From contig NZ_CP119423.1 of the NCBI RefSeq assembly GCF_029223585.1, positions 1,984,001 to 2,048,000 of the forward strand: a DNA stretch of 64,000 nt, read 5' to 3'. Shown piece after piece: positions 1-64,000 of the stretch. Position 1 is the stretch's first letter; each line of letters begins with the position of its first letter. A model generated the notes under the pieces. It was not told where the DNA came from, did not search any database, and saw only the letters and a list, made by a program, of their open reading frames with translations. Made by a program: the position numbers and the translations under genes. This DNA comes from Photobacterium sp. DA100. GTDB lineage: Bacteria; Pseudomonadota; Gammaproteobacteria; Enterobacterales; Vibrionaceae.

Positions 1-1
1 A

Positions 2-823
2 GAAATTGCCTGTGAGCACCCTCTTACGGTTTATTTGAACTGGGTTGAAATAGTTACCCTGATGACCTTGGGCGAGCGCCCTTCTGCTTTAGTACTCGGC
101 TACCTCAAGAACCAGGGTTTTATCGAAGATATCGATGCTATCGAATCGCTGATCATCGACTGGGAAACCAATTCGGCTGCCGTGATCACCCGCGAAAATA
201 CCGACGGGCTAGAAAAAAAGCTGGAAAAGAAAACCGTTACGTCCGGATGCGGTCAAGGCACAATGTTTGGCAACGTAATGAAAAAGCTCGAGGGGGTCCA
301 GCTTCCCCAGCCACGCATTCGGCAATCTAAGCTGTATGGCTTGCTTGAGGCACTGACCCACCACAACGAAACCTACAAGGCCGCCGGTGCCGTACACGGC
401 TGCGCGGTGTGCAAAGACACCGCTATTCTCTCTTTTGTCGAAGATGTTGGCCGCCATAACGCGGTAGATACCCTTGCTGGCGAAATGTGGCTCAAGGGCG
501 AGCAAGGTTCCGATAAGATTTTCTACACCACCGGCCGGTTGACCTCCGAAATGGTCATCAAGGTTGCACAAATGGGGATCCCGGTCTTACTCTCCCGTTC
601 AGGGGCAACCCAGATGGGTTACGAGCTGGCGCAAAAACTGGGGATCACTATGATTGCCCGAGCCAAGGGACACCGCTTCCAGGTATACAACGGCGTGGAA
701 AACCTCGTCCTTGATATCAAAGGAGAAACCGCTAGCGAATCGCTCGATGATGCCAATAAGCCCGCACACAAAGGTGATACCGATCAACAGCAGACAAGCC
801 ACCAGCAACAAGGCGAAAAATGA
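2..823 (+). CDS. fdhD: Formate dehydrogenase accessory sulfurtransferase FdhD (5' end cut by window)
   Basis: FdhD passes sulfur from a cysteine desulfurase to the molybdenum/tungsten bis-MGD cofactor of formate dehydrogenase in the cytoplasm. The reading frame is open from base 2, and the residues before the TTG at 35 (EIACEHPLTVYLN) already match the conserved FdhD N-terminal block. The true start is therefore left of the window and TTG 35 is not the start. Family blocks are visible: SGCGQG, EDVGRHNAVD, TTGRLTSEMV and SRSGAT. The loop that carries a CxxC pair in the E. coli protein reads CGQG here (Cys codon at 248), so the second cysteine is absent. A separate CAVC occurs about 50 residues later. 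The TGA overlaps the ATG of the next gene (ATGA), indicating translational coupling. Confidence 0.93.
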   Translation, partial: EIACEHPLTVYLNWVEIVTLMTLGERPSALVLGYLKNQGFIEDIDAIESLIIDWETNSAAVITRENTDGLEKKLEKKTVTSGCGQGTMFGNVMKKLEGVQLPQPRIRQSKLYGLLEALTHHNETYKAAGAVHGCAVCKDTAILSFVEDVGRHNAVDTLAGEMWLKGEQGSDKIFYTTGRLTSEMVIKVAQMGIPVLLSRSGATQMGYELAQKLGITMIARAKGHRFQVYNGVENLVLDIKGETASESLDDANKPAHKGDTDQQQTSHQQQGEK

Positions 824-1737
824 TGGATAGCGCCTACCCTGAGTTTATGAATGCCAAACAAGTTGCCGAGTACCTCGATTTAAACGAAAAGAAAGTCTAT
901 TCGCTGGCAAATGATGGGTTGCTTCCAGCAACGAAAGTCACAGGCAAATGGCTATTCCCAAAGGCGCTGCTTGATAAATGGCTACTCGAATCCTGCCACA
1001 ATGGCGTCTTGAATGATCGGTTGTTGATTGCCGGCTCGGATGATCCCTTGCTACAAATGATCGTAGGTGACATGGCCAACAAACTTGGTAGCACAGCCCT
1101 TATCGGCTATACCTCTACCGGCACCCGTCAGGGGCTCGCAATGCTGAGCAAAGGCCATGTCGATATGTGCGCCATTCACTGGGGCCATGCAGAAGAAGCC
1201 AGCCTCCGTCATCCTGCTTTGCTGCAGCAATACAGTGGCCACCGAAATTGGGTGCTTATTCATGCCTTCGAGCGCCAGCAAGGCCTGGTTGTCTCGCGGG
1301 AGATTGCCGACTGCGTCAATAGTCGCTCTATCCAGCCCCAGGAACTGTTGTCCTCCCGCTGGCGCTGGGCATTGCGTCAAGAAGGCGCTGGCAGTATGAG
1401 GGCGCTATCGGAATGGCTTCACAACCATGCCTTTACCATCGACATGCTTAACAGCGTTGATACCTGCAACAGTGAGCGTGAGCTTGCATCTTATATCGCC
1501 AGGGGGGATGCCGATGTGGGATGTGCGGGCCAGAGCACCGCGGGCGAAGTCGGCCTTGGGTTTATTCCTCTCTGCACCGAAGCCTTTGAGCTCGTGCTCC
1601 CCAAAAACATCTACTTTAGGGAGCTGCAACAAAAGCTGCTGCACGCATTGGGAGATGGCCATATCCAGGCAAGAGGCGACCAACTCGGCGGCTACAACTT
1701 CAGCCGTAGCGGTCAGCAGGTCTGGAGCGGCAAATAA
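820..1737 (+). CDS. Helix-turn-helix regulator with periplasmic-binding-protein-like domain
   Basis: A 305-residue cytoplasmic protein. Residues about 7-55 (MNAKQVAEYLDLNEKKVYSL) form an excisionase/MerR-type winged helix. Residues about 65-300 resemble the PBP-like domain found in one-component molybdate/tungstate or cofactor-linked regulators, with a GxxTxGTRQGLAML segment and a GDADVGCAGQ segment. The start ATG overlaps the fdhD stop, so it is translationally coupled to fdhD. A ligand sensor controlling formate dehydrogenase or molybdenum/tungsten genes is a reasonable inference from this context. The ligand cannot be read from sequence. A strong terminator follows. Confidence 0.8.
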   Translation: MMDSAYPEFMNAKQVAEYLDLNEKKVYSLANDGLLPATKVTGKWLFPKALLDKWLLESCHNGVLNDRLLIAGSDDPLLQMIVGDMANKLGSTALIGYTSTGTRQGLAMLSKGHVDMCAIHWGHAEEASLRHPALLQQYSGHRNWVLIHAFERQQGLVVSREIADCVNSRSIQPQELLSSRWRWALRQEGAGSMRALSEWLHNHAFTIDMLNSVDTCNSERELASYIARGDADVGCAGQSTAGEVGLGFIPLCTEAFELVLPKNIYFRELQQKLLHALGDGHIQARGDQLGGYNFSRSGQQVWSGK

Positions 1738-1756
1738 ATTTCGGGTTTCTGTATGT

Positions 1757-1777
1757 AGGGGCGTAATGCCCCTTTTT
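1757..1777 (+). terminator. Rho-independent terminator after fdhD-regulator pair
   Basis: Six-base stem AGGGGC/GCCCCT with a five-base loop (GTAAT), followed by a run of five T. It lies 20 bases after the stop codon. Confidence 0.85.
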
Positions 1778-1947
1778 ACTTTCCCCGAGTTAAATCAAAC
1801 GTATAAAGATAGCAAAACCCAAGTTTCGACTTAATACCGCCACCAGCAAAGTGCAATCATTTAGCCCTCACCCTCCTACACCAACAAACGTTTGCAATCA
1901 CAACCTGCCAACAGCCTTGCCAATGCTCTCCCGAACATTGCTTTTCT

Positions 1948-1959
1948 CTGGTCTGATGT
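1948..1959 (+). promoter_or_regulatory. FadR-like operator copy 1
   Basis: CTGGTCTGATGT followed by TTT. This closely fits the E. coli FadR operator pattern CTGGTCYGAYNTGTT as recalled from the literature. It is the first of three copies before the fatty acyl reductase gene. Confidence 0.5.
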
Positions 1960-2092
1960 TTTTTGGCACACCTTTAATGCTTAAAACTTAATCCTTTACA
2001 GATAGTTCACTCAATAAAGTCAAGATAGATAGCTATTTCAACTATATGAATTTATTAATATTTATCATGCGTCATATATACGAGATTTATCA

Positions 2093-2104
2093 CTGGTCTG
2101 ATGT
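2093..2104 (+). promoter_or_regulatory. FadR-like operator copy 2
   Basis: An exact 12-base repeat of copy 1 (CTGGTCTGATGT), 145 bases downstream, in the same orientation. Confidence 0.5.
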
Positions 2105-2239
2105 GACAAATGAAACCCAAAAAGAAAAAATGTGAGCAATTACTCTAAAATATGAAATACCCTTTAAGAATATTGATCTAGGCCACAATTTGATAGGTTT
2201 TTCTTTGAGGAATTGTGCCACTAGATGCACACTGAAATC

Positions 2240-2253
2240 GGTCATCTGACCAG
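2240..2253 (-). promoter_or_regulatory. FadR-like operator copy 3 (inverted)
   Basis: On the minus strand this reads CTGGTCAGATGACC. On either strand it contains the near-palindrome GGTCA-TC-TGACC. It is centred about 57 bases before the start codon at 2304, a suitable position to block or modulate transcription. Confidence 0.5.
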
Positions 2254-2303
2254 TTAATTACTCTGCAATTGAATGTAAAATAAATACCGCGTAAGGAGTG
2301 GTC

Positions 2304-4289
2304 ATGAATTATTTCATTACCGGCGCAACTGGATTTATCGGTTCTCAGTTATTACAACGTCTGGCTAAACGTCCTGGTGATATCTACCTGCTAAACTACG
2401 ACAAAATTTCTGAAGATAGACTGGAAGCTCTGTTAGAAAAACATAATCTGCCTAAGAACAAGTTTCACTGCATCAAGGGCTCGATTACCGAACCAAACTT
2501 GGGTATCTCAGCGGAAGATACCAAAAAGCTGACTGGAAAAATTGACCAGTTCTTCCACCTTGCGGCCATCTATGATTTGACTGCAAGCGAGGAAGATATG
2601 ATGCGCGCCAATATTGACGGCACGGAACACACACTACGTTTCGCCGAGCGCATTAATGCTGGCTGTTTCCATTACTTCAGTTCAATTGCTGTTGCGGGCC
2701 AGTACCGTGGTTGGTTCCGCGAAGACATGCTCAATGAAGCAACAGGCCTTGAGCACGCTTACTTCTCAACTAAGCACAATGCGGAAAAACTGGTACAAGA
2801 AACATCGACAATCCCATGGCGTGCCTACCGCCCGGGTATCGTGATCGGTGATTCGAAAACTGGCGAAGCAGATCGCATCGACGGTCCTTACTACTTCTTT
2901 AAGATTATCCAGAAGTTACGCCGCGCTCTTCCTGAATGGGCTCCTCTTCTTGGCCTTGAGGGCGGTCGTCTGAACCTAGTGCCTGTTGATTATGTTGCCG
3001 ATGCTATCGACCATATCTCGCACAAACCTGAATTGGATAACCAGTGTTTCCATATCGTCGACCCGGATCCATACCGCTCTGGCGAAGTAATCAACCTATT
3101 CGCCGAAGCTGGCCATGCGCCGCGCATGGCGATGCGCCTGGACATGCGTGTATTCCGTATGATCCCGTCGCACTTCTGGACCCAGTTAGGTCAAGTCCCT
3201 GTGCTTAAGCGCTTTATTGATGCCATCAGTAAAGAAATGGACATGCCGCAAGATGCGCTGACCTACTTCAACTACCCGACGCAGTTTGACTGCAGCAACA
3301 CGCTAAATGCACTGTCAGACAGCAACATCTGTTGCCCTCGCCTAGCGGATTACGCAGACAAGATTTGGGACTACTGGGAGCGCAACCTAGATCCTGAACT
3401 GCATGTCGAGAAAACCCTACAAGGTTGTGTTAATGACAAAGTCGTAGTGATCACCGGCGCCTCTTCAGGTATTGGTTACACCACAGCTATCAAACTGGCG
3501 AAGACCAAAGCCCGTCTCGTATTGATTGCCCGTGACCTTGAGCGTCTGCAACAAGTTCGTAATGAGATTGAACGCTTGGGTGGCCAAGCCTTTATCTACC
3601 AGTGCGACCTCAGCCAAGATGCACCGGCTCAAGAGGTGATCCAGCAGATTAAACATGATCACGGCAAAGTCGATATCTTGATCAACAATGCAGGGCGCTC
3701 TATCCGCCGTTCGGTTGAGAAAGCGACTGACCGCCTTCATGATTACGAACGAACCATGCAAATCAACTACTTCGGTTCACTTCGTATGATTTTGGGTAAC
3801 CTACCAGAAATGATCGAAGCCGGCGAAGGCCACATCATCAACGTCTCTTCGATTGCGGTGTTGACCAACCAGCCATTGTTCTCGGCATATGCCGCGTCGA
3901 AATCAGCATTGGATACCTTTACCCGTACCGCGAGTACTGAGCTGGGCGGCCAGGGAATCGACTTTACCACCATCAATATGCCTCTTGTTGAGACACGTAT
4001 GATTTCCGATCATTACCGTGAAGCAGAAGGTGGTATCCCGCTGCTTACTCCAGAAGAAGCCGCTGACTTGATTATCAAAGCGATTATCGAGAAGCCTAAA
4101 CGCATTGCGACCAAGCTTGGCCTACTGGGTGCCTTCGTCCATGGCGTATATCCGAAACTGGGTGAGCTGCTGATGGCTACAGGCTACAACCCAAATCACG
4201 GCAAGCATGACGGCGAAGAGGCAGAGCCTAAGCAACCGTCGGCCGATGTTGTTGCGCTCAACAGCATCATGCGCGAAATACATATGTAA
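2304..4289 (+). CDS. Two-domain SDR fatty acyl-CoA/ACP reductase (alcohol-forming, Marinobacter type)
   Basis: A 661-residue cytoplasmic protein, co-linear and very similar in recalled sequence to the Marinobacter 661-residue reductase (Maqu_2507), which reduces fatty acyl-CoA or acyl-ACP to fatty alcohol with NADPH. The N-terminal extended SDR domain has GATGFIG (7-13) and YFSTK (Tyr153, Lys157). The linker WDYWERNLDPEL is characteristic. The C-terminal classical SDR domain has GASSGIG (385-391), NNAG (461-464), VSS (Ser515) and YAASK (Tyr529, Lys533). ATG 2304 was chosen because AAGGAG at 2293-2298 sits six bases before it and gives exactly the family length; an in-frame GTG at 2298 lies inside that site. 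It is followed after 11 bases by the DUF2505 gene. Its natural product here (alcohol, wax ester or other) is inferred, not shown. Confidence 0.87.
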   Translation: MNYFITGATGFIGSQLLQRLAKRPGDIYLLNYDKISEDRLEALLEKHNLPKNKFHCIKGSITEPNLGISAEDTKKLTGKIDQFFHLAAIYDLTASEEDMMRANIDGTEHTLRFAERINAGCFHYFSSIAVAGQYRGWFREDMLNEATGLEHAYFSTKHNAEKLVQETSTIPWRAYRPGIVIGDSKTGEADRIDGPYYFFKIIQKLRRALPEWAPLLGLEGGRLNLVPVDYVADAIDHISHKPELDNQCFHIVDPDPYRSGEVINLFAEAGHAPRMAMRLDMRVFRMIPSHFWTQLGQVPVLKRFIDAISKEMDMPQDALTYFNYPTQFDCSNTLNALSDSNICCPRLADYADKIWDYWERNLDPELHVEKTLQGCVNDKVVVITGASSGIGYTTAIKLAKTKARLVLIARDLERLQQVRNEIERLGGQAFIYQCDLSQDAPAQEVIQQIKHDHGKVDILINNAGRSIRRSVEKATDRLHDYERTMQINYFGSLRMILGNLPEMIEAGEGHIINVSSIAVLTNQPLFSAYAASKSALDTFTRTASTELGGQGIDFTTINMPLVETRMISDHYREAEGGIPLLTPEEAADLIIKAIIEKPKRIATKLGLLGAFVHGVYPKLGELLMATGYNPNHGKHDGEEAEPKQPSADVVALNSIMREIHM

Positions 4290-4300
4290 GGAATTAAGCA

Positions 4301-4819
4301 ATGCAAGTTTCAGTTATCCACGATTACAAAGAAGATCTTGATACCTTGCTGCGTTATTTCAGTGAAGAAGAGCTCATCACTGAGAAATACCAGAAACTTG
4401 GCGGTAAAAACGTTCGTATCAACAAGCTTGAGGAAACCGAAGATGGTTTCCGTGTTGAAACCCAGCGTGATATGCCTGCCAATGTGCCTGCAGTACTTAA
4501 AAGCCTGCTAGGTAGCTTCAATACTATCAAGCAGACCGAGTCATGGCACTGGCAAGAAAATGATCAGCTGATTTGCAAGCTGCAGATTGAGATCTTGGGT
4601 GTACCGGCAACGATTACTGGCCAGATGGTGTTCAGCGAACCGACGACTCGTCCGGGAATCACAACATCGAATCATGTGACAATGGATGTGAAGTCTGCGA
4701 TCCCTCTGGTAGGTAGCACGCTCGTTTCATTTATCTGCGGTGACATGAAAGATCAGATGCAAGCTGAGTACGACTTCCTGCGTGAAGTACTACCTCACCT
4801 TGTCGCTGAAGAACAATAA
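4301..4819 (+). CDS. DUF2505 family protein (START-like fold predicted)
   Basis: A 172-residue soluble protein with no signal peptide. The pattern (YFSEEELITEKYQKLGGKNVRI near the start, then the SWHW motif and a GDMKDQMQAEYDFL C-terminal helix) fits DUF2505, a family related to polyketide cyclase/START lipid-binding folds. It lies 11 bases after the acyl reductase with TAAGGA before its ATG, so the two form an operon. A lipid- or acyl-binding role beside the reductase is inference. The biochemical function of the family is not known to me. Confidence 0.7.
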   Translation: MQVSVIHDYKEDLDTLLRYFSEEELITEKYQKLGGKNVRINKLEETEDGFRVETQRDMPANVPAVLKSLLGSFNTIKQTESWHWQENDQLICKLQIEILGVPATITGQMVFSEPTTRPGITTSNHVTMDVKSAIPLVGSTLVSFICGDMKDQMQAEYDFLREVLPHLVAEEQ

Positions 4820-4837
4820 CGTTCACCCCGTCACCTT

Positions 4838-4873
4838 CGGCAATCCCAAATAATGCTATTAATGGGGTTGCCG
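4838..4873 (+). other. Ten-base-pair hairpin between DUF2505 and tetR genes
   Basis: CGGCAATCCC (4838-4847) pairs with GGGGTTGCCG (4864-4873) with one G-U pair and a 16-base loop. No T-run follows, so it is not a classic terminator. It may be a leaky terminator, a processing site or part of a TetR operator. Confidence 0.45.
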
Positions 4874-4901
4874 GATGTGAAGCTCGAATAACAAGGAAAA
4901 G

Positions 4902-5537
4902 ATGATGAAAACCAAAGATAGGATTTTGTCAGTTAGTCTTGAGCTGTTTAATCGTGATGGTGTTGCACAAGTTAGTACATTAATCATCGCCACCGAGATG
5001 GGGATCAGCCCAGGAAACCTTTATTACCATTTCCGCGGCAAAGATGAAATTATTGCCACTCTGGTCACCGAGTTGCAAAATTCACTGACAACCATCAGCA
5101 ATGAATATGCAAGTCAGGTCAAGGACTTCGATGATTACTGGCCTTTCATGCACACTGTAATGGCTTTATTTACCCATTACCGCTTCTTGTTCAGAAATTT
5201 GGACAGCCTAAATGGCCAAAACCCACAGATTAAGCGCAAAATCAGAAGCTTGATCCTTAAGCTCCGTCATTTATGTAATGACATGCTCAAACACCTCGTT
5301 GTCTTGGGCAAGCTAAAATGTGATGAGCAAAGCCTGCCTCTATTGGCAGATAACTTATTGCTAGTGAGTCTGAACTGGCTTAATTACCAGACACTTCTAG
5401 ATGATCACTACACCGAGAGTGACCTGGCACGCTCAGGAGTACTGCGTTTGATCTCGATGGTAGAGCCTTATCTGACAGAAAATGCGAAGTCCCCTTTCTT
5501 CACCCACCAGGATTTGGTATCGGAGCTAGTGACATAA
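4902..5537 (+). CDS. TetR/AcrR family transcriptional regulator
   Basis: A 211-residue repressor-type protein. Residues about 5-55 form the TetR DNA-binding domain (RILSVSLELFNRDG, then GISPGNLYYHFRGKDEIIATL). The C-terminal part resembles the ligand domain of the PF13972-type bacterial repressors. ATG 4902 and ATG 4905 are both possible; AAGGA at 4893-4897 fits either. It lies 82 bases after the DUF2505 gene and probably controls that acyl reductase operon or itself. Acyl-CoA or fatty acid as effector is a guess from context. A strong terminator follows. Confidence 0.85.
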   Translation: MMKTKDRILSVSLELFNRDGVAQVSTLIIATEMGISPGNLYYHFRGKDEIIATLVTELQNSLTTISNEYASQVKDFDDYWPFMHTVMALFTHYRFLFRNLDSLNGQNPQIKRKIRSLILKLRHLCNDMLKHLVVLGKLKCDEQSLPLLADNLLLVSLNWLNYQTLLDDHYTESDLARSGVLRLISMVEPYLTENAKSPFFTHQDLVSELVT

Positions 5538-5572
5538 TTGCCGCAAAAAAATAACGGCCAAATATATCAAAG

Positions 5573-5598
5573 CACCCCATCTATTGACGGGGTGTTTT
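5573..5598 (+). terminator. Terminator after tetR gene
   Basis: CACCCC (5573-5578) pairs with GGGGTG (5589-5594) and is followed by TTTT-A-TTTT. Confidence 0.85.
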
Positions 5599-5696
5599 AT
5601 TTTATTTATTAAAAGCTGTTTTTCCTAATACTTTTCAATCTTTTACTTAACTAAAAATACACTCTTACACTTTGAAATAACATCATCAGGTAGAGT

Positions 5697-5741
5697 ATGT
5701 CATTCTGTTGTTATGCGTTATTTTTGGAACATTGTGGATGA
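5697..5741 (+). CDS. Possible 14-codon leader ORF overlapping the next gene
   Basis: ATG 5697 follows an AGGTAGAG ribosome site. The ORF encodes 14 residues and its TGA (5739-5741) overlaps the ATG at 5738 of the next gene in an ATGA arrangement. This would couple translation of the downstream membrane protein, whose own ATG has only a weak ribosome site. No residue pattern of a known attenuator peptide is evident apart from two adjacent Cys codons. Confidence 0.35.
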   Translation: MSFCCYALFLEHCG

Positions 5742-6094
5742 ACGTTAAGTTAATTAAGAGCCTATCAGAATCGACTATCTGTATTGTTGTATTTTACGCG
5801 TGCTTTCACTGGCTAATGGTTAGATTCGCGGGTGAAATCTATACCGATATCATCGCTAAATTCTACCGCTTCTATATCGCGTCCTCACTGTTATTTATTG
5901 CGCTGGAAATACTGCAGTTCTACCGCGCCAGCTCCTGGGGCTACCTGGCCTATGCCTTTGCAACGATAGCAATCATGGCCTCATCCTTCGAGCCCAATCT
6001 ACTCAATGAGTTCGCTCTGCAACTGATGATCTCCCTTGGAGCCTTAGGTTTTGTCTTTTGCATGTACCAGTGGTGGGAAGACAAAGTAGACTAA
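5738..6094 (+). CDS. Small integral membrane protein of unknown function
   Basis: A 118-residue hydrophobic protein with three or four predicted membrane segments: about residues 12-28, 40-58, 65-82 and 90-110. It carries a C-terminal WWEDKVD tail. I do not recognise the family. ATG 5738 is preferred because the upstream leader ORF ends on it; an in-frame TTG at 5708 would add ten residues. It sits between a terminator and the PBP7 gene, so it may start the short transcript that also includes pbpG. Confidence 0.6.
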   Translation: MNVKLIKSLSESTICIVVFYACFHWLMVRFAGEIYTDIIAKFYRFYIASSLLFIALEILQFYRASSWGYLAYAFATIAIMASSFEPNLLNEFALQLMISLGALGFVFCMYQWWEDKVD

Positions 6095-6204
6095 GGGGCA
6101 TCAACCCTACACTTAACCGTAAACTGACTTTACCATCACCTACCCCCAAGCTACCCTTGTCAGTATCTCTATGTCATACACTGTTATATCAACAAGGAGT
6201 GGTT

Positions 6205-7095
6205 TTGTTTCGCCATCTCAATCATTTTATCGCCGTCTGCTTGGCCCTAGCCGTATCAGCGGCCCATGCCAGTAAACTGAACACTGACAATATCCAGACT
6301 GCGTCCGTGAGTACGTTTGTGACCGATCTCGACACCAACAAAACGCTCTTCCAAAAAAACGCAGATATCATCATGCCCGTTGCGTCTTTGACCAAGGTCA
6401 TGACGGCCATGGTGGTACTGGATGCCGATCTTGCGCTGGATGAAGCCATCAGTTTTGAACAGCTGGACAAAGAAAGGATCTATAACGGCTATTCACGGAT
6501 CCGGATGGGTTCTACCCTAAGCCGGGGCGAAGCGCTGCACATCGCCCTGATGTCTTCTGAGAACCTTGCCACGGCAGCGTTAGCCCGACACTACCCTGGT
6601 GGCTATGGTGCCTTCATCAAGGCCATGAACGCCAAAGCCAAGTCGTTGGGTATGACTGACACGGTATTCGTCGATAGCTCCGGCTTGAACCCTGACAACG
6701 TTTCTACCGCTGCCGACATTACGAAAATGATCAAGGCAGCCTACGACTATCCAAAAATCAGACAGTACAGCACCACTCCAGTGCATACCGCCTATTTCAA
6801 GAAGCCTAGGTACAAGTTGGGTTATACCAACACCAATGCGCTGGTACGAGGCCAAAAATGGGACGTTGCGCTGAGTAAGACCGGCTATTTGGATATTGCA
6901 GGTCACTGCCTGGCGATGATCACCGAGGTGGAAGGCAAGCAGCTACTGATTGTCACCTTAGATGCCTACGGTAAACTCACACCTATAGGCGATGCAGGAA
7001 GGATTAAAAAATGGTTGCAGAGCGGTAACAGTGGCAGAGTATCGGAGTCAGCTATGCACTACCAAAAGCAAAAGCTCTCGACCTTAACAAACTAA
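6205..7095 (+). CDS. pbpG: D-alanyl-D-alanine endopeptidase (PBP7 family)
   Basis: A periplasmic serine peptidase that cleaves D-Ala-meso-DAP cross-links in peptidoglycan. All three penicilloyl-transferase motifs are present: SLTK (Ser61, Lys64), SEN (118-120) and KTG (225-227). Residues 1-22 form a signal peptide ending AHA. The protein is 296 residues, close to E. coli PBP7 (about 310). TTG 6205 was chosen because AAGGA at 6194-6198 lies six bases upstream and the signal peptide begins directly. The longer open frame from 6058 would place a proline-rich stretch before the signal. The gene follows the small membrane protein on the same strand. Confidence 0.9.
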   Translation: MFRHLNHFIAVCLALAVSAAHASKLNTDNIQTASVSTFVTDLDTNKTLFQKNADIIMPVASLTKVMTAMVVLDADLALDEAISFEQLDKERIYNGYSRIRMGSTLSRGEALHIALMSSENLATAALARHYPGGYGAFIKAMNAKAKSLGMTDTVFVDSSGLNPDNVSTAADITKMIKAAYDYPKIRQYSTTPVHTAYFKKPRYKLGYTNTNALVRGQKWDVALSKTGYLDIAGHCLAMITEVEGKQLLIVTLDAYGKLTPIGDAGRIKKWLQSGNSGRVSESAMHYQKQKLSTLTN

Positions 7096-7119
7096 ATCCA
7101 ATCGCCTGGCGTGGATCAA

Positions 7120-7151
7120 TAACACGAGCCCTCAGCATTTGGGCTCTGTTA
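7120..7151. terminator. Hairpin between convergent pbpG and esterase genes
   Basis: TAACA plus GAGCCC pairs with GGGCTC plus TGTTA, with one bulged C and a nine-base loop. There is no long T-run, so termination strength is uncertain. Confidence 0.5.
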
Positions 7152-7185
7152 TCAGAGTAGCGCCGACAACGCTACGGCTTGGATA

Positions 7186-8124
7186 TTAACTGGCTTTCTT
7201 ATCGATGGATTCGCCCGCTTCCTTGAACTTTTCTCGCACAAAGGCAGTCATTAGCTTCAATGCATCCCTGGCTTCGCTCAATTGATAGAATAGCGGATAA
7301 ACATGCGGCACCCCCTTCACGACATTGATCGTCACATCATTTCCGGCCTGCCCTAATCGCTCAGCAAGGTGCGTCGCATCATCCATCAATAATTCTTCGG
7401 TGCCCGCGGTAATAAATGTCGGCGGCAAATCATGATGGTCAGCATAATAGGGAGAGATATCTGGATCACAGGGGTTTTGCATACCGATATAGTTGTTACG
7501 CATCAGTAGCAAGGTACTCAAGTCGAAAAAAGGGTCATCCTTGCACTTCTTGAATGCCGATGCCCCCGTGACAGCCATATCTGTTACAGGTGACATCATG
7601 ATCCCCCCTGCAGGCTGCGGCAGCTTAGCGTCCCGGATACGTAGCATGGTTGTCAGCACTAGGTTTCCACCGGCTGAGTCGCCGGCAAAGAAAATTTGGT
7701 GGGGATGGTAGCCTTTAACCAGCAATCCGCGATACACCGCAAAGCAGTCATCGGGAGCAGCAGGATAAGGGTTCTCAGGTGCTAGGCGATAGTTAACCAT
7801 CAACCCCCGAGCATTGGTATAGTTCGCAAGACGAGCTAAAAAAGCACTGTGGATTTTCGGGCTGTGGAAACAAAAGCCGCCACCGTGAAAATAGAGAATG
7901 ATCTTATTACCACTGCTCTTGGGCATGTCGACCCAGTCGCAAGGCACATCTGAAAAACGAGTTGGTGTAATCTCCATCCCTTTTGGTGCCGCAATAAAAG
8001 GCCCATAGTTATCAATTGATAAAATGAGATCCCGCATTTCTTCGGTCGATTCACAATTTGCAAGACGTTGCCGCATAATACGGAATAAAACCTTGTTGAA
8101 AGCCCTATTACGCCAACTATCCAT
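7186..8124 (-). CDS. Alpha/beta hydrolase, hormone-sensitive-lipase family esterase
   Basis: A 312-residue cytoplasmic esterase. The oxyanion motif HGGG is at 80-83, the nucleophile is Ser150 in GDSAGG, the acid is Asp248 (ELLMDD) and the base is His274 (GVPHVYPLF). These define bacterial family IV (HSL-like) esterases acting on short to medium acyl esters. ATG 8124 is chosen with AAGAGG eight bases upstream; an in-frame GTG at 8133 overlaps that site. It is transcribed toward pbpG and lies beside the phasin genes. A role in storage-lipid or ester turnover is inferred from the neighbourhood only. Confidence 0.85.
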   Translation of the reverse strand: MDSWRNRAFNKVLFRIMRQRLANCESTEEMRDLILSIDNYGPFIAAPKGMEITPTRFSDVPCDWVDMPKSSGNKIILYFHGGGFCFHSPKIHSAFLARLANYTNARGLMVNYRLAPENPYPAAPDDCFAVYRGLLVKGYHPHQIFFAGDSAGGNLVLTTMLRIRDAKLPQPAGGIMMSPVTDMAVTGASAFKKCKDDPFFDLSTLLLMRNNYIGMQNPCDPDISPYYADHHDLPPTFITAGTEELLMDDATHLAERLGQAGNDVTINVVKGVPHVYPLFYQLSEARDALKLMTAFVREKFKEAGESIDKKAS

Positions 8125-8297
8125 ATACACCACCTCTTTTACAATTCATTTACAAAGTTAGAATTAAACAAGCGGTTTGGTCAATATCTCGTAGTAAAAA
8201 AATGATGATATTTTAAAAGAAGTGTCTATTTTTCTGTTATTTAAGGTAAAAAATCTTGTTTTCAAGGGTGTAAAAAAGCTCTACCACCGAAGGCAGA

Positions 8298-8337
8298 AAA
8301 AATAATAAAAAAGGTGCGCGTGCATGGCCCACGCGCA
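8298..8337 (-). terminator. Terminator after the first phasin gene (minus strand)
   Basis: Eight-base-pair GC-rich stem TGCGCGTG/CACGCGCA (8315-8322 with 8330-8337) with a seven-base loop. On the minus strand it is followed by CC and a T-run. Confidence 0.85.
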
Positions 8338-8431
8338 ACCTAAAGGCTTCACAACCTGCAGACTGGGAACGGTTGCTCAGCCCGGAGCTACTTATTGTCT
8401 GGCTGGCATAAACGTAGCTCCGTATTGGCAG

Positions 8432-8791
8432 TTACTCTGCTTCTGCCAATTTCTCAACGGCTTGAGTCAGTTTGTCGATTTTCTCGTCCATACGCTCAAG
8501 CTTCTCTCGGTCAACGCCACTTAGGCGGTAGAACAGATCATTCATACCTGCTTCTACTTCCTCTGTTGCTTTTTCCGTGTTCTTACCAATGCACTCTTTC
8601 GCCTGGATTTCTACTTCTTTCCCGCGCTCAACAAGCTCATCAAACATTTGGTTTGACTTCTCGTTGATTTGCTGGGCTTCTTCCAAGCTACGGCTGTAAA
8701 GACCAAGGCCTGCTAACCAAATGTTACGTGCAATGCCTTCACCACTTTCAACGACATTTTTTGCCGCTTTCACTACTGTATTGTTGCTCAT
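8432..8791 (-). CDS. Phasin family protein (PhaI-like, short)
   Basis: A 119-residue protein that coats polyhydroxyalkanoate granules in related bacteria. It has the family signature NIWLAGLGLYSRSLEEAQ near residue 22, then a long amphipathic helix and a C-terminal heptad-like segment (LERMDEKIDKLTQAVEKL) that can form a coiled coil. ATG 8791 is chosen with AGAGG eight bases upstream; ATG 8797 sits too close to that site. It is downstream of a longer paralogue that shares the NIWLAGLGxY motif, the usual short/long PhaI-PhaF pairing. The synthase genes are not in this window. Confidence 0.85.
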   Translation of the reverse strand: MSNNTVVKAAKNVVESGEGIARNIWLAGLGLYSRSLEEAQQINEKSNQMFDELVERGKEVEIQAKECIGKNTEKATEEVEAGMNDLFYRLSGVDREKLERMDEKIDKLTQAVEKLAEAE

Positions 8792-8868
8792 AATCATATC
8801 CTCTTGCGTTATCTTACTTTAAGCACGCGCGATTGAACTTACGGCTGCATATCTATTGATAGCTATGC

Positions 8869-9501
8869 TTAGACCACTTCAGGTTTTGCACTTTCAGCTG
8901 GCTTGGTGCCTTCAGCTGCTGCTTTTGGCTCCGCAACAGCTTTAGTTGCTGCTACGGTCTGCGGCTTTACCGGCGCTTCGACCTCTTTCTTCTCTACTTC
9001 TGGTTTAGCCTCTGGAACAGGCTGAGCCGCTTTTACTGTTTTACGACGTGCAACACTTGGTTTCTTGGCTGCAGGTGCCGCCTTTTCAGTCTCTTTCGCA
9101 GCTGGACGCTTGCGAGCTGCCGGCTTTTTCTCAGCTTGTGCCTTATGGCGTTCAACAAGAGCTTCGATGTTAGCGGTTAGCTGGTCGATCTTGTCGTCAA
9201 CACGATCAAGACGCTCGTTATCCAGCCCAATGAATTTCTGAACCATGTTGTGCATGCGTTCTTCAATCGCCACTGAAGTCTGGCTTCGTGCGGTGTGAAC
9301 ACGCTCTTTCGTCTTTGACTCCACTGCGCGCCCACGTTCAATCAACTCATCAAACAGGCTCTTACCTTTGTCTGATAACTGATTAACTTCTTCAGCACTC
9401 TTGGCATAAGCACCAAGGCCTGCCAACCAAATGTTGTATACCATTGCGTCACGAATCTGCTCTTTGTTTGATTCTTCCGCAGTCTGTTTGAAAATTCCCA
9501 T
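8869..9501 (-). CDS. Phasin with Lys/Ala/Pro-rich tail (PhaF-like)
   Basis: A 210-residue protein. Residues 1-115 are a phasin domain (NIWLAGLGAYAKSAEEV, then LDNERLDRVDDKIDQL coiled coil) paralogous to the gene downstream. Residues 120-210 are a low-complexity Lys/Ala/Pro tail with Glu and Val, comparable to the histone-H1-like tail of Pseudomonas PhaF that binds DNA and helps segregate granules. Here the basic part (AARKRPAAKE, VARRKTVKAA) gives way to a Glu-rich end, so DNA binding may be weaker. ATG 9501 is chosen because GGAGGGG lies just upstream; the longer frame to 9645 lacks this. Confidence 0.85.
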   Translation of the reverse strand: MGIFKQTAEESNKEQIRDAMVYNIWLAGLGAYAKSAEEVNQLSDKGKSLFDELIERGRAVESKTKERVHTARSQTSVAIEERMHNMVQKFIGLDNERLDRVDDKIDQLTANIEALVERHKAQAEKKPAARKRPAAKETEKAAPAAKKPSVARRKTVKAAQPVPEAKPEVEKKEVEAPVKPQTVAATKAVAEPKAAAEGTKPAESAKPEVV

Positions 9502-9681
9502 CAGTTTCCCCTCCATACTATTGCGATAGTGCCAGCCAGTGGGTATTGCCTGACTGCTTGTATGTAATTTACGAATTTCAATTAGAATGTTCTCCCTAAA
9601 ACAACACTTTATCGCGCCGAAGGGTATGATTGTGAGATTTGTCACAGAGCAGGCCAGAAAAAACGCTATGAATCAAAGAGA

Positions 9682-9709
9682 TAAAAAAAGAGCTCAAATG
9701 AGCTCTTTA
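9682..9709 (-). terminator. Terminator after the PHA-system gene (minus strand)
   Basis: Perfect nine-base stem AAAGAGCTC/GAGCTCTTT with loop AAAT. The adjoining A-run gives a T-run on the minus strand. Confidence 0.85.
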
Positions 9710-9735
9710 TAGAAGAAATTGCTATATACGGTGAA

Positions 9736-10017
9736 TCAACTGGCAAGCAAATGTTTATCCAGTTGTTCGGTAATGTGGCTTTCGATGGTAGTTGCAAAGA
9801 ATGCGGCAGCAAAGCCCATCAGCTGGAGCTGGATTGTTATTTTCCCTTCTTCAGCATGTAAGAAACCTTTTGCTGCAGAATGTTTGATATGCATTTTATC
9901 GTCTTGCCAGGACCAAGTTAGGCCATACTCCTGTTCAAGCTGACCTGCAATCTTTTCGCTAAGCATAGTAATGTCATCATGAGCTCTGTCATGATGGCGT
10001 TCAATTAAAATCGTCAC
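9736..10017 (-). CDS. Polyhydroxyalkanoic acid system family protein
   Basis: A 93-residue protein fitting the small PHA granule-region family (TIGR02610/PF09650). It shows the N-terminal IERHHDRAHDDITMLSEKIA segment, the LTWSWQDDKMHIKHS centre and a C-terminal amphipathic LxxHITEQLDKHL end. Members sit beside PHA synthase or phasin genes; the molecular role is not established. The start is GTG 10017 with a weak ribosome site (GAGAA). It lies upstream of the phasin pair on the same strand but is separated by a terminator, so it is a separate transcript. Confidence 0.8.
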   Translation of the reverse strand: MTILIERHHDRAHDDITMLSEKIAGQLEQEYGLTWSWQDDKMHIKHSAAKGFLHAEEGKITIQLQLMGFAAAFFATTIESHITEQLDKHLLAS

Positions 10018-10165
10018 AGAAGTTCTCGCGCATTAGTGTATTTACTCAGTCACCTTTTGTTAACATACGTCCAATAAACAAAAATTTCTGTGGGCGAGAT
10101 CTAACTATTTGAAATTTGTTGCAGATACCCCGTAGGAATAAGCAACACCTGTCATACAAACAACG

Positions 10166-10681
10166 CTACAGTATACGGCGGAGCAATGACGGTAGGATCA
10201 AACTCGCCCCTACCGCCAGCTTGGCCCCATTCACAGCGTTCTGATAAGGCTGCTTTTCCGACGACGTTAACACAGCGCCTAATAACACCCCCATCCCGGC
10301 CATTTTCCCCAGCATCGATGGCGCACTGAGCGTCATATATCCCCCGGCAGCTGCCACAACCAATCTCTGAAACTGGGTACACTCGATCTGCAGCCCGTGG
10401 GCTTCTCGTACAAATTGCTCGCAGTTTTGGCTAAATAAGTTATATGTCCTGCCAAGCTGAGTTTTCGCATAGCGCACTGCTGCATGTGGGTTCGGCCCAA
10501 TGATATCACTGATTTCAATCACCCGTCCTTCGGAAAATTCAGTTTCGGTTTCACGCTCAACCCGACGCCTTTTTTTCGAATTATGAATCACATAACCATA
10601 CCCATCAGCGATACCGTAATGCCAATAGGTACTGCATCGGACTCTCAATACCGTACCGGCCGGGAAATAGGTGCTTTGCAT
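10166..10681 (-). CDS. LRAT-domain protein with C-terminal hydrophobic segment
   Basis: A 171-residue protein of the NlpC/P60-related LRAT (lecithin:retinol acyltransferase-like) superfamily. Signature elements are the early His in TYWHYGIADGYGYVIHN and the catalytic Cys in SQNCEQFVREA at about residue 92. Two hydrophobic stretches (about 105-140 and 148-168) may anchor it in a membrane or on a lipid surface. LRAT relatives transfer or hydrolyse acyl chains of phospholipids or act as thiol hydrolases; the activity of bacterial members is mostly unknown. The ribosome site is weak (GGA 11 bases upstream). Its position beside phasins makes a lipid substrate plausible. Confidence 0.75.
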   Translation of the reverse strand: MQSTYFPAGTVLRVRCSTYWHYGIADGYGYVIHNSKKRRRVERETETEFSEGRVIEISDIIGPNPHAAVRYAKTQLGRTYNLFSQNCEQFVREAHGLQIECTQFQRLVVAAAGGYMTLSAPSMLGKMAGMGVLLGAVLTSSEKQPYQNAVNGAKLAVGASLILPSLLRRIL

Positions 10682-10902
10682 AAATACGTCTATCCAACTC
10701 GCTATCAGTATCGTAAAGCCTAGCTGTTACTCCGCAATATTGTGAAATTTGTCTCATTTTGAGTAAGAACACATATTCTCGGACAGACATGCATTTTAAC
10801 GTAGTCATTGGCTTTCAATCTTTATGAATGCTGCTAACATAAATACAACCGTCAAAATAATGACATAAATCAAAATAAATTTTTGACTGGCGACAATTTA
10901 TT

Positions 10903-12156
10903 ATGTTTATGAGAAGTATTTTTTTATTTTTGTTAATGAGTTGCGCTGCTGGGTGCCAATCCATTCGCACCGTTAATCAAAGTGACTTGGCCCCCTTGAC
11001 CACATCAGTAGCTTCAATACAGTTTCTGTCTGAAGATGCCATTGCCCAATGTGAAATCGACAAACGCCTGTTTGAAGGCAGCTTCATTGCTACCGGCTCA
11101 GATACCACAAATTCTGGCCATCCCCACCCGGAGCTTTCCTTAAACCGCGAAAATCAGGAAGCCCAAACGGAACAAACACCCGATCTATGGGACTTACTGG
11201 CCAGTGGGCTAACCATAGAGGTACCAAACAACCGCACTATCCGCTATTACAAACGTTGGTATGTCAACAACCCCTACCACATAGAAAAAGTCACTGCCCG
11301 GGCTGAGCCTTTTCTTTATTATATTTACCAGCAAGTGAACGCCCGCGAACTCCCAATAGAACTGGTACTCTTACCCTTTGTTGAAAGCAGCTTTGATCAA
11401 TTCGCGTACTCGCACAAAGGCGCAGCGGGCCTCTGGCAGATCACCGAACCAACCGGAAAGGCATTCGGGTTAGAAATCATCAAGGGATACGACGGCCGGC
11501 GCGATATCGTTTCTTCCACAGAGGCAGCATTGGATTTACTCGAATACCTATATGACAAATTCAACCAAGACTGGCTGCATGCCATTGCGGCATACAATAC
11601 CGGGGGCGCCAGGGTCAGGGCTGCAATCAAAAAGAACAAGCAAGAGGGTAAATCCACCGACTTCTGGTCACTGCAGCTACCCAAAGAGACCCGCCATTAC
11701 GTACCGAAACTACTGGCGATGGCTGATTTGGTAAAACACCGCAATTACCGGTATGACATCCCTCTCCACCCAATCCAAGCCAAACCTGTGCTCGAAGAGA
11801 TAACCATCAGCAGAAAGGTCAAGCTGGGCACCGTCGCCACCTTCTCAGGTTTATCCAGCAAGGAGCTGTATCACTATAACCCCGGTTACACCGCTGGCTA
11901 TACCCGCCGGGATCAAGACAATAAGATCTTGATGCCGCTTAAAAACAAGACCCTTTTTTTTGAACACAAGCACGCATCTAACTATGCCAAGCAACATTAT
12001 GATGTCATAGACATCAAGGTAGGCGATTCTCTCAATCAGCTGGCCCAGACCAACAACATTTCTGTCGATTTAATCAAGCAAGTCAATCATCTAAGCGATG
12101 CGACAATTTTTGCAGGACAAAAACTGCTGATCCCTAAACTCACCAATCTAGAATAA
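10903..12156 (+). CDS. mltD: Lytic murein transglycosylase, MltD-like lipoprotein with LysM
   Basis: A 417-residue lipoprotein that cleaves glycan strands of peptidoglycan to anhydro ends. Signal peptide 1-17 ends in AAG-Cys18, a lipobox for outer-membrane anchoring. The SLT catalytic core is about residues 140-280: ELVLLPFVESSFDQFA holds the catalytic Glu, followed by GAAGLWQI and AAYNTGGARV. One LysM domain is at about 365-412 (VIDIKVGDSLNQLA to GQKLLIP). The region between (about 300-360) resembles a degenerate LysM. E. coli MltD is slightly longer and has two LysM repeats. ATG 10903 or ATG 10909 may be used; the ribosome site is poor in both cases. Confidence 0.85.
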   Translation: MFMRSIFLFLLMSCAAGCQSIRTVNQSDLAPLTTSVASIQFLSEDAIAQCEIDKRLFEGSFIATGSDTTNSGHPHPELSLNRENQEAQTEQTPDLWDLLASGLTIEVPNNRTIRYYKRWYVNNPYHIEKVTARAEPFLYYIYQQVNARELPIELVLLPFVESSFDQFAYSHKGAAGLWQITEPTGKAFGLEIIKGYDGRRDIVSSTEAALDLLEYLYDKFNQDWLHAIAAYNTGGARVRAAIKKNKQEGKSTDFWSLQLPKETRHYVPKLLAMADLVKHRNYRYDIPLHPIQAKPVLEEITISRKVKLGTVATFSGLSSKELYHYNPGYTAGYTRRDQDNKILMPLKNKTLFFEHKHASNYAKQHYDVIDIKVGDSLNQLAQTNNISVDLIKQVNHLSDATIFAGQKLLIPKLTNLE

Positions 12157-12308
12157 AGTTGCTCTTATTGGTATGGGCACCAACTAGCCCAAAATGACAA
12201 TGTGCACAATTTTTTCAATTATTGCTTTATTCACGAGAAAGTTGATCTATGATGGAAAAGTGAAAATAAAATCACAAATATCTTCAAGTTGTCATAAAAG
12301 GGTAATAT

Positions 12309-12410
12309 ATGCAGCATCAAGAAATGATCAATCCAACTCACACCGGCATTATCACACGTACCATTTTCACCAGCTTGGCATTTATGGTCGTTGGCCTCGT
12401 ACTTATGTAA
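12309..12410 (+). CDS. Possible 33-residue single-pass membrane protein
   Basis: ATG 12309 follows AAGGG by six bases. The product has a polar N-terminus (MQHQEMINPTHTG) and then a continuous hydrophobic stretch of about 17 residues (TIFTSLAFMVVGLVLM) ending directly at TAA. This is the layout of small bacterial membrane proteins. It is not in an operon with a recognisable partner. No family is recognised; chance ORF is possible. Confidence 0.45.
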   Translation: MQHQEMINPTHTGIITRTIFTSLAFMVVGLVLM

Positions 12411-12461
12411 CCTCCTACGGTAAAGAGCGATGAAACTTTTATTATTAAAGCGTTCATTAAA

Positions 12462-12496
12462 GTAAAAAGGGCATGTCAACAACATGCCCTTTTTAC
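12462..12496. terminator. Bidirectional terminator before the sensor kinase stop
   Basis: Perfect 15-base-pair stem (12462-12476 with 12482-12496) with five-base loop CAACA. The stem itself provides A- and T-runs for both strands. Confidence 0.9.
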
Positions 12497-12507
12497 TTCC
12501 TATCCTG

Positions 12508-14547
12508 CTATATCGTCTCTAAATCAACAGACATCTTAGTACTATTATTCGCTTTTTCCGGTAAATAGACGGTAAATACCGACCCTTTGCCCAACTCGGA
12601 CTCCACCACTATTTCGCCACCGATACCACTCACAATACCTTGGCTCACCGATAACCCTAACCCAGTACCGCTTCTCCGTGTGGTATAGAAAGGGTTAAAA
12701 ATCCTCTCGATACTTTCTTCGCTGATCCCGCAACCATGATCGACGATTTTCACAATCGCCCCAACCGGACTACCAGCATCATCCAACCAATCTTCAGTTA
12801 TCACCTGCAACGTACCTTGATCATCCATGGCATGGATACCATTCATCTGCAAATTCACCAGTACCTGCAGCATTTGATGGCGGTTGACTTCCACACAGCA
12901 ACGAGCGTTCAGTTCTGTTTGGATCTCGACATCGAACTTTTTGGTACCACTCCTGACTAGAGTCAGACTCTCTTCGACTATCGGGTTCAAATGCTGCCAA
13001 GTCACTTCATCTTGTACCCCGCCCTGGCGGCTATACTGCAGCAAGCTTCGGGTAATATTGCGAATACGATCGATCTGCTGGTGAATCGCTTCGAGCTCTT
13101 CTCGAACACGTTCACTATCGGTACCGAGCTCTAGCTGCATCAGCTCAACATTACCTAAAATAACAGCCGTAGGATTGTTGATTTCATGGGCAATCCCTGC
13201 CGTTAGTTCACCTAGAGCCGCTAATTTTTCATTACTGACCAGTTTACTTCTGGCTTGATTCAACAGTTTGATATGCTGCTCCAGCTCTTCGGTCTTCTCT
13301 CTCAGGCTTTGGGTACGCCGCTGTACTTTATCCTCGAGCTGCAGCGACGCTTGCTTGATTGCTTCATTGCGCTGATGAAGCTGATCGAGCATGGTATCAA
13401 ACTGCTTGCCGAGAATTTGGAGTTCATGACCGCGGGTCAGATCCAAGCTGCCGATGCGGCGATCCAGACCCAACTGGATTGCCGAAACCACTTGGTGCAT
13501 TTTCTCGATTGGCCTGAACAGATCTCTCGCGCCGCGATAGACAATCACGCCAGAGATCAGCAAAACGAAAACAATCCCCACCCCAAGCTCGACAATATTG
13601 GTCAGGTATATCTTGATCATCGGCCACTCAAGGTAACCGGTATAAAGCATGCCGATAATATCGCCATTGTAGTCTTTCAATGGCTCATAGGCAGAGACAT
13701 ACCAATCATCGTAAACAAAAGCACGGTCCACCCACATCTCGCCCTGTTCCAGCACCGATTTTTTGACATCATCTGACACGCGAGTGCCCACCGCTCGGCC
13801 ATTGAGCTGAGCGCTATCCAGCGGAACATTGGTACTGACCCGGATATCGTTCATAAACAACGTGACCGTGCCAATACTGCCTTCTGGAAGGGTATCCGAT
13901 GCGTACACCAGATCACGGATACGGTCGACAAGCTGGGTGCTGTTGTTGAGCAAAATCCCACCATCGATGATCCATTGCAGATCGCCCTGCTGGTTAAAGA
14001 TGGGAATTAAGCTGCGGCTTATCAGGCCATCAGATACGAGGTTATTCTCACTGAGCAGCGGAATTTGCGCGCGTGCGGGCAGATCCGGGTGCAGATCATC
14101 CAACTCATACGACGCTAGCCGCTCGAAGAAGGTCTGCTCCTTGCCTTGGAGTAATAAATGGCGATTCGCTTTGGGGAATTCTCCTAATGCGGAAGCCGGG
14201 TGGATAACAACAAAATCCAGATCATACTGACCCGCCTGCTGCTTGACCCAATCAATAAGCTGGCTTTGATCCTCTTTCAGCAATGTTTGGAATGGGTAGG
14301 ATTCCGTCAGGGAGCCCAGCCGCATCCGCTGCTCTTTTTGCAACAACTCCATGCTATGGTGGGCAACCGCCAGATCAGCGCGCACATTCATCAATGCATT
14401 CTGCCAGGTGTATATCACCGTCCAGTACATTGTCAGGGCGATCAACGCCAGCAAGGTAATAATAATCGGTACAGATGTCAGCAACAGTAACCGATAACGA
14501 ACCATAGTCCGAAAACGACGGACCCAGATCGCAATGCACTGTTTCAT
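12508..14547 (-). CDS. Membrane sensor histidine kinase with Cache-type periplasmic domain
   Basis: A 679-residue kinase. Membrane helix 1 (about 20-42) and helix 2 (about 317-337) flank a large periplasmic region of about 270 residues ending in WYVSAYEPLKDYNGDIIGMLYTGY, typical of a Cache domain. Then come a HAMP-like linker, a coiled coil (390-440), the H-box GIAHEINNPT with His454, and HATPase motifs DHGCGISEE and SGTGLGLSVSQGIV. The dimerisation and ATPase style fits kinases that partner sigma-54 activators. It is the second gene after its regulator (eight-base gap). The ligand is unknown; the divergent tungstate operon suggests control of that system. Confidence 0.88.
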   Translation of the reverse strand: MKQCIAIWVRRFRTMVRYRLLLLTSVPIIITLLALIALTMYWTVIYTWQNALMNVRADLAVAHHSMELLQKEQRMRLGSLTESYPFQTLLKEDQSQLIDWVKQQAGQYDLDFVVIHPASALGEFPKANRHLLLQGKEQTFFERLASYELDDLHPDLPARAQIPLLSENNLVSDGLISRSLIPIFNQQGDLQWIIDGGILLNNSTQLVDRIRDLVYASDTLPEGSIGTVTLFMNDIRVSTNVPLDSAQLNGRAVGTRVSDDVKKSVLEQGEMWVDRAFVYDDWYVSAYEPLKDYNGDIIGMLYTGYLEWPMIKIYLTNIVELGVGIVFVLLISGVIVYRGARDLFRPIEKMHQVVSAIQLGLDRRIGSLDLTRGHELQILGKQFDTMLDQLHQRNEAIKQASLQLEDKVQRRTQSLREKTEELEQHIKLLNQARSKLVSNEKLAALGELTAGIAHEINNPTAVILGNVELMQLELGTDSERVREELEAIHQQIDRIRNITRSLLQYSRQGGVQDEVTWQHLNPIVEESLTLVRSGTKKFDVEIQTELNARCCVEVNRHQMLQVLVNLQMNGIHAMDDQGTLQVITEDWLDDAGSPVGAIVKIVDHGCGISEESIERIFNPFYTTRRSGTGLGLSVSQGIVSGIGGEIVVESELGKGSVFTVYLPEKANNSTKMSVDLETI

Positions 14548-14555
14548 AGTCGGCC

Positions 14556-16046
14556 TTATTGTTCGGTGGTCGTCAGGGCTTCATCTGCCCATTCCTTGAA
14601 TTTGCGTTCCAGCGTTTTGCGGGCAACTCCTAGCTGCCTGGCCGCCGCTGATTTATTTCCCGCATGGGAATCTACAACCTGCATGATGTGCGCTTTTTCG
14701 ACTTCTTTAAGAGTCCAATCACTTGGATAACAGAAGGTCATATCATCGTCCTGGCAGCGACAAGGCTGATGATTCTCGTTGCCATCCGCGGACAAGGCCG
14801 CGTCGACCGACTGGCTTGGATCCTGAGTGACAGGGTCACTCATCAGCTCAGCTCTGGCTGGTGCCTCGCCGGCCAATTCACGCCAGTAATCTGCCGGCGG
14901 TTTACCCAGCAGCAAGCAACGCTCCATCATGTTGCGTAGCTCACGAATATTCCCGGGCCAATCATAGGCCTGCATGGCGCTGATATCTTCGTGGGTCCAG
15001 TTAACCGGTTTTGAGCCTAAGTCTTTTGCCAACTGCTGGGTGAAGTGATGGGCGAGCGCAGGAATATCATCCAACCGCTCACGTAAAGCGGGTAACTCGA
15101 TTGTTAGCACATTGAGGCGATAGTATAAGTCTCGACGGAACCGGCCTTCGGCCACTTCCTCTTTCAAGTTACGGTTTGTCGCCGCCACTATGCGGACATC
15201 CACCTGCACTTCTCGCTCGGCACCGACCGGCCGTATCGATTTCTGTTCCAGGGCACGCAGCAATGAAGACTGCATAGACAACGGCATTTCACCAATTTCA
15301 TCTAAGAACAAGGTACCGTTGTTGGCCACCCGAAACAGGCCCTCTCGGCCTTTCTTCGCACCAGTAAAAGCCCCCGAAACATGACCGAACAATTCACTTT
15401 CGAGCAGGTCTGGCGCGATCGCGCCGCAGTTCAGAGGAACAAAAGGACCGCTACGTTTGCTCAGTTGATGAAGTGCACGGGCAACCAGTTCCTTACCCGT
15501 GCCCGATTCACCTTCGACCAACACGGCAGCTTGGGAAGGGGCTATCTGACCAATAAGCTTCTTCATCGATAACGTACTGTGCGCATCACCGATAATATCA
15601 ACGGGATAACTTCGCTCTACATCGCGTTGCAAGGCAAAGTTCTGCCTTTCCACCAAGCGTCGCTCAATACAGCGCTGCACCGATTGCATCATCTGATCAA
15701 GATTGAACGGTTTGAGAATAAAATCTGACGCGCCAGCACGCAGGGCTTTGATCGCCGTTTCCAAGTCGGCATAGCCTGTCATGAAAATCACATCACTTCG
15801 GCGCGTTTGAGGGTCAAAGGCTTCATGCCATTCAATACCAGATCGCCCCGGCAAGTTGATATCAACAATCAACAGATCAAAATGGCACCGCTTGCGAAGC
15901 TCTTCCGCTTCCTCGATGCTTCCTGCGACATCAACCTGAGCAAACTGCTTACTCAGTGCTTTTTTCAGGATGGCGCGCATTCCCGGCTCATCGTCAACAA
16001 CCAAAACAGAAACCGCAGACCAAGACACTGATGGATTTTCAGTCAT
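14556..16046 (-). CDS. NtrC-family sigma-54-dependent response regulator
   Basis: A 496-residue activator. The receiver domain (about 12-125) has acidic DDE at 18-20, phospho-acceptor Asp62 in VDINLPG, and Lys112 in KPF. The AAA+ domain has Walker A GESGTGKE (179-186) and the sigma-54 contact loop GAFTGA (225-230). A linker with a Cys/Asp-rich stretch (CRCQDDD) precedes a C-terminal Fis-type helix-turn-helix (GNKSAAARQLGVARKTLERKF). It is co-transcribed with the kinase downstream and divergent from tupA, which carries a clear -24/-12 promoter. It is therefore the likely activator of tupABC-mob. Confidence 0.92.
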   Translation of the reverse strand: MTENPSVSWSAVSVLVVDDEPGMRAILKKALSKQFAQVDVAGSIEEAEELRKRCHFDLLIVDINLPGRSGIEWHEAFDPQTRRSDVIFMTGYADLETAIKALRAGASDFILKPFNLDQMMQSVQRCIERRLVERQNFALQRDVERSYPVDIIGDAHSTLSMKKLIGQIAPSQAAVLVEGESGTGKELVARALHQLSKRSGPFVPLNCGAIAPDLLESELFGHVSGAFTGAKKGREGLFRVANNGTLFLDEIGEMPLSMQSSLLRALEQKSIRPVGAEREVQVDVRIVAATNRNLKEEVAEGRFRRDLYYRLNVLTIELPALRERLDDIPALAHHFTQQLAKDLGSKPVNWTHEDISAMQAYDWPGNIRELRNMMERCLLLGKPPADYWRELAGEAPARAELMSDPVTQDPSQSVDAALSADGNENHQPCRCQDDDMTFCYPSDWTLKEVEKAHIMQVVDSHAGNKSAAARQLGVARKTLERKFKEWADEALTTTEQ

Positions 16047-16079
16047 AAAAACCTAAATAATTTATGGTTATGGTGGTGG

Positions 16080-16090
16080 GACATTTTGTC
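16080..16090 (-). promoter_or_regulatory. CAAAATGT-core motif, copy 1 (candidate regulator site)
   Basis: GACATTTTGTC: a GACA/TGTC inverted repeat whose minus strand reads GACAAAATGTC. It lies 34 bases from the regulator's start codon and about 130 bases upstream of the sigma-54 promoter. Confidence 0.4.
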
Positions 16091-16119
16091 TCACTATCAA
16101 TATGCCTGTCAAAGATGTT

Positions 16120-16129
16120 TCAAAATGTT
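16120..16129 (+). promoter_or_regulatory. CAAAATGT-core motif, copy 2
   Basis: TCAAAATGTT, sharing the eight-base core CAAAATGT with copy 1, about 100 bases upstream of the sigma-54 promoter. This is a normal enhancer distance for an NtrC-type activator. Confidence 0.4.
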
Positions 16130-16218
16130 TTATAAATAATGTGAGTAGTGACGAACATCTTGTTTTAAATCATTATCTTATAGACAATGCTAGCGTTATT
16201 ATACGCAACTTGTTCAAG

Positions 16219-16236
16219 TTGGCATTTGATTTGCTT
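16219..16236 (+). promoter_or_regulatory. Sigma-54 (-24/-12) promoter of the tungstate operon
   Basis: TTGGCA-N6-TTGCTT. The invariant GG (16221-16222) and GC (16233-16234) are separated by exactly ten bases as in the sigma-54 consensus. The predicted start is near 16246, about 88 bases before tupA. Confidence 0.8.
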
Positions 16237-16304
16237 ATTGACTCACGCATCACGATGAAGAATATCTCCCTTGGAGAGCTTCGCTTCACTTGCGTAAAAT
16301 AAAT

Positions 16305-16315
16305 GACAAAATGAC
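16305..16315 (+). promoter_or_regulatory. CAAAATG-core motif, copy 3
   Basis: GACAAAATGAC differs by one base from the minus-strand form of copy 1. It lies downstream of the sigma-54 promoter and 19 bases before tupA, so it could be fortuitous or a second, repressive contact. Confidence 0.3.
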
Positions 16316-16333
16316 GTTCAGTCAGGAAGAACT

Positions 16334-17146
16334 ATGAAACTATTGAAAACTACTCTTGTTGTGTTGGCCCTTGCTTCTTCAGCTGCAATTCAAGCGGCAG
16401 AAAATATGACGATACGATTGGCAACCACAACCAGTACCTATCACTCAGGTCTACTGGACTACCTGCTGCCTGAATTCAAAAAAGATACCGGTTACACGGT
16501 AGAAGTGCTTGCTGCCGGTACCGGTAAATCCCTTCGTATGGGCGAAAATGGCGATGTCGACCTAGTAATGACCCACGCACCAAAGGCAGAAGCCATGTTT
16601 GTGGAAAAAGGATTTGGTGTACTGCCGCGTAAATTAATGCACAACGATTTTGTGATTGTGGGTCCGAAGTCCGATCCAGCACGCATCGGTGAGATGAAAA
16701 ATGTAACAACCGCACTGAAAACCATTGCCGACCAAAACGAAACCTTCGTATCCCGCGGTGACGATTCGGGTACCCACAAAAAAGAACTGACGCTTTGGGC
16801 ACAAACCAACATCGAACCGAACTTCGGTGGTTATAAAGCCGTTGGCCAAGGCATGGGCCCGACACTCAATATGGCGTCCGAGTTGCAGGCATACACTATG
16901 ACCGACCGCGGAACTTGGCTTGCGTACCAGAATAAACTTGATCTGAAAATTGTTCTGCAGGGCGATTCTCGCCTGTTCAACCCTTACCAGGTGATCCTTG
17001 TTAACCCGAGCCGTTACCCTGACATCAACTACCAAGGTGCCAAGTCTTTCAGTGACTGGTTGGTTAACTCGAAGGCGCAAAACATGATCAACAACTACAA
17101 GCGACACGGCGAACAGCTATTTGTCGCGGATGCTATTACTCAGTAA
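16334..17146 (+). CDS. tupA: Tungstate ABC transporter substrate-binding protein
   Basis: A 270-residue periplasmic protein with signal peptide 1-21 (ending IQA). The TTTSTYHSGLLDYLLPEF segment right after the mature start is the hallmark of TupA/WtpA-type tungstate binders and differs from molybdate ModA. SRGDDSGTHKKE is the second oxyanion-contact region. CAGGAAG lies before the ATG. It is the first gene of tupABC-mobA-mobB/moeA, driven by a sigma-54 promoter. The high-affinity preference for tungstate over molybdate is the family expectation, not shown here. Confidence 0.9.
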   Translation: MKLLKTTLVVLALASSAAIQAAENMTIRLATTTSTYHSGLLDYLLPEFKKDTGYTVEVLAAGTGKSLRMGENGDVDLVMTHAPKAEAMFVEKGFGVLPRKLMHNDFVIVGPKSDPARIGEMKNVTTALKTIADQNETFVSRGDDSGTHKKELTLWAQTNIEPNFGGYKAVGQGMGPTLNMASELQAYTMTDRGTWLAYQNKLDLKIVLQGDSRLFNPYQVILVNPSRYPDINYQGAKSFSDWLVNSKAQNMINNYKRHGEQLFVADAITQ

Positions 17147-17848
17147 ATGGATATCTGGCAAACCACACACCAAGCGATCCAACTGCTGTTTAGCGGCGAT
17201 GCCGCTCTCTGGGGGATCGTGGGTGTTTCATTTTCGGTTTCACTGCTGGCAATTGGCATTGTGCTATTGCCAGCTTTGCTGATCAGTTTCGCCCTTGCCT
17301 ATGGTCGGTTTCCGGGTCGCTGGTTGATTTTATCTTTATTCAATACCTGCCAATCCATCCCTACGGTGGTGATCGGCCTTTTGCTCTATATGCTGCTTTC
17401 GCGGGCAGGCCCGCTGGGTGACTGGAAAATGCTGTTTACTCAGCAGGCGATGATTCTGGGCCAGATGCTGATCTGCTTGCCCATTTTGGTGTCCATGATG
17501 CACGCCGCCTTCCAAAACAGTGACAAACGCGCTTGGGAAACTTCGCTGACATTGGGTGCCAGCTTGCCCAGAGCCTTCATGAGCCTAATGTGGGAAAGCC
17601 GTTTTCCTTTGCTGGCAGCTATCATCGCTGCATTTAGCCGGGTCATTACGGAAGTTGGCTGTTCTATGATGGTTGGTGGTAATATCCTCAACTCAACACG
17701 GAATATTCCCACTGCCATTGCCCTAGAAAGCTCCAAAGGTGCTTTCGCTCAAGGTGTTGCTTTAGGAATGGTGCTGCTGATTTTGGCATTAGGACTAAAC
17801 TTTTTCCTATCTGTGGCGCGTGGCAAAGCCCACCTTCGCACTAACTAA
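17147..17848 (+). CDS. tupB: Tungstate ABC transporter permease
   Basis: A 233-residue inner-membrane permease with about five or six hydrophobic segments. The EAA-like cytoplasmic loop ETSLTLGASLPRAFMSLMWESR couples it to the ATPase. The ATG immediately follows the tupA stop with no gap, so translation is probably coupled. The family (TupB/WtpB, BPD_transp_1) imports oxyanions delivered by the binding protein. Confidence 0.9.
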   Translation: MDIWQTTHQAIQLLFSGDAALWGIVGVSFSVSLLAIGIVLLPALLISFALAYGRFPGRWLILSLFNTCQSIPTVVIGLLLYMLLSRAGPLGDWKMLFTQQAMILGQMLICLPILVSMMHAAFQNSDKRAWETSLTLGASLPRAFMSLMWESRFPLLAAIIAAFSRVITEVGCSMMVGGNILNSTRNIPTAIALESSKGAFAQGVALGMVLLILALGLNFFLSVARGKAHLRTN

Positions 17849-17861
17849 GCCGGAGAATTTG

Positions 17862-18569
17862 ATGACACAACTCTCAATCGAGGCCACAAACCTATCGGTT
17901 AGATTCAAAGACCGGCTGTTATTTCACATTCCTAACCTTGTCCTCGGGCCACGAGATGCCGTCTATCTCAGTGGTGACAACGGCGTTGGTAAAACGACTC
18001 TGTTAAAAGTACTTAGCGGATTACAGCGCCCTACTACAGGCGCTATCAATATCAACAAACCCTCGCTATTACGCCGTTTGTTCTGTGCCCAATCCAATAA
18101 TGGTGTTGTATATATGCATCAAACACCATACATGTTTGATGGAACCGTGCTGGATAATGTCTGTTATGGTCTTAAATTCACCATTCGCGAGCGACGAGAG
18201 CGCCGTATCGAGGCAATCAACGCCCTACGTATGGTAGGCTTGGAAACATTGGCCGATGAGCATATTTCTGTGCTTTCCGGTGGAGAAAGGCAGCGTGTCG
18301 CTATGGCCCGGGCATGGGTTACTAAGCCTGCCGTGCTTTTGATGGACGAATCCAGTGCCAGCCTTGACCAGGAGTCGACAGACCGTCTGGTTGTACTGTG
18401 CAAAGATTTATTATCACGGGGCACCAGCCTGGTCATTACCAGCCACCAGAAGAATGCACTGACCGAGCTGTGCCGTCGCCAATGGACAATTTCAGACTCA
18501 CAACTCATTGAACGAGCCGAATTGCAGCTCGTTAACGAGGACAATAACAAATATGCCTACGCCGGATAA
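17862..18569 (+). CDS. tupC: Tungstate ABC transporter ATP-binding protein
   Basis: A 235-residue ATPase energising tungstate import. It carries Walker [10 protein letters not shown], signature [14 protein letters not shown] and Walker B VLLMDES followed by a SASLD D-loop. ATG 17862 was chosen because GGAG at 17852-17855 lies six bases upstream; the frame is open from 17820 inside tupB. There is no C-terminal TOBE/molbindin domain of the ModC kind, as expected for TupC. The 3' end overlaps the mobA start by 17 bases. Confidence 0.9.
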
Positions 18570-19137
18570 CACAAGCTGGGTCATTTTAGCTGGTGGCCAA
18601 GCCAGCCGAATGGGTGGCAACGACAAAGGATTAGTCACGCTTGCGGGACGCGCGATGATTGAGCATGTCATCGATACCCTGCGAGCACAAACCTCTGCTA
18701 TCACCATCAACGCCAACAGAAACCAAGACACCTACCGCCAATATGGCAAAGTCTTTGGCGATCACATCAAAAATTACCCAGGGCCTCTGGGTGGCATGCA
18801 TGCAGCACTCCACCACCTCGATGCCGAGTGGATTGGCTTTGTACCATGCGACTGTCCAGCCCTGCCGCATGATCTCGTTGCGAGAATGTGTAGCGCCTGC
18901 GATAGCGACACCGATATTGCCGTCGCCCATGATGGCGAGCACATCCAACCGGTCGTGACCTTGGTTAACCGCCGTATTCTGCCCAAGTTGGAACAATTTT
19001 TGGAAAACGGCGATCGTAAAATCATCTTGCTTTATCGCCAATGCAATATGATCACCGTCGATTTCACTGATCAACCCAATGCATTCGTCAATTTAAATAC
19101 GCCAGAAGAACTAGAACAATTCGGACAAGCATTATGA
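18553..19137 (+). CDS. mobA: Molybdenum cofactor guanylyltransferase MobA
   Basis: A 194-residue enzyme that joins GMP from GTP to molybdopterin to make the MGD cofactor. The nucleotide-binding motif [16 protein letters not shown] is at about 12-27, with [11 protein letters not shown] and the metal-binding VPCDCP further on. ATG 18553 gives exactly the E. coli MobA length; the in-frame ATG at 18508 would lie deep in tupC. GAGGA is 11 bases upstream, rather far. Its TGA overlaps the next start (ATGA). Confidence 0.93.
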
Positions 19138-20903
19138 ACCCAATTCAAACCTCCCTGCCGATACTCGGCTTTGCCGCATGGAGCGGAACGGGTAAAACCA
19201 CCCTATTAGAAGCTATGCTGCCCAAGTTAGTCGAGCTAGGGATCCGCGTTGCCGTCATCAAGCATGCCCACCATAACTTCGATATCGACAAAGAAGGCAA
19301 AGATTCCTACCGGCTGCGCAAAGCTGGCGCCGGACAGATGCTGATCTCTTCTCGTTATCGCCGGGCGATGATCACAGAGACACCCGAGGAAGAGGCAACC
19401 CTACCCCAGTTGATTGCCGAGCTGGATCTCAATGCGCTTGACCTTATCCTCGTCGAAGGCTTCAAACAACTTAGTTTTCCTAAGATCGAGCTGCACCGAA
19501 AAGAAATTGGTAAACCGTGGCTGTTTCCTGAAGACAGCAACATTATCGCTGTTGCAGCAAATGTTGCGGCACAGACTAAATTGCCGCAACTGGATATCAA
19601 TGATCTCGACAAGCTAACGCAGTTTGTCGCCGATTTTGCCAAGCAACAATCAGCTCCTTCACTGTCCTGTAGCGATCTGGACCCATCAGGTATGCTATCA
19701 GTCTCTGAAGGCCGTGATAGGATCTTGCGCCAGATTGTCGCACCAACGGCCCAGACAAGTGTGGAACTCAAATCTGCATTGGGACAAATTGTCGCAACTG
19801 ATATTTTATCGCCTGTGAACGTCCCCCAGCACACCAACTCGGCAATGGATGGCTATGCCGTTCGCAGCGACGATCTCGGCCGCGACAGCTACCATGTCGT
19901 CGCTCAGGTCATGGCTGGGCATAGTTATGATAAGCCGCTGAACGGTGGTGAAGCGGTTCGGATCATGACTGGTGCTCCCGTGCCGCAAAACGCCGATACT
20001 GTCATTATGCGTGAACAAGCCTCCCAGAATGGTGACAGCGTCACTTTCGACCTAAAGATGGGAGCAATTAAGCCGGGGCAAAATGTACGCCAAGCAGGTG
20101 AAGACCTAGCCATCGGCCAGGCCGCTGTTAAGGCGGGAACACAAATTACAGCCCCTGAGCTCGGCATGATCGCGTCCCTTGGGCTGGACTCTGTTGCTAT
20201 CAGGCCGCCAGTCAAAGTGGCAATTTTCTCAACGGGTGATGAAGTGCAGCACCCGGGAGAGGCACAAAAGCAAAACTGTATCTACGACTCAAACCGCTAT
20301 ACGCTGCATGCCATGCTAAGCAAAATCGGTTGTGAGGTGGTTGACTTGGGAATCATCGAAGACAGTGAACAAGCGCTCGAGACGACGTTGCGCACTGCTG
20401 CCGAGCAAGCCGACTTGATCCTGTCTTCCGGCGGTGTTTCTGTCGGCGATGCTGATTACATCAAGACGGTTCTCGACAAACTTGGACAGATTAATTTCTG
20501 GCGTATCAACATGAGACCAGGCCGCCCACTCGCTTTTGGTCATATTGATACCACACCTTTCTTTGGCCTACCGGGCAACCCTGTTGCTGTTATGGTTACC
20601 TTCATGCAGTTCGTTGAGCCCGCTATCCGCAAGCTTCAGGGGATGACAGACTGGCAGGCCCCTTTCTACAACGCGGTTGCAGAAGAAAAGCTGCGCTCTC
20701 GCCCTGGCCGTACCGAATATAGCCGCGGTGTTTTTGGCATCGATGCCAATGGTCGCCTAACAGTAAGAAGTGCCGGTAAACAAGGCTCAGGTATCTTACG
20801 TTCAATGAGCGAAGCAAACTGTTTAATCGAAATTTTGCCAGAGCAGCCAGGAGTAGAAGTTGGGGAGAAAGTACGTGTTATCCCGTTGGAAAACCGTATT
20901 TAA
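19134..20903 (+). CDS. moeA: MobB-MoeA fusion protein
   Basis: A 589-residue natural fusion. Residues 1-170 are MobB, the GTP-binding MGD adaptor (Walker [30 protein letters not shown]). Residues 185-589 are MoeA, molybdopterin molybdotransferase, which inserts molybdate into adenylylated molybdopterin ([48 protein letters not shown]). Fusion links metal insertion to guanylylation. It is translationally coupled to mobA and is the last gene of the tup-mob operon, ended by a long terminator. Similar fusions are known in Vibrionaceae from memory. Confidence 0.93.
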
Positions 20904-21013
20904 GTGTGAGTAGATAAAGAAAAGATGAGAGCTCTGCACTGCATTATTGCAGTTGCAGAGACTACCAACCCGAGATTTTGCTGCATCATACCAAGATAGC
21001 TTGGCATTATTAT

Positions 21014-21066
21014 GAGCACTCAGCAAACGGTGTTTAAGCCACCGTTTACTGAGTGCTTATTTTTTG
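21014..21066 (+). terminator. Terminator of the tup-mob operon
   Basis: Long stem: GAGCACTCAG plus AAACGGTG pairs with CACCGTTT plus CTGAGTGCTT around one C/A mismatch, loop TTTAAGC, then a seven-base T-run. Confidence 0.92.
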
Positions 21067-21210
21067 CAGCTTCCGTGCTACTTTATTTTTCCTGAGCTTC
21101 TACACGTCTAGAAGATGATTTATTGTGCCATGCCTGTACATAGCATCTTGGAATTGCTCAGATAAAGTAACCTAGCCATTGTTCGTCAATTATTGAGAAC
21201 CTGTCTGAAC

Positions 21211-21258
21211 CCTCCGTGCCAGCCCAGTGGTTAAACTGAACCATTGCTTATCCGGAGG
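21211..21258 (+). other. Nested stem-loop with buried GGAGG
   Basis: Outer stem CCTCCG (21211-21216)/CGGAGG (21253-21258) encloses an inner stem AGTGGTT (21226-21232)/AACCATT (21239-21245, one G-U) with a six-base loop. The 3' arm contains a Shine-Dalgarno-like GGAGG, but no start codon follows at a proper distance. It could be a small structured RNA or part of a leader. Confidence 0.35.
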
Positions 21259-21421
21259 TAATTAAACGACTTATATCATTTTTAATAATGATTTGTATGT
21301 TATTGTCATTCAGGTCGTTTTTCGCAATAGTACAAAATTATGTACTGAGTTGCACTAAAAAATTATTTACGCGCTATACTAGCATCCATAAATGTGACAA
21401 ATGCAATCAAACTTAGTGATT

Positions 21422-21430
21422 TGGTATAAT
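21422..21430 (+). promoter_or_regulatory. Extended -10 promoter for the DUF3581 gene
   Basis: TGGTATAAT gives a perfect -10 (TATAAT at 21425-21430) with the TGn extension. No good -35 was seen. Transcription would begin near 21437, leaving a leader of about 140 bases. Confidence 0.5.
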
Positions 21431-21578
21431 AATCGACCAAAGACTATATTGAAATTTGAGTCACTATTAGCTGATTTTCCTCCCCGGTTTAGCACCTATC
21501 ACTGGCTAGACCATTTATCGGGAAGATATCAGGTAGAATAGTTGGCAGTTTAATTAATCCACTATCAGTACGTTAGGC

Positions 21579-22295
21579 ATGTTTCTAGATTCATATTACT
21601 TAGAAGAGAATGGTGTATTCAGCTTTACCCGTGAGCAAGCGAGTCACTTTGCAAAAAAAGTCGCGGGCGATTTCAATCCCATTCATGATGAAGATAACAA
21701 ACGTTTCTGCGTTCCTGGGGATCTTCTATTTTCAGTTGTGCTTTCTCGTGCTGGCATCAGTAAGAAGATGCGCTTCGAATTTGCCGGCATGATCAATGAT
21801 GGTATCGGCTTGAAAGCGAAACATAGCTGCTTCAATGACTTCGCTATTGTTGATGATGCAGACAAAGAGTACCTCCATGTGACACGTGAAGGTGAAATCA
21901 CCACAGACAAAGCGCTTATCGAACAAGTTACCAAGAGCTACGTTCAGTTCTCGGGTATGAACTTCCCGCACATCATGGTGCCTTTGATGAAATCCAAAGA
22001 CATTATGATCAATACCGTTCGTCCGTTGGTCATCTACGAAAGCATGGAACTCAATTTTGACCGTTTGGATTTGACCTCTCCTACTGTTGAGTTGGCAGAA
22101 TCCGAAATCGAGGTTGAAGGAAAACGCGGTAGCGTTACCTTGAACTTCCACTTTAAGGAAAATGGTGAAGTTGTTGGCACCGGTCGCAAGCGTATGCTGA
22201 TGAGCGGCTTGAAGCCTTACGACCAGGCAGCCATTGATGATTTGGTTGAACGTTTCAATGCACGTAAATCTGAGTTCTCGGCAATCGCTGCATAA
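21579..22295 (+). CDS. DUF3581 family protein
   Basis: A 238-residue soluble protein with no signal peptide. The segment FAKKVAGDFNPIHDEDNKRFCVPGDLLF near residue 25 resembles the hot-dog/MaoC-like pattern in which Asp and His bind an acyl thioester, and the rest matches what I recall of DUF3581, common in Vibrio and Shewanella. The enzymatic function is unknown; a thioester-related activity is only suggested by the D-x-N-P-I-H motif. It is monocistronic, with its own extended -10 promoter and a strong terminator. Confidence 0.6.
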   Translation: MFLDSYYLEENGVFSFTREQASHFAKKVAGDFNPIHDEDNKRFCVPGDLLFSVVLSRAGISKKMRFEFAGMINDGIGLKAKHSCFNDFAIVDDADKEYLHVTREGEITTDKALIEQVTKSYVQFSGMNFPHIMVPLMKSKDIMINTVRPLVIYESMELNFDRLDLTSPTVELAESEIEVEGKRGSVTLNFHFKENGEVVGTGRKRMLMSGLKPYDQAAIDDLVERFNARKSEFSAIAA

Positions 22296-22350
22296 CGGCA
22301 ACCGCTGAGTTGTCACTGGCTGACTTACAGCCGTTAATTTAAAGATTTAT

Positions 22351-22375
22351 AAAGCCGCCCTTGAGGCGGCTTTTT
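22351..22375 (+). terminator. Terminator after DUF3581 gene
   Basis: Perfect nine-base stem AAAGCCGCC/GGCGGCTTT with loop CTTGA and a T-run. Confidence 0.92.
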
Positions 22376-22507
22376 GTTTCGCCCACCTTGCAAGCTACCA
22401 GCACGAATCCCCTGTTAATTACCGATAACCCCCTATACTTTATGGTGTCATGTCAATATGGCAGCTCGATCCATGATGACGATTTCAGACAAGGTGGAGA
22501 AATAATC

Positions 22508-23068
22508 ATGGTTAATCTTTTAAAATCAGCTTTTTATGTTTCTGCCGTGCTTTCAACAAGCTTGTTTGTCATTCCAGCCATTGCCGAAGACGACAAGATG
22601 GCGGAAGACTTGATGACAGAAAAAATAGGCAGAGCAAAATCTGCAGCCCCTGCGTCTATCAGTGATGAAGCAACAATCGTCGTTGATGGCAAAGTGGTTG
22701 TTGAAGGCTCTAATGGTTGGACATGTATGCCCGATACCTTTCCAAATGACGGGATGCCAATGTGTAACGATGCTGTATGGATGGAAATGCTAACAGCGAT
22801 GGTCAATAAGAAAGACTTTACAGCCACAAAAATTGGTATTTCCTACATGCTTCAAGGTGACCGCGGTGCCGGAGTCAGTAACTCTGACCCTTATCATGCT
22901 GATCCGAAGAACGCTGATGACTATGTTGAAACCGGGCCACATCTTATGATCATTGTCCCTAAAGCAATGCTCGAAGGCATTACCGATGATCCTTCCTCTG
23001 GCGGCCCCTACGTAATGTGGAAAGACACTCCTTACGTGCACATTATGGTACCGGTCGCTGACAAATAA
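22508..23068 (+). CDS. Exported protein of unknown function
   Basis: A 186-residue secreted or periplasmic protein: signal peptide 1-26 ends AIA before EDDKMAEDLM. It contains GWTCMPDTFPNDGMPMCNDAVWMEML, with two cysteines likely to form a disulfide, and a conserved-looking C-terminal half (TGPHLMIIVPK, GGPYVMWKDTPYVHIMVP). I do not recognise a named family. ATG 22508 was chosen because GGTGGAG lies seven bases upstream and the signal peptide starts there; the open frame from 22361 would begin in the preceding terminator. Confidence 0.75.
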   Translation: MVNLLKSAFYVSAVLSTSLFVIPAIAEDDKMAEDLMTEKIGRAKSAAPASISDEATIVVDGKVVVEGSNGWTCMPDTFPNDGMPMCNDAVWMEMLTAMVNKKDFTATKIGISYMLQGDRGAGVSNSDPYHADPKNADDYVETGPHLMIIVPKAMLEGITDDPSSGGPYVMWKDTPYVHIMVPVADK

Positions 23069-23096
23069 TCAATCAGAACAACTGCACCCAGGCAAG

Positions 23097-23121
23097 CAAC
23101 CCAGCAAGAGGTGCTGGGTTG
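23097..23121 (+). terminator. Hairpin after the exported protein gene
   Basis: CAACCCAGCA/TGCTGGGTTG, ten base pairs with five-base loop. The following T content is weak, so termination is likely but not certain. Confidence 0.6.
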
Positions 23122-23191
23122 TTGCTACCTACAGGATATATGTTATGTTGATATTCAAAGGATTGGAGCCGAAACGAGATAAGGACAACGA

Positions 23192-24097
23192 TTGAATTTA
23201 CGTCAAATTGAAGTTTTTTACGCTGTAATGAAATCAGGTAGTGTTTCAGGCGCAGCAAAATTACTGCATGTCTCGCAACCGAATATAACCCGTATCCTTG
23301 CCCATACCGAGCTTCAACTCGGCTTTCCCCTGTTTCACCGCCACAAAGGCCGTTTAATTGCTTCACAGCAAGCGCTGGCCTTATTGCCGGAAGCCGAAAA
23401 AGTCTACCGTCAACTCGGAAGCCTCCAATCACTCACGTGCAAATTGCAAAAAGGTCACTCTCATTTACGTGTCGGTGCTCCACCTGTACTTTCGACAAGC
23501 TTACTGCCACCTGTACTCGCCAATCTATGCAAGCATTCAGCCATCTCAGCTGAGATCTCAACCGGTAATCAAGATGAACTATGTAACGCCCTGCTTGAAA
23601 ATCAACTTGATTTTGCTATTAGTTTTGGCCAAGTCGCTCCCCCTAGGCTCACCAGTCAAGTACTGAAGCATACTGAAATGGTTGCATTATTACCCACAGA
23701 TTTACCCTGTACAGAATACGCTATTTCCATTGCCAGTCTGCTTGAGATAGCTCCAATAATAGGCCTTGACGCTCGGGATCCTCTCGGGATGGCAGTTAAG
23801 CAGTCTATCCTGCACCACCGCCCCGATCATCAGTTCCAACTTTCCGTGCGCTCATACTCCACGGCTGCAGAGTTGGTCATGCAGGGGATGGGCATTGCAA
23901 TTGTTGATCCATGGACAGCACAAAACTACCGAGACAAACTTACAGTGCGTCCATTGTCTGAGCCGCTACCGGTCTCAGTCAGCCTACTTTTTGCCGACAA
24001 TTCCCCATTATCCTCTACGGCAAATCAGCTTATTGACCTGCTACGCCAATGCTTATCAGAGCCCCCCATCGTCAATAGTGAATTATCCCAATTCTAA
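23192..24097 (+). CDS. LysR family transcriptional regulator
   Basis: A 301-residue LysR-type regulator. The winged helix (1-60) reads MNLRQIEVFYAVMKSGSVSGAAKLLHVSQP in two parts, and the effector domain spans about 90-295. The start is TTG 23192 with AAGGA six bases upstream. It has no divergent neighbour. The nearest catabolic genes on the same strand are the dgcN-dgcA pair about 1.9 kb on, across a patatin gene on the other strand. A LysR regulator of D-glutamate catabolism is known in other marine bacteria, so that target is possible but unproven here. Confidence 0.88.
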   Translation: MNLRQIEVFYAVMKSGSVSGAAKLLHVSQPNITRILAHTELQLGFPLFHRHKGRLIASQQALALLPEAEKVYRQLGSLQSLTCKLQKGHSHLRVGAPPVLSTSLLPPVLANLCKHSAISAEISTGNQDELCNALLENQLDFAISFGQVAPPRLTSQVLKHTEMVALLPTDLPCTEYAISIASLLEIAPIIGLDARDPLGMAVKQSILHHRPDHQFQLSVRSYSTAAELVMQGMGIAIVDPWTAQNYRDKLTVRPLSEPLPVSVSLLFADNSPLSSTANQLIDLLRQCLSEPPIVNSELSQF

Positions 24098-24205
24098 TAA
24101 TGTAATTCCGGTTAATTGGCCATTTCTCCTGCCGATCTCACACACAATACTTTTTGTAATTAAATTTCACAACCCGTGATTACGCATACCAATAACCACT
24201 TGAAA

Positions 24206-24221
24206 AGTGATACACATCACA
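24206..24221 (+). promoter_or_regulatory. CRP-cAMP binding site with class II spacing
   Basis: AGTGATACACATCACA keeps both halves GTGA/TCAC of the CRP palindrome at the correct six-base spacing. Its centre (24213.5) is about 41.5 bases upstream of a start predicted from the -10 element TAATAA at 24243-24248. That is the class II activation geometry. Confidence 0.7.
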
Positions 24222-24298
24222 CTAAAATTCTTCTTGCGGCAGTAATAACACTACGCAATGGTAAATTAATTACAGATTAATAATTATAGAGGTAACTT

Positions 24299-24379
24299 AT
24301 GAACTACGATTCTCTTATGGCAATGCACTACCTTGTTTCAAAACGCGTGAAAGCACAGACTAAGCAAAAGCGTAAATAA
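24299..24379 (+). CDS. Possible 26-residue basic peptide under CRP control
   Basis: ATG 24299 follows AGAGGT with ideal spacing. The 26-residue product starts MNYDSLMAMHYLV and ends in a strongly basic tail (KRVKAQTKQKRK). No family is recognised. A CRP site and -10 element lie about 50-90 bases upstream and a GC hairpin about 60 bases downstream, so a dedicated transcript is plausible. It could also be a dual-function small RNA. Confidence 0.55.
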   Translation: MNYDSLMAMHYLVSKRVKAQTKQKRK

Positions 24380-24440
24380 TAGACTTGGCCACACCCACAA
24401 GACACAGATTTTAAAAACTCATCCCCCTTATGGTATGAAC

Positions 24441-24462
24441 TCTCCCCCGCAGGGGGTGTTTA
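24441..24462 (+). terminator. GC hairpin after the mini-ORF
   Basis: CCCCC (24444-24448)/GGGGG (24452-24456) with triloop GCA, followed by TGTTTAT. The T-run is weak. Confidence 0.45.
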
Positions 24463-24491
24463 TAACAATACCAACCTTGCTATTACGGCTC

Positions 24492-25829
24492 TTACCTCGT
24501 TCTGAAATCAGCAAGGAAGGACAGAAATTCATCGTTAGTGACAAGTTGTTGGTAGCCCTCTTCGATCAGCGCATCAACCTGCTCAGGTTCCAGGCTAAAA
24601 TCTGTCGGGATCTGATTGAGGTAATGTCTTTTCTTTATATCTGTCACATCTTGCAGATTGATATCAATAAAATAAGTCGATACCTGCACATCCTCACTAG
24701 ACAAAATGGATGCCCACTGCTCCATGGTTTTTGCAAAAAGTGCCTTTGAAGTATCGTTAAACCGATGCAGTTGGATATCTGTCATGGCTGACACCGTCTC
24801 ATTGATTGTCGGCTCTTGGGTTGAGCGCTCCATCTCATAATCTGGTGATGTCGAAGCATCGACCACTATCATGATGAATTGAGGTAAGGCTCTCACTCCT
24901 ACCTGCTCGAAAAAAGCCTCACCGCCACCAGAGCTCTCAACGACATCATAAAATGACAACAAACCGAGATTATCTGAAATCCCGCCATCAACAAGGTGGA
25001 TAAAGGTCCTATCATACTTATCTTGATAACTCTTTAGCGCCGCAAGCGTACGCCGAGCATGTGCTTTATGCTCGTTACCCAAAGACAGGGCAATTAACTG
25101 GCTTTCTTCACACCCTTCATGGTTTCTCAGTACCACAGGATTAAAAACCAAGGGTACCGCAGAGGAAGCAGTAACCGCGTTGGCAATCGGATACGTCGAT
25201 AAATCTGAGCAAAGCAGATCAAAATACTCTTGAAGAAATGAAAACCTTACACCGCCCCCGAGATCTGAAGCATTTATCACGACCGTGGGTCGGTTTGGCC
25301 GGTTCAAATCGGCAAAAGTTGCGCCATAGAATAGGTTGGCTTGGTAGTAATCAATGGCTTGCTGGGTTCTCCCTCCGGTAGCGAACCAAGTTCTGGGACT
25401 AATAAGTCGTGTAAACAGATCATCGCTCACTCGGTGATATAAGAAGTCTTGCTCAAAATCCGAAAACAGTTTGTCGCCATACAGGCCATAATAGGCAGCA
25501 GTAAAGCTACCGCCCGATACCGAGCTGATAAAATCCAGTTCATCAATAACCGGCTTTGACGCATCCACCTGCAGCAGAGACGTGTCCTTTAGAGCCTTCA
25601 TGACACCGTAGGATAGTGCTGCAGCCCGTGTTCCCCCTCCTGACATTGCAATGGCTACCGTAACCTCCCCTTCATTGACCCGTTTTGCCGCCGTGGTTAA
25701 CGAGTAGGTATCTTCTGTCGTTAGCGTGAGCTTAGGGTCATTGACCACTTTTCCGTATGTCGTACATCCTGATATCGCAATACCAAGCAATAAGCTAAGT
25801 AACCTTCCAGCTAGTGTCATGTGCTTCAC
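24492..25829 (-). CDS. Patatin-like phospholipase lipoprotein
   Basis: A 445-residue lipoprotein. The signal peptide ends in ISG-Cys (about residue 22). The patatin domain has oxyanion motif SGGGTRAAALS, nucleophile serine in SSVSGGS, and catalytic Asp in VDGGISDN; these form the Ser-Asp dyad of patatin phospholipases. A surface or periplasmic lipase acting on phospholipid acyl chains is expected. The start may be GTG 25829 or ATG 25820 (GGTGA six bases upstream of the latter); both keep the signal peptide. It is convergent with the mini-ORF unit. Confidence 0.85.
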   Translation of the reverse strand: MKHMTLAGRLLSLLLGIAISGCTTYGKVVNDPKLTLTTEDTYSLTTAAKRVNEGEVTVAIAMSGGGTRAAALSYGVMKALKDTSLLQVDASKPVIDELDFISSVSGGSFTAAYYGLYGDKLFSDFEQDFLYHRVSDDLFTRLISPRTWFATGGRTQQAIDYYQANLFYGATFADLNRPNRPTVVINASDLGGGVRFSFLQEYFDLLCSDLSTYPIANAVTASSAVPLVFNPVVLRNHEGCEESQLIALSLGNEHKAHARRTLAALKSYQDKYDRTFIHLVDGGISDNLGLLSFYDVVESSGGGEAFFEQVGVRALPQFIMIVVDASTSPDYEMERSTQEPTINETVSAMTDIQLHRFNDTSKALFAKTMEQWASILSSEDVQVSTYFIDINLQDVTDIKKRHYLNQIPTDFSLEPEQVDALIEEGYQQLVTNDEFLSFLADFRTR

Positions 25830-25985
25830 CGTTCTTTTTCTTTAACGTTAGCTGATACTAAAGAGTGACGATGTAGCAACTGAGCGACTATAACCTGATG
25901 TTATACCCCTGAAACATTTAAGTATTCGTGCTTTTTTCAAGGCTCGATTATGGTGTCGTTACACTAAAAGAACCAAGGATGAATC

Positions 25986-26990
25986 ATGCAAATTCCACAG
26001 CCTTACTTATTGTTTCTCGGTGATGTTACAGACCCTCTTGCCGCCAAGACAGCCAGAGGGATCCTGCAATGGCGCCCAGAAATCTGTACTGGCCAGCTAA
26101 GGTTGACACCAGAAACAGTCAGCCTCGGGCTGGCCGATCTTTCTCTTGCCGATGCCTATGCGAAAGGCGCAAGGACTCTGGTGCTGGGAACTGCCAATGC
26201 CGGTGGCTTCATACCTCAAACTTGGCTACCAACTCTGGAACAGGCATTGGATATTGGCTTTAATTTAGCCTCCGGTATGCACCAGCGCTTGGGAGACAAT
26301 AGGCTACTGGCGCAAAGAGCCAGCACCAATAGCTGTGAGCTGTTCGACGTTCGCCATTTTGATGGTGAGCTTGAGGTAGGTAACGGGAAAGCCCGTGCGG
26401 GAAAACGCCTTCTTACCGTCGGTACTGACTGCTCGGTTGGTAAAATGTACACCTCGCTCGCCCTAGAGAAAGAGATGAACCAACAAGGGCTAGACGCTCA
26501 GTTTTGCGCTACGGGACAGACCGGTATCTTTATTTCCGGCAAAGGTATCGCCATCGATGCCGTTGTGGCAGATTTCATTTCTGGTGCAACTGAAGCCATT
26601 AGCCCTGATTTTAATGATCATGATTGGGATATCATTGAAGGCCAAGGTTCACTGCTCAATCCCGCTTTTGCCGGAGTCAGTATGGGACTGCTGCATGGTG
26701 CTCAGCCTGATGCAATGGTGCTATGCCACGAAGTTGGGCGCAAGCATATCCGCCACCTTCCCCACATGCCTATGCCAGCGCTGGACACTGTTATGGCAGC
26801 GAACCTCACTGCCGCTCGTCTAACCAACCCAAGGGCAACATTTGTCGGGATCTGCCTCAATACATCAGCATTAAACGAAAACGAGGCCCGGACCTACTGC
26901 AAGCAGTTGGCAAGCCAATATCAGTTGCCTGTTACCGATCCTGTTCGTTTTGGCGTTTCAGCCATAGCCGAGCAACTTCACCAGCTATAA
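25986..26990 (+). CDS. dgcN: D-glutamate N-acetyltransferase DgcN (DUF1611 family)
   Basis: A 334-residue cytoplasmic protein of the DUF1611 family: N-terminal Rossmann-like half, then a P-loop half with GTDCSVGK (146-153) and GQTGIFISGKG. In marine bacteria DgcN acetylates D-glutamate to N-acetyl-D-glutamate, which DgcA then converts to the L form for normal glutamate metabolism. The next gene, 11 bases on, is the matching enolase-superfamily epimerase, so the pair is diagnostic. AAGGA precedes the ATG. Identity rests on the family plus pairing; older annotations would say DUF1611 protein. Confidence 0.8.
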   Translation: MQIPQPYLLFLGDVTDPLAAKTARGILQWRPEICTGQLRLTPETVSLGLADLSLADAYAKGARTLVLGTANAGGFIPQTWLPTLEQALDIGFNLASGMHQRLGDNRLLAQRASTNSCELFDVRHFDGELEVGNGKARAGKRLLTVGTDCSVGKMYTSLALEKEMNQQGLDAQFCATGQTGIFISGKGIAIDAVVADFISGATEAISPDFNDHDWDIIEGQGSLLNPAFAGVSMGLLHGAQPDAMVLCHEVGRKHIRHLPHMPMPALDTVMAANLTAARLTNPRATFVGICLNTSALNENEARTYCKQLASQYQLPVTDPVRFGVSAIAEQLHQL

Positions 26991-27001
26991 GAGGATCCGT
27001 T

Positions 27002-27976
27002 GTGAAATTTTCTGCCCGTCACGAACGATTTGAGCTCGCAAGACCCTTTGTCATAGCCCGCGGTAGCCGCACCCACCAAGATGTTGTCGTTGCGACGTTT
27101 AAGGTAGGCGATCATTGCGCAAGCGCCGAATGTACACCGTATGCCAGGTACGGTGAGAGTATAGATAGCGTGATCGAACAAATTGAGCACTTCAATCGAC
27201 TGCTTGAACAACACCCAACCCTGTCAGCCCGAGCTGTGCAGCAAGAACTCGTTCCCCAATTGCCTGCAGGTGCAGCAAGAAATGCTATCGATTGTGCTCT
27301 CTGGCGATTCAACGCCGAGACGAGTTTTCCTACGCCACTTTTTGACATTAAGCCTCAAATAGTCACGGCTCTGACCGTTTCTATCGATACACCTGCAAAA
27401 ATGGCTAGGCAAGCACGCGAGTTATGCCTCCAAGGTGCAAAACTACTCAAAGTAAAGCTTGATGCCGAAAACGTAATTGAGCGTGTTGCTGCCGTTCGCG
27501 AGCAGGCCCCCGAGTGTGAGATTATTCTCGATGCCAACGAAGCATGGGAAAACCTACCGTTGTCAGAGCTCTTCCAGGCATTGACTAGCTATGACATTCG
27601 CATGATTGAGCAACCGGTTCCCGCCGGCAAAGACGGGTTATTAAAAGGCATCCCGCATCCTATTCCCCTTTGCGCCGATGAAAGTTGCCATACCAGCGAT
27701 GACATTGCCGGGATGATCGGATGCTACGAAATGGTGAACATCAAACTGGATAAAACCGGCGGGTTGACCGAAGCGATCAAGCTCGCTGACCAAGCAAGGA
27801 AGCAGGGATTGGATATCATGGTAGGCTGTATGGTTGGTACTTCACTTGCCATGGAAGCCGCTCTTCCCGTTGCCAGCCAAGCTGACTTGGTCGACCTTGA
27901 TGGGCCTGTACTGCTCAAAAATGACAGGGAGAACGGCTTGATATACCAGAATGGGAGGCTAGTGACTAGTCAGTAG
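27002..27976 (+). CDS. dgcA: N-acetyl-D-glutamate racemase DgcA / dipeptide epimerase family
   Basis: A 324-residue enolase-superfamily enzyme of the muconate-lactonising/Ala-Glu epimerase type. Catalytic residues are visible: KVK (Lys150, Lys152), metal ligands Asp177 (LDANE), Glu203 (IEQPV) and Asp226 (ADES), and the opposite-face Lys248 in NIKLDKTGG. With dgcN upstream it probably epimerises N-acetyl-D-glutamate; L-Ala-D/L-Glu epimerase is the alternative for this sequence class. The start is GTG 27002 with AGAGGA just upstream; the frame is open far into dgcN. A terminator follows. Confidence 0.82.
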   Translation: MKFSARHERFELARPFVIARGSRTHQDVVVATFKVGDHCASAECTPYARYGESIDSVIEQIEHFNRLLEQHPTLSARAVQQELVPQLPAGAARNAIDCALWRFNAETSFPTPLFDIKPQIVTALTVSIDTPAKMARQARELCLQGAKLLKVKLDAENVIERVAAVREQAPECEIILDANEAWENLPLSELFQALTSYDIRMIEQPVPAGKDGLLKGIPHPIPLCADESCHTSDDIAGMIGCYEMVNIKLDKTGGLTEAIKLADQARKQGLDIMVGCMVGTSLAMEAALPVASQADLVDLDGPVLLKNDRENGLIYQNGRLVTSQ

Positions 27977-27988
27977 TTGAGTGAAATG

Positions 27989-28020
27989 AAAGCGCAGGCC
28001 ATGTATTTGGCTTGCGCTTT
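27989..28020. terminator. Bidirectional terminator between dgcA and BCCT genes
   Basis: Twelve-base stem AAAGCGCAGGCC/GGCTTGCGCTTT (one G-U), loop of eight bases, between convergent genes. Confidence 0.8.
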
Positions 28021-28038
28021 ATCTACTTACTGGTTTTA

Positions 28039-29607
28039 CTACGGCTGACTGGCAACAGGTGCCGTTTCCCAATGCGGCTGGGACTCGGCTGTAGCTTTTT
28101 TGTCCTGCATTCGCAACACCGCGATTGGGCCAGTGATCAAGGTCACAGCGACTAACATAGACACCGGCACCGCCGTGATCACGATGAACGATTGTAACGC
28201 ATTCAAGCCACCGTCGCCTGCCAGCAACAGCACCCCAGCGATAATGCCCATCGCCAAGGCCCAGAACAAACGCTGTGCCTTAGACGGCTGGTTGTCACCC
28301 GATACAACAAGGGCAATGGAGTAAGCCATTGAGTCGCCGGTAGTCACAACAAAAGTCGTTGTCAGTACCAAAAATGCCGGAATCAACAGCTCGTTAAACG
28401 GTAATTGCGCCAGTGATGCCAGTAATACCGCAGGAAGGCCAGAGTCGGCAAGCGGCCCCGAAATGCTGCCAGGCACCTGAAGCTCGAAGAAGATCCCTGT
28501 CCCCCCCAATACGGTAAACCAGAAATTGGTCACGATTGGCGCTGCCACCGCAATCGTCAGGATCAGCTCGCGTATGCTGCGACCCTCAGAAATTCGCGCA
28601 ATGAAAATCGCCATCATCGGAGCGAAACCAATAAACCAGCCCCAGAAGAACCAGGTCCACCATTGACTCCACGCAGGACTTCCGGCATTCACACTCATCT
28701 CCGGCAGGTGCTGAATATAAGACGCAAACGCCAGACCAAAATGCTCGAAGATGAACTGAGTCGGACCGAACACCAACATCACTAGAAGCAATGCAAATGC
28801 GCCGATAATATTGAAACGGCTTAACCACTGCAGTCCCTTGTCCATCCCGGTAAAGGCTGAAAGCGAGTAGATTGACACCACCACAGCCAAAATGACCATC
28901 TGCGCTGAAGCGTTGTTTTCAATCCCTGCAACCACTTCTAGGCTATAACCCAGCTGCGAAGCCAGGAAACCAATCGGACCGATAGTCCCTGCCGCGACCG
29001 CAATAATTGAGCAGGCATCGATAACGGAACCGACCCAGTGGTTTTCCAACTTGTTGCCCACAACAGGATACAGCAGAGCTCGCGGACGTAGTTTTACCCC
29101 GCCCTGATGATGGGCATACATTAGAACAATCGTTGCCAAGGTGCCTAGCGCAGCCCACGCTAGGAAACCCCAATGCATAAAACTTTGACTCAGTGCCGGA
29201 ACAACAGCAGACGCAGATTGTGCATCGACCCCATCAAACGTCGGCGGTATCGTCATAAAGTGGTAGATAGGCTCAGCGGCCGACCAGAACACACCGCCTC
29301 CCGCAAGCAATGTACACATGATCATCGCCAGCCAGCGGAAGGTACCTATTGTAGGCTTACTATTTGACGCCCCCAATCGCTGTTTGCCATATGGGCTAAC
29401 AGCAATCATCAGTGCAATAACGAGGTTCGTCACCATCAGCCACTGCCAAAACTGGCCAAATGCGGCGGTGGAATAGGAAAAAGCGGTATCAATGATCTGA
29501 CCGATAAGGGTCAAATCATAGAGGGAAAACAGGAGGAACAGCCCCAAGAAACCAATCGTTAGAACTGAAACTTTTTTATCGCTACCTTTTAGGGTATTGC
29601 TTAGCAT
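28039..29607 (-). CDS. BCCT family transporter
   Basis: A 522-residue inner-membrane transporter with about twelve membrane segments of the betaine/choline/carnitine family. The characteristic Trp-rich segment WSQWWTWFFWGWFIGFAP is present, along with FSAAEP-like FWSAAEPIYHF. Substrates are usually quaternary amines or sulfonium osmolytes such as betaine, choline, carnitine or DMSP. The exact substrate cannot be read. It is convergent with dgcNA and faces away from the oxidoreductase gene upstream. The C-terminal tail is short, so osmosensing by a long tail is unlikely. Confidence 0.9.
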   Translation of the reverse strand: MLSNTLKGSDKKVSVLTIGFLGLFLLFSLYDLTLIGQIIDTAFSYSTAAFGQFWQWLMVTNLVIALMIAVSPYGKQRLGASNSKPTIGTFRWLAMIMCTLLAGGGVFWSAAEPIYHFMTIPPTFDGVDAQSASAVVPALSQSFMHWGFLAWAALGTLATIVLMYAHHQGGVKLRPRALLYPVVGNKLENHWVGSVIDACSIIAVAAGTIGPIGFLASQLGYSLEVVAGIENNASAQMVILAVVVSIYSLSAFTGMDKGLQWLSRFNIIGAFALLLVMLVFGPTQFIFEHFGLAFASYIQHLPEMSVNAGSPAWSQWWTWFFWGWFIGFAPMMAIFIARISEGRSIRELILTIAVAAPIVTNFWFTVLGGTGIFFELQVPGSISGPLADSGLPAVLLASLAQLPFNELLIPAFLVLTTTFVVTTGDSMAYSIALVVSGDNQPSKAQRLFWALAMGIIAGVLLLAGDGGLNALQSFIVITAVPVSMLVAVTLITGPIAVLRMQDKKATAESQPHWETAPVASQP

Positions 29608-29863
29608 AATAATCTCACGGTGTGTGTGAGGGGCGGCACTTTAACAGCTCGCCCGCCACCATACCAGTGAAATATTTCTTTATATTTTATAATTACAACT
29701 CAGAGATCTAGCTGTAAAAACAGACAACCAAGCAAAATAGTCAGCTATTATAGTGAGTTATAGCACCTATCAATCATTTCGCTTCAAATGTTTTGAACAC
29801 GAAATATTTTTTGTGACACAGTTCAAAAAGCCACCAACAACAAAGCATGATACCGCATGTAAC

Positions 29864-30823
29864 TCACCCGTTACTTACCTCACGGACAACATGTTCCGCC
29901 AACAAATGGCTATGCAAGTTGCGCTGGGTCAACGAGAGAGATTGCTTTCCGGCCCTTACCACATCAAGCCAATGCTCTGCCATTGCATGGAAGCCCTTCG
30001 CGGCAAGCATTGGTGTCCAGTCGGCCAACTTGATTCTCTCTTCTTTGTTTTTAAGCCAGCGGCTTCCTTCAGCGAAAGAGTCAAATCGGTAGCTGGCATT
30101 GCGGTAGTTTGCTGTCACTGTCTCCATCGTCGCCCCGTGCTGGCGGTTCATTGAGGCATGAAACAAGGTTTCTCCCTGTTGCCATTGCACATCCAGTCGC
30201 CCCAGTAGATTTCGGCCCACGTTTTGGGCTGACTGAGTCGTAATGTAGAGCTCTTCAGGTGCAATGCTTGCGTTGAGGTTGATGCTATCTAGCGGATGGA
30301 TGAAGTCATCAAAGATGAAGCTTCGAGTTTCACCCGGTAAGTCATGGCGATGCTTCTCCCAGCGCAATGATAACAATGGCTCTGAAGATGGTTGGGTTTC
30401 AGGCAACGCGTCTACACCAGCCAGACCCGGAAGATGGGTTTTATACAGGGGTATATAGCGGCGGTTAAACCCCATGAACAAAGGGGTCTGCTTACGTTCA
30501 GCCAAATCGTAGAGACGTTCGCATTGCTCATAGTTATCAGCCAGAGGCTTATCAACAAACACCGGTAGCCCGAGATTCAAGAAAAAGGCAGCCAACACAG
30601 GATGTGAAACCGTTGCACTGTGGATCATAACGGCATCGATATCGGCTTTAACCAGATCCGCATAATCAGTATAGGCCTCAGTAACATGATATTTTTTCGT
30701 CAGCCGCTGCAAACGCTCTGGGTTACGTGTGCAAAAAACCCACTCAACATTCTCCAGTTGGGTAAGTACCGGCAAATATGCCTTTACAGCGATATCGCCT
30801 AATCCTATTGCGGCTATCTTCAT
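29864..30823 (-). CDS. Gfo/Idh/MocA family oxidoreductase
   Basis: A 319-residue NAD(P)-dependent oxidoreductase. The N-terminal Rossmann fold starts MKIAAIGLGDIAVKAYLPVL; the EKP-like motif is VDKPLADNYEQ. The C-terminal half is the GFO/IDH domain. It resembles the E. coli MviM/YceM group, whose substrate is unknown. AGGGA lies six bases before the ATG. The 255 bases between this gene and the BCCT gene hold no other ORF. Confidence 0.85.
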   Translation of the reverse strand: MKIAAIGLGDIAVKAYLPVLTQLENVEWVFCTRNPERLQRLTKKYHVTEAYTDYADLVKADIDAVMIHSATVSHPVLAAFFLNLGLPVFVDKPLADNYEQCERLYDLAERKQTPLFMGFNRRYIPLYKTHLPGLAGVDALPETQPSSEPLLSLRWEKHRHDLPGETRSFIFDDFIHPLDSINLNASIAPEELYITTQSAQNVGRNLLGRLDVQWQQGETLFHASMNRQHGATMETVTANYRNASYRFDSFAEGSRWLKNKEERIKLADWTPMLAAKGFHAMAEHWLDVVRAGKQSLSLTQRNLHSHLLAEHVVREVSNG

Positions 30824-30928
30824 CTTATTCCCTACTAAACTTAATCTAACGACTTATGACACTTATTTTACTTTTTAAACAGTAAACTCTGCTAGAATCC
30901 CGTCTCCATTTTATGAAGTGTATTGATT

Positions 30929-31681
30929 ATGTTCCTCCGTCCATTCATTGAAAGAAAAATACCCGGCCTTATCGCGTTGCTGCTGATGACCACCCTGTTA
31001 TCCATCGTGCTGGTATTCTATTCTCAGGCTAACCTGGATGGACCTGTATCGGCCGTTAGCGGCATGTTTTTCTCGCTGTTAACCCACTCTGCCGGGAACC
31101 CTGGTTTTTTGGTCTCTGTCGCCGTTTTCATGCTTATTCCCGTGGTGCTCAAGCTGCCTAGGAAGGCACTATTCAAGCTGGGAGTTCAGTTTGCCCTTCT
31201 GCTCGCACTTAGCTTTGTGGCAAAAACCGTGATGAAACATATTACAGAGGTTCCGCGCCCATACACCCATCAACTGCAATCCATGCATATCGTGGATAGC
31301 CCACAGGCCTTTTATGCTCTGAGCGATACAGAGAAAGATTCGGCGGTAAAACAGGCAAGCAAAAGTGTCAGCCAGTGGCGTATTGCTCATTGGCAAGGTG
31401 AAACTAACTATTCGCTACCTTCCGGGCACACTATCTTTACCGCTGTATGTGTGGCTTTTTGGGGAGGTTTCTTTTTAAGACGCCGCCAAATTATTCCGGC
31501 CGGTATCATCATTATCTGGGCTGTAGGCGTTGGGATCAGCCGCATTTGGCTTGGTATGCACTGGCCGTCAGACCTACTGGCATCCATTTTTGGGGCCGCA
31601 TGCTTGTACATGTGTATCCCTGAATGGGGGGTATCCCCGGCAGCCCAGCCTAATTCGCAAAAAATCCTGCAACGAAGATAG
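30929..31681 (+). CDS. pgpB: PAP2-family phosphatase, PgpB-like
   Basis: A 250-residue inner-membrane phosphatase that dephosphorylates phosphatidylglycerophosphate and undecaprenyl pyrophosphate in E. coli. The three PAP2 motifs are visible: KTVMKHITEVPRP (motif 1), YSLPSGHT with catalytic His (motif 2) and SRIWLGMHWPSD (motif 3). About six membrane segments are predicted, and the length matches PgpB (254). ATG 30929 is preferred; an in-frame TTG at 30923 adds two residues. It is divergent from the oxidoreductase gene. Confidence 0.88.
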   Translation: MFLRPFIERKIPGLIALLLMTTLLSIVLVFYSQANLDGPVSAVSGMFFSLLTHSAGNPGFLVSVAVFMLIPVVLKLPRKALFKLGVQFALLLALSFVAKTVMKHITEVPRPYTHQLQSMHIVDSPQAFYALSDTEKDSAVKQASKSVSQWRIAHWQGETNYSLPSGHTIFTAVCVAFWGGFFLRRRQIIPAGIIIIWAVGVGISRIWLGMHWPSDLLASIFGAACLYMCIPEWGVSPAAQPNSQKILQRR

Positions 31682-31725
31682 CGCTTCCCCCACTACCCGA
31701 CGGACCTGTCCTCTCCCCAACAAAA

Positions 31726-31770
31726 ACACCTCTGCGACTGGTTTTACTTGAAAACCAACCGCAGAGGTGT
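31726..31770. terminator. Hairpin terminator between pgpB and HTH gene
   Basis: Eleven-base stem ACACCTCTGCG/CGCAGAGGTGT with an inner GGTTTT/AAAACC stem. On the minus strand it is followed by a T-run, so it ends the HTH gene transcript; it probably also serves pgpB. Confidence 0.8.
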
Positions 31771-31801
31771 CAATAAACAGCCTAGTTAATATCAGCCTCT
31801 T

Positions 31802-32161
31802 TTAATGCACTTCAACACTGTGTACATATTCAACAACCAGTTGATTGCCACTGTATCGTACATTCTTAATATCGCCGTCAACAATGAAAGTGTTGGTTAG
31901 AGTGACGGAACTTGGCAGCTCGGCACCAACCTGATTACGAAGCGAAGGCAGTGTCAGCACAGGGTCGACGCCAATATAGCTACAGAACTGAGTGACAAAC
32001 CGGTGCTCTAGCGGAACACTGCCACGAAGGATGTCAGAAAAAACCAACTGGCTGACCCCAAGACGCTTTGCCATCTCAATTTGAGTCACTCGCATTTTCG
32101 CCTTATAGCTCATCCAAGTATCATGAAGAACCTGACGGTCTTGTTCAGTATATTGCATCAT
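31802..32161 (-). CDS. XRE-type helix-turn-helix protein
   Basis: A 119-residue putative DNA-binding protein. Residues about 15-60 (KAKMRVTQIEMAKRLGVSQLVFSDILRG) form an XRE/Cro-like helix-turn-helix. The C-terminal half contains short beta-like stretches and no known domain. ATG 32161 or 32158 fits AAGGA upstream; the frame to 32209 lacks a ribosome site. It is monocistronic with its own terminator. The target is unknown. Confidence 0.75.
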   Translation of the reverse strand: MMQYTEQDRQVLHDTWMSYKAKMRVTQIEMAKRLGVSQLVFSDILRGSVPLEHRFVTQFCSYIGVDPVLTLPSLRNQVGAELPSSVTLTNTFIVDGDIKNVRYSGNQLVVEYVHSVEVH

Positions 32162-32429
32162 AGTTTCCTTGCGCACTGTGCCACGCGCATTTGTATTTTT
32201 TCGTTGCACTTATTTAAGCCGATCGCACAATAGGTTTTGTCAGAGAAAAGTAAGGCTTCATCGCTTTCCAAGCCACGTCACACAAGGGTTGAGCGCAAAA
32301 AATGGAAAAATAATGTCCGATCATGGACTTGTTACTTTTTGTCCAAAAACGAGCCCGGCTTGCTGTTGAGATTGCTCAATTTCGAAAATGCCGGATATAA
32401 TGTGCTTGTCCGTTTGAATTGGGTTATCT

Positions 32430-32813
32430 ATGCGCCTACAAAAGATGATTGCCAACATTGTCATCATCATGATGCTGTTTATTTCAGTAGCATCACGTGC
32501 AGCTGCGCCTCAATACCCCTCGATGGACGCCCATGGCTGTAGCGCAACTGCATTAATATCACCCTGTTGTACACAGAAAGCCAGCATCATCACTTTGGCT
32601 TCCCAACCCGGTGAACACTGCGATACGGCCGGCACTGCATCTTCAGATAAGTGCTGCCAAGACAACCAATGCCACTCAGGACAAGTTCCGCCGGCCATCC
32701 TCGCCGATGAGCTTGTTGTCGCGCCTCTCGAAGGCCTGCACTATTACAAAGAATTTGAAGGCTCCAATCGTCTGTTCAAAAGAGCCATATTCCGCCCCCC
32801 TGTCACTGCTTAA
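32430..32813 (+). CDS. Cysteine-rich exported protein next to DUF411 gene
   Basis: A 127-residue protein with signal peptide 1-25 (ending SRAAA) and eight cysteines plus several His in the mature part: HGCSATALISPCC, HCDTAG, KCCQDNQCHSG. The Cys/His spacing suggests metal binding or disulfides. Short Cys-rich exported proteins accompany copper-resistance genes in other gammaproteobacteria, and the next gene is a DUF411 metal-resistance protein, so a metal-linked role is inferred. I do not recognise a named family. Confidence 0.65.
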   Translation: MRLQKMIANIVIIMMLFISVASRAAAPQYPSMDAHGCSATALISPCCTQKASIITLASQPGEHCDTAGTASSDKCCQDNQCHSGQVPPAILADELVVAPLEGLHYYKEFEGSNRLFKRAIFRPPVTA

Positions 32814-32927
32814 TTGTGGTTGGCCACAAACCCAGCCTCTTGCGCACACATGTTGTAAGCGCAGTAAAGCCTTCTCTTAAGCAAGTTAAAACACTTAAAA
32901 TCAACAACTTATTGACAGGATATATTT

Positions 32928-33377
32928 ATGAAAACGTCTTCGAAAGCCCTAATTGCAACTGCACTGATTGTAACCAGTACCTTCTCATTTGCCCAAGTGA
33001 TCAAAGGGACGAATTACCAGTCGCCATACTGCGGCTGCTGTAAAGAGTGGGTTAAGCACATGGAAGATAATGGCTTCGAGCTAGAAATGGTGTACAAAGA
33101 AAATATGACACCAACCAAAATTGATTTGGGTATCCGCCCTAATTATGCCTCTTGCCACACTGCAGAAATTGAGGGTTATACCTTTGAAGGCCACGTGCCG
33201 GCTGAAGACATCCTTCGTTTTATCGAATCGAAGCCTGAACGTATGATCGGTCTGGCAGTTCCGGGAATGCCTATGGGCTCGCCAGGAATGGAGTACAACG
33301 ATCAGAAAGATCCTTATGAAGTGCTGGCCTTCGATGAGAACGGCCGTACTATGGTATGGTCACGTCATAATCAATAA
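32928..33377 (+). CDS. DUF411 family metal-binding protein (CopG-like)
   Basis: A 149-residue periplasmic protein with signal peptide 1-22 (ending SFA). The DUF411 core is complete: SPYCGCCKEWVKHMEDNGFE with a CGCC motif, SCHTAEIEGYTFEGHVPA, and GLAVPGMPMGSPGME. The family is found in copper/silver resistance clusters and is thought to bind metal in the periplasm. It is 114 bases after the Cys-rich gene on the same strand. A 12-bp palindrome follows. Confidence 0.88.
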   Translation: MKTSSKALIATALIVTSTFSFAQVIKGTNYQSPYCGCCKEWVKHMEDNGFELEMVYKENMTPTKIDLGIRPNYASCHTAEIEGYTFEGHVPAEDILRFIESKPERMIGLAVPGMPMGSPGMEYNDQKDPYEVLAFDENGRTMVWSRHNQ

Positions 33378-33393
33378 TCGCTGACCATATATG

Positions 33394-33421
33394 ACCAAAG
33401 GCGCCGTTTGGCGCCTTTGGT
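33394..33421. terminator. Twelve-base-pair palindrome between convergent genes
   Basis: ACCAAAGGCGCC/GGCGCCTTTGGT, perfect, with loop GTTT. It lacks a downstream T-run, but its position after DUF411 and before the convergent gene favours a terminator. Confidence 0.6.
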
Positions 33422-33438
33422 AGGGATTGACACAGTAG

Positions 33439-34401
33439 CTACAGCATATCAAACCACTGACGATTAGGATCTTGCTGCTCGGCCCAGTCCGGCTCAAGCT
33501 CTCGATGCTCCAGATAGACCTGCATGGCAGTAAAATAACTAAATGCGGTCAATTCTGAATCGGAACCAAAATGCTCAAAGAACGCATCTTCTTGCTCGGC
33601 TAACTGATTCAGGGTTTTGATACCTTGTCTGAGGACCCATTGCGTAGCATGCGTTGGAATGAGGGTTCGATGCAAAATCAACTCGGCAATATCGCCAACT
33701 TTCACATCAACCCCCTTACTTTTCTTCTGCTCTGGCAATGACATGGCCGCCTCTTCCGCAAGTAGGGCTTTCAGGCTATCGATACTGGCTTCGCGCTCAG
33801 CGGCCGAATACCCATAGGTAGTTTTGGCAAAACGGACAGCATAGGACAAACGGTCACGCCCAACGACTTCAACAACGTCTTCAAGATATTGCTGCGGAAT
33901 ATTATAAGCTTTTGCCAGTTGCTCCACAGCATGACTCAGGCTGGTATAGGTAATACCATCAAACTGAATATGAAAACCAGTACTCAAGGCCGCAACCGGT
34001 AACCCGTCAATAGTCAGGGGCCAGCCTTGGTAGTTCACCCGAGCTTTGGCAATTTCAAACATGGCCCAAGCACTTTCGCGAAAGCCTTCGAGAGCTTTTC
34101 CTTCAAACTCCGACTGCTCCAGTTCCTCCTTGGTCCAGTTCACCCCTATCTGCAAATGCTTTTGGTATTTGCGATGGAGCTGCTCTTTCACCTTATCGCG
34201 TAGCAATTCCAAATCACTGGCTTTTATCCCTTTACAAAGGCCGTAACATTCCTGGCAGCTAGGCAGGAGCACTGGCAAGGTTTGGTGATCATAATTAGGC
34301 GACGGCATGAAAGCGTACGATTCAAAATAGGGCTCACCGCAGAACCAACAGGTATGGCGATATTCAAAGGGTACGTCAACGGATTGGTAGGTCGCTGTCA
34401 T
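33439..34401 (-). CDS. Protein of unknown function with CxxC...CxxC zinc-like motif
   Basis: A 320-residue soluble protein. Near its N-terminus HTCWFCGEPYF and about 30 residues later SCQECYGLC form a paired-cysteine zinc-knuckle of the kind seen in HNH-like or treble-clef proteins. No catalytic HNH histidines are evident. The remainder is helical and acidic, with SFQ-like repeats absent. ATG 34401 is preferred with AGGT upstream; the frame continues to 34461 without a ribosome site. I do not recognise the family. Confidence 0.65.
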   Translation of the reverse strand: MTATYQSVDVPFEYRHTCWFCGEPYFESYAFMPSPNYDHQTLPVLLPSCQECYGLCKGIKASDLELLRDKVKEQLHRKYQKHLQIGVNWTKEELEQSEFEGKALEGFRESAWAMFEIAKARVNYQGWPLTIDGLPVAALSTGFHIQFDGITYTSLSHAVEQLAKAYNIPQQYLEDVVEVVGRDRLSYAVRFAKTTYGYSAAEREASIDSLKALLAEEAAMSLPEQKKSKGVDVKVGDIAELILHRTLIPTHATQWVLRQGIKTLNQLAEQEDAFFEHFGSDSELTAFSYFTAMQVYLEHRELEPDWAEQQDPNRQWFDML

Positions 34402-34676
34402 AGCAAAGATACCTGAAGTGAAAACTGTGAATATTATGCGTTCCCGATAGCCAAGACTCAAGAAGGAGCGTCATCAACTGTTTGATATTAACCACCGAGC
34501 ACAACAAAATCAGCGCTCCCTGTTACTCAGTGCCAGCATCGCTGACGGAGTGTTTTACTGCTGCGAGAGGTGTATATTTTTCCCGTAAAAACTGAATAAA
34601 CTATCCGCGCAAGACAATTGTGCTGACTATGGGAACACGTTAAAATGTGTGCCCTTTTCAATCATGGTGCAATCGA

Positions 34677-35372
34677 ATGTCTGAACAGAAGCGAAAGGCG
34701 CTCAAAAAAATTGCAAAATGCCTCGAGCTGGGTAACTCCGCCAATGTCAATGAAGCCGCGCAAGCCATAAAAATGGCGCATCGCTTGATGCTGAAATACG
34801 GCCTTGAGCAAGATGACATCGAGTTTATCCAGATGGGCAAAACCAAGACGAAGACCCTGCTTCCGGCCGACATCAGCCAGCAGATATTGAAGATCATCCG
34901 TGGCATCAACCGCCGCTTTGGTGTTGAATGTGTGCTGACAAACCACAAAGGACTCAAGCAGGCCGAGTTCATTGGTGTCGCTGAGCGTGCGATCTTTGCT
35001 GCCTTTGCTTTTGACATCGTATATCGTGAAATGAACCAGCAAACGGGCCAATTCAGAAACAGCTTTCAGGGCACCGGAACCAGCAATGCTGAAGTGTCTC
35101 GCCGGGTATCCTCGTTTCTTGCCGGCTGGCTTGAAGGCGCCCTGGAGAAGCTCCCCGAGCTCAACACCGATGACGACCATGATAAGCGCATGACAAACTT
35201 CATCGACAAAGAGTTCAAGAACCTTGACCGAGAAACCTTCAAAAAGCAGCTTCAGGAGGCTATGAATGCCCTTACCGATGACTACGAAAAAGGAATGAAG
35301 AAAGGCCGTGCGATTTCAGTGAACCGCCCTGTTGCCGGAGAAAAAGCATTTCAACCTAAGCTGCTTTCGTAA
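34677..35372 (+). CDS. DUF2786 domain protein
   Basis: A 231-residue cytoplasmic protein. The N-terminal 45 residues (ALKKIAKCLELGNSANVNEAAQAIKMAHRLMLKYGLE) are the DUF2786 domain, a short helical module common in bacteria and phages. The central and C-terminal parts are helical and charged, with GWLEGALEKL and a basic tail. Its function is not known. ATG 34677 was chosen because DUF2786 begins right after it. The ribosome site is weak. Confidence 0.75.
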   Translation: MSEQKRKALKKIAKCLELGNSANVNEAAQAIKMAHRLMLKYGLEQDDIEFIQMGKTKTKTLLPADISQQILKIIRGINRRFGVECVLTNHKGLKQAEFIGVAERAIFAAFAFDIVYREMNQQTGQFRNSFQGTGTSNAEVSRRVSSFLAGWLEGALEKLPELNTDDDHDKRMTNFIDKEFKNLDRETFKKQLQEAMNALTDDYEKGMKKGRAISVNRPVAGEKAFQPKLLS

Positions 35373-35406
35373 TAATCATGATACTCGAAGCAGCAATCTG
35401 TTGCCG

Positions 35407-35436
35407 TTGAGTATCATATGAAAGATCAGGTATAAT
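35407..35436 (+). promoter_or_regulatory. Promoter upstream of gsk with perfect -10
   Basis: -35 TTGAGT (35407-35412), 18-base spacer, -10 TATAAT (35431-35436). Its upstream half overlaps the right arm of an ATGATACTC/GAGTATCAT inverted repeat (35378-35386 with 35409-35417). Start expected near 35443. Confidence 0.55.
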
Positions 35437-35454
35437 CATCTTTTGCTTGCGAAG

Positions 35455-35482
35455 AAACAGCCCAAATCGTGGCTGTTTTTTG
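35455..35482 (+). terminator. Intrinsic terminator, possibly attenuator, upstream of gsk
   Basis: AAACAGCC (35455-35462)/GGCTGTTT (35471-35478) with an eight-base loop and a T-run. It could end the DUF2786 transcript, but it also lies only about 40 bases after the -10 element and 166 bases before gsk. Confidence 0.75.
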
Positions 35483-35648
35483 TTTGCAAAATAAGCATTT
35501 ATAGATTGAAAATCGACACGCTGTTTTTTTCTGAATAAAAAACCAGCAACCAATCTAAAAATGTCTTGTTAGCGTCATGAATTGGGATATAAATCTCATT
35601 TTTATGATACAATGAAACAAAATTCCCTTTAACCGATAGCCTTCAAAC

Positions 35649-36953
35649 ATGAAATTCCCTGGTCAGCGTAAATCCAAGCATTACTTCCCAGTCAATGCCC
35701 GCGATCCATTAGTAGCTCAAATCCAGCAAGAAAATCCGCTATCTCGTACTCACCTTGTGGGTGTCGGCCAAACTATCGTGGATATCGAAGCACGAATCGA
35801 CGATGAATTCCTGGCCCGCCACAACCTTAGTAAAGGTCATTCACTGGTTCTCGCTGAAGACAAAGCTGAATTACTTTACCAAGAGCTGAAAGAGCGCAAC
35901 CTTATCAGCCATGAGTACCCAGGTGATACCATTGGTAACACCCTACACAACTACTCAGTTCTTGCGGATGACAAGTCAATTCTTCTTGGCGTAATGAGTC
36001 AAGACCTTAAGATTGGATCGTACGCTTACCGCTACCTATGCAATACCTCTAGCCGCATGGATCTAGACTTCTTGCAACCTGTTGATGGCCCAATTGGTCG
36101 CTGCTACACCCTTATCACCGAAGACGGTGAACGAACTTTTGCGATCAACGAAGGGGAAATGAATCAGCTTAAGCCTGAATTCGTACCAGAAAGTGCTTTT
36201 GAAAATGCTTCTGCACTTGTTCTTTCTTCCTACCTGGTTCGAGGCAAGCCGGGCGATCCAATGAAAGACTCGGCACTGAAAGCTATCGAATACGCCAAGA
36301 AACATAACGTACCTGTTGTCCTGACCCTAGGTACCAAGTATGTCATTGAAGGCATGCAAGATTGGTGGATTGACTTCCTAAAAGATCACGTTACCTGCGT
36401 GGCGATGAACGAAGAAGAAGCCGAGGCCCTAACCGGCGAAAAAGATCCGCTAATTGCAGCTGATAAGGCTCTTGAATGGGTCGACTTGGTTCTGTGTACA
36501 GCAGGTCCGGTGGGGCTTTACATGGCTGGTTACACCGATTATGAGCTCAAGCGCGAATCAACGCTACCTCTTTTGCCGGGCCGTATTGCTGATTTCAACA
36601 AATACGAATTCAGCCGCCCAATGAAGAAGAATACATGTAAGAACCCAATCCGCGTATACTCGCATATTGCCCCTTACCTTGGTGGCCCGGTAGAAATTAA
36701 GAACACCAATGGTGCCGGTGATGCTGCGCTGTCTGCCTTGCTGCACGACATGTCAGCTAACCGTTTCCACAAGGCAAATGTACCTAACTCGGGCAAACAT
36801 ATCGCTGAGTTCTTGAGCTACTCTTCTTTCTCTCAGATCTGTCAGTACTCAAACCGCGTCAGCTATGAAGTACTGACCCAGCACGCCCCTCGCCTTTCAC
36901 GTGGCTTGCCAGAGCGCGAAGACTGTCTGGAAGAAGCCTACTGGGAACGTTGA
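35649..36953 (+). CDS. gsk: Inosine-guanosine kinase
   Basis: A 434-residue PfkB-family kinase, the same length as E. coli Gsk, that phosphorylates inosine and guanosine for purine salvage in the cytoplasm. The start MKFPGQRKSKHYFPV is typical. The PfkB catalytic motif is NTNGAGDAALSALLHD near residue 353, with Asp as general base. It is monocistronic: own leader, and a strong terminator right after the stop. Confidence 0.95.
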   Translation: MKFPGQRKSKHYFPVNARDPLVAQIQQENPLSRTHLVGVGQTIVDIEARIDDEFLARHNLSKGHSLVLAEDKAELLYQELKERNLISHEYPGDTIGNTLHNYSVLADDKSILLGVMSQDLKIGSYAYRYLCNTSSRMDLDFLQPVDGPIGRCYTLITEDGERTFAINEGEMNQLKPEFVPESAFENASALVLSSYLVRGKPGDPMKDSALKAIEYAKKHNVPVVLTLGTKYVIEGMQDWWIDFLKDHVTCVAMNEEEAEALTGEKDPLIAADKALEWVDLVLCTAGPVGLYMAGYTDYELKRESTLPLLPGRIADFNKYEFSRPMKKNTCKNPIRVYSHIAPYLGGPVEIKNTNGAGDAALSALLHDMSANRFHKANVPNSGKHIAEFLSYSSFSQICQYSNRVSYEVLTQHAPRLSRGLPEREDCLEEAYWER

Positions 36954-36968
36954 TCGCACCGCTTAATG

Positions 36969-37003
36969 AAAAAAACCGATAAACACTGTTTATCGGTTTT
37001 TTT
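36969..37003. terminator. Bidirectional terminator after gsk
   Basis: CCGATAAA/TTTATCGG with loop CACTG, flanked by A7 and T7. The stop codon of the convergent cytochrome gene (36990-36992) lies inside the right arm. Confidence 0.92.
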
Positions 37004-37640
37004 GTCCGTAATAAGTCGATAAGTAGGTAATTATGGCTTCGTGCTCCTCGGGGCTAAGCTCATCCATGCCTTGCTCTTCCACCATCCACTCCAGGGTCTC
37101 GCTCCACCTTTGCCTACTCAGCCCCTGCTGCGTGACCAGATGCAAAGAATGGCAGGCAGAACAAACCGCCGCGACCAATTCGACATTCTCGCCCGGTAAT
37201 AGCCCGGCAGCCCCGTCCGACCTGAGCTCCCCTGCAGTAAAAGCGGCCACCCAGTCTGCTGGCACCGGGTTTTTTGTCGCCAACCAAGCAATAATGGCTG
37301 CACGTGCAGCAGGGTCACTCACACCGGGGTAGACCATGTTGGTACCTGGGGCAAAATTCGCAGGTGACGCCAAAAAGGCATCGAGCTTTTCCGCCGTCCA
37401 TTTCCCCTGATGCTGCTTGATGCCGACACTGTAATTGTACCCCTCGAAACTGGCGATGTTCCGCTCAGCTAATCCCCATAGAGGTGGGCCAACGACCACG
37501 GTGCCGTTGGGCTCAAACTGGTGGCACGCCTTGCATACCCTTGCTTTCTGTTCACCGGCCACAACTAAATCTTCACTGGCTGATGCGGCTCCGCTGAACA
37601 GGTACAAAATTTCAAATACGATCAAAGCAATCCGCAACAT
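36990..37640 (-). CDS. Dihaem cytochrome c (probable sulfite dehydrogenase electron acceptor)
   Basis: A 216-residue periplasmic cytochrome with signal peptide 1-21 (ending SAS). Two haem sites are present: CKACH (36-40), with Met102 in GTNMVYPG as probable sixth ligand, and CSACH (160-164). The first domain is a class I cytochrome c; the second resembles the SorB-type domain of sulfite dehydrogenases. It is downstream of the molybdoprotein gene with a 20-base gap, as in sorAB/soxCD-like operons, and probably takes electrons from it. A fused dihaem form is larger than single-haem SorB. Confidence 0.82.
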   Translation of the reverse strand: MLRIALIVFEILYLFSGAASASEDLVVAGEQKARVCKACHQFEPNGTVVVGPPLWGLAERNIASFEGYNYSVGIKQHQGKWTAEKLDAFLASPANFAPGTNMVYPGVSDPAARAAIIAWLATKNPVPADWVAAFTAGELRSDGAAGLLPGENVELVAAVCSACHSLHLVTQQGLSRQRWSETLEWMVEEQGMDELSPEEHEAIITYLSTYYGQKNR

Positions 37641-37660
37641 TATGCATCCCTTCTATGCGC

Positions 37661-38974
37661 TTACCCTTTCACTACTAACGCAACGCGATGATAGGTGTTG
37701 TTGAGGTAACCCTTCGGGTTCCACGCAATGGCGAATGGCTGGCTGATCCCTTGATCATCCGTCGCCTTGGCCCAGATCTCATAATAACCCGGCAAGGGAA
37801 ATGTCACCTTGGCGTTAAAGGTTTGCCAGGCCCCCTTGTTGGCCGCGGCAGAGAGATCTGCATCCAGCCAGGTGGCACCAAAATCAATGGATATCTGCAC
37901 TTTATACACTTTGCGATCCCCCGACCATGCGTGACCGCGCACCTGCACTTCGCTACCACTCACTTCGGTATTGGTTTGCGGGGATGTGATCAGCGACTTC
38001 ACCGGCATTCTTTCTATGATCTCGAAATCTTCCTTGGCCACGTCCTCTCCGGGAGCAACTGGCCTATTGGGAACGCGGTATGACGTACCGGTCATTTTTG
38101 GCCCGTCATGAACCTGATCCCTAATCTGAATTCGAGTCAACCACTTCTGTGAGCATGAGCCGGGCCAGCCAGGTACAACTAACCGTAGCGGTGCACCGTT
38201 CATTGGGTGCAACGCCTCGCCGTTTTGGGCAAAGGCGATAAGATTTTCACTTCCCATTGCCTTTTGTATCGGCACTCCACGCGAAATGGGCAGTTTGTCC
38301 TCCTTACCGGATAGGTGTTTATCAGCACCATAATGGGCGGTATACACCGCACCTTCCTTAACACCGGCAGCCTTGATGACATCAGCAAGTCTGACTCCGG
38401 TCCAGCTTGAGCAAGCAACCGCACCGTAGGTCCATTGGTTTCCTGTTGCTTTGGGATCGAAGAAAGCACGGCCATTGCCCCCACATTCCACAACCAGTTG
38501 CTGTTCAACAACCTCGAAGTTTTTCTTGAGATCGGCAATAGACAATGTCAACGGTTTTTCCACCAGCCCGTCGATGGTCAACTGCCATGTTTCCGGATCC
38601 ACATCTGTCGGAGGAATTCCGTTGTTGCGAATGAAGTGTCGTTGAGTCGGCGTAATATCGTCGTTCAAAAGATGAGGTGGCGTTTCGGCATTCATCGGCC
38701 TGTCGTTGAGCACTGTCAGGCCATCTTTGCCGTCAATCACGACATCGTCCAACCCTTCGGCAAACGCTGCCGGAATGATCCCCGAAGGCATGTTCCGGTG
38801 GAAGGGAATCGCACCGCCAAGTACAGCGGCCATGGTTGCCAAGCCCGCCCCCTTCAAAAAGCCGCGCCGGTCTGGGTAACTCACTCTGCCGAAAATTTTT
38901 TCATCAGCGGAATCCGGGTGGTTTTCATAATACTTATAAATCCCATGCCGCTTGCCTTTGTCTTTTTCATTCAT
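37661..38974 (-). CDS. Molybdopterin-dependent sulfite dehydrogenase (SorA/SoxC type)
   Basis: A 437-residue periplasmic enzyme of the sulfite oxidase family. Tat signal: DRRGFLKG with Arg36-Arg37 and a hydrophobic stretch to about residue 73. The Moco domain has the ligand Cys164 in VVECGGNGRAFF and the KWLTRIQI segment. The C-terminal Mo-co dimerisation domain spans about 325-437. Sulfite to sulfate with transfer to the adjacent cytochrome is the expected reaction; SoxC-type thiosulfate oxidation partner is the alternative. ATG 38974 is chosen with AAGGA seven bases upstream. The distal part of the leader (KKGRR-type spacing) is long for a Tat peptide. Confidence 0.82.
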   Translation of the reverse strand: MNEKDKGKRHGIYKYYENHPDSADEKIFGRVSYPDRRGFLKGAGLATMAAVLGGAIPFHRNMPSGIIPAAFAEGLDDVVIDGKDGLTVLNDRPMNAETPPHLLNDDITPTQRHFIRNNGIPPTDVDPETWQLTIDGLVEKPLTLSIADLKKNFEVVEQQLVVECGGNGRAFFDPKATGNQWTYGAVACSSWTGVRLADVIKAAGVKEGAVYTAHYGADKHLSGKEDKLPISRGVPIQKAMGSENLIAFAQNGEALHPMNGAPLRLVVPGWPGSCSQKWLTRIQIRDQVHDGPKMTGTSYRVPNRPVAPGEDVAKEDFEIIERMPVKSLITSPQTNTEVSGSEVQVRGHAWSGDRKVYKVQISIDFGATWLDADLSAAANKGAWQTFNAKVTFPLPGYYEIWAKATDDQGISQPFAIAWNPKGYLNNTYHRVALVVKG

Positions 38975-39108
38975 ATTACGTTCCTTTGTCATTAACGGCC
39001 GAGTACCTTCATAACCGACCTCTACACATTGAGAGTCCAACTATTTTGATATCGTTAACATTAGTCGACGACTCACAGCCTTAACAACATGCACTGCAAT
39101 TTAGGCAT

Positions 39109-39137
39109 AAAAAAGCCGGTCTTTAGGCTGACCGGCT
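39109..39137 (-). terminator. Terminator after the DUF1254 gene (minus strand)
   Basis: AGCCGGTC/GACCGGCT with eight-base loop and, on the minus strand, a T-run of about six. Confidence 0.88.
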
Positions 39138-39143
39138 AATTAA

Positions 39144-40664
39144 TTACTTCACTTCGGTTATATCACTGGGCTTCCAGCTGCCGTCATACCACGGCTCAAG
39201 GGGGCCGTATAAACGCAGAATTGCAAACCAACCCTTCTCTGGTACTGTTTGGATCCAGTTTGACTCTTTCCCTTTCGGCGCTGATGGACCAAAGTACAAG
39301 TCGACCGAACCATCTGGGTTCTCGACCATATTATCACGCTTGTCGTTTTTACTCGGGAACGGCTGGCTAGTTTGCAGCTCCGAGCGTGTCTGGGTATCGT
39401 AGACAACAACCGACCAGAAGTTTTTCGCGGGCACATCAGCCGGAATAGTCAACTTGTAATTCTTGCCACCATCAAAGAACTCCCCATTATCCGTCTTATC
39501 AACAACCGCATACTGCGAGCCTTTACCCACCATCTTCAGTGCCATCGCCGGTGTGTTTACCGTTGCGATGTAGAAGAAGTATGTACGCGCATCAAGGTTG
39601 CGCCCACCATTGCCTTCATCAATCAACCATTGGTAATCATTGCCGATAAAGGCCGTTTTCCAATTACGATCATCCCAAATATACGCTTTTTCATTGCGCG
39701 GCTTGAACATCAGCGCCCGTGCAGTTGCATTAGCGATTGCCGCACCATCTTTGAGGATCATCTGCATGCGTTCATCGGGGTTAAACGGTTTGCCTTTTTC
39801 GATACCAATCGATGCAATCAAGCCTCGTAACTCTGGATCAATGAATTCTATCGGCTCTTTATCAATCACAGCTTTGATTTCATCGTAAAAGTGTTCGTCA
39901 TTGGCGTGAATGGTGTTGAAGGATTTCCCACTGCCGGAAATAAACTCCATCGCCGGTTGCGCATCTTTCTTCGATAACGGATATATTTTCAAGCCAGTAC
40001 GGTAGGCGTTTACAGCCGCATCTGTTTTACCGTCTTTTAAGAAACCACGCGCGATAAACCAGTTCACGTAACTGGTTGATTGCGAAACATGATAGCCCTG
40101 TGGAACGTCACCTTCATAGTCAGGCGGTAGGATCAGGTATTTCCCCCCTTTCCCCCGGTCTGGGCCAACGGCCCCCATGTCGGTCACAAACCTGAAGAAG
40201 GCATCGTTCACGGTCGTTGGCCCCATACCCGGCGGAATTTCGACCACCGTCGGTCCGTCGCGCTCAAGATCCAAAAAGGCAGATGCATACACCGTGTCTG
40301 TATTACCCGTCAGAAAAAGCGGCTTTGAATCCATCAAGTTATCAAACAGCAGCACCTGATTGGATTGAGTCACGCCCATGTGTTCATGGCCGATCCTCAG
40401 CGCCTCTAACGAGGCCATAGGAATGGCATTCATAAAGACTTCAGTGGCACGAATAGTATCTAAATTCGTATAGAGCACATCGATAGTTTGCTCACTGGGT
40501 ACGCCATCTTTGAAGGTTAGCGTACCGATGCTCGTTTCCACTTTATCAGGCGTCAGAATACTCGCTGGGATATCGGTATCATTGGTATTGGTTGCTGAAT
40601 ATACAACCGATGCCCCCAGTAAGCCTGCTATCAGAGCAACACGTTTCAGCGGCGTCTTTATCAT
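39144..40664 (-). CDS. DUF1254/DUF1214 domain exported protein
   Basis: A 506-residue periplasmic protein with signal peptide about 1-23. The DUF1254 domain lies in the N-terminal half (FLTGNTDTVYASAFLDLERDGPTVVEIPPGMG) and DUF1214 near the C-terminus (NFWSVVVYDTQTRSELQTSQPFPS). The two domains co-occur widely; the function of the family is not established. ATG 40664 is chosen with AGGA eight bases upstream; frames to 40703 lack a ribosome site. It sits between sulfite and DMSO reductase genes but has its own terminator, so a functional link is uncertain. Confidence 0.85.
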   Translation of the reverse strand: MIKTPLKRVALIAGLLGASVVYSATNTNDTDIPASILTPDKVETSIGTLTFKDGVPSEQTIDVLYTNLDTIRATEVFMNAIPMASLEALRIGHEHMGVTQSNQVLLFDNLMDSKPLFLTGNTDTVYASAFLDLERDGPTVVEIPPGMGPTTVNDAFFRFVTDMGAVGPDRGKGGKYLILPPDYEGDVPQGYHVSQSTSYVNWFIARGFLKDGKTDAAVNAYRTGLKIYPLSKKDAQPAMEFISGSGKSFNTIHANDEHFYDEIKAVIDKEPIEFIDPELRGLIASIGIEKGKPFNPDERMQMILKDGAAIANATARALMFKPRNEKAYIWDDRNWKTAFIGNDYQWLIDEGNGGRNLDARTYFFYIATVNTPAMALKMVGKGSQYAVVDKTDNGEFFDGGKNYKLTIPADVPAKNFWSVVVYDTQTRSELQTSQPFPSKNDKRDNMVENPDGSVDLYFGPSAPKGKESNWIQTVPEKGWFAILRLYGPLEPWYDGSWKPSDITEVK

Positions 40665-40824
40665 AAGTGTTTCCTGCATGATCAGTGACGAGATAATCGA
40701 CATATCTAAATGTAGATATCAATTTTGACTTTCGCGAAACTCAATAAGATCAATATCAAAAAACTCTTCATTTTTTATCAATCCTCGCCACAAATTTCTG
40801 TTCCTCATTTTGTTAGTGCCAAAT

Positions 40825-40855
40825 AAAAAACAGGCCAAGATTCTCTCCTGGCCTG
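40825..40855 (-). terminator. Terminator of dmsABC (minus strand)
   Basis: CAGGCCA (40831-40837)/TGGCCTG (40849-40855) followed on the minus strand by TTTTTT. Confidence 0.85.
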
Positions 40856-40881
40856 CTTTCTAATGTTCACATTCATTGCGG

Positions 40882-41661
40882 TTACATGGTGATTGACCAC
40901 AAATTATAAAAACTCACCCGCCCGACAAGCTCAGCAATTATCACCAAGCTGCAAACAGACAGCAGTATCGGTGGGGCCGATTTTTGTTTCATGAGGGCAA
41001 AGAAGGCCAGCGCACCGCCAATTAACAGCGCGATAGCTTGAGTAACCCAAAGGCTGCTCTGCTGAGCGGCCAATACCGGCTCTACTCCCGTTACAAAGGT
41101 GATATAGTCAAAACGCAGTGCCAATGTGACAAACACCGCAGCAATGGATACTGCAATGCCATGACGGAACGCGCCTAATACTGCCGCCAACGCCCCACCC
41201 GTAATAAAGACTGATACCAGCATCTGAATGGTGGTGTGCGGTGTATTCCATGCAGCCACCGTGCTCAATTGGTAAACCTTAGGAATGGTGGCGACAAAGG
41301 CAATAGCAAAGACCGCGGTTACCCAACGCAATGCTTTTCTTTGTGCCGCGGTTCCTTTGCCATAGAACCCGGCCAAACCGACCAAGACACCAAAGCCGGC
41401 AAAAGCCCCACCGAGCAAAATTTCATTGCTCATTGGCGAGCGACCAATACCAGCCAGTAGGTTCAATGCGCGTATTGGCATACCAAGGTGGAACATACCA
41501 ACGAGCATCCCTACTGACAGCAAAGCCATGGACACCAGTATACCAATAGACAATTTGCGTTCATCCATACCATTGAGAGGCTGGCTCAACAGTAATATTA
41601 AATAAGCTCCTGCTGCCGCTTGAGCCAATACGGTGAAAAACACCAAAGGTAATTCATGCAT
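40882..41661 (-). CDS. dmsC: DMSO reductase membrane anchor subunit
   Basis: A 259-residue integral membrane protein with about eight hydrophobic segments, starting MHELPLVFFTVLAQAAAGAYL, typical of DmsC. It anchors the catalytic DmsAB dimer and passes electrons from menaquinol. It is the third gene of the dms operon, two bases after dmsB, and ends before a strong terminator. Confidence 0.92.
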   Translation of the reverse strand: MHELPLVFFTVLAQAAAGAYLILLLSQPLNGMDERKLSIGILVSMALLSVGMLVGMFHLGMPIRALNLLAGIGRSPMSNEILLGGAFAGFGVLVGLAGFYGKGTAAQRKALRWVTAVFAIAFVATIPKVYQLSTVAAWNTPHTTIQMLVSVFITGGALAAVLGAFRHGIAVSIAAVFVTLALRFDYITFVTGVEPVLAAQQSSLWVTQAIALLIGGALAFFALMKQKSAPPILLSVCSLVIIAELVGRVSFYNLWSITM

Positions 41662-41663
41662 GG

Positions 41664-42281
41664 TTATACCTCCGCCTGGTTTTGAATCGCACCTGATTTA
41701 TCTCCGCTTGGCCTTGCTTTCGAGTGCGGATGAATAACCAAGTTAGGTTTGGTCAGGCTCGCGTTAGGCAATGGTGCTATTTCGTTAAGCTGACCATACT
41801 TTTGTCTTAATTCAGCAATCGGCCCAAACTCAATCGCACGCTGCGGACACGCCTCGACACAGACGGGGGATTTACCCTGTTCCAGCAAGTCGAAGCAACC
41901 GTCGCATTTGCTCATGACCTTCTTTTCGGCATCGTATTGTGGCGCGCCGTAAGGGCAACGCATTTCACAATACCGGCAGCCAACACACTGGTCTTGATCA
42001 ACAACGACCAGTCCATCTTGCTCCCTTTTCGCCATTGCACCTGTCGGACAGCCTTGCACGCAGGCTGGCTCATCACAGTGGTTACAGCCAACCGATACAT
42101 AATAGCTGTAAACATCTTGTTGCCAGAGCCCTTCTTTCTGTAGCCATGTGCCACCGCCGTATTCATATACGCGACGAAGCTTAGGGCCAACACCCAGATC
42201 TTTCTTGTCTTTGCAGCTCACCGAGCAGGTTTTACAGCCGGTGCACTTTGCAGAATTAATATAAAATCCATATTGCGCCAT
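41664..42281 (-). CDS. dmsB: DMSO reductase iron-sulfur subunit
   Basis: A 205-residue electron-transfer subunit with four 4Fe-4S cysteine groups: CTGCKTCSVSC, CNHCDEPACVQGCP, CVGCRYCEMRCPYGAPQ and CDGCFDLLEQGKSPVCVEACP. This matches E. coli DmsB (205 residues). It relays electrons from DmsC to the DmsA active site. It lies ten bases after dmsA and two before dmsC. Confidence 0.95.
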   Translation of the reverse strand: MAQYGFYINSAKCTGCKTCSVSCKDKKDLGVGPKLRRVYEYGGGTWLQKEGLWQQDVYSYYVSVGCNHCDEPACVQGCPTGAMAKREQDGLVVVDQDQCVGCRYCEMRCPYGAPQYDAEKKVMSKCDGCFDLLEQGKSPVCVEACPQRAIEFGPIAELRQKYGQLNEIAPLPNASLTKPNLVIHPHSKARPSGDKSGAIQNQAEV

Positions 42282-42291
42282 TTCTCACCCC

Positions 42292-44718
42292 CTAAGCCTT
42301 TCGGATTTCCACTAAGTTAGAATGCTGCGGATTACCTTTTGCCAAAGGAGAAGGCCGCTGTGTCGTCAGGGTGTTGATACATCCTCCGACATCGATTCCT
42401 TGCTTATTCGGTTGATACCAAGCCCCTTGCGGAACGGCGACAACCCCCGGAATGATCCGTGCAGTAACTTTCACTGGCATATGGATTTCACCGCGGTCAT
42501 TAAACACCAATACACGATCGCCTTGGAGCAAGCCCCGTGACTCGGCATCTACTGGGTTCATCCATACTTCATCTCGAACCGCTTCGCGAAGTTGCGGCAC
42601 ATTATGGTAGGTAGAATGGGTTCTGCCTTTGGTATGGAAGCCAATCATCTGCAATGGGAACTGCTTCATGCGCTCAGGTTCACCCAAGCCTTCGAAACTC
42701 TCACAATACTCAGCAACAGCGGTGATCTTATCGCCCTCTGGCAACTCCCACGTATCGCCAATGTTTGCCAGGCGTTCAGAGTACATTTCAATTTTGCCTG
42801 ACGGGGTCTTGAGTGGATTACCCTGCGGATCATCCCTGAAGGCTTTAAGCGCAATATGGTCTTCGGCCTTGGCCAGTTTGCGATCGATTACTCCCATGCC
42901 ATCGGTTTTTGCAAACTCAGGTAGGTGCGGGTTACTCTTGCGCAGATTGTGGTAACTGTGTGCAATCCATTCCTCGTAAGTCCGTCCTTCGGTAAAGGCG
43001 TCATAGGTCCCCATTTTTTTTGCAATATCGGCCAATACATCATAGGTCGGACGATTGTCCCACAGTGGCTCTATCGCTGGCTGCAAGCGGGTCACATAAT
43101 GATAGGCCCCTGTCGCATAGGAGTTATCGATAAGATCACTGGTTTCCAAAGTCGTGACATCAGGCAACAAAATGTCGGCATAGCGCGCCGAGGGGGTCAT
43201 ATGGTGATCCCACACCATGATAAATTCACACATGGATTCATCCTGCAGTATTTCATGGGTTTTATTGAGATCCGAGTGCTGGTTCATGGTGACGTTGCTA
43301 GCAAAATGCCACAAGAACTTAATGTTGGTTTCCAGTTTGTCCTTGTTGCGAATAAAGCTGTTTTCAGCGGTCATTTCAGTCCCGCGGGTGATCGCATCTG
43401 TCCAGAGGAAGCAAGGGATCGATGTCTTCACCGGGTTGGCCGTGGCAAATCCGGGCACCGCATACTTAACACTACTGCCCCAGTTACCTGTATTGGTACC
43501 TAGCTTACCAAATTGCTTGGTCATGACAGGCAGCATCATGATTGCACGTGCCGATTGTTCACCGTTGGCGGTACGCTGCAGGCCCCACCCTTGTGAAATC
43601 CACGCCGCATTAGCCCCGGCCATTTCCCTAGCCAATTGTTTTATCCTAATCGGTGAGATCCCGCATATCTGACTGGCCCACTCAGGCGTCTTTTCAATAC
43701 CGTCCGGCCCATTACCCATGATGTAATCTTTGTAGGAGGCATTCTCTGGTGCGGAGGCCGGCAATGTACTGCCATCCCAACCAACACAATAGCGATTGAT
43801 AAACGCATCATCGGCTAATCCTTCAACAACCAAGGTATGGCCCAGCGCAGCAACCAGTGCCGCATCCGTACCCGGCTTGATTGGGATCCACTCGGCATCA
43901 AACGCGATGCTGCTGTCGGACATGCGGGGGTCAATAATGATGACCTTGGCATTGCTGCGCTTCAACGCTTCGAACGCTTCAGCAATCTGGCCCCCGCCAG
44001 ACATACGGGTCTCTGCCAAGTTCTGGCAGAACATCACCACCAAATCTGAATGGGCAATATTGGAGATTAAACTGCCTTGGCCACTGCCATAAACATAAGG
44101 CTCGACCGTCGATATTTGCGCAGTCGAATAGGTACCATGCTGCTCAAGGAATCCCCCCACCGTATTCAAGAAGCGTTTGTTAGCATTTCGACCAAGCAGG
44201 TTTGCCCCGGTAGAGCCCGAGCCATACTGATAATAAATTGCTTCATTACCGTATTTCTCAATGGTGTACTTGAGCTTATCTGCAATAATCGTCGTTGCTT
44301 CATCCCAGCTGATACGCTGAAATTTCCCTTCACCACGCTTTCCGACCCGTTTCATCGGATACTTCAAGCGATCTGGGCTGTAGGTTTTCCATTTAACTGA
44401 GCGCCCTCGCAGACAAGGGCGGATCTGGTGCTGTCCCCATGCCGCATCATCAATCCCGCTCTCGGTCGAGATCTGGGTGACGACTCCATCTTGGGTGTGC
44501 ACTTTGAGCGGGCAGCGACTGCCGCAGTTTACCAAGCAGGCACTGTAGGTGATTTTTTCCGCTGACTCTTTCGCTGGAGCTTGCGCCTGCGCTGTACTTG
44601 AAAAAGGAAGTGGGACGCTCGCTGCAATTGCCGCCATCCCCCCAGCCTTGGCCGAATGCCCAAGAAATTGCCGACGAGACAATCCCTTCATGAAGGCCCT
44701 AAATTTATGACTATCCAT
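42292..44718 (-). CDS. dmsA: DMSO reductase catalytic subunit
   Basis: An 808-residue Tat-exported molybdoenzyme that reduces DMSO or related S/N-oxides with a bis-MGD cofactor. Tat motif SRRQFLG lies near residue 14. The FS0 cysteine group CLVNCGSRCPLKVH and later CLRGRS match DmsA. The fold-defining segments YGSGSTGANLLG, the Mo-binding region around TYSTAQ, and the C-terminal molydopterin-dinucleotide domain (TKGRTHSTYHN) are present. ATG 44718 is chosen with AAGG nine bases upstream; an in-frame GTG at 44724 is possible. An FNR box lies upstream. The mob genes in this window make its cofactor. Confidence 0.94.
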   Translation of the reverse strand: MDSHKFRAFMKGLSRRQFLGHSAKAGGMAAIAASVPLPFSSTAQAQAPAKESAEKITYSACLVNCGSRCPLKVHTQDGVVTQISTESGIDDAAWGQHQIRPCLRGRSVKWKTYSPDRLKYPMKRVGKRGEGKFQRISWDEATTIIADKLKYTIEKYGNEAIYYQYGSGSTGANLLGRNANKRFLNTVGGFLEQHGTYSTAQISTVEPYVYGSGQGSLISNIAHSDLVVMFCQNLAETRMSGGGQIAEAFEALKRSNAKVIIIDPRMSDSSIAFDAEWIPIKPGTDAALVAALGHTLVVEGLADDAFINRYCVGWDGSTLPASAPENASYKDYIMGNGPDGIEKTPEWASQICGISPIRIKQLAREMAGANAAWISQGWGLQRTANGEQSARAIMMLPVMTKQFGKLGTNTGNWGSSVKYAVPGFATANPVKTSIPCFLWTDAITRGTEMTAENSFIRNKDKLETNIKFLWHFASNVTMNQHSDLNKTHEILQDESMCEFIMVWDHHMTPSARYADILLPDVTTLETSDLIDNSYATGAYHYVTRLQPAIEPLWDNRPTYDVLADIAKKMGTYDAFTEGRTYEEWIAHSYHNLRKSNPHLPEFAKTDGMGVIDRKLAKAEDHIALKAFRDDPQGNPLKTPSGKIEMYSERLANIGDTWELPEGDKITAVAEYCESFEGLGEPERMKQFPLQMIGFHTKGRTHSTYHNVPQLREAVRDEVWMNPVDAESRGLLQGDRVLVFNDRGEIHMPVKVTARIIPGVVAVPQGAWYQPNKQGIDVGGCINTLTTQRPSPLAKGNPQHSNLVEIRKA

Positions 44719-44740
44719 TGCCACCGCCTTGATTAGATTA

Positions 44741-44796
44741 ATATACCCAAGTGGCCTTAGCTGCCAAATTCTGCGCTGGTGGCTACTTGGGTATAT
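44741..44796. repeat. 16-bp palindromic element in the dmsABC leader
   Basis: ATATACCCAAGTGGCC (44741-44756) pairs with GGCTACTTGGGTATAT (44781-44796) with a single G-U pair and a 24-base loop. It is 22 bases from the dmsA start codon, within the expected 5' leader. Palindromes with TATACCCAAG arms recur as intergenic repeats in some enterobacteria and vibrios from memory; copy number here is unknown. Confidence 0.75.
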
Positions 44797-44831
44797 TTAG
44801 AATCAGAGTAAAACGGTCTTGGTTATGAATA

Positions 44832-44845
44832 TTGACTAATATCAA
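44832..44845 (-). promoter_or_regulatory. FNR-type anaerobic activator box
   Basis: TTGACTAATATCAA matches the FNR consensus TTGAT-N4-ATCAA with one substitution. It is 114-127 bases upstream of dmsA, consistent with anaerobic induction of DMSO respiration. Confidence 0.65.
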
Positions 44846-44981
44846 TAGTTTTATCAGCACCCAAACACCTAGCCATAAAGTGGTATTTCGATCACCAAGA
44901 GCAGCAGATATTCGCTCACAGAATATTTGATGTTAATCAGAAAAAATCGTAAACGAGAATGGTTAACCGTCGGATATATAT

Positions 44982-45011
44982 AAAAAAGCAACCCAATGAT
45001 AGGGTTGCTTT
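44982..45011 (-). terminator. Terminator after hrpA (minus strand)
   Basis: AAAGCAACCC/GGGTTGCTTT stem (44985-44994 with 45002-45011), seven-base loop, and on the minus strand a T-run. Confidence 0.88.
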
Positions 45012-45043
45012 CTCAATTAAGATCGGCCGTTAATTGTATTCAA

Positions 45044-48000
45044 TCAACAATCGTTAATCGCATTACGCACTCGCTTGTCCGAGACCGGATAAGGCGTACC
45101 CAACTGCTGAGCAAAGTAACTGACACGTAGCTCTTCAATCATCCAACGGATCTCCTTCACCTTTTCCGGCACAGGTTGGCCCTTAGGGATCTTATTCAGC
45201 AGCTCCTTGTAATCCGAAACCACAGATTCGATCTTCATGATATGCATACGGTCTTTGTTCGGATCGATTGGCAGTTTCTCCATACGGCGCTCGATCGCAC
45301 GCATGTAACGGAGAATATCTGGCAACTTCTTCCAACCGCACTCAGTGGCAAAGCCCTTAAAAATCAAGCCTTCAATCTGGGCCTTGATATCCGATAGCGC
45401 GAAGGCCATTGTCAAATCAACACGCCCTTTCAGCTTCTTGTTGATATTGAACGCTGTTGTCAGGATTTCTTCGACCTGTTTTGCAATATCAACCACAGTA
45501 TCACCCAGCTCGGCACGCACGTGCTCTTTGAGGGCTTCGAAAGCCTCAGGCTGCCATACCAAGCCACCCTTTTCCTCAATCAGCTTATCGACACCACAGG
45601 CAATGCAGTCATCGATCAAGTCCATTACCCGACCGTACGGATTAAAGTACAGACCCAACTTCGACTTATTCGGCAAATTAGCATGAAGATATTTGATTGG
45701 CGAAGGCACATTCAACAACACCAAGCGGCGCTGGCCCTGTTGCATCGCGGTACGCTGCTCTTCTTCAGTTTCAAACAACTTGATGCCAACGGAATCTTTG
45801 TTATCAACAATCGCGGGATAAGCTTTCACTTCGAAACCACCACGTTTTTGCTGGTAACGCTCAGGCAGTTCGCCGAAGCTCCATGTCTTTAAGCCTTCCT
45901 GCTCGATATCATCATCCGCCACTTTGGACAGCGTTTCTTGCACCTTCTCTTTCAGGCCATCTTTCAGGCTGTAGAGATCTTTACTTTCGCGCAGCTTGCG
46001 GTTGCGATGGTCGACCACCCGATAAGTGATCTTCAAGTGATCCGGCACCTGTTCAAGGTTCCAGTCTTCTCGCAACACAGTGACACCCGAAATACGCTTG
46101 AGCTCTTTCTCCAGCGAGTCAAGCAGCGGCATTGCCATCGCCTCTGCACGGGCCAAGAAAGCATCCGCGTAGTTTGGCGCCGGGACAAAGTTGCGGCGAA
46201 CAGGCTTCGGCAGCGATTTAATCAGAGCAACCACCAACTCTTGGCGCAAACCTGGGATCTGCCAGTCGAAACCATCTGGCTCAACCTGGTTGAGGATAGG
46301 CAGAGGAACATGCACGGTTACACCGTCACTATCTTCGCCCGGTTCGAACTGGTAGCTCAGCTTGAGCTTCAAGTTACCCTGGTGCCAGAAGTTCGGATAA
46401 TCCAAATCGGTGACATGGCTAGCATCCCCCTTGAACAGCATTTCGCGTTCAAAGTTCAGCAGCTCGGCATTGTCACGGGACGCCTTCTTCCACCACGTGT
46501 CGAAGTGACGGCCTGATACCACTGTGTGGTCAATGCGCTGATCATAGAAATTGAACAGCTCATCGTCATCAATCAGGATATCGCGGCGGCGAGACTTATG
46601 CTCCAGCTCTTCAACTTCACGCAGCAGTTTACGGTTCTGCTGGTAGAATTTGTGCTTGGTTTCCCAGTCACCTTCCACCAGCGCAGAGCGGATAAACAGC
46701 TCGCGTGAAATAACCGGGTCAATCTTGCCGTAGTTGACCTTGCGCTTGGCAACAATCGGAATACCGTAAATCGTCACCTTCTCGAACGCGGCGACGGCGG
46801 CTTGTTTCTTCTCCCAATGCGGCTCGCTGTAACTACGCTTGAGTAGGTGCTCGGCTAAAGGCTCCACCCATTCCGGCTGGATCTTAGCGGCGATACGGCC
46901 CCACAAGCGTGATGTTTCCACCAGCTCGGCCACCATGACCCACTTAGGCTGTTTCTTGAAAATGCCGGAGCCAGGGAAGATGTTGAAGCGTGCGTTGCGG
47001 GCTCCCTGGTACTCATTCTTTTCCTGATCTTTAAGACCAATATGCGAAAGCATACCGGCTAAAATCGCAGTATGAATACCTTGGTAGCTCGCTTCCTGCT
47101 CGTTGATGCGGAACTCAAGCTCTTTAACAACCTGGCTCACCTGGTAGTAGATATCCTGCCACTCACGAACACGTAAGTAGTTCAGGTAGTCTTTCTTACA
47201 CTGGCGGCGGAACTGGTTGCCGGACAACGCCTTTTGCTGCTCCTGAATGTAGTCCCACAAGTTAACGAACGTCACGAAGTCCGATTCTTTATCGTAGAAA
47301 CGGCGGTGTTTTTCATCCGAGGCTTGCTGCTTGTCAGAAGGACGCTCGCGCGGGTCTTGAATAGACAAGGCACACGCGATGATCATGACTTCACGCAATG
47401 AGCCATGCTTCGGGGCTTCCAGCACCATGCGGGCCAGGCGCGGGTCGATTGGCAAACGGGCTAGCTGCCGGCCAATCGCAGACAGACGCTTGCGTGGATC
47501 TTTCGCCTTGGTGTTAATGGCTCCCAGCTCTTCGAGCAGGCGGATACCGTCTTGGATATTACGGTTATCCGGCGCTTCTACAAACGGGAAGGCTTGGATA
47601 TCACCAAGGCCAATCGCCGTCATCTGCAGGATGACCGATGCTAGGTTGGTACGCAGGATCTCCGGATCGGTAAACTCTGGACGAGACAGGAAGTCTTCTT
47701 CCGAGTACAGGCGAATACAAATACCTTCCGCGACACGACCACATCGACCTTTACGCTGGTTGGCACTCGCCTGCGAGATACGCTCGATAGGAAGGCGCTG
47801 AACCTTTGTTCGGTAACTATAGCGACTGATCCGCGCAGTACCCGGGTCGATAACATACTTGATACCCGGCACTGTCAACGAGGTTTCGGCAACGTTGGTC
47901 GACAGGACAATACGGCGCCCCGCATGAGACTGGAAGACACGGTTCTGCTCACCTGCGGACAACCGGGCGTAGAGCGGCAGGATTTCAGTATCCCGCAGCT

Positions 48001-48958
48001 TTCGCTTCTCTAACGCATCGGCGGTGTCGCGAATTTCACGCTCACCATTCATGAAGATCAGGATATCCCCCAGACCTTCATCACACAGTTCGTCCACCGC
48101 GTCAAAAATGGCCTGAAGCTGGTCGCGGTCGCTGTCCTCGCTGTCTTCAGATACCGGACGGTAACGCACCTCAACCGGATAAGTCCGACCCGACACTTCG
48201 ATGATCGGCGCATTATTGAAGTGTTTGGAGAATCGCTCTGGGTCGATCGTCGCCGAGGTAATGATAACCTTGAGATCAGGTCGCTTTGGCAGCAACTCGC
48301 GCAAGTAGCCCATGATAAAATCGATATTCAGGCTACGTTCGTGCGCCTCATCGATAATGATGGTGTCATACTGATTCAAGAAGCGGTCATTCTGGATTTC
48401 CGCCAGCAAGATACCATCAGTCATCAGCTTAACCTGGCTGCGATCCGATACCTTGTCGTTGAATCGAACCTTATAGCCCACATACGAGCCCAGTTCGCAC
48501 TCAAGCTCTTCGGCAATACGGCTGGCCACAGAGCGTGCCGCCAATCGACGTGGCTGGGTATGACCTATCATGCCCTTGGTACCAAGGCCAAGCTCCAAAC
48601 ATATTTTTGGCAGCTGGGTGGTCTTACCCGAACCGGTTTCACCAGCAACAATCACAACCTGGTTGTTCTTGATTGCTTCTGCGATATCGTCTTTTTTCTG
48701 GCTGACCGGCAAAAGTTCTGGGTAAGAAATGGTCGGACGCTGGGTGGTACGCATCTGCACGGTCTGCATCGATTTCGCGATATCTAGCGCGATCTCATCA
48801 AACACAGCATGCTTTGCTTGTTCATTCTTGATTCTTGCCGCACCTTGCACGCGTTTGTGCAAACGAAACTGATCGCGCATCATGCAATCTTTAATCGCGG
48901 CTTTAAGTGTTTTCTCGTTGTTTAAAACGTTAGCCTGAGGAGTATTCGACTGAGTCAA
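45044..48958 (-). CDS. hrpA: ATP-dependent RNA helicase HrpA
   Basis: A 1304-residue DEAH-box helicase that unwinds mRNA and, in E. coli, helps resolve stalled ribosomes. Motifs: Walker A GETGSGKTTQLP, DEAHERS, SATID, and QRKGRCGR. The C-terminal half is the HrpA-specific domain (DUF3418). TTG 48958 is preferred because AGGA lies six bases upstream and gives the E. coli-like length (1300); the frame also offers GTG 48991, which has no ribosome site. Monocistronic. Confidence 0.94.
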   Translation of the reverse strand: MTQSNTPQANVLNNEKTLKAAIKDCMMRDQFRLHKRVQGAARIKNEQAKHAVFDEIALDIAKSMQTVQMRTTQRPTISYPELLPVSQKKDDIAEAIKNNQVVIVAGETGSGKTTQLPKICLELGLGTKGMIGHTQPRRLAARSVASRIAEELECELGSYVGYKVRFNDKVSDRSQVKLMTDGILLAEIQNDRFLNQYDTIIIDEAHERSLNIDFIMGYLRELLPKRPDLKVIITSATIDPERFSKHFNNAPIIEVSGRTYPVEVRYRPVSEDSEDSDRDQLQAIFDAVDELCDEGLGDILIFMNGEREIRDTADALEKRKLRDTEILPLYARLSAGEQNRVFQSHAGRRIVLSTNVAETSLTVPGIKYVIDPGTARISRYSYRTKVQRLPIERISQASANQRKGRCGRVAEGICIRLYSEEDFLSRPEFTDPEILRTNLASVILQMTAIGLGDIQAFPFVEAPDNRNIQDGIRLLEELGAINTKAKDPRKRLSAIGRQLARLPIDPRLARMVLEAPKHGSLREVMIIACALSIQDPRERPSDKQQASDEKHRRFYDKESDFVTFVNLWDYIQEQQKALSGNQFRRQCKKDYLNYLRVREWQDIYYQVSQVVKELEFRINEQEASYQGIHTAILAGMLSHIGLKDQEKNEYQGARNARFNIFPGSGIFKKQPKWVMVAELVETSRLWGRIAAKIQPEWVEPLAEHLLKRSYSEPHWEKKQAAVAAFEKVTIYGIPIVAKRKVNYGKIDPVISRELFIRSALVEGDWETKHKFYQQNRKLLREVEELEHKSRRRDILIDDDELFNFYDQRIDHTVVSGRHFDTWWKKASRDNAELLNFEREMLFKGDASHVTDLDYPNFWHQGNLKLKLSYQFEPGEDSDGVTVHVPLPILNQVEPDGFDWQIPGLRQELVVALIKSLPKPVRRNFVPAPNYADAFLARAEAMAMPLLDSLEKELKRISGVTVLREDWNLEQVPDHLKITYRVVDHRNRKLRESKDLYSLKDGLKEKVQETLSKVADDDIEQEGLKTWSFGELPERYQQKRGGFEVKAYPAIVDNKDSVGIKLFETEEEQRTAMQQGQRRLVLLNVPSPIKYLHANLPNKSKLGLYFNPYGRVMDLIDDCIACGVDKLIEEKGGLVWQPEAFEALKEHVRAELGDTVVDIAKQVEEILTTAFNINKKLKGRVDLTMAFALSDIKAQIEGLIFKGFATECGWKKLPDILRYMRAIERRMEKLPIDPNKDRMHIMKIESVVSDYKELLNKIPKGQPVPEKVKEIRWMIEELRVSYFAQQLGTPYPVSDKRVRNAINDC

Positions 48959-49141
48959 TGGAATTCCTGATAATTCAGCTGGGTATTTCACAAAATTGCA
49001 CGAATTCTACCACAACTCTGTGGTTTTGCGGCAAAAGAGAATATACCCCCCAAAACATGTAAGTTTTTTTAGCCATTGTTTGCAGCACTTTTATGTCTTC
49101 AGGTATTATTTTGTCGCAACTTCATACATAGAGTATAAAAA

Positions 49142-49675
49142 ATGAAAAAAACACTAGTTAGCCTTGCGCTAGCAGCAGTGGTGGCGTCACCTGCTTTTGC
49201 TAACCAACCTGTTCAACTTTCAGTACCAGGCAACAACCTACCAGACGGTAATGTTCACGGTTTCCGCGCTTCCCTTCTATACGGGCAGACTCCATCTGTA
49301 ACAGGTTTCCAGCTGCCTATGCTTGGCCTTGCGGAATCTCAGACTTTCAAAGGATTGAGCTTCGGTATCCTGTTTGGTGCCAACCGCGTTACTGGCGATT
49401 CTACCGGTGTTAAATTCGGTCTAGCGAACTGGAACGACAACACAGCGGCAGGTGCTGATATCGGTTTTGCCAACTACACTGGCAGCCAATTCACTGGTCT
49501 TCAATTCGGTGCCCTGAACTACGCAGGTAGCCTAAACGGTCTTCAGCTTGGTTTCATCAACGCCACAGACCGCATCGAAAAAGGTGTTCAGATTGGTCTG
49601 ATCAACTACGACAAATCTGGTACTTTCATCAGCAAAGACATCCCTGTATTCCCAATTATCAACGCCCGCTTCTAA
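49142..49675 (+). CDS. Exported protein with GLQ-type surface repeats
   Basis: A 177-residue exported protein: signal peptide 1-20 (ending AFA). From about residue 70 it consists of imperfect repeats of about 15-20 residues with a Gly-hydrophobic-Gln-hydrophobic-Gly pattern (GLSFGILFGAN, GVKFGLANW, GLQFGALNY, GLQLGFIN, GVQIGLINY). The pattern recalls the LA_2272-type surface repeat and suggests a beta-solenoid or small beta-barrel. It ends in Arg-Phe, as outer-membrane proteins often do. The function is unknown. Confidence 0.75.
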   Translation: MKKTLVSLALAAVVASPAFANQPVQLSVPGNNLPDGNVHGFRASLLYGQTPSVTGFQLPMLGLAESQTFKGLSFGILFGANRVTGDSTGVKFGLANWNDNTAAGADIGFANYTGSQFTGLQFGALNYAGSLNGLQLGFINATDRIEKGVQIGLINYDKSGTFISKDIPVFPIINARF

Positions 49676-49703
49676 TCCAGAACACGGTTGGTTCGATATT
49701 TGT

Positions 49704-49735
49704 AGCCTGGGGCCCAGCTCCAGGCTGCTTTTCTT
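49704..49735 (+). terminator. Terminator after the GLQ-repeat gene
   Basis: AGCCTGG (49704-49710)/CCAGGCT (49720-49726), then a T-rich stretch TTTTCTTTT. Confidence 0.8.
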
Positions 49736-49908
49736 TTCCCTGCAGCGCATCAGGCTATATGTAGTCCAAGCCCTAAGATTTCCCCTCGTCACTCCTGAGC
49801 TTTTTTATTAATCGTTGCTGACTAAACATCCAATTAAACTGTGACCAAGGAACTCCCAGCCCTTCGGAGGAGTCTTATACTTAATAAAAGTGAAATTTGA
49901 GGCACAGC

Positions 49909-50370
49909 ATGTTCAAACAATTACGTACTATTTTCCGCCAAGTCATGAATGAAGGAACGGGTGGCGGCGCTGTCGATACCCCGACCCTCCACCTCTCAAT
50001 GGCATGTTTGCTGTGCGAAGTCTCTAACGCAGATCACAGTGACGATCCCAGAGAGATGCAGGCCAAACGCCACCAACTCGTTAACCTGCTCGATATCAGC
50101 GAAGAAAACGCCGATGCGCTTATCGAAAAAGCGCTTATGCAGAGCAAATCGTCGGTTTCCCTGTACGACTTTACCAGCAAACTACGCTCGCTCGAGCCAG
50201 AACAGCGCTTCGAACTCATCGAAGCCATGTGGCAAGTCGCATACGCCGATGATGTGTTGGACCCGATGGAAGAAGCGGTGATTCGCCAAGTGGCCGAGCT
50301 TATCTATGTCGACCACTCCGAGTTTATCCGGGCGAAATTGTCAGTACAAAATAGTTTGAAGCCAAATTAG
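49909..50370 (+). CDS. TerB family protein
   Basis: A 153-residue soluble, all-helical protein of the tellurite-resistance TerB (TerB/DjlA-like) family. Conserved acidic positions occur in CEVSNADHSDDPREM and YADDVLDPMEEAVIRQVAEL. TerB folds bind metal ions and act as adaptors at membranes. No other ter genes are present, so tellurite resistance should not be assumed. ATG 49909 is chosen with GAGG six bases upstream; the open frame from 49897 starts inside that region. Confidence 0.85.
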   Translation: MFKQLRTIFRQVMNEGTGGGAVDTPTLHLSMACLLCEVSNADHSDDPREMQAKRHQLVNLLDISEENADALIEKALMQSKSSVSLYDFTSKLRSLEPEQRFELIEAMWQVAYADDVLDPMEEAVIRQVAELIYVDHSEFIRAKLSVQNSLKPN

Positions 50371-50453
50371 CGGTAAGTTACATAGTAGAACTAGCGAACA
50401 AATTTCTGAACGGCATCAGCAACATAACTATGCCGCACAAGCCCACAATACAA

Positions 50454-50490
50454 TATCTCCCTAAATAGCAGATGTTCATTTAGGGAGATA
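50454..50490 (+). promoter_or_regulatory. Hairpin masking the ribosome site of a mini-ORF
   Basis: Perfect 13-bp stem TATCTCCCTAAAT/ATTTAGGGAGATA with an 11-base loop. The right arm contains the GGGAG that would serve the ATG at 50495, so translation would be blocked when the hairpin forms. A structured translational switch or a terminator remnant are both possible. Confidence 0.55.
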
Positions 50491-50494
50491 CAAA

Positions 50495-50563
50495 ATGTCA
50501 TGGTCTCATACCTATTCTCATCCTGAACATGCTCATGAATCAATTGCGGTTGTACAAGGCTAA
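50495..50563 (+). CDS. His-rich mini-ORF, possibly interrupted gene
   Basis: A 22-residue ORF whose first 15 residues include four His (MSWSHTYSHPEHAHE), a likely metal-binding pattern. The same frame continues open past the TAA at 50561 for about 30 codons (TQPVMLPGEHQSQQPMSYYQ and on) to near 50640. The gene may therefore be a longer one broken by a nonsense codon. No family is recognised. Confidence 0.4.
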   Translation: MSWSHTYSHPEHAHESIAVVQG

Positions 50564-50641
50564 ACTCAACCAGTAATGCTACCAGGAGAACATCAAAGCC
50601 AACAGCCCATGTCCTACTATCAGCTTACTTCTGCAATTGAT

Positions 50642-51073
50642 TTAATCTGCTCTCGCAAGGTTCTCTGTCATTAAGCCTGTTATTCGTTCGAACTCTTTCA
50701 ACTCCTCGCGAGAAATGCCTTTCATCATCTTATTATTCATGTTGCCGTCAATAGTCGTAAGGTGCGCCAGAACCTCCATACCTTCACTGGTGACCAACAG
50801 GCGTTGGCTGCGCTTATCTTCTGGGTTAGGCACTTTTTCAATCAGGGTTTGCTTGATCAATTCGTTCAGCAAACGGGTCACCTGTGCTTTGTCACGGTTT
50901 AAGAGCTGGGCAATATCAACTGCAGTACATGTTTGCTGTTTATTAATAATTTTAAGAACCCGCATATGCATAGGCGAAATATTCAAGTCCAGTTGCTCAA
51001 TCTGTTCATGCATGTGGCGCTTGATCATATGGACTAAGTGAAACACGCCCTCTAGTGACTTTGGCTCTGACAT
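50642..51073 (-). CDS. MarR family transcriptional regulator
   Basis: A 143-residue winged-helix repressor: recognition helix in DIAQLLNRDKAQVTRLLNELIKQ, wing in VPNPEDKRSQRLLVT. AGGGA lies seven bases before the ATG. It is divergent from the DUF3861 gene, and two identical-architecture palindromes lie in the shared promoter region, so it most likely represses both genes. The ligand is unknown; there is no OhrR-type N-terminal Cys. Confidence 0.9.
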   Translation of the reverse strand: MSEPKSLEGVFHLVHMIKRHMHEQIEQLDLNISPMHMRVLKIINKQQTCTAVDIAQLLNRDKAQVTRLLNELIKQTLIEKVPNPEDKRSQRLLVTSEGMEVLAHLTTIDGNMNNKMMKGISREELKEFERITGLMTENLARAD

Positions 51074-51097
51074 CTTGATTCCCTCAAATCACAACAT

Positions 51098-51114
51098 GGT
51101 TGACTTTATCAACC
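51098..51114. promoter_or_regulatory. MarR operator 1
   Basis: Palindrome GGTTGA-CTTTA-TCAACC. It contains the -35 (TTGACT, 51100-51105) of the promoter for the DUF3861 gene. Confidence 0.7.
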
Positions 51115-51121
51115 AAACTAT

Positions 51122-51127
51122 TATAGT
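51122..51127 (+). promoter_or_regulatory. -10 element of the DUF3861 promoter
   Basis: TATAGT at 51122-51127, 16 bases after TTGACT (51100-51105). A start near 51134 places transcription initiation within operator 2. Confidence 0.6.
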
Positions 51128-51141
51128 TGACATTATCAACT
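51125..51141. promoter_or_regulatory. MarR operator 2
   Basis: Palindrome AGTTGA-CATTA-TCAACT, same half-site and spacing as operator 1 with centres 27 bases apart. It covers the -10 and start site of the promoter. Confidence 0.7.
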
Positions 51142-51174
51142 TAGTTGAGGACAAATTCAAGACTGGAGAAGAAA

Positions 51175-51456
51175 ATGAAACACCCTCATAACTACCGTAT
51201 TACTATCGAACACACCAATACAGATAATGCAGAAACCATTCAGTTTGAGATTCAAGATCGAGAAGATATGTTTGCCATTGTCGACGCAATCAAACAAGGC
51301 AGCGGTTTGAACAGTAATGACTCAACACGACTTGGTGTTGCTTTGCGCCTTCTGGGCCCTATGATGATGAAAGATCGAAAACATCCATTGTTTGCCGACT
51401 TCTTCCCGCACTTCAAAACATTTATGCAGAATTTGAAAGGTAAACTAAAAGAATAA
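51175..51456 (+). CDS. DUF3861 family protein
   Basis: A 93-residue soluble protein matching DUF3861, as recalled: N-terminal HNYRITIEHTNTDN, acidic FEIQDREDMFAIVDAIKQG, then LGVALRLLGPMMMKDRKHPLFADFFPHFKTFM. The function is unknown. GGAG precedes ATG 51175; the open frame from 51145 starts at the transcript leader. Divergent from a MarR gene and probably its regulatory target. Confidence 0.78.
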   Translation: MKHPHNYRITIEHTNTDNAETIQFEIQDREDMFAIVDAIKQGSGLNSNDSTRLGVALRLLGPMMMKDRKHPLFADFFPHFKTFMQNLKGKLKE

Positions 51457-51533
51457 CAATAACTTAGTGAATTTGAATCAAAGCTGCCCTATTACAAACA
51501 GGCAGCTTCAGATTTACGCCTAATGCAGTAACG

Positions 51534-52234
51534 CTATTTAATTGTCGAATCCAACAACGTTGCTGCAGAGCGTGCCCAGCTATCCAGTACCGGCCTAACG
51601 TTTTCAAGCTCTACCTGATCACTGGTATTTTCTACTGGCTCACCAAACCCTTTTTTGACAGCAGCAGCCAACCTTTCACCTGACGAGCTGTCTGTAAGTT
51701 CTGCCTCTAAAAACAGCTCTACCATTTGGTCTCTGGCTCCGGTTGCAGTTGAAACACTCGCCAATGCCAATGCGATAGGAATATATTCATAGACTTCCAA
51801 ATCTTCCGCTTTGGTCCTCACACCAGTAATCGCTGAGCGAAGGCGGACAACGTCATTCCCCGGCACGGTAACAATCTCATAATTCCGACTAACTTCTCGT
51901 TCTACAGCTTTATTCAAATAGGCCAGCATACTCTTTAGCACCTCAGCGCGTAATTGCGGACCAGGTTTTGGGGCCGGATATATCACAACAGGATCAAGCA
52001 TGACTTTAGTATATTTGCGAGCTGGTAAAGTTGGGCTGATCCATTTCAGTACAACAGCCTGACCATCAAGGCTGGTGCCTTTTTCCAATTGCGAATAATC
52101 ACTTAGAAAGCCTGAAAACTCTTCTTTTTGCGTGGTTTCTGAGGTCGTACAACCAGAACCAACCAAAAAATCAGCAAAACCCATGGAATTGAATAGGTAA
52201 CCGTAGAGCAAGTGTTTCTTTTGAGCTTCTTCAT
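51534..52234 (-). CDS. DUF3313 lipoprotein gene with apparent frameshift
   Basis: The mature part (GSGCTTSETTQKEEFSGFLSDYSQLEKG onward in pieces) matches DUF3313 bacterial lipoproteins, with the lipobox Cys in SGC. The frame carrying it has no plausible start, but the neighbouring frame begins with ATG 52234 after GGAG and encodes a signal-peptide-like MKKLKRNTC...SIPWVLLIFWLV. The two frames meet at a run of six A (52165-52170, T6 on the coding strand). One base lost or gained there would restore a normal lipoprotein. Either the gene is broken, phase-variable, or the sequence has a homopolymer error. The C-terminal reading frame to 51534 is intact. Confidence 0.7.
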
Positions 52235-52335
52235 ATTCCTCTCCACAAGGAAACAACCATAAGAATAATGGTCGATTAGAGCCCATTTTTCCACGCTTCG
52301 AAAAAAGATGATGCTGAACATTACCGACCCAAGCC

Positions 52336-52373
52336 AGCCAAAAAAGCCAGACATAAGTCTGGCTTTTTTGGCT
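52336..52373. terminator. 17-bp bidirectional terminator
   Basis: AGCCAAAAAAGCCAGAC/GTCTGGCTTTTTTGGCT with loop ATAA; perfect inverted repeat. It terminates the hydrolase gene on the minus strand and separates it from the DUF3313 gene. Confidence 0.9.
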
Positions 52374-52392
52374 ATTGGTCAATGTTCAAGCA

Positions 52393-53451
52393 CTACAGCA
52401 AACTATTGCGAATAAACTCACTCAATTCCCCATAATGCTCATTCGACTCTGGAGTGCCCAGTGCGACAATATAATCCGCGTGTGACTGCCCTTCATAAAC
52501 ATTCAGCTCCGCATCAGCCCCTGCTCGCTTGAGCTCTCTGTGAAGTCGAACCGTATCACTCAACAACAAGTCTCGTGTCCCGGTGATCAGATATACCGCA
52601 GGAAAGTTATCAAAACTGCCATAAATTGGTGAGACAACAGGATCATTCAGTTCGAGCTCGCCCACGTAAGCATCAACCATTGCCGAAGACATTCCGCGCC
52701 AACTGCCGAGAATATGATCGAGGCCTTCATTAATGAATCGGCTATCACCTGTCATGGTCATATCGACACCTGGCGTCCCCACATACAGCGCAGACGGTGT
52801 GGCTATACGCTGCGAGTTCATCTCCTGCGTAGCAAGAACGCTTAATGAACCACCCGCAGATGTACCTCCCATGACCATAGTGTCAGCATTACGTGTTTTT
52901 AGCAGCTCCTTCCAGACATTGATGATGTCGTTGCGAGCAGCCGGGGCTGGGAATTCAGGCGCTTTTCTGTAATCAATTGCCAGCGCAGGAATTTGTGTCT
53001 GGGTAGCAATGATCATTGCTTCCGTTGTTGATGCCAGACCACTGTTCAGCATATATGCCCCGCCCTGGACGGCAACAAATAGCTTATCTTCCAACTCTGG
53101 GGCAACTGTTTTAGGGGTGATCCAGTAGACATCAACTCCAGCAACCGTGCCTTTTTCGATCTTCACTTCCAAATCATTTGCGAGTTTAGCCGCTCTTTCA
53201 ATTGCAACCTGGTCTCGAGCCTCAATCAATTTGCGCCACTCAGCTTTGGTTGCTGGAATATTCTTCTCCAACGCAGTCAAATCTGGCGCCGGAATAGTCT
53301 TAGAAAATTCGTAAAACTCTGAACTCACTGCTGTCGAAAGTGGCACTGGGTTAGTCGAAAGAGATAAATTATTCTTATCCTCATTTGCCATCACGCCCGA
53401 GGCCAGAACACTTGATGCTAACAGTGACAGAACAATGCTACGTATCTTCAT
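52393..53451 (-). CDS. Exported alpha/beta hydrolase, HSL-like
   Basis: A 352-residue protein with signal peptide 1-22 (ending VMA), so periplasmic or secreted. The nucleophile serine is in GGTSAGG at about residue 197; acid Asp in GTRDLLLSD; base His in GQSHADY. The usual oxyanion motif HGGG is replaced by QGGAY, unlike the cytoplasmic esterase at 7186-8124. It is therefore a variant of the HSL-like/arylacetamide deacetylase group. The substrate is unknown. Confidence 0.82.
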   Translation of the reverse strand: MKIRSIVLSLLASSVLASGVMANEDKNNLSLSTNPVPLSTAVSSEFYEFSKTIPAPDLTALEKNIPATKAEWRKLIEARDQVAIERAAKLANDLEVKIEKGTVAGVDVYWITPKTVAPELEDKLFVAVQGGAYMLNSGLASTTEAMIIATQTQIPALAIDYRKAPEFPAPAARNDIINVWKELLKTRNADTMVMGGTSAGGSLSVLATQEMNSQRIATPSALYVGTPGVDMTMTGDSRFINEGLDHILGSWRGMSSAMVDAYVGELELNDPVVSPIYGSFDNFPAVYLITGTRDLLLSDTVRLHRELKRAGADAELNVYEGQSHADYIVALGTPESNEHYGELSEFIRNSLL

Positions 53452-53639
53452 TTTTTACACCTATGCAAATAGTAATAAAGGCATTCCCTAATGCGATGGG
53501 TGTAATCTACGTAAGTTCATGAATAGATACTATGAATTAGAGAAATTCAGTTCTGATCAAATCCATTCAACTTACTGAATTTCTCATATGGCACTCAGGG
53601 CAACATCATCGGAGCTTGTGGTTTCATTAAACAACCGCT

Positions 53640-56018
53640 CTAGCGCACATCTACCGTACGACTGGCTTTGCGGTACTGTACTTTCCACCCCTGCCAATTC
53701 GGCAGCTCCCAACGTTTCGGATCAGCTTTACGGTTTCCGCTTTCATGAACCGCCAAAACCAGCTTACGGCCGATATGGTATTCAATTCGCATAGTGAGAT
53801 CAGTCAATATCACTTGGTAGGGATAAGCCTGATCAAAATCGGCTCTCTCCCATTCCGGGATCCCATCAAAGACAAAGTCATCACAGGTAAACAGCTCGAA
53901 GTCGTCGGCTGATTCAACCCCAAGCGCTGCTATCTGCTCACCAAGCCACTTCCGCACTGCAACTGGCTCTGGTAAACGGTTACAGACATCGGCTTGATAT
54001 TTGCCCAGAGCCAAATACAGGTTCCATTGATGAATATCCACTGAAATTTTCTCGCCCAAGCCAGGCAAGATTGAACCATCAAGGATCATCTCGACAAAGG
54101 TATCATGGGCAGAAGCACCTTCCGGGGCAACCCAATCAGTCTGGATCACCCGTCCGGCATAAACCCGTTGCTTTTCGACCAAACACCCCTCATCCGTCAC
54201 ACGCGTTTCGCCAAAAACATCTTCCCCCATCCCCAGCTGGTTCATGAGTTCCAAAGCAATCGGCGCCATGCAGGTGGCCAATACCAAATTCTGCTTCACC
54301 CCCTTACCGGGCAGCGCAAACTGATCAAACACAATCGCTGCTTCAGCGTTGTCAGGGAAGCGGCTATCACGGCCAGTGTTCACCTCGCTGTAGCCATTGC
54401 CCAATGCCTGGCGTCTTTTCTTGCGCCGGACAAATACCAACTCAGGTGCGACCTTCATCACCGCCATCAGCCATGCATCTCTCTTTACGGATGTGGCCAC
54501 CTCGAGGGCTGGTAACTCCAGTGCTTCACGCATTTGCTCTGATAGCATTCTCGCTTCCGCCAAGACATCCTTATCAAAGGATAACCACTCCGGCTCACTT
54601 CCGCGCAACAGCTTGATAAGTGCCATCGCATCGCAGTGCTTGGGTTCCCATTGGGCCAATTTTTCACGAGCTTCTTCACCAGACGGCATTTGCCAAATCC
54701 GCTGGTAGACACTTAGCGACGCAGCCAAGTCCACCATGGCTTCGCGGCTAGATCTATCGGGCATGGCGGTGATCAGGTGGGCAAACAGGGTATCAATGGG
54801 CAACGGATACAAGATTTGGCCGTGCTCAGTCGCCAGCCCGCCATCGTCAATGGCCTGCATCTGGAGAAGCTTTTCTCTGGCAAGCAGCAACGACTTTTCC
54901 GGAACGGCATCAACAAAGGAGAGCTTATCGAGCGGGTAACCACAGCAGGCTGCGGCCAGCATGGGCTCAACCAGCTCTTCACGGTGCATTTCGGGCGGCG
55001 TGATCAACTCCAGCGGTGCCGCCTTGCCAAATAACCTGACACAGGTACCGTCAGTCACACGCCCTGCTCGCCCTTTGCGCTGCTCTGCGCTGGCCTTGGA
55101 AATGGCATGTAGGCCTAGCACGGTGCGTCCGTTCCGTTGGTGAGTCCTGCGCTCGAGACCTGTATCAATGATTAAGGTCACGCCGGGGATCGTCAGAGAG
55201 GTTTCCGCCACATTGGTCGCCAGAATAATTCGTTGCTTATCACTTGAAGTCAAGGCGCGGTGTCGCTCATTATCGCTGACTGACGCATGCAGCGGAATGA
55301 TATCAAGTGTGCCCAAGTCGATTTGATCTCGAAACGCCTGTTTCAACGATGATAGGCATTGCGCTATCTCTTTGCGCCCCGGCAAGAACACCAAAATATC
55401 CTGATGCGCTTCATAGCGAGTGACGATTGCCTCTCTGACCTTGTTTTCAATATGGCGGATATCCGGCATATTGCGGCTGTCAGAGGCAATATGCTCTACA
55501 GCAACGTTGAAAGTGCGTCCCTTCGCCCCTAGGCACTCCCCCTGCAGGTACGTCGCCAACCGTTCACTGTCCAATGTGGCCGATGTCACGACCAATCTGT
55601 GGCTATCTTTATGCCTGAGCATAGCCAGCAGCAAGTCGGTATCCCATCGTCTCTCGTGAAATTCATCAATGATAACCGTGGTAAAACTGGCCAGACCGTC
55701 TTCACTTAGCCAACGCAGGGCCACACCGGGAGTGACAAAAACTACTTGCGTATCATCAGAGAACATATTCTCGAATCGGATGGCATATCCGACCGTCTGG
55801 CCGACGTCCTCACGCCTTTCACTGGCAACAAACTCAGCCAGCGAGCGGCAGGCAACCCGCCGAGGTTCAACCACCAAGACCCGACCTCGCTCTGCGGCCC
55901 AAACAGGTAACCGGGTTGATTTACCCGAACCGGTTTCGGCAGAAACGACAAGGTGTGACAGGCTGAGGCGCTCAAGAAAATCCGCTTTAAGCGAATCGAT
56001 AGGTAGAGAGATAGACAT
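53640..56018 (-). CDS. hrpB: ATP-dependent helicase HrpB
   Basis: A 792-residue DExH helicase. Walker A AETGSGKSTRLP, box II DEFH (the HrpB form, not DEAH), SATLD, and QRKGRAGR are present, followed by the HrpB C-terminal domain. E. coli HrpB has 809 residues. The cellular role is not well defined. Transcribed alone, with no partner in the operon. Confidence 0.93.
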   Translation of the reverse strand: MSISLPIDSLKADFLERLSLSHLVVSAETGSGKSTRLPVWAAERGRVLVVEPRRVACRSLAEFVASERREDVGQTVGYAIRFENMFSDDTQVVFVTPGVALRWLSEDGLASFTTVIIDEFHERRWDTDLLLAMLRHKDSHRLVVTSATLDSERLATYLQGECLGAKGRTFNVAVEHIASDSRNMPDIRHIENKVREAIVTRYEAHQDILVFLPGRKEIAQCLSSLKQAFRDQIDLGTLDIIPLHASVSDNERHRALTSSDKQRIILATNVAETSLTIPGVTLIIDTGLERRTHQRNGRTVLGLHAISKASAEQRKGRAGRVTDGTCVRLFGKAAPLELITPPEMHREELVEPMLAAACCGYPLDKLSFVDAVPEKSLLLAREKLLQMQAIDDGGLATEHGQILYPLPIDTLFAHLITAMPDRSSREAMVDLAASLSVYQRIWQMPSGEEAREKLAQWEPKHCDAMALIKLLRGSEPEWLSFDKDVLAEARMLSEQMREALELPALEVATSVKRDAWLMAVMKVAPELVFVRRKKRRQALGNGYSEVNTGRDSRFPDNAEAAIVFDQFALPGKGVKQNLVLATCMAPIALELMNQLGMGEDVFGETRVTDEGCLVEKQRVYAGRVIQTDWVAPEGASAHDTFVEMILDGSILPGLGEKISVDIHQWNLYLALGKYQADVCNRLPEPVAVRKWLGEQIAALGVESADDFELFTCDDFVFDGIPEWERADFDQAYPYQVILTDLTMRIEYHIGRKLVLAVHESGNRKADPKRWELPNWQGWKVQYRKASRTVDVR

Positions 56019-56142
56019 AGCAACGGTTTTGCATCAACAACATAACCGCTATTGTGGCAAGTTTTGGCAGGGATGTCATGGCTAACTTAGTGACAAGTTG
56101 CTTATGGTTGCGGCAAGCCCTGCCCTGGCAGTTCACAACTAA

Positions 56143-56562
56143 CTAGCTAAGCTTGTCTGCCAACTCCAGGCAGAGTTTTCGCAGCATCTCAACATCTTCT
56201 GGCTGCATGCTTGATTTCGCTTCCAATTGCGATTTCAGATCTTTCGCCTTATCACGCAACAGTAATCCCTTATCGGTAAGGGAAATGACTTTCTTTCTCT
56301 CATCTTGGGCAGACACCTTTCGAGTCAACAAGGCTTTCGCCTCTAGGCGCTTAACAATGGGCGTGAGTGTCCCCGAGTCCAATTGCGTACTGTTGGAGAC
56401 TTCTTTTAGGCTGACCCCATCGCTATACCAAAGCGACTGCATCACAATGTACTGCGGGTAGGTCAAATCAAATTCGTCAAGCAAAGGACGATAGGCCCTT
56501 ACCAGCGCATTCGACGCGGTATACAAGGCAAAACACACATTGTCAGAAAGCTTCTGGGCCAT
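56143..56562 (-). CDS. MarR/OhrR family organic-peroxide-type regulator
   Basis: A 139-residue winged-helix repressor. The N-terminal segment LSDNVCFALYTASNALVRAYRPLLDEFDLTYPQ matches OhrR, including the single reactive Cys10 that is oxidised by organic hydroperoxides. No Ohr peroxidase gene is adjacent; instead a CurA-type oxidoreductase diverges from it, so the target may be an electrophile or peroxide defence reductase. Palindromes TTGCGCGCAA lie in the shared region. Confidence 0.85.
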   Translation of the reverse strand: MAQKLSDNVCFALYTASNALVRAYRPLLDEFDLTYPQYIVMQSLWYSDGVSLKEVSNSTQLDSGTLTPIVKRLEAKALLTRKVSAQDERKKVISLTDKGLLLRDKAKDLKSQLEAKSSMQPEDVEMLRKLCLELADKLS

Positions 56563-56639
56563 ACTAAAATCCGAGTCTATTCATCTGCATTTATCATTTC
56601 AGTTGCGATAATAGCAGAATCAACGAAGAACAAAATACA

Positions 56640-56649
56640 TTGCGCGCAA
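56640..56649. promoter_or_regulatory. TTGCGCGCAA palindrome (candidate OhrR-like operator 1)
   Basis: Perfect ten-base palindrome between the divergent regulator and curA genes. Confidence 0.5.
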
Positions 56650-56711
56650 ATTATTTTTTCGCAAACCTATTGCAAGTTCAGAAATCTACCATTAAGTTAT
56701 TAGACAAATAG

Positions 56712-56723
56712 TTTGCGCGCTAA
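56712..56723. promoter_or_regulatory. TTTGCGCGCTAA motif (candidate operator 2)
   Basis: Shares TTGCGCGC with operator 1; centres are about 73 bases apart, about seven helical turns. Nearby GTTGCGATAA (56602) and TTATCGCAAT (56727) may be related half-sites. Confidence 0.45.
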
Positions 56724-56802
56724 CATTTATCGCAATAAGTATTTCGACAGTAATCATATTCCGGCAGTAAACAGTATCAAAACGAACTGATAAGGATTGA
56801 GA

Positions 56803-57798
56803 ATGAACAGCCAGCAGATCCACCTTGCCTCCCGTCCAGCAGGCACACCGACAGCAGACAACTTTACCCTACAAACAATCCATCTGCCTGAGCCTAAAGA
56901 TGGTGAAATCTTGGTGATGAATACCTGGATGTCGGTCGACCCTTACATGCGAGGCCGCATGATCGACCGCAAAAGCTACGTGCCGCCTTTCCAGATCGGC
57001 GAAGCTCTAGAAGGCGGAGCGATTGGTGAGGTTATCCAGTCTAACCACCCGGATTTTCCCGTTGGCAGCAAGGTTAGCAGCATGCTGGGCTGGCGTACCC
57101 ATTACATCAGCGACGGCACTGGCTTGACCCGGTTACCTGAAACCACCCTGCCAGATCAGAGCTTTCTCGGCATCATGGGGATGCCGGGTATGACGGCCTG
57201 GACCGGGTTGTTCCGTATTGCCGACTTGCAGCCGTCTGACACCGTATTTATCTCTGCAGCATCGGGGGCTGTGGGCAGCATCGCCTGCCAAATTGCCAAA
57301 ATGCATGGCTGTACCGTGATTGGCTCTGTTGGTTCACAGGAGAAAGCCGAGTATCTGCGTTCACTGGGCGTCGATGCGGTCATCAACTACAAAGAGGCAA
57401 CCAACCTGACTGAAGCCCTCGCTGAAGCCGCTCCTCAGGGGATTGATGTTTACTTTGAGAATGTCGGTGGCGAGCACCTAGAAGCAGCCCTTAACAATAT
57501 GAACGATTATGGCCGCATTGCTGTGTGTGGTCTGATTTCGCAATACAATGCTACCGAGCCACAGCCCGGACCGAGTAATCTGTCAATGCTGATCATCAAG
57601 AAGCTCAAGATGCAGGGCTTCATCGTGTTTGATCACTGGGCGCACTACGGCGAGTATGCCAACCAAATGGGCCAGTGGATCGCCGAAGGTAAAGTCAAAT
57701 GGGAAGAGACCGTGTTCGAGGGTATCGAACAGGCACCGCGTGCTTTTATCGGTCTGTTCGAAGGCAAAAACAAAGGCAAGATGCTCGTTAAGTTATAA
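56803..57798 (+). CDS. curA: NADPH-dependent curcumin/alkenal reductase family oxidoreductase
   Basis: A 331-residue medium-chain dehydrogenase/reductase of the zinc-free leukotriene B4 dehydrogenase/CurA group. The Rossmann motif SAASGAVGS lies near 150, with the GMPGMTAW and ENVGG segments characteristic of alkenal/one oxidoreductases. It reduces activated C=C bonds with NADPH. ATG 56803 is chosen with AAGGA six bases upstream. Divergent OhrR-like regulator suggests induction by reactive carbonyls or peroxides. Naming as curA is by family resemblance. Confidence 0.8.
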   Translation: MNSQQIHLASRPAGTPTADNFTLQTIHLPEPKDGEILVMNTWMSVDPYMRGRMIDRKSYVPPFQIGEALEGGAIGEVIQSNHPDFPVGSKVSSMLGWRTHYISDGTGLTRLPETTLPDQSFLGIMGMPGMTAWTGLFRIADLQPSDTVFISAASGAVGSIACQIAKMHGCTVIGSVGSQEKAEYLRSLGVDAVINYKEATNLTEALAEAAPQGIDVYFENVGGEHLEAALNNMNDYGRIAVCGLISQYNATEPQPGPSNLSMLIIKKLKMQGFIVFDHWAHYGEYANQMGQWIAEGKVKWEETVFEGIEQAPRAFIGLFEGKNKGKMLVKL

Positions 57799-57824
57799 TT
57801 CTTGTCGCTTTAAATAATTGGCTA

Positions 57825-57856
57825 AGCCACCAACCGTACCCGTATTGTTGGTGGCT
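57825..57856. terminator. Hairpin after curA
   Basis: AGCCACCAAC/GTTGGTGGCT, perfect ten-base stem with a 12-base loop. No T-run follows, so termination is uncertain. Confidence 0.5.
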
Positions 57857-58014
57857 AGCGGGCCAGTAAGAAGCAAATCCACACACAGTTGCTGGATAAA
57901 TACCCCACCTCACCCAAAACCCTCGCCTTCTAGTCACAATCTTTCATAAACCATTGACATTTGGCTGTAACTCCCTAGCCTTACATCATCGTTTCCAATG
58001 AGGCAATCGTCATC

Positions 58015-58911
58015 ATGACTCGCAAAGAGATTTTTAATCCAGAACTTTGGGAAGAAGTTCCAGGGTTCGATTTTGAAGATATCACTTATCACCGTGCAAA
58101 AGACCAAGGTACTGTCCGTGTTGCTTTCAACCGTCCAGACTGCCTAAACGCCTTCCGACCTAAAACCGTAGACGAGCTATACACGGCACTTGACCATGCT
58201 CGCCAATGGTCTGATGTAGGCTGTGTCTTCATCACCGGTAACGGTCCTTCTGAAAAAGGCCAATGGTCATTTTCTTCGGGCGGTGATCAGCGCATCCGCG
58301 GCAAAGACGGTTACAAATACGAAGGCGAAGAAGCCGGCAAGGCTGATGTAGCCCGCATGGGTCGCCTGCACATTCTTGAAGTCCAGCGCCTGATCCGCTT
58401 TATGCCAAAAGTGGTTATTGCTGTCGTGCCGGGCTGGGCCGTCGGTGGTGGCCATAGCCTGCATGTGGTTTGTGATCTGACCCTGGCGTCAAAAGAGCAT
58501 GCTATTTTCAAGCAAACTGACCCAGATGTTGCTTCATTCGACTCTGGCTACGGCTCTGCCTACCTGGCTAAAATGATCGGCCAGAAACGCGCCCGTGAAA
58601 TTTTCTTCTGTGGTTTTAACTACAGCGCTCAAGAAGCTTATGAAATGGGCATGGTGAACAAAGTCGTTGACCACTTCGAGCTGGAAGAAGAAGCTCTGCG
58701 CTGGGCGAAAGAGATCAACAGCAAGTCGCCTACCGCAATGCGCATGCTGAAATACGGCTTCAACCTGCCGGATGATGGTTTGGTCGGCCAACAGCTATTC
58801 GCTGGTGAAGCGACCCGCCTAGCATACGGCACCGATGAAGCACAGGAAGGCCGAGATGCATTCTTGGAAAAACGTGACCAAGACTTCAGCAAATTCCCTT
58901 GGCATTACTAA
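58015..58911 (+). CDS. menB: 1,4-dihydroxy-2-naphthoyl-CoA synthase, type II
   Basis: A 298-residue crotonase-fold enzyme that cyclises o-succinylbenzoyl-CoA in menaquinone synthesis. The family core SSGGDQRIRGKDGYKYEG, RLHILEVQRLIRFMPKVVIAVVPG and GGGHSLHVVCDL is closer to the actinobacterial MenB than to the E. coli protein. In the FKQTDPDVASFDSGYGS loop, Asp169 takes the place of the Gly of E. coli-type (bicarbonate-using) MenB, so it belongs to the bicarbonate-independent type. It stands alone, with no other men genes near, and is followed by a strong terminator. Confidence 0.9.
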   Translation: MTRKEIFNPELWEEVPGFDFEDITYHRAKDQGTVRVAFNRPDCLNAFRPKTVDELYTALDHARQWSDVGCVFITGNGPSEKGQWSFSSGGDQRIRGKDGYKYEGEEAGKADVARMGRLHILEVQRLIRFMPKVVIAVVPGWAVGGGHSLHVVCDLTLASKEHAIFKQTDPDVASFDSGYGSAYLAKMIGQKRAREIFFCGFNYSAQEAYEMGMVNKVVDHFELEEEALRWAKEINSKSPTAMRMLKYGFNLPDDGLVGQQLFAGEATRLAYGTDEAQEGRDAFLEKRDQDFSKFPWHY

Positions 58912-58944
58912 CCACATCGATTCTTAGCCGTTATCGTTTCTAAT

Positions 58945-58978
58945 AATAAAAAGCCCTGATTGTTCAGGGCTTTTTATT
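58945..58978. terminator. Bidirectional terminator between menB and batD
   Basis: Perfect 15-bp stem AATAAAAAGCCCTGA/TCAGGGCTTTTTATT with loop TTGT. Confidence 0.92.
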
Positions 58979-58984
58979 AACCAA

Positions 58985-60403
58985 TTACTTATCCCGGTTC
59001 AAATCCCAATTAAACATAAATTTAGATGGCTTTTTTTCAACACTGATAACAAGTGCATTCAGTAATTGCTGAGCCTCTTTTATTGAGACAACATACAATG
59101 CTTGATTATTAAAAGCCATTTCTAACAACCTTTCCCAAACTTGACGACTCTCGTTATCCAAAACATGACTCAGCGACGATCGTGAGCCCCCTAAACGTGA
59201 GGCTATTTCATATAACGTTTGCACCGCTTCTGGGTAAGCTGCACGGTCACACTGGTCTAAAAAGGTTTGCTTGAGCTCTTTACTTTCAGGCTTCCCTCTT
59301 TCACCCCGATAGCTACGTGCTCTACGTTGATTCGCGAAGAATAAGAATGAGAGAAAGCTTAAAATAAGCGTTCCAGCCGCAAGATACTCGCGATATTCAT
59401 TCAACCATTTGGTTTGATGATAGTGCGAATCAAACCACTGAATAATTTTTGCCTTTGCCTTATCGGCTACACTCACCTCCCCAACCTGAAAGTAGTGCGC
59501 TGACGTTTTGAGTGTTTCCACTTTCAGCGTATTGGAATTCCACCAGCTCAACGTCTGTTCGGGTACCTTAACTGTCCCTTCATGCTGAAAAACATAGGTG
59601 AATGATTGAGTAAGTACGGCTGTGTTCTCATGCGTGAGTGGGCTCAGAATGTCCTCTTTCTCTGCTGGCTTTCTGTATACTTCAACACCTTTCGGGTCCT
59701 CAATCTCAAACTGTGGCAATAACATACTGTGCGAGTTTTCTACTGATAATCGATAAGTCAGAGTGACAGCTTGACCAATTTCAAAACCGCCTTCTTCTAA
59801 CGGTTTCCCATCACCCTTTTCAATCATGAGAGAGAGTTCAGCCTCATCTGAGACAACCCCGTGTTGCATTAAAGATTCATACTGGCCAAAACTCTCGACA
59901 TAAAATTCTACGGGACGACTTTCAATTCTTCCCCTTATTATATCGCCGTTATGAACTTTCACTGATAGCGGCAAGGAAAAACTGGTTAAGCTGAACGCTC
60001 CTGCATGCATTGCGTACACCGATAGCGTTGAAGTTTGGGTGTACCATGTCTTGCCATCATGCTGATATTGAGAGCGGGTAACTATTGGCTCTTCATTGAC
60101 TACCACAGCCCCCGGAATATCCAAATAAGGCAACTTCATGTCTTCTATGATGGGAAATTGACTTTCAACCTTAACCTCAATCGGTATACGCTCCTTTGGT
60201 ACGACACTTTTATCTGTGCGAAGTAAGACATTTACTCGTACTTGCTCATCGGCAATTAAGTCAAACATTGTATACTGCGCTTGGTTAGCCAAACTTGGTG
60301 CACACCAAAAAGCGGAGAGCAGAAATATACCGTAGACTCTAAGCCAACAACTAAACCTAAAACGGTTCAACGCACAAAAAACATTCTGATTAAAGATGCT
60401 CAC
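58985..60403 (-). CDS. batD: BatD family protein (oxygen-tolerance cluster)
   Basis: A 472-residue membrane protein: signal/anchor to about residue 40, then a large periplasmic beta-rich region with repeated Ig-like segments, one TM near 345-362 and a cytoplasmic C-terminal part. This is the BatD layout. GTG 60403 is used, with AGGAG seven bases upstream, overlapping the previous gene by 14 bases. It is last in the Bat operon. The role (aerotolerance, envelope stress) is inferred from other bacteria. Confidence 0.82.
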   Translation of the reverse strand: MSIFNQNVFCALNRFRFSCWLRVYGIFLLSAFWCAPSLANQAQYTMFDLIADEQVRVNVLLRTDKSVVPKERIPIEVKVESQFPIIEDMKLPYLDIPGAVVVNEEPIVTRSQYQHDGKTWYTQTSTLSVYAMHAGAFSLTSFSLPLSVKVHNGDIIRGRIESRPVEFYVESFGQYESLMQHGVVSDEAELSLMIEKGDGKPLEEGGFEIGQAVTLTYRLSVENSHSMLLPQFEIEDPKGVEVYRKPAEKEDILSPLTHENTAVLTQSFTYVFQHEGTVKVPEQTLSWWNSNTLKVETLKTSAHYFQVGEVSVADKAKAKIIQWFDSHYHQTKWLNEYREYLAAGTLILSFLSFLFFANQRRARSYRGERGKPESKELKQTFLDQCDRAAYPEAVQTLYEIASRLGGSRSSLSHVLDNESRQVWERLLEMAFNNQALYVVSIKEAQQLLNALVISVEKKPSKFMFNWDLNRDK

Positions 60404-61079
60404 TCGCGTACTCCTGCTGAAACTTTTGCCTTAAGAATTTTGATGGGTTTTGGCGTACTTGTTTCAGCCATAACTGATCAGAAACAACGACGCTATTACT
60501 TTCCCCTTCCTGATCGTTGTCATTCACGATTTGGCGATCATCCAACACTTTTTCGTTGCCCTGTTTTTCAGGCGGCGAATTTTTTATTTTCTCTATGGCC
60601 ATCTGAATCACTGTAATATTGTTGGTCGCAATAGATTCAAACTCAGGTTTGTTCTTCATAAATTCATATATAGTCAATGCTTGATCAAACTGCATGGAGT
60701 GAGCATAAGCATTCGCAAGAGCAAACTGAGCCTTGTCATTATCTAATGCACCTAAAAGCTCGATTGCAGTTACAAAATCGCCAGATAAATAGGTGCTATA
60801 CGCTTTCCATTGAGGCTCCTCAAACAGCTGTGCCGCTTGTTTAAATTCACCCTGTTCAAAATAGAGAGCCGCCTGCTGATCTTTAGAAAACCACGCCTGA
60901 TAAAAAGTGGTTGACGACTGCCAATACCAAACAGGCAATGAAAGGACAAGCAAAGTCATCAGTTTAAGCCTATTTTTTATTAGCTTCATTAGTACTACAG
61001 AAAACGTCGAGGTCAAACTGCCCACTAGACCATAAGTGTGGTTCTCTGCATCAACGTAGGTTTGATTTCGCCTAATCAA
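60390..61079 (-). CDS. TPR-repeat membrane protein of the Bat operon
   Basis: A 229-residue protein: a membrane segment about residues 38-60, followed by two or three tetratricopeptide repeats (AALYFEQGEFKQAAQLFEEPQ, YLSGDFVTAIELLGAL, ANAYAHSMQFDQALTIYEFM) facing the periplasm, then an acidic tail. It probably scaffolds the VWA proteins encoded upstream. TTG 61079 is chosen because AAAGGA lies just after the batB stop; the frame is open to 61109, overlapping batB. Start is uncertain. Confidence 0.72.
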   Translation of the reverse strand: MIRRNQTYVDAENHTYGLVGSLTSTFSVVLMKLIKNRLKLMTLLVLSLPVWYWQSSTTFYQAWFSKDQQAALYFEQGEFKQAAQLFEEPQWKAYSTYLSGDFVTAIELLGALDNDKAQFALANAYAHSMQFDQALTIYEFMKNKPEFESIATNNITVIQMAIEKIKNSPPEKQGNEKVLDDRQIVNDNDQEGESNSVVVSDQLWLKQVRQNPSKFLRQKFQQEYASEHL

Positions 61080-61090
61080 AGTCACTTCCT

Positions 61091-62086
61091 TTACCATTGC
61101 AATGTCCAACCACGCCTAAACCACATCAACTGCACTGGCAACAACATAAAAAGCAATAAATAGCCAGCATCAAGCCAGGGTTGCTCAGTATCGTTGACGG
61201 CAAATAGATTATTTTTAATCAGACTTTGTACTTGCTCGACATCGGCACTATTACGCATGAACGTAACTAACTTGCCATGCCCTGCCTCGGCTAACATCGA
61301 TAGATTATTCAGTTGCGTCTGGCTCTCCTTCGGAACACTAGCAGATTGCTTTAAACCACCACTCTGGCCGCTCTCTCTCATCGCCCAGACCACAACTTGG
61401 TGATTGAGTTCTTTGAACTCGGATTTCATCTTTTCAATGGCTAACGTATTTGTTTTATCTGTCACTAGAAGTACCGTAGAGGGTGCTTTCGCTTGTTTCA
61501 GCATTTTCACAACCGGCGGGATTACCACTTCAGGATTGCTCTCTTTAATAGGAAGCAAGTTCTCATCTAATACATCCAAAAAGTAACGTATTAACTCGCT
61601 GTCTTTCGTCATAGGCATTGCAACATGCGCACTACCCCCAAAAACAACCAAGCCGGTTTTAGCGTCTCCTCGCAATTGAATTAATTGGGATATCTTTTGC
61701 TTCGCTCGCTCTAAACGTGTGGGCTCAATATCAGTGGCATTCATACTGGCTGACACATCCAAGGCAATGACCAGCCCTGCATTGTCCTCGTAAAATGGAG
61801 ACACTTGCTGCTGCCAAGACGGTCCTGCCATCACGAATGTCGCTAAGACTGAAAACAACACAAAGAGCCGATTAGGGGTAATCACGCCATGCCCACTTCG
61901 TTTTACGGTAAGATGTTCAATCACATTTTTAGACATAACCCGTTGCCATTGAGACATGACATCGTCTTGTTTTTTTAAGACGTAATACAGGCCTAGCATC
62001 GGTAAAAACGCTAACAACCACCATGGCCGCAAAAAGTGAAATTGAGATAGCTCTCCACCATCAAAGAAAATAAATAGATCACTCAC
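61091..62086 (-). CDS. batB: VWA-domain protein BatB
   Basis: A 331-residue membrane protein with two N-terminal and one C-terminal hydrophobic segment enclosing a von Willebrand A domain. The MIDAS is DVSASMN (Asp110, Ser112). GTG 62086 is chosen: AGGAG seven bases upstream and only one base from the batA stop. Partner of BatA in the same operon. A longer frame start at 62110 overlaps batA. Confidence 0.82.
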   Translation of the reverse strand: MSDLFIFFDGGELSQFHFLRPWWLLAFLPMLGLYYVLKKQDDVMSQWQRVMSKNVIEHLTVKRSGHGVITPNRLFVLFSVLATFVMAGPSWQQQVSPFYEDNAGLVIALDVSASMNATDIEPTRLERAKQKISQLIQLRGDAKTGLVVFGGSAHVAMPMTKDSELIRYFLDVLDENLLPIKESNPEVVIPPVVKMLKQAKAPSTVLLVTDKTNTLAIEKMKSEFKELNHQVVVWAMRESGQSGGLKQSASVPKESQTQLNNLSMLAEAGHGKLVTFMRNSADVEQVQSLIKNNLFAVNDTEQPWLDAGYLLLFMLLPVQLMWFRRGWTLQW

Positions 62087-62087
62087 T

Positions 62088-63122
62088 CTATCTCTCCTCT
62101 TTTTGTGCATGCTTCTGGATAGTGTGCATGTTCATTTGACGACGCTTACCCTTGGTAAGACGTACCAGCATAATGAGCATAAGCGCGACTAATTGTGTCA
62201 CGAGGCTAAAACCAAATATCCAGTGGTGCAGACTGTACTTAGGCCGATGGGTCAAAACTTCAAACTCCTTCTGTTCCAACTGCTCGATGGCTAAATAGGC
62301 TTGCTCCAGCTCAGAGCGATTCATGGCGTGATACATTTGGCCCCCTGTAATTGCTGCCACTTTCTCTAGTGTTGGCAGATCCATTTTGTAACGTCCCTCG
62401 GTACTTGGGTCTCCGATTGCGATCGCATAAATTTTCACACCATATTTGGCTGCAATTTCCGCAGCCTTTAAGGGGGGCATTTTAGAGCTGGTGTCGTCGC
62501 CATCCGTCAATAGAATCATTACACGCTGCTTGCTCTGCTCTTGCTCAAAAAGCGAGATTGATAACCCAATGGCATCACCAAATGCCGTTTGAAACCCCGC
62601 GTACCCCAACTGCACCTGAGTGAGCAAGGATTGCCAAGTCGCAATATCTTCGGTAAAAGGGGCCTGCACGTAAGGCGCATCGGCAAAGAGAATGAGGCCT
62701 AAACGATCGTGTTGACGACGAGCAGCAAACTCACCCAACACTTGTTTTGCAACCGTTAGTCGATCGTGTTTATGGCCCTGCTTATCGGTAAAGTCTCTCT
62801 CAGACATTGAACCAGAAAGGTCAAGCGCCACCATAATTTCTCTGGCTGATTTCTTTTGCTCGACGGGATCCCCGAGCCACATTGGTTTAGCAAGCGCTAC
62901 AACCAGAGCGAGATAGCTTACGATAACTAAGATCCACTGCACTTTACGACGTTGCAAAAGGCTTGCGGCTTCCGACGCTTCTTCACCGGAGATTGATAAC
63001 AGCCGTTCAAAAAACGGGACTTGCAAGGCACTTTTTTGCTCTTTGTAAGGAGAGACGAAACGATATACGAAGTAAGGCAACACAATCAACACAAACGCCC
63101 AAGGCGCATCAAACTCAATCAC
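62088..63122 (-). CDS. batA: VWA-domain protein BatA
   Basis: A 344-residue membrane protein with the same layout as BatB. MIDAS DLSGSMS (Asp101 to Ser105) and a second conserved TDGDDT segment at about 205. N-terminal TMs at about 8-22 and 62-80, C-terminal TM about 305-325. Overlaps the DUF4381 gene by eight bases, indicating coupling. Role in a chaperone-like MoxR/VWA envelope system is by analogy. Confidence 0.85.
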   Translation of the reverse strand: MIEFDAPWAFVLIVLPYFVYRFVSPYKEQKSALQVPFFERLLSISGEEASEAASLLQRRKVQWILVIVSYLALVVALAKPMWLGDPVEQKKSAREIMVALDLSGSMSERDFTDKQGHKHDRLTVAKQVLGEFAARRQHDRLGLILFADAPYVQAPFTEDIATWQSLLTQVQLGYAGFQTAFGDAIGLSISLFEQEQSKQRVMILLTDGDDTSSKMPPLKAAEIAAKYGVKIYAIAIGDPSTEGRYKMDLPTLEKVAAITGGQMYHAMNRSELEQAYLAIEQLEQKEFEVLTHRPKYSLHHWIFGFSLVTQLVALMLIMLVRLTKGKRRQMNMHTIQKHAQKEER

Positions 63123-63624
63123 GCTTCACCTCATGATGTTGGATCCAATGACGGACTGCTTTGAAGCATTCCTGCCATTGCAGCTCGGAGTTAGACTCAG
63201 CACGGTTATAAGCTAGCGTGGCGAGCATCCCCGAGTATCGAGTGGAGAATTGACTGTCAGGACAATGGGCATCTAGCCACTTCTCCCAGTCTTGGCCAAT
63301 CAATGGTGCCACCTCTTGACGAGGAAATGCATAAAGCGCAGTCCGTTTAAGTAACTGGGGTAACCGACTAAGACCTACATCCATATGCTGTAACTGCTGA
63401 AGTTCATGTAATGCAGCACGTCGATATGCGTTGGCAATGTATCGCTTGACTCGCAGATAGACTCGAAACGCAATCCAGAAAAGTAAAATAGCCAATAACA
63501 CGAACCAACCGGGCGCATTAGGCAGCCAAGAAATCCGCTCAGGCCCCCCTGCCTCTGCTAGATTACTGAGCAAAGGGTTCGTTCCGAGTGGCAAAATTGT
63601 CTCAAGTGATGTCGATATAGTCAT
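63115..63624 (-). CDS. DUF4381 family protein
   Basis: A 169-residue protein with one membrane segment (about 38-56, WFVLLAILLFWIAFRVYL) followed by a helical cytoplasmic domain. Matches DUF4381, which sits between DUF58 and VWA genes in MoxR clusters. ATG 63624 is chosen with GGAGG nine bases upstream. Overlaps batA by eight bases. Confidence 0.78.
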   Translation of the reverse strand: MTISTSLETILPLGTNPLLSNLAEAGGPERISWLPNAPGWFVLLAILLFWIAFRVYLRVKRYIANAYRRAALHELQQLQHMDVGLSRLPQLLKRTALYAFPRQEVAPLIGQDWEKWLDAHCPDSQFSTRYSGMLATLAYNRAESNSELQWQECFKAVRHWIQHHEVKRD

Positions 63625-63645
63625 ACAACATACCCTCCCCAATCT

Positions 63646-63999
63646 TTAAGCTTGTCGGCAAGCACTGAGTGCTTTTCTGAGTTGGTAATCTGCAGGCACA
63701 ACAGTATTTAATTTCAAAACGGGAATTCGATACTTACGTGCTGTATCGGTGAACTGCTCGATCGCGCGGGTGACATCTCGCGCAAACTCGGCTCTTAACT
63801 CGAGGTCTCGCCCCGATAACACGATTTGGTTGTGACCGTCGCTGAACACCGCCTTTCCTAGCTCAGCCATTTGGTGCTCAAGCGGATCGGATACATGGCA
63901 AAACACAACATCGTTGTGCTGACAAAGTACTTTGAACTGCTCTTCACTGTGCGTGTTGTAGCCGTATCCGTCAGTCACAAAAATCACCAAACTATCATG
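63646..63999 (-). CDS. DUF58 domain protein, C-terminal part (cut by right edge)
   Basis: Only the last 118 codons are visible; the frame is open to the end of the window, so the start is beyond it. The visible part begins HDSLVIFVTDGYGY and has a VWA-like late fold (SDPLEHQMAEL, ALSACRQA end). This fits the C-terminal half of DUF58 proteins that precede DUF4381-BatA-BatB. A MoxR ATPase gene is expected further to the right. Confidence 0.72.
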   Translation of the reverse strand, partial: HDSLVIFVTDGYGYNTHSEEQFKVLCQHNDVVFCHVSDPLEHQMAELGKAVFSDGHNQIVLSGRDLELRAEFARDVTRAIEQFTDTARKYRIPVLKLNTVVPADYQLRKALSACRQA

Positions 64000-64000
64000 C

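Follow-up and report, generated by a model that had tools for sequence, protein, structure and literature searches.

We call the window the whole 64 kb stretch (64,000 nucleotides) of Photobacterium sp. DA100 DNA that was analysed. At its left end lies FAR1, a gene for a predicted fatty acyl-CoA reductase, preceded by a long leader that carries three FadR-like sites and followed by two smaller genes in the same orientation. The features of the locus are as follows.

1757-1773, plus strand: terminator-like hairpin after the upstream gene, from a computed scan
1946-1962, plus strand: site 1, FadR-like 17-mer CTCTGGTCTGATGTTTT
2091-2107, plus strand: site 2, FadR-like 17-mer CACTGGTCTGATGTGAC
2205-2233, plus strand: promoter-like block TTGAGG-17-CACACT shortly before site 3, picked out by eye in the alignment
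2239-2255, minus strand: site 3, proximal FadR-like 17-mer AACTGGTCAGATGACCG
2304-4289, plus strand: FAR1, predicted 661-residue, two-domain, alcohol-forming fatty acyl-CoA reductase
4301-4819, plus strand: DUF2505 gene (PF10698, 1.6e-32), beginning 11 bases after FAR1
4902-5537, plus strand: TetR-family regulator gene (PF13972 and PF00440)

A domain search places NAD_binding_4 (PF07993) at residues 5-235 in the N-terminal part of FAR1 and a short-chain dehydrogenase domain (PF00106) at residues 379-569 in its C-terminal part. The protein belongs to the NF005539/PRK07201 family, scoring 859.9 bits with NF005539 (cut-off 549). With its 661 residues, two SDR-type domains and both catalytic triads it resembles maFACR of Marinobacter (Maqu_2220), whose C-terminal domain yields the aldehyde from acyl-CoA and whose N-terminal domain carries the aldehyde on to alcohol, and for which two triads are named (PMC7573125). 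The S, Y and K residues of both triads are present in FAR1 within one or two positions; the likeness is drawn from the published description and the triad positions given there (PMC7573125) rather than from the Marinobacter sequence itself. FAR1 is thus soundly assigned as a predicted alcohol-forming acyl-CoA reductase of the maFACR type. The DUF2505 gene is probably co-transcribed with FAR1, and the TetR-family gene is a possible second, local regulator. The order FAR1-DUF2505-TetR is found in the window (2304-5537) and, judged by sequence start, in all seven named Photobacterium loci (L009-L015).

With the upstream gene ending at 1737 and the reductase ATG at 2304, the leader is 566 bases long, where a previous, sequence-only reading of the window had put it at 560. 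Given the terminator-like hairpin at 1757-1773, FAR1 transcription probably starts inside this leader. The same reading had described two direct copies and one inverted copy of a FadR-like word in the leader, and all three are present: CTGGTCTGATGT occurs on the plus strand at 1948-1959 and 2093-2104, and the inverted copy, CTGGTCAGATGA, on the minus strand at 2242-2253, the 11-base form CTGGTCAGATG given earlier being exact. Across both strands of the whole 64 kb window the core CTGGTCNGA occurs three times, always within the 306 bases from 1948 to 2253. The word is otherwise not conspicuous by number. With up to two mismatches the 12-mer is found eight times in the window for 4.97 expected, a count reached in 13 of 100 shuffles, and ACTGGTCNGA has 34 copies genome-wide versus 53 for the reversed control. 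What distinguishes the word is its clustering and conservation, not its abundance.

The published FadR consensus reads aaCTGGTCnGACC(T/A)Gtt (PMC9329746). Its left half-site, aaCTGGTC followed by a variable base and GA, is well represented at FAR1, since CTGGTCNGA is exact in sites 1-3, the flanking AA being found in site 3 only. The full 17-base palindrome with the right half GACC(T/A)Gtt is absent: all three sites have GATG, and this right half-site without the canonical ACC is the chief weakness of the match and sets the FAR1 sites apart from the operators of the FadR regulon. Most of the fadL sites found in Photobacterium likewise lack GACC, examples being TTCTGGTCGGATGAGTT and AACTGGTCTGATTTGAT. 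In E. coli fabA, too, the left half is strong and the right half imperfect: the probe bound by FadR contains AACTGATCGGACTTGTT (PMC4537474).

We then compared the sites with operators of the genus itself. A matrix was built from 96 Photobacterium sites, none of them from a FAR leader: 29 of fadB (30 leaders), 23 of fadI (29), 30 of fabA (30) and 14 of fadL (30, counting sites within the range used). Scanning the window with this matrix bore out the resemblance to FadR operators claimed earlier, sites 2, 1 and 3 ranking 1, 2 and 15 of 127,968 window positions, although the training sites were chosen by their resemblance to the FadR core and the matrix is therefore not free of circularity. The scores of 15.7, 15.4 and 8.4 for sites 2, 1 and 3 are comparable to the held-out medians of five known groups (8.5 to 17.3); the lowest of the three belongs to the conserved site 3. 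An earlier training set that included spurious fadB words gave site 3 rank 18 and still put sites 2 and 1 first and second. Under a stricter core scan a fadB site is found in 25 of 30 genus leaders, so some members of the genus are without a clear one.

An EM search of the fadB, fadI and fabA leaders arrived at one palindrome, tACTGGTCaGACCAGTa, from each of its five best starts. Of the 25 FAR leaders, 24 have their best match to this palindrome at site 3; in the remaining leader the best match falls at site 2. Because their right half is GATG instead of GACC, the FAR1 sites score only 2.6 to 8.7 with it; the training sites displayed reach roughly 15 to 22. In the fabA leaders displayed the motif fell near -95 and not at the site expected at about -80, so tACTGGTCaGACCAGTa rests mainly on fadB and fadI. 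FadE leaders were left out because the matched domain is C-terminal and the 1500-base flank falls short of the starts of the approximately 820-residue frames.

Conservation was examined in 25 oriented leaders: 17 of FAR1, six of FAR2, a paralogue of which one protein compared is 53% identical to FAR1, and two from Vibrio; a 26th locus (L037) is incomplete and was left out. Each of the 17 Photobacterium FAR1 leaders that could be read, and each of the six FAR2 leaders, has the exact core of site 3, which makes 23 of the 25, and both Vibrio leaders have AACTGGTACGACCACTT, which is one mismatch from the core and nearer the full palindrome. Five further FAR2 leaders carry the exact core too, bringing the count to 11 of 11 FAR2 leaders examined (16 FAR2 genes were seen). 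Throughout the oriented set the 17-mer lies on the minus strand, its start 60 to 117 bases ahead of the start codon, and the most widely shared gapped 9-mer of these leaders is CTGGTCNGA itself (23/25). Site 2 is found in seven of the 17 FAR1 leaders (L020-L026), each time 148 bases from site 3, and site 1 in the present genome only. Among the seven loci from named records (six named species and one uncultured), site 3 is present in seven and site 2 in five. The exact core occurs in none of 13 FAR leaders from other families, four of which have one-mismatch cores. The expectation that the sites would be kept in orthologous leaders thus held for site 3 in every leader, for site 2 in part, and failed for site 1. 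The latter had been thought the best match to FadR, and its core is indeed exact and ranks second with the matrix; the same copy has the GATG right half and is confined to the present genome.

These comparisons bear on the simplest alternative, that the three copies arose by chance and have no function. A short core is common and, as noted, not enriched in the genome, nor is the mismatched 12-mer in the window, and for site 1, which is not conserved, a chance origin stands. For site 3 it is hard to maintain: the site is kept in every leader examined while its flanks diverge, across paralogue clades with only about half of their protein residues identical, and the three copies in the window fall together in one short segment. 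We regard chance as a scarcely credible account of all three copies, and site 3 as the best-supported candidate operator.

The position of site 3 is informative in its own right. It starts six bases after the promoter-like block at 2205-2233, which reads TTGAGA-17-CATAAT in L032-L035. The block is absent from the results of the consensus promoter scan, and we therefore infer the promoter position; on that placement site 3 would lie over the expected transcription start. The fad operators of E. coli are described as lying across transcription starts, and fadD has an additional site at -100 (PMC9329746). The position of site 3 suggests, as its natural reading, repression lifted by acyl-CoA, unlike the case of E. 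coli fabA, which FadR activates (PMC5733061). Further conserved blocks are seen in the leaders at about 2115-2190 of the window, GTGAGCAAxxACTCxAA and, downstream of it, AATxCC...GGAATxTTGA; a second regulator may bind them.

The genome encodes a regulator suited to such sites. It has one FadR_C match, a 283-residue protein that scores 373.6 bits with fadR_gamma (cut-off 249.2). The best solved relatives, 5dv5 and 4p96, which we take to be Vibrio FadR, match it identically over residues 28-69, the segment expected to contain the helix-turn-helix. Among 34 further FAR genomes searched, FadR is found in all 25 that belong to Vibrionaceae, and eight of the nine from other families give no FadR match, the ninth giving a weak one (1.2e-6).

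Other GntR regulators of the FadR type could in principle read the same motif, as could some other factor. PdhR and LldR bind similar palindromes of the form TGGT-N3-ACCA, and in 12 of the 17 FAR1 leaders (L020-L031) site 3 also fits TGGTC-N4-GACC, an inverted repeat whose spacing is not that of FadR. PdhR and LldR prefer an ATTGGT half-site, whereas all 25 proximal sites have ACTGGT. The GA after the variable base is likewise kept in all 25, the FAR2 sites lack GACC, and the same class of motif precedes the fadL genes of the genus. We consider a reader other than FadR unlikely.

The neighbouring TetR-family protein (4902-5537) offers another candidate. TetR regulators often act on their neighbours, and the gene keeps its place behind FAR1 and the DUF2505 gene in the window and in all seven named loci. 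The motif, however, also precedes FAR2 and a GMC oxidoreductase gene, no TetR frame being present among the frames of at least 150 aa in the FAR2 stretches, and it matches FadR targets elsewhere, fadL included. Control of FAR1 by the TetR protein through these particular sites is accordingly very improbable in our judgement, and a separate, second TetR site may add to the control that we propose for FadR.

The remaining copies of the core in the genome give a mixed picture. We examined 30 of the 34 copies of ACTGGTCNGA, 13 of which are intergenic by a frame rule. Seven of these precede fadL genes (three), a FadH-like gene (one; it falls below the family cut-offs and is on a cut frame), FAR1 (two) and a GMC oxidoreductase gene (one). 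The other six adjoin ygfZ, ybgI, dcuC, leuA, an HTH gene and a DUF406 gene, for which lipid roles are not known. The copies at dcuC (position 1376276 of contig C1), leuA (3446297), ybgI (936028) and ygfZ (484949) are either chance occurrences or unrecognised FadR targets. The stricter CTGGTCNGAYNNNTT has seven matches versus six for the control, of which three precede fadL genes, one precedes FAR1 and three lie inside frames.

The sequence-only reading had proposed that FadR controls an alcohol-forming acyl-CoA reductase, and this proposal gains support at the level of sequence from the FadR gene in the genome, the matrix match and the conservation of site 3; the comparisons support site 3, not site 1, as the main operator and FAR1 as a new target of a known regulator. 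It is likely, in our view, that the FAR1 leader carries FadR operators and that the acyl-CoA substrate induces its own diversion. When long-chain acyl-CoA is scarce, FadR would bind site 3 over the transcription start and keep FAR1 and the DUF2505 gene at a low level, the upstream sites 2 and 1 adding to the repression. Fatty acids that enter the cell would be converted to acyl-CoA, and this ligand would release FadR. FAR1 would then be made and would reduce acyl-CoA to aldehyde and alcohol, so that fatty acid intake probably switches on the making of fatty alcohol, the first step towards wax. The wax synthase encoded in this genome could join the alcohol to another acyl-CoA.

In its CTGGTCNGA core, in a candidate operator at the putative start and in the regulator family, the arrangement resembles the FadR regulon known from E. 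coli and Vibrio (fadL, fadBA, fadIJ and fabA among others). Both fadL and fadD of E. coli have more than one FadR operator (PMC9329746, PMC3460868, parts available), and the FAR1 leader has more than one candidate. The known FadR targets serve transport, beta-oxidation and unsaturated fatty acid synthesis, whereas FAR1 is reductive and alcohol-forming. In Vibrio, seven genes have a predicted FadR site; five are known fad or fab genes, and a reductase is not named in the accessible part of that report (PMC5733061). We found no report of FadR control of an acyl-CoA reductase in the literature searched, which took in few subscription journals and did not extend to RegPrecise, nor in that literature any of FadR control of the Marinobacter maFACR. 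In the available parts of the same literature the Marinobacter-type reductase is treated as an enzyme and as a component for engineering, and its natural transcriptional control is not described. If the proposal is true, a single acyl-CoA sensor sets both the breakdown and the reductive use of fatty acids. It would also make the control of bacterial fatty alcohol and wax testable with an existing regulator, ligand and assays, and would provide a natural acyl-CoA-responsive promoter for fatty-alcohol production.

FAR genes keep company with wax synthases. A full-length FAR is encoded by 24 of 52 genomes of the genus and by two of 145 other genomes of the family. A WS/DGAT wax synthase is found in 25 of the 52, namely in 23 of the 24 with FAR and two of the 28 without (p 2.6e-11 by Fisher's test, with no correction for relatedness). 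In eight FAR2 stretches FAR2 stands between the adjoining wax synthase and a GMC oxidoreductase gene, and the divergent FAR2 and GMC genes have a FadR-like site in the interval that separates them. The present genome has no match to FAR2. It does have the other two genes, on another stretch of the genome:

L230:4728-8861, on C1: GMC oxidoreductase gene with a FadR-like site, and WS/DGAT wax synthase

Here CACTGGTCTGAGTTCTT stands before the GMC gene adjoining the wax synthase and scores 19.8 with the matrix, above every position in the window. Exact copies of this site occur in L182-L184 and a one-mismatch copy in L186, and none was seen in L195; directly before the wax synthase itself no exact site was found. 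The GMC protein resembles choline dehydrogenase and alcohol oxidases, its family passing the PRK02106 cut-off in a relative, and that it might oxidize fatty alcohols is a guess prompted by its genomic context. One can extend the proposal to a FadR regulon that includes a wax-ester module (FAR1, the FAR2/GMC pair and, by adjacency, the wax synthase) and acts as a switch for both fat storage and fat burning, with DNA looping between FAR1 operators 148 bases, or about 14 helical turns, apart. We put this extension forward tentatively, as one that could well be right but that we would stop just short of favouring.

Two neighbourhoods hold further frames. Divergent from the wax synthase, at L230:9613-11850, is a gene for a 745-residue protein with a weak match to butyryl-CoA:acetate CoA-transferase models. 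Beside the FAR1 locus, on the minus strand between 7186 and 10017 of the window, lie an alpha/beta hydrolase-like frame (7186-8133) and two phasin-like frames (8432-8797 and 8869-9645), named by eye rather than by a family search, which suggest a polyester storage locus adjoining FAR1.
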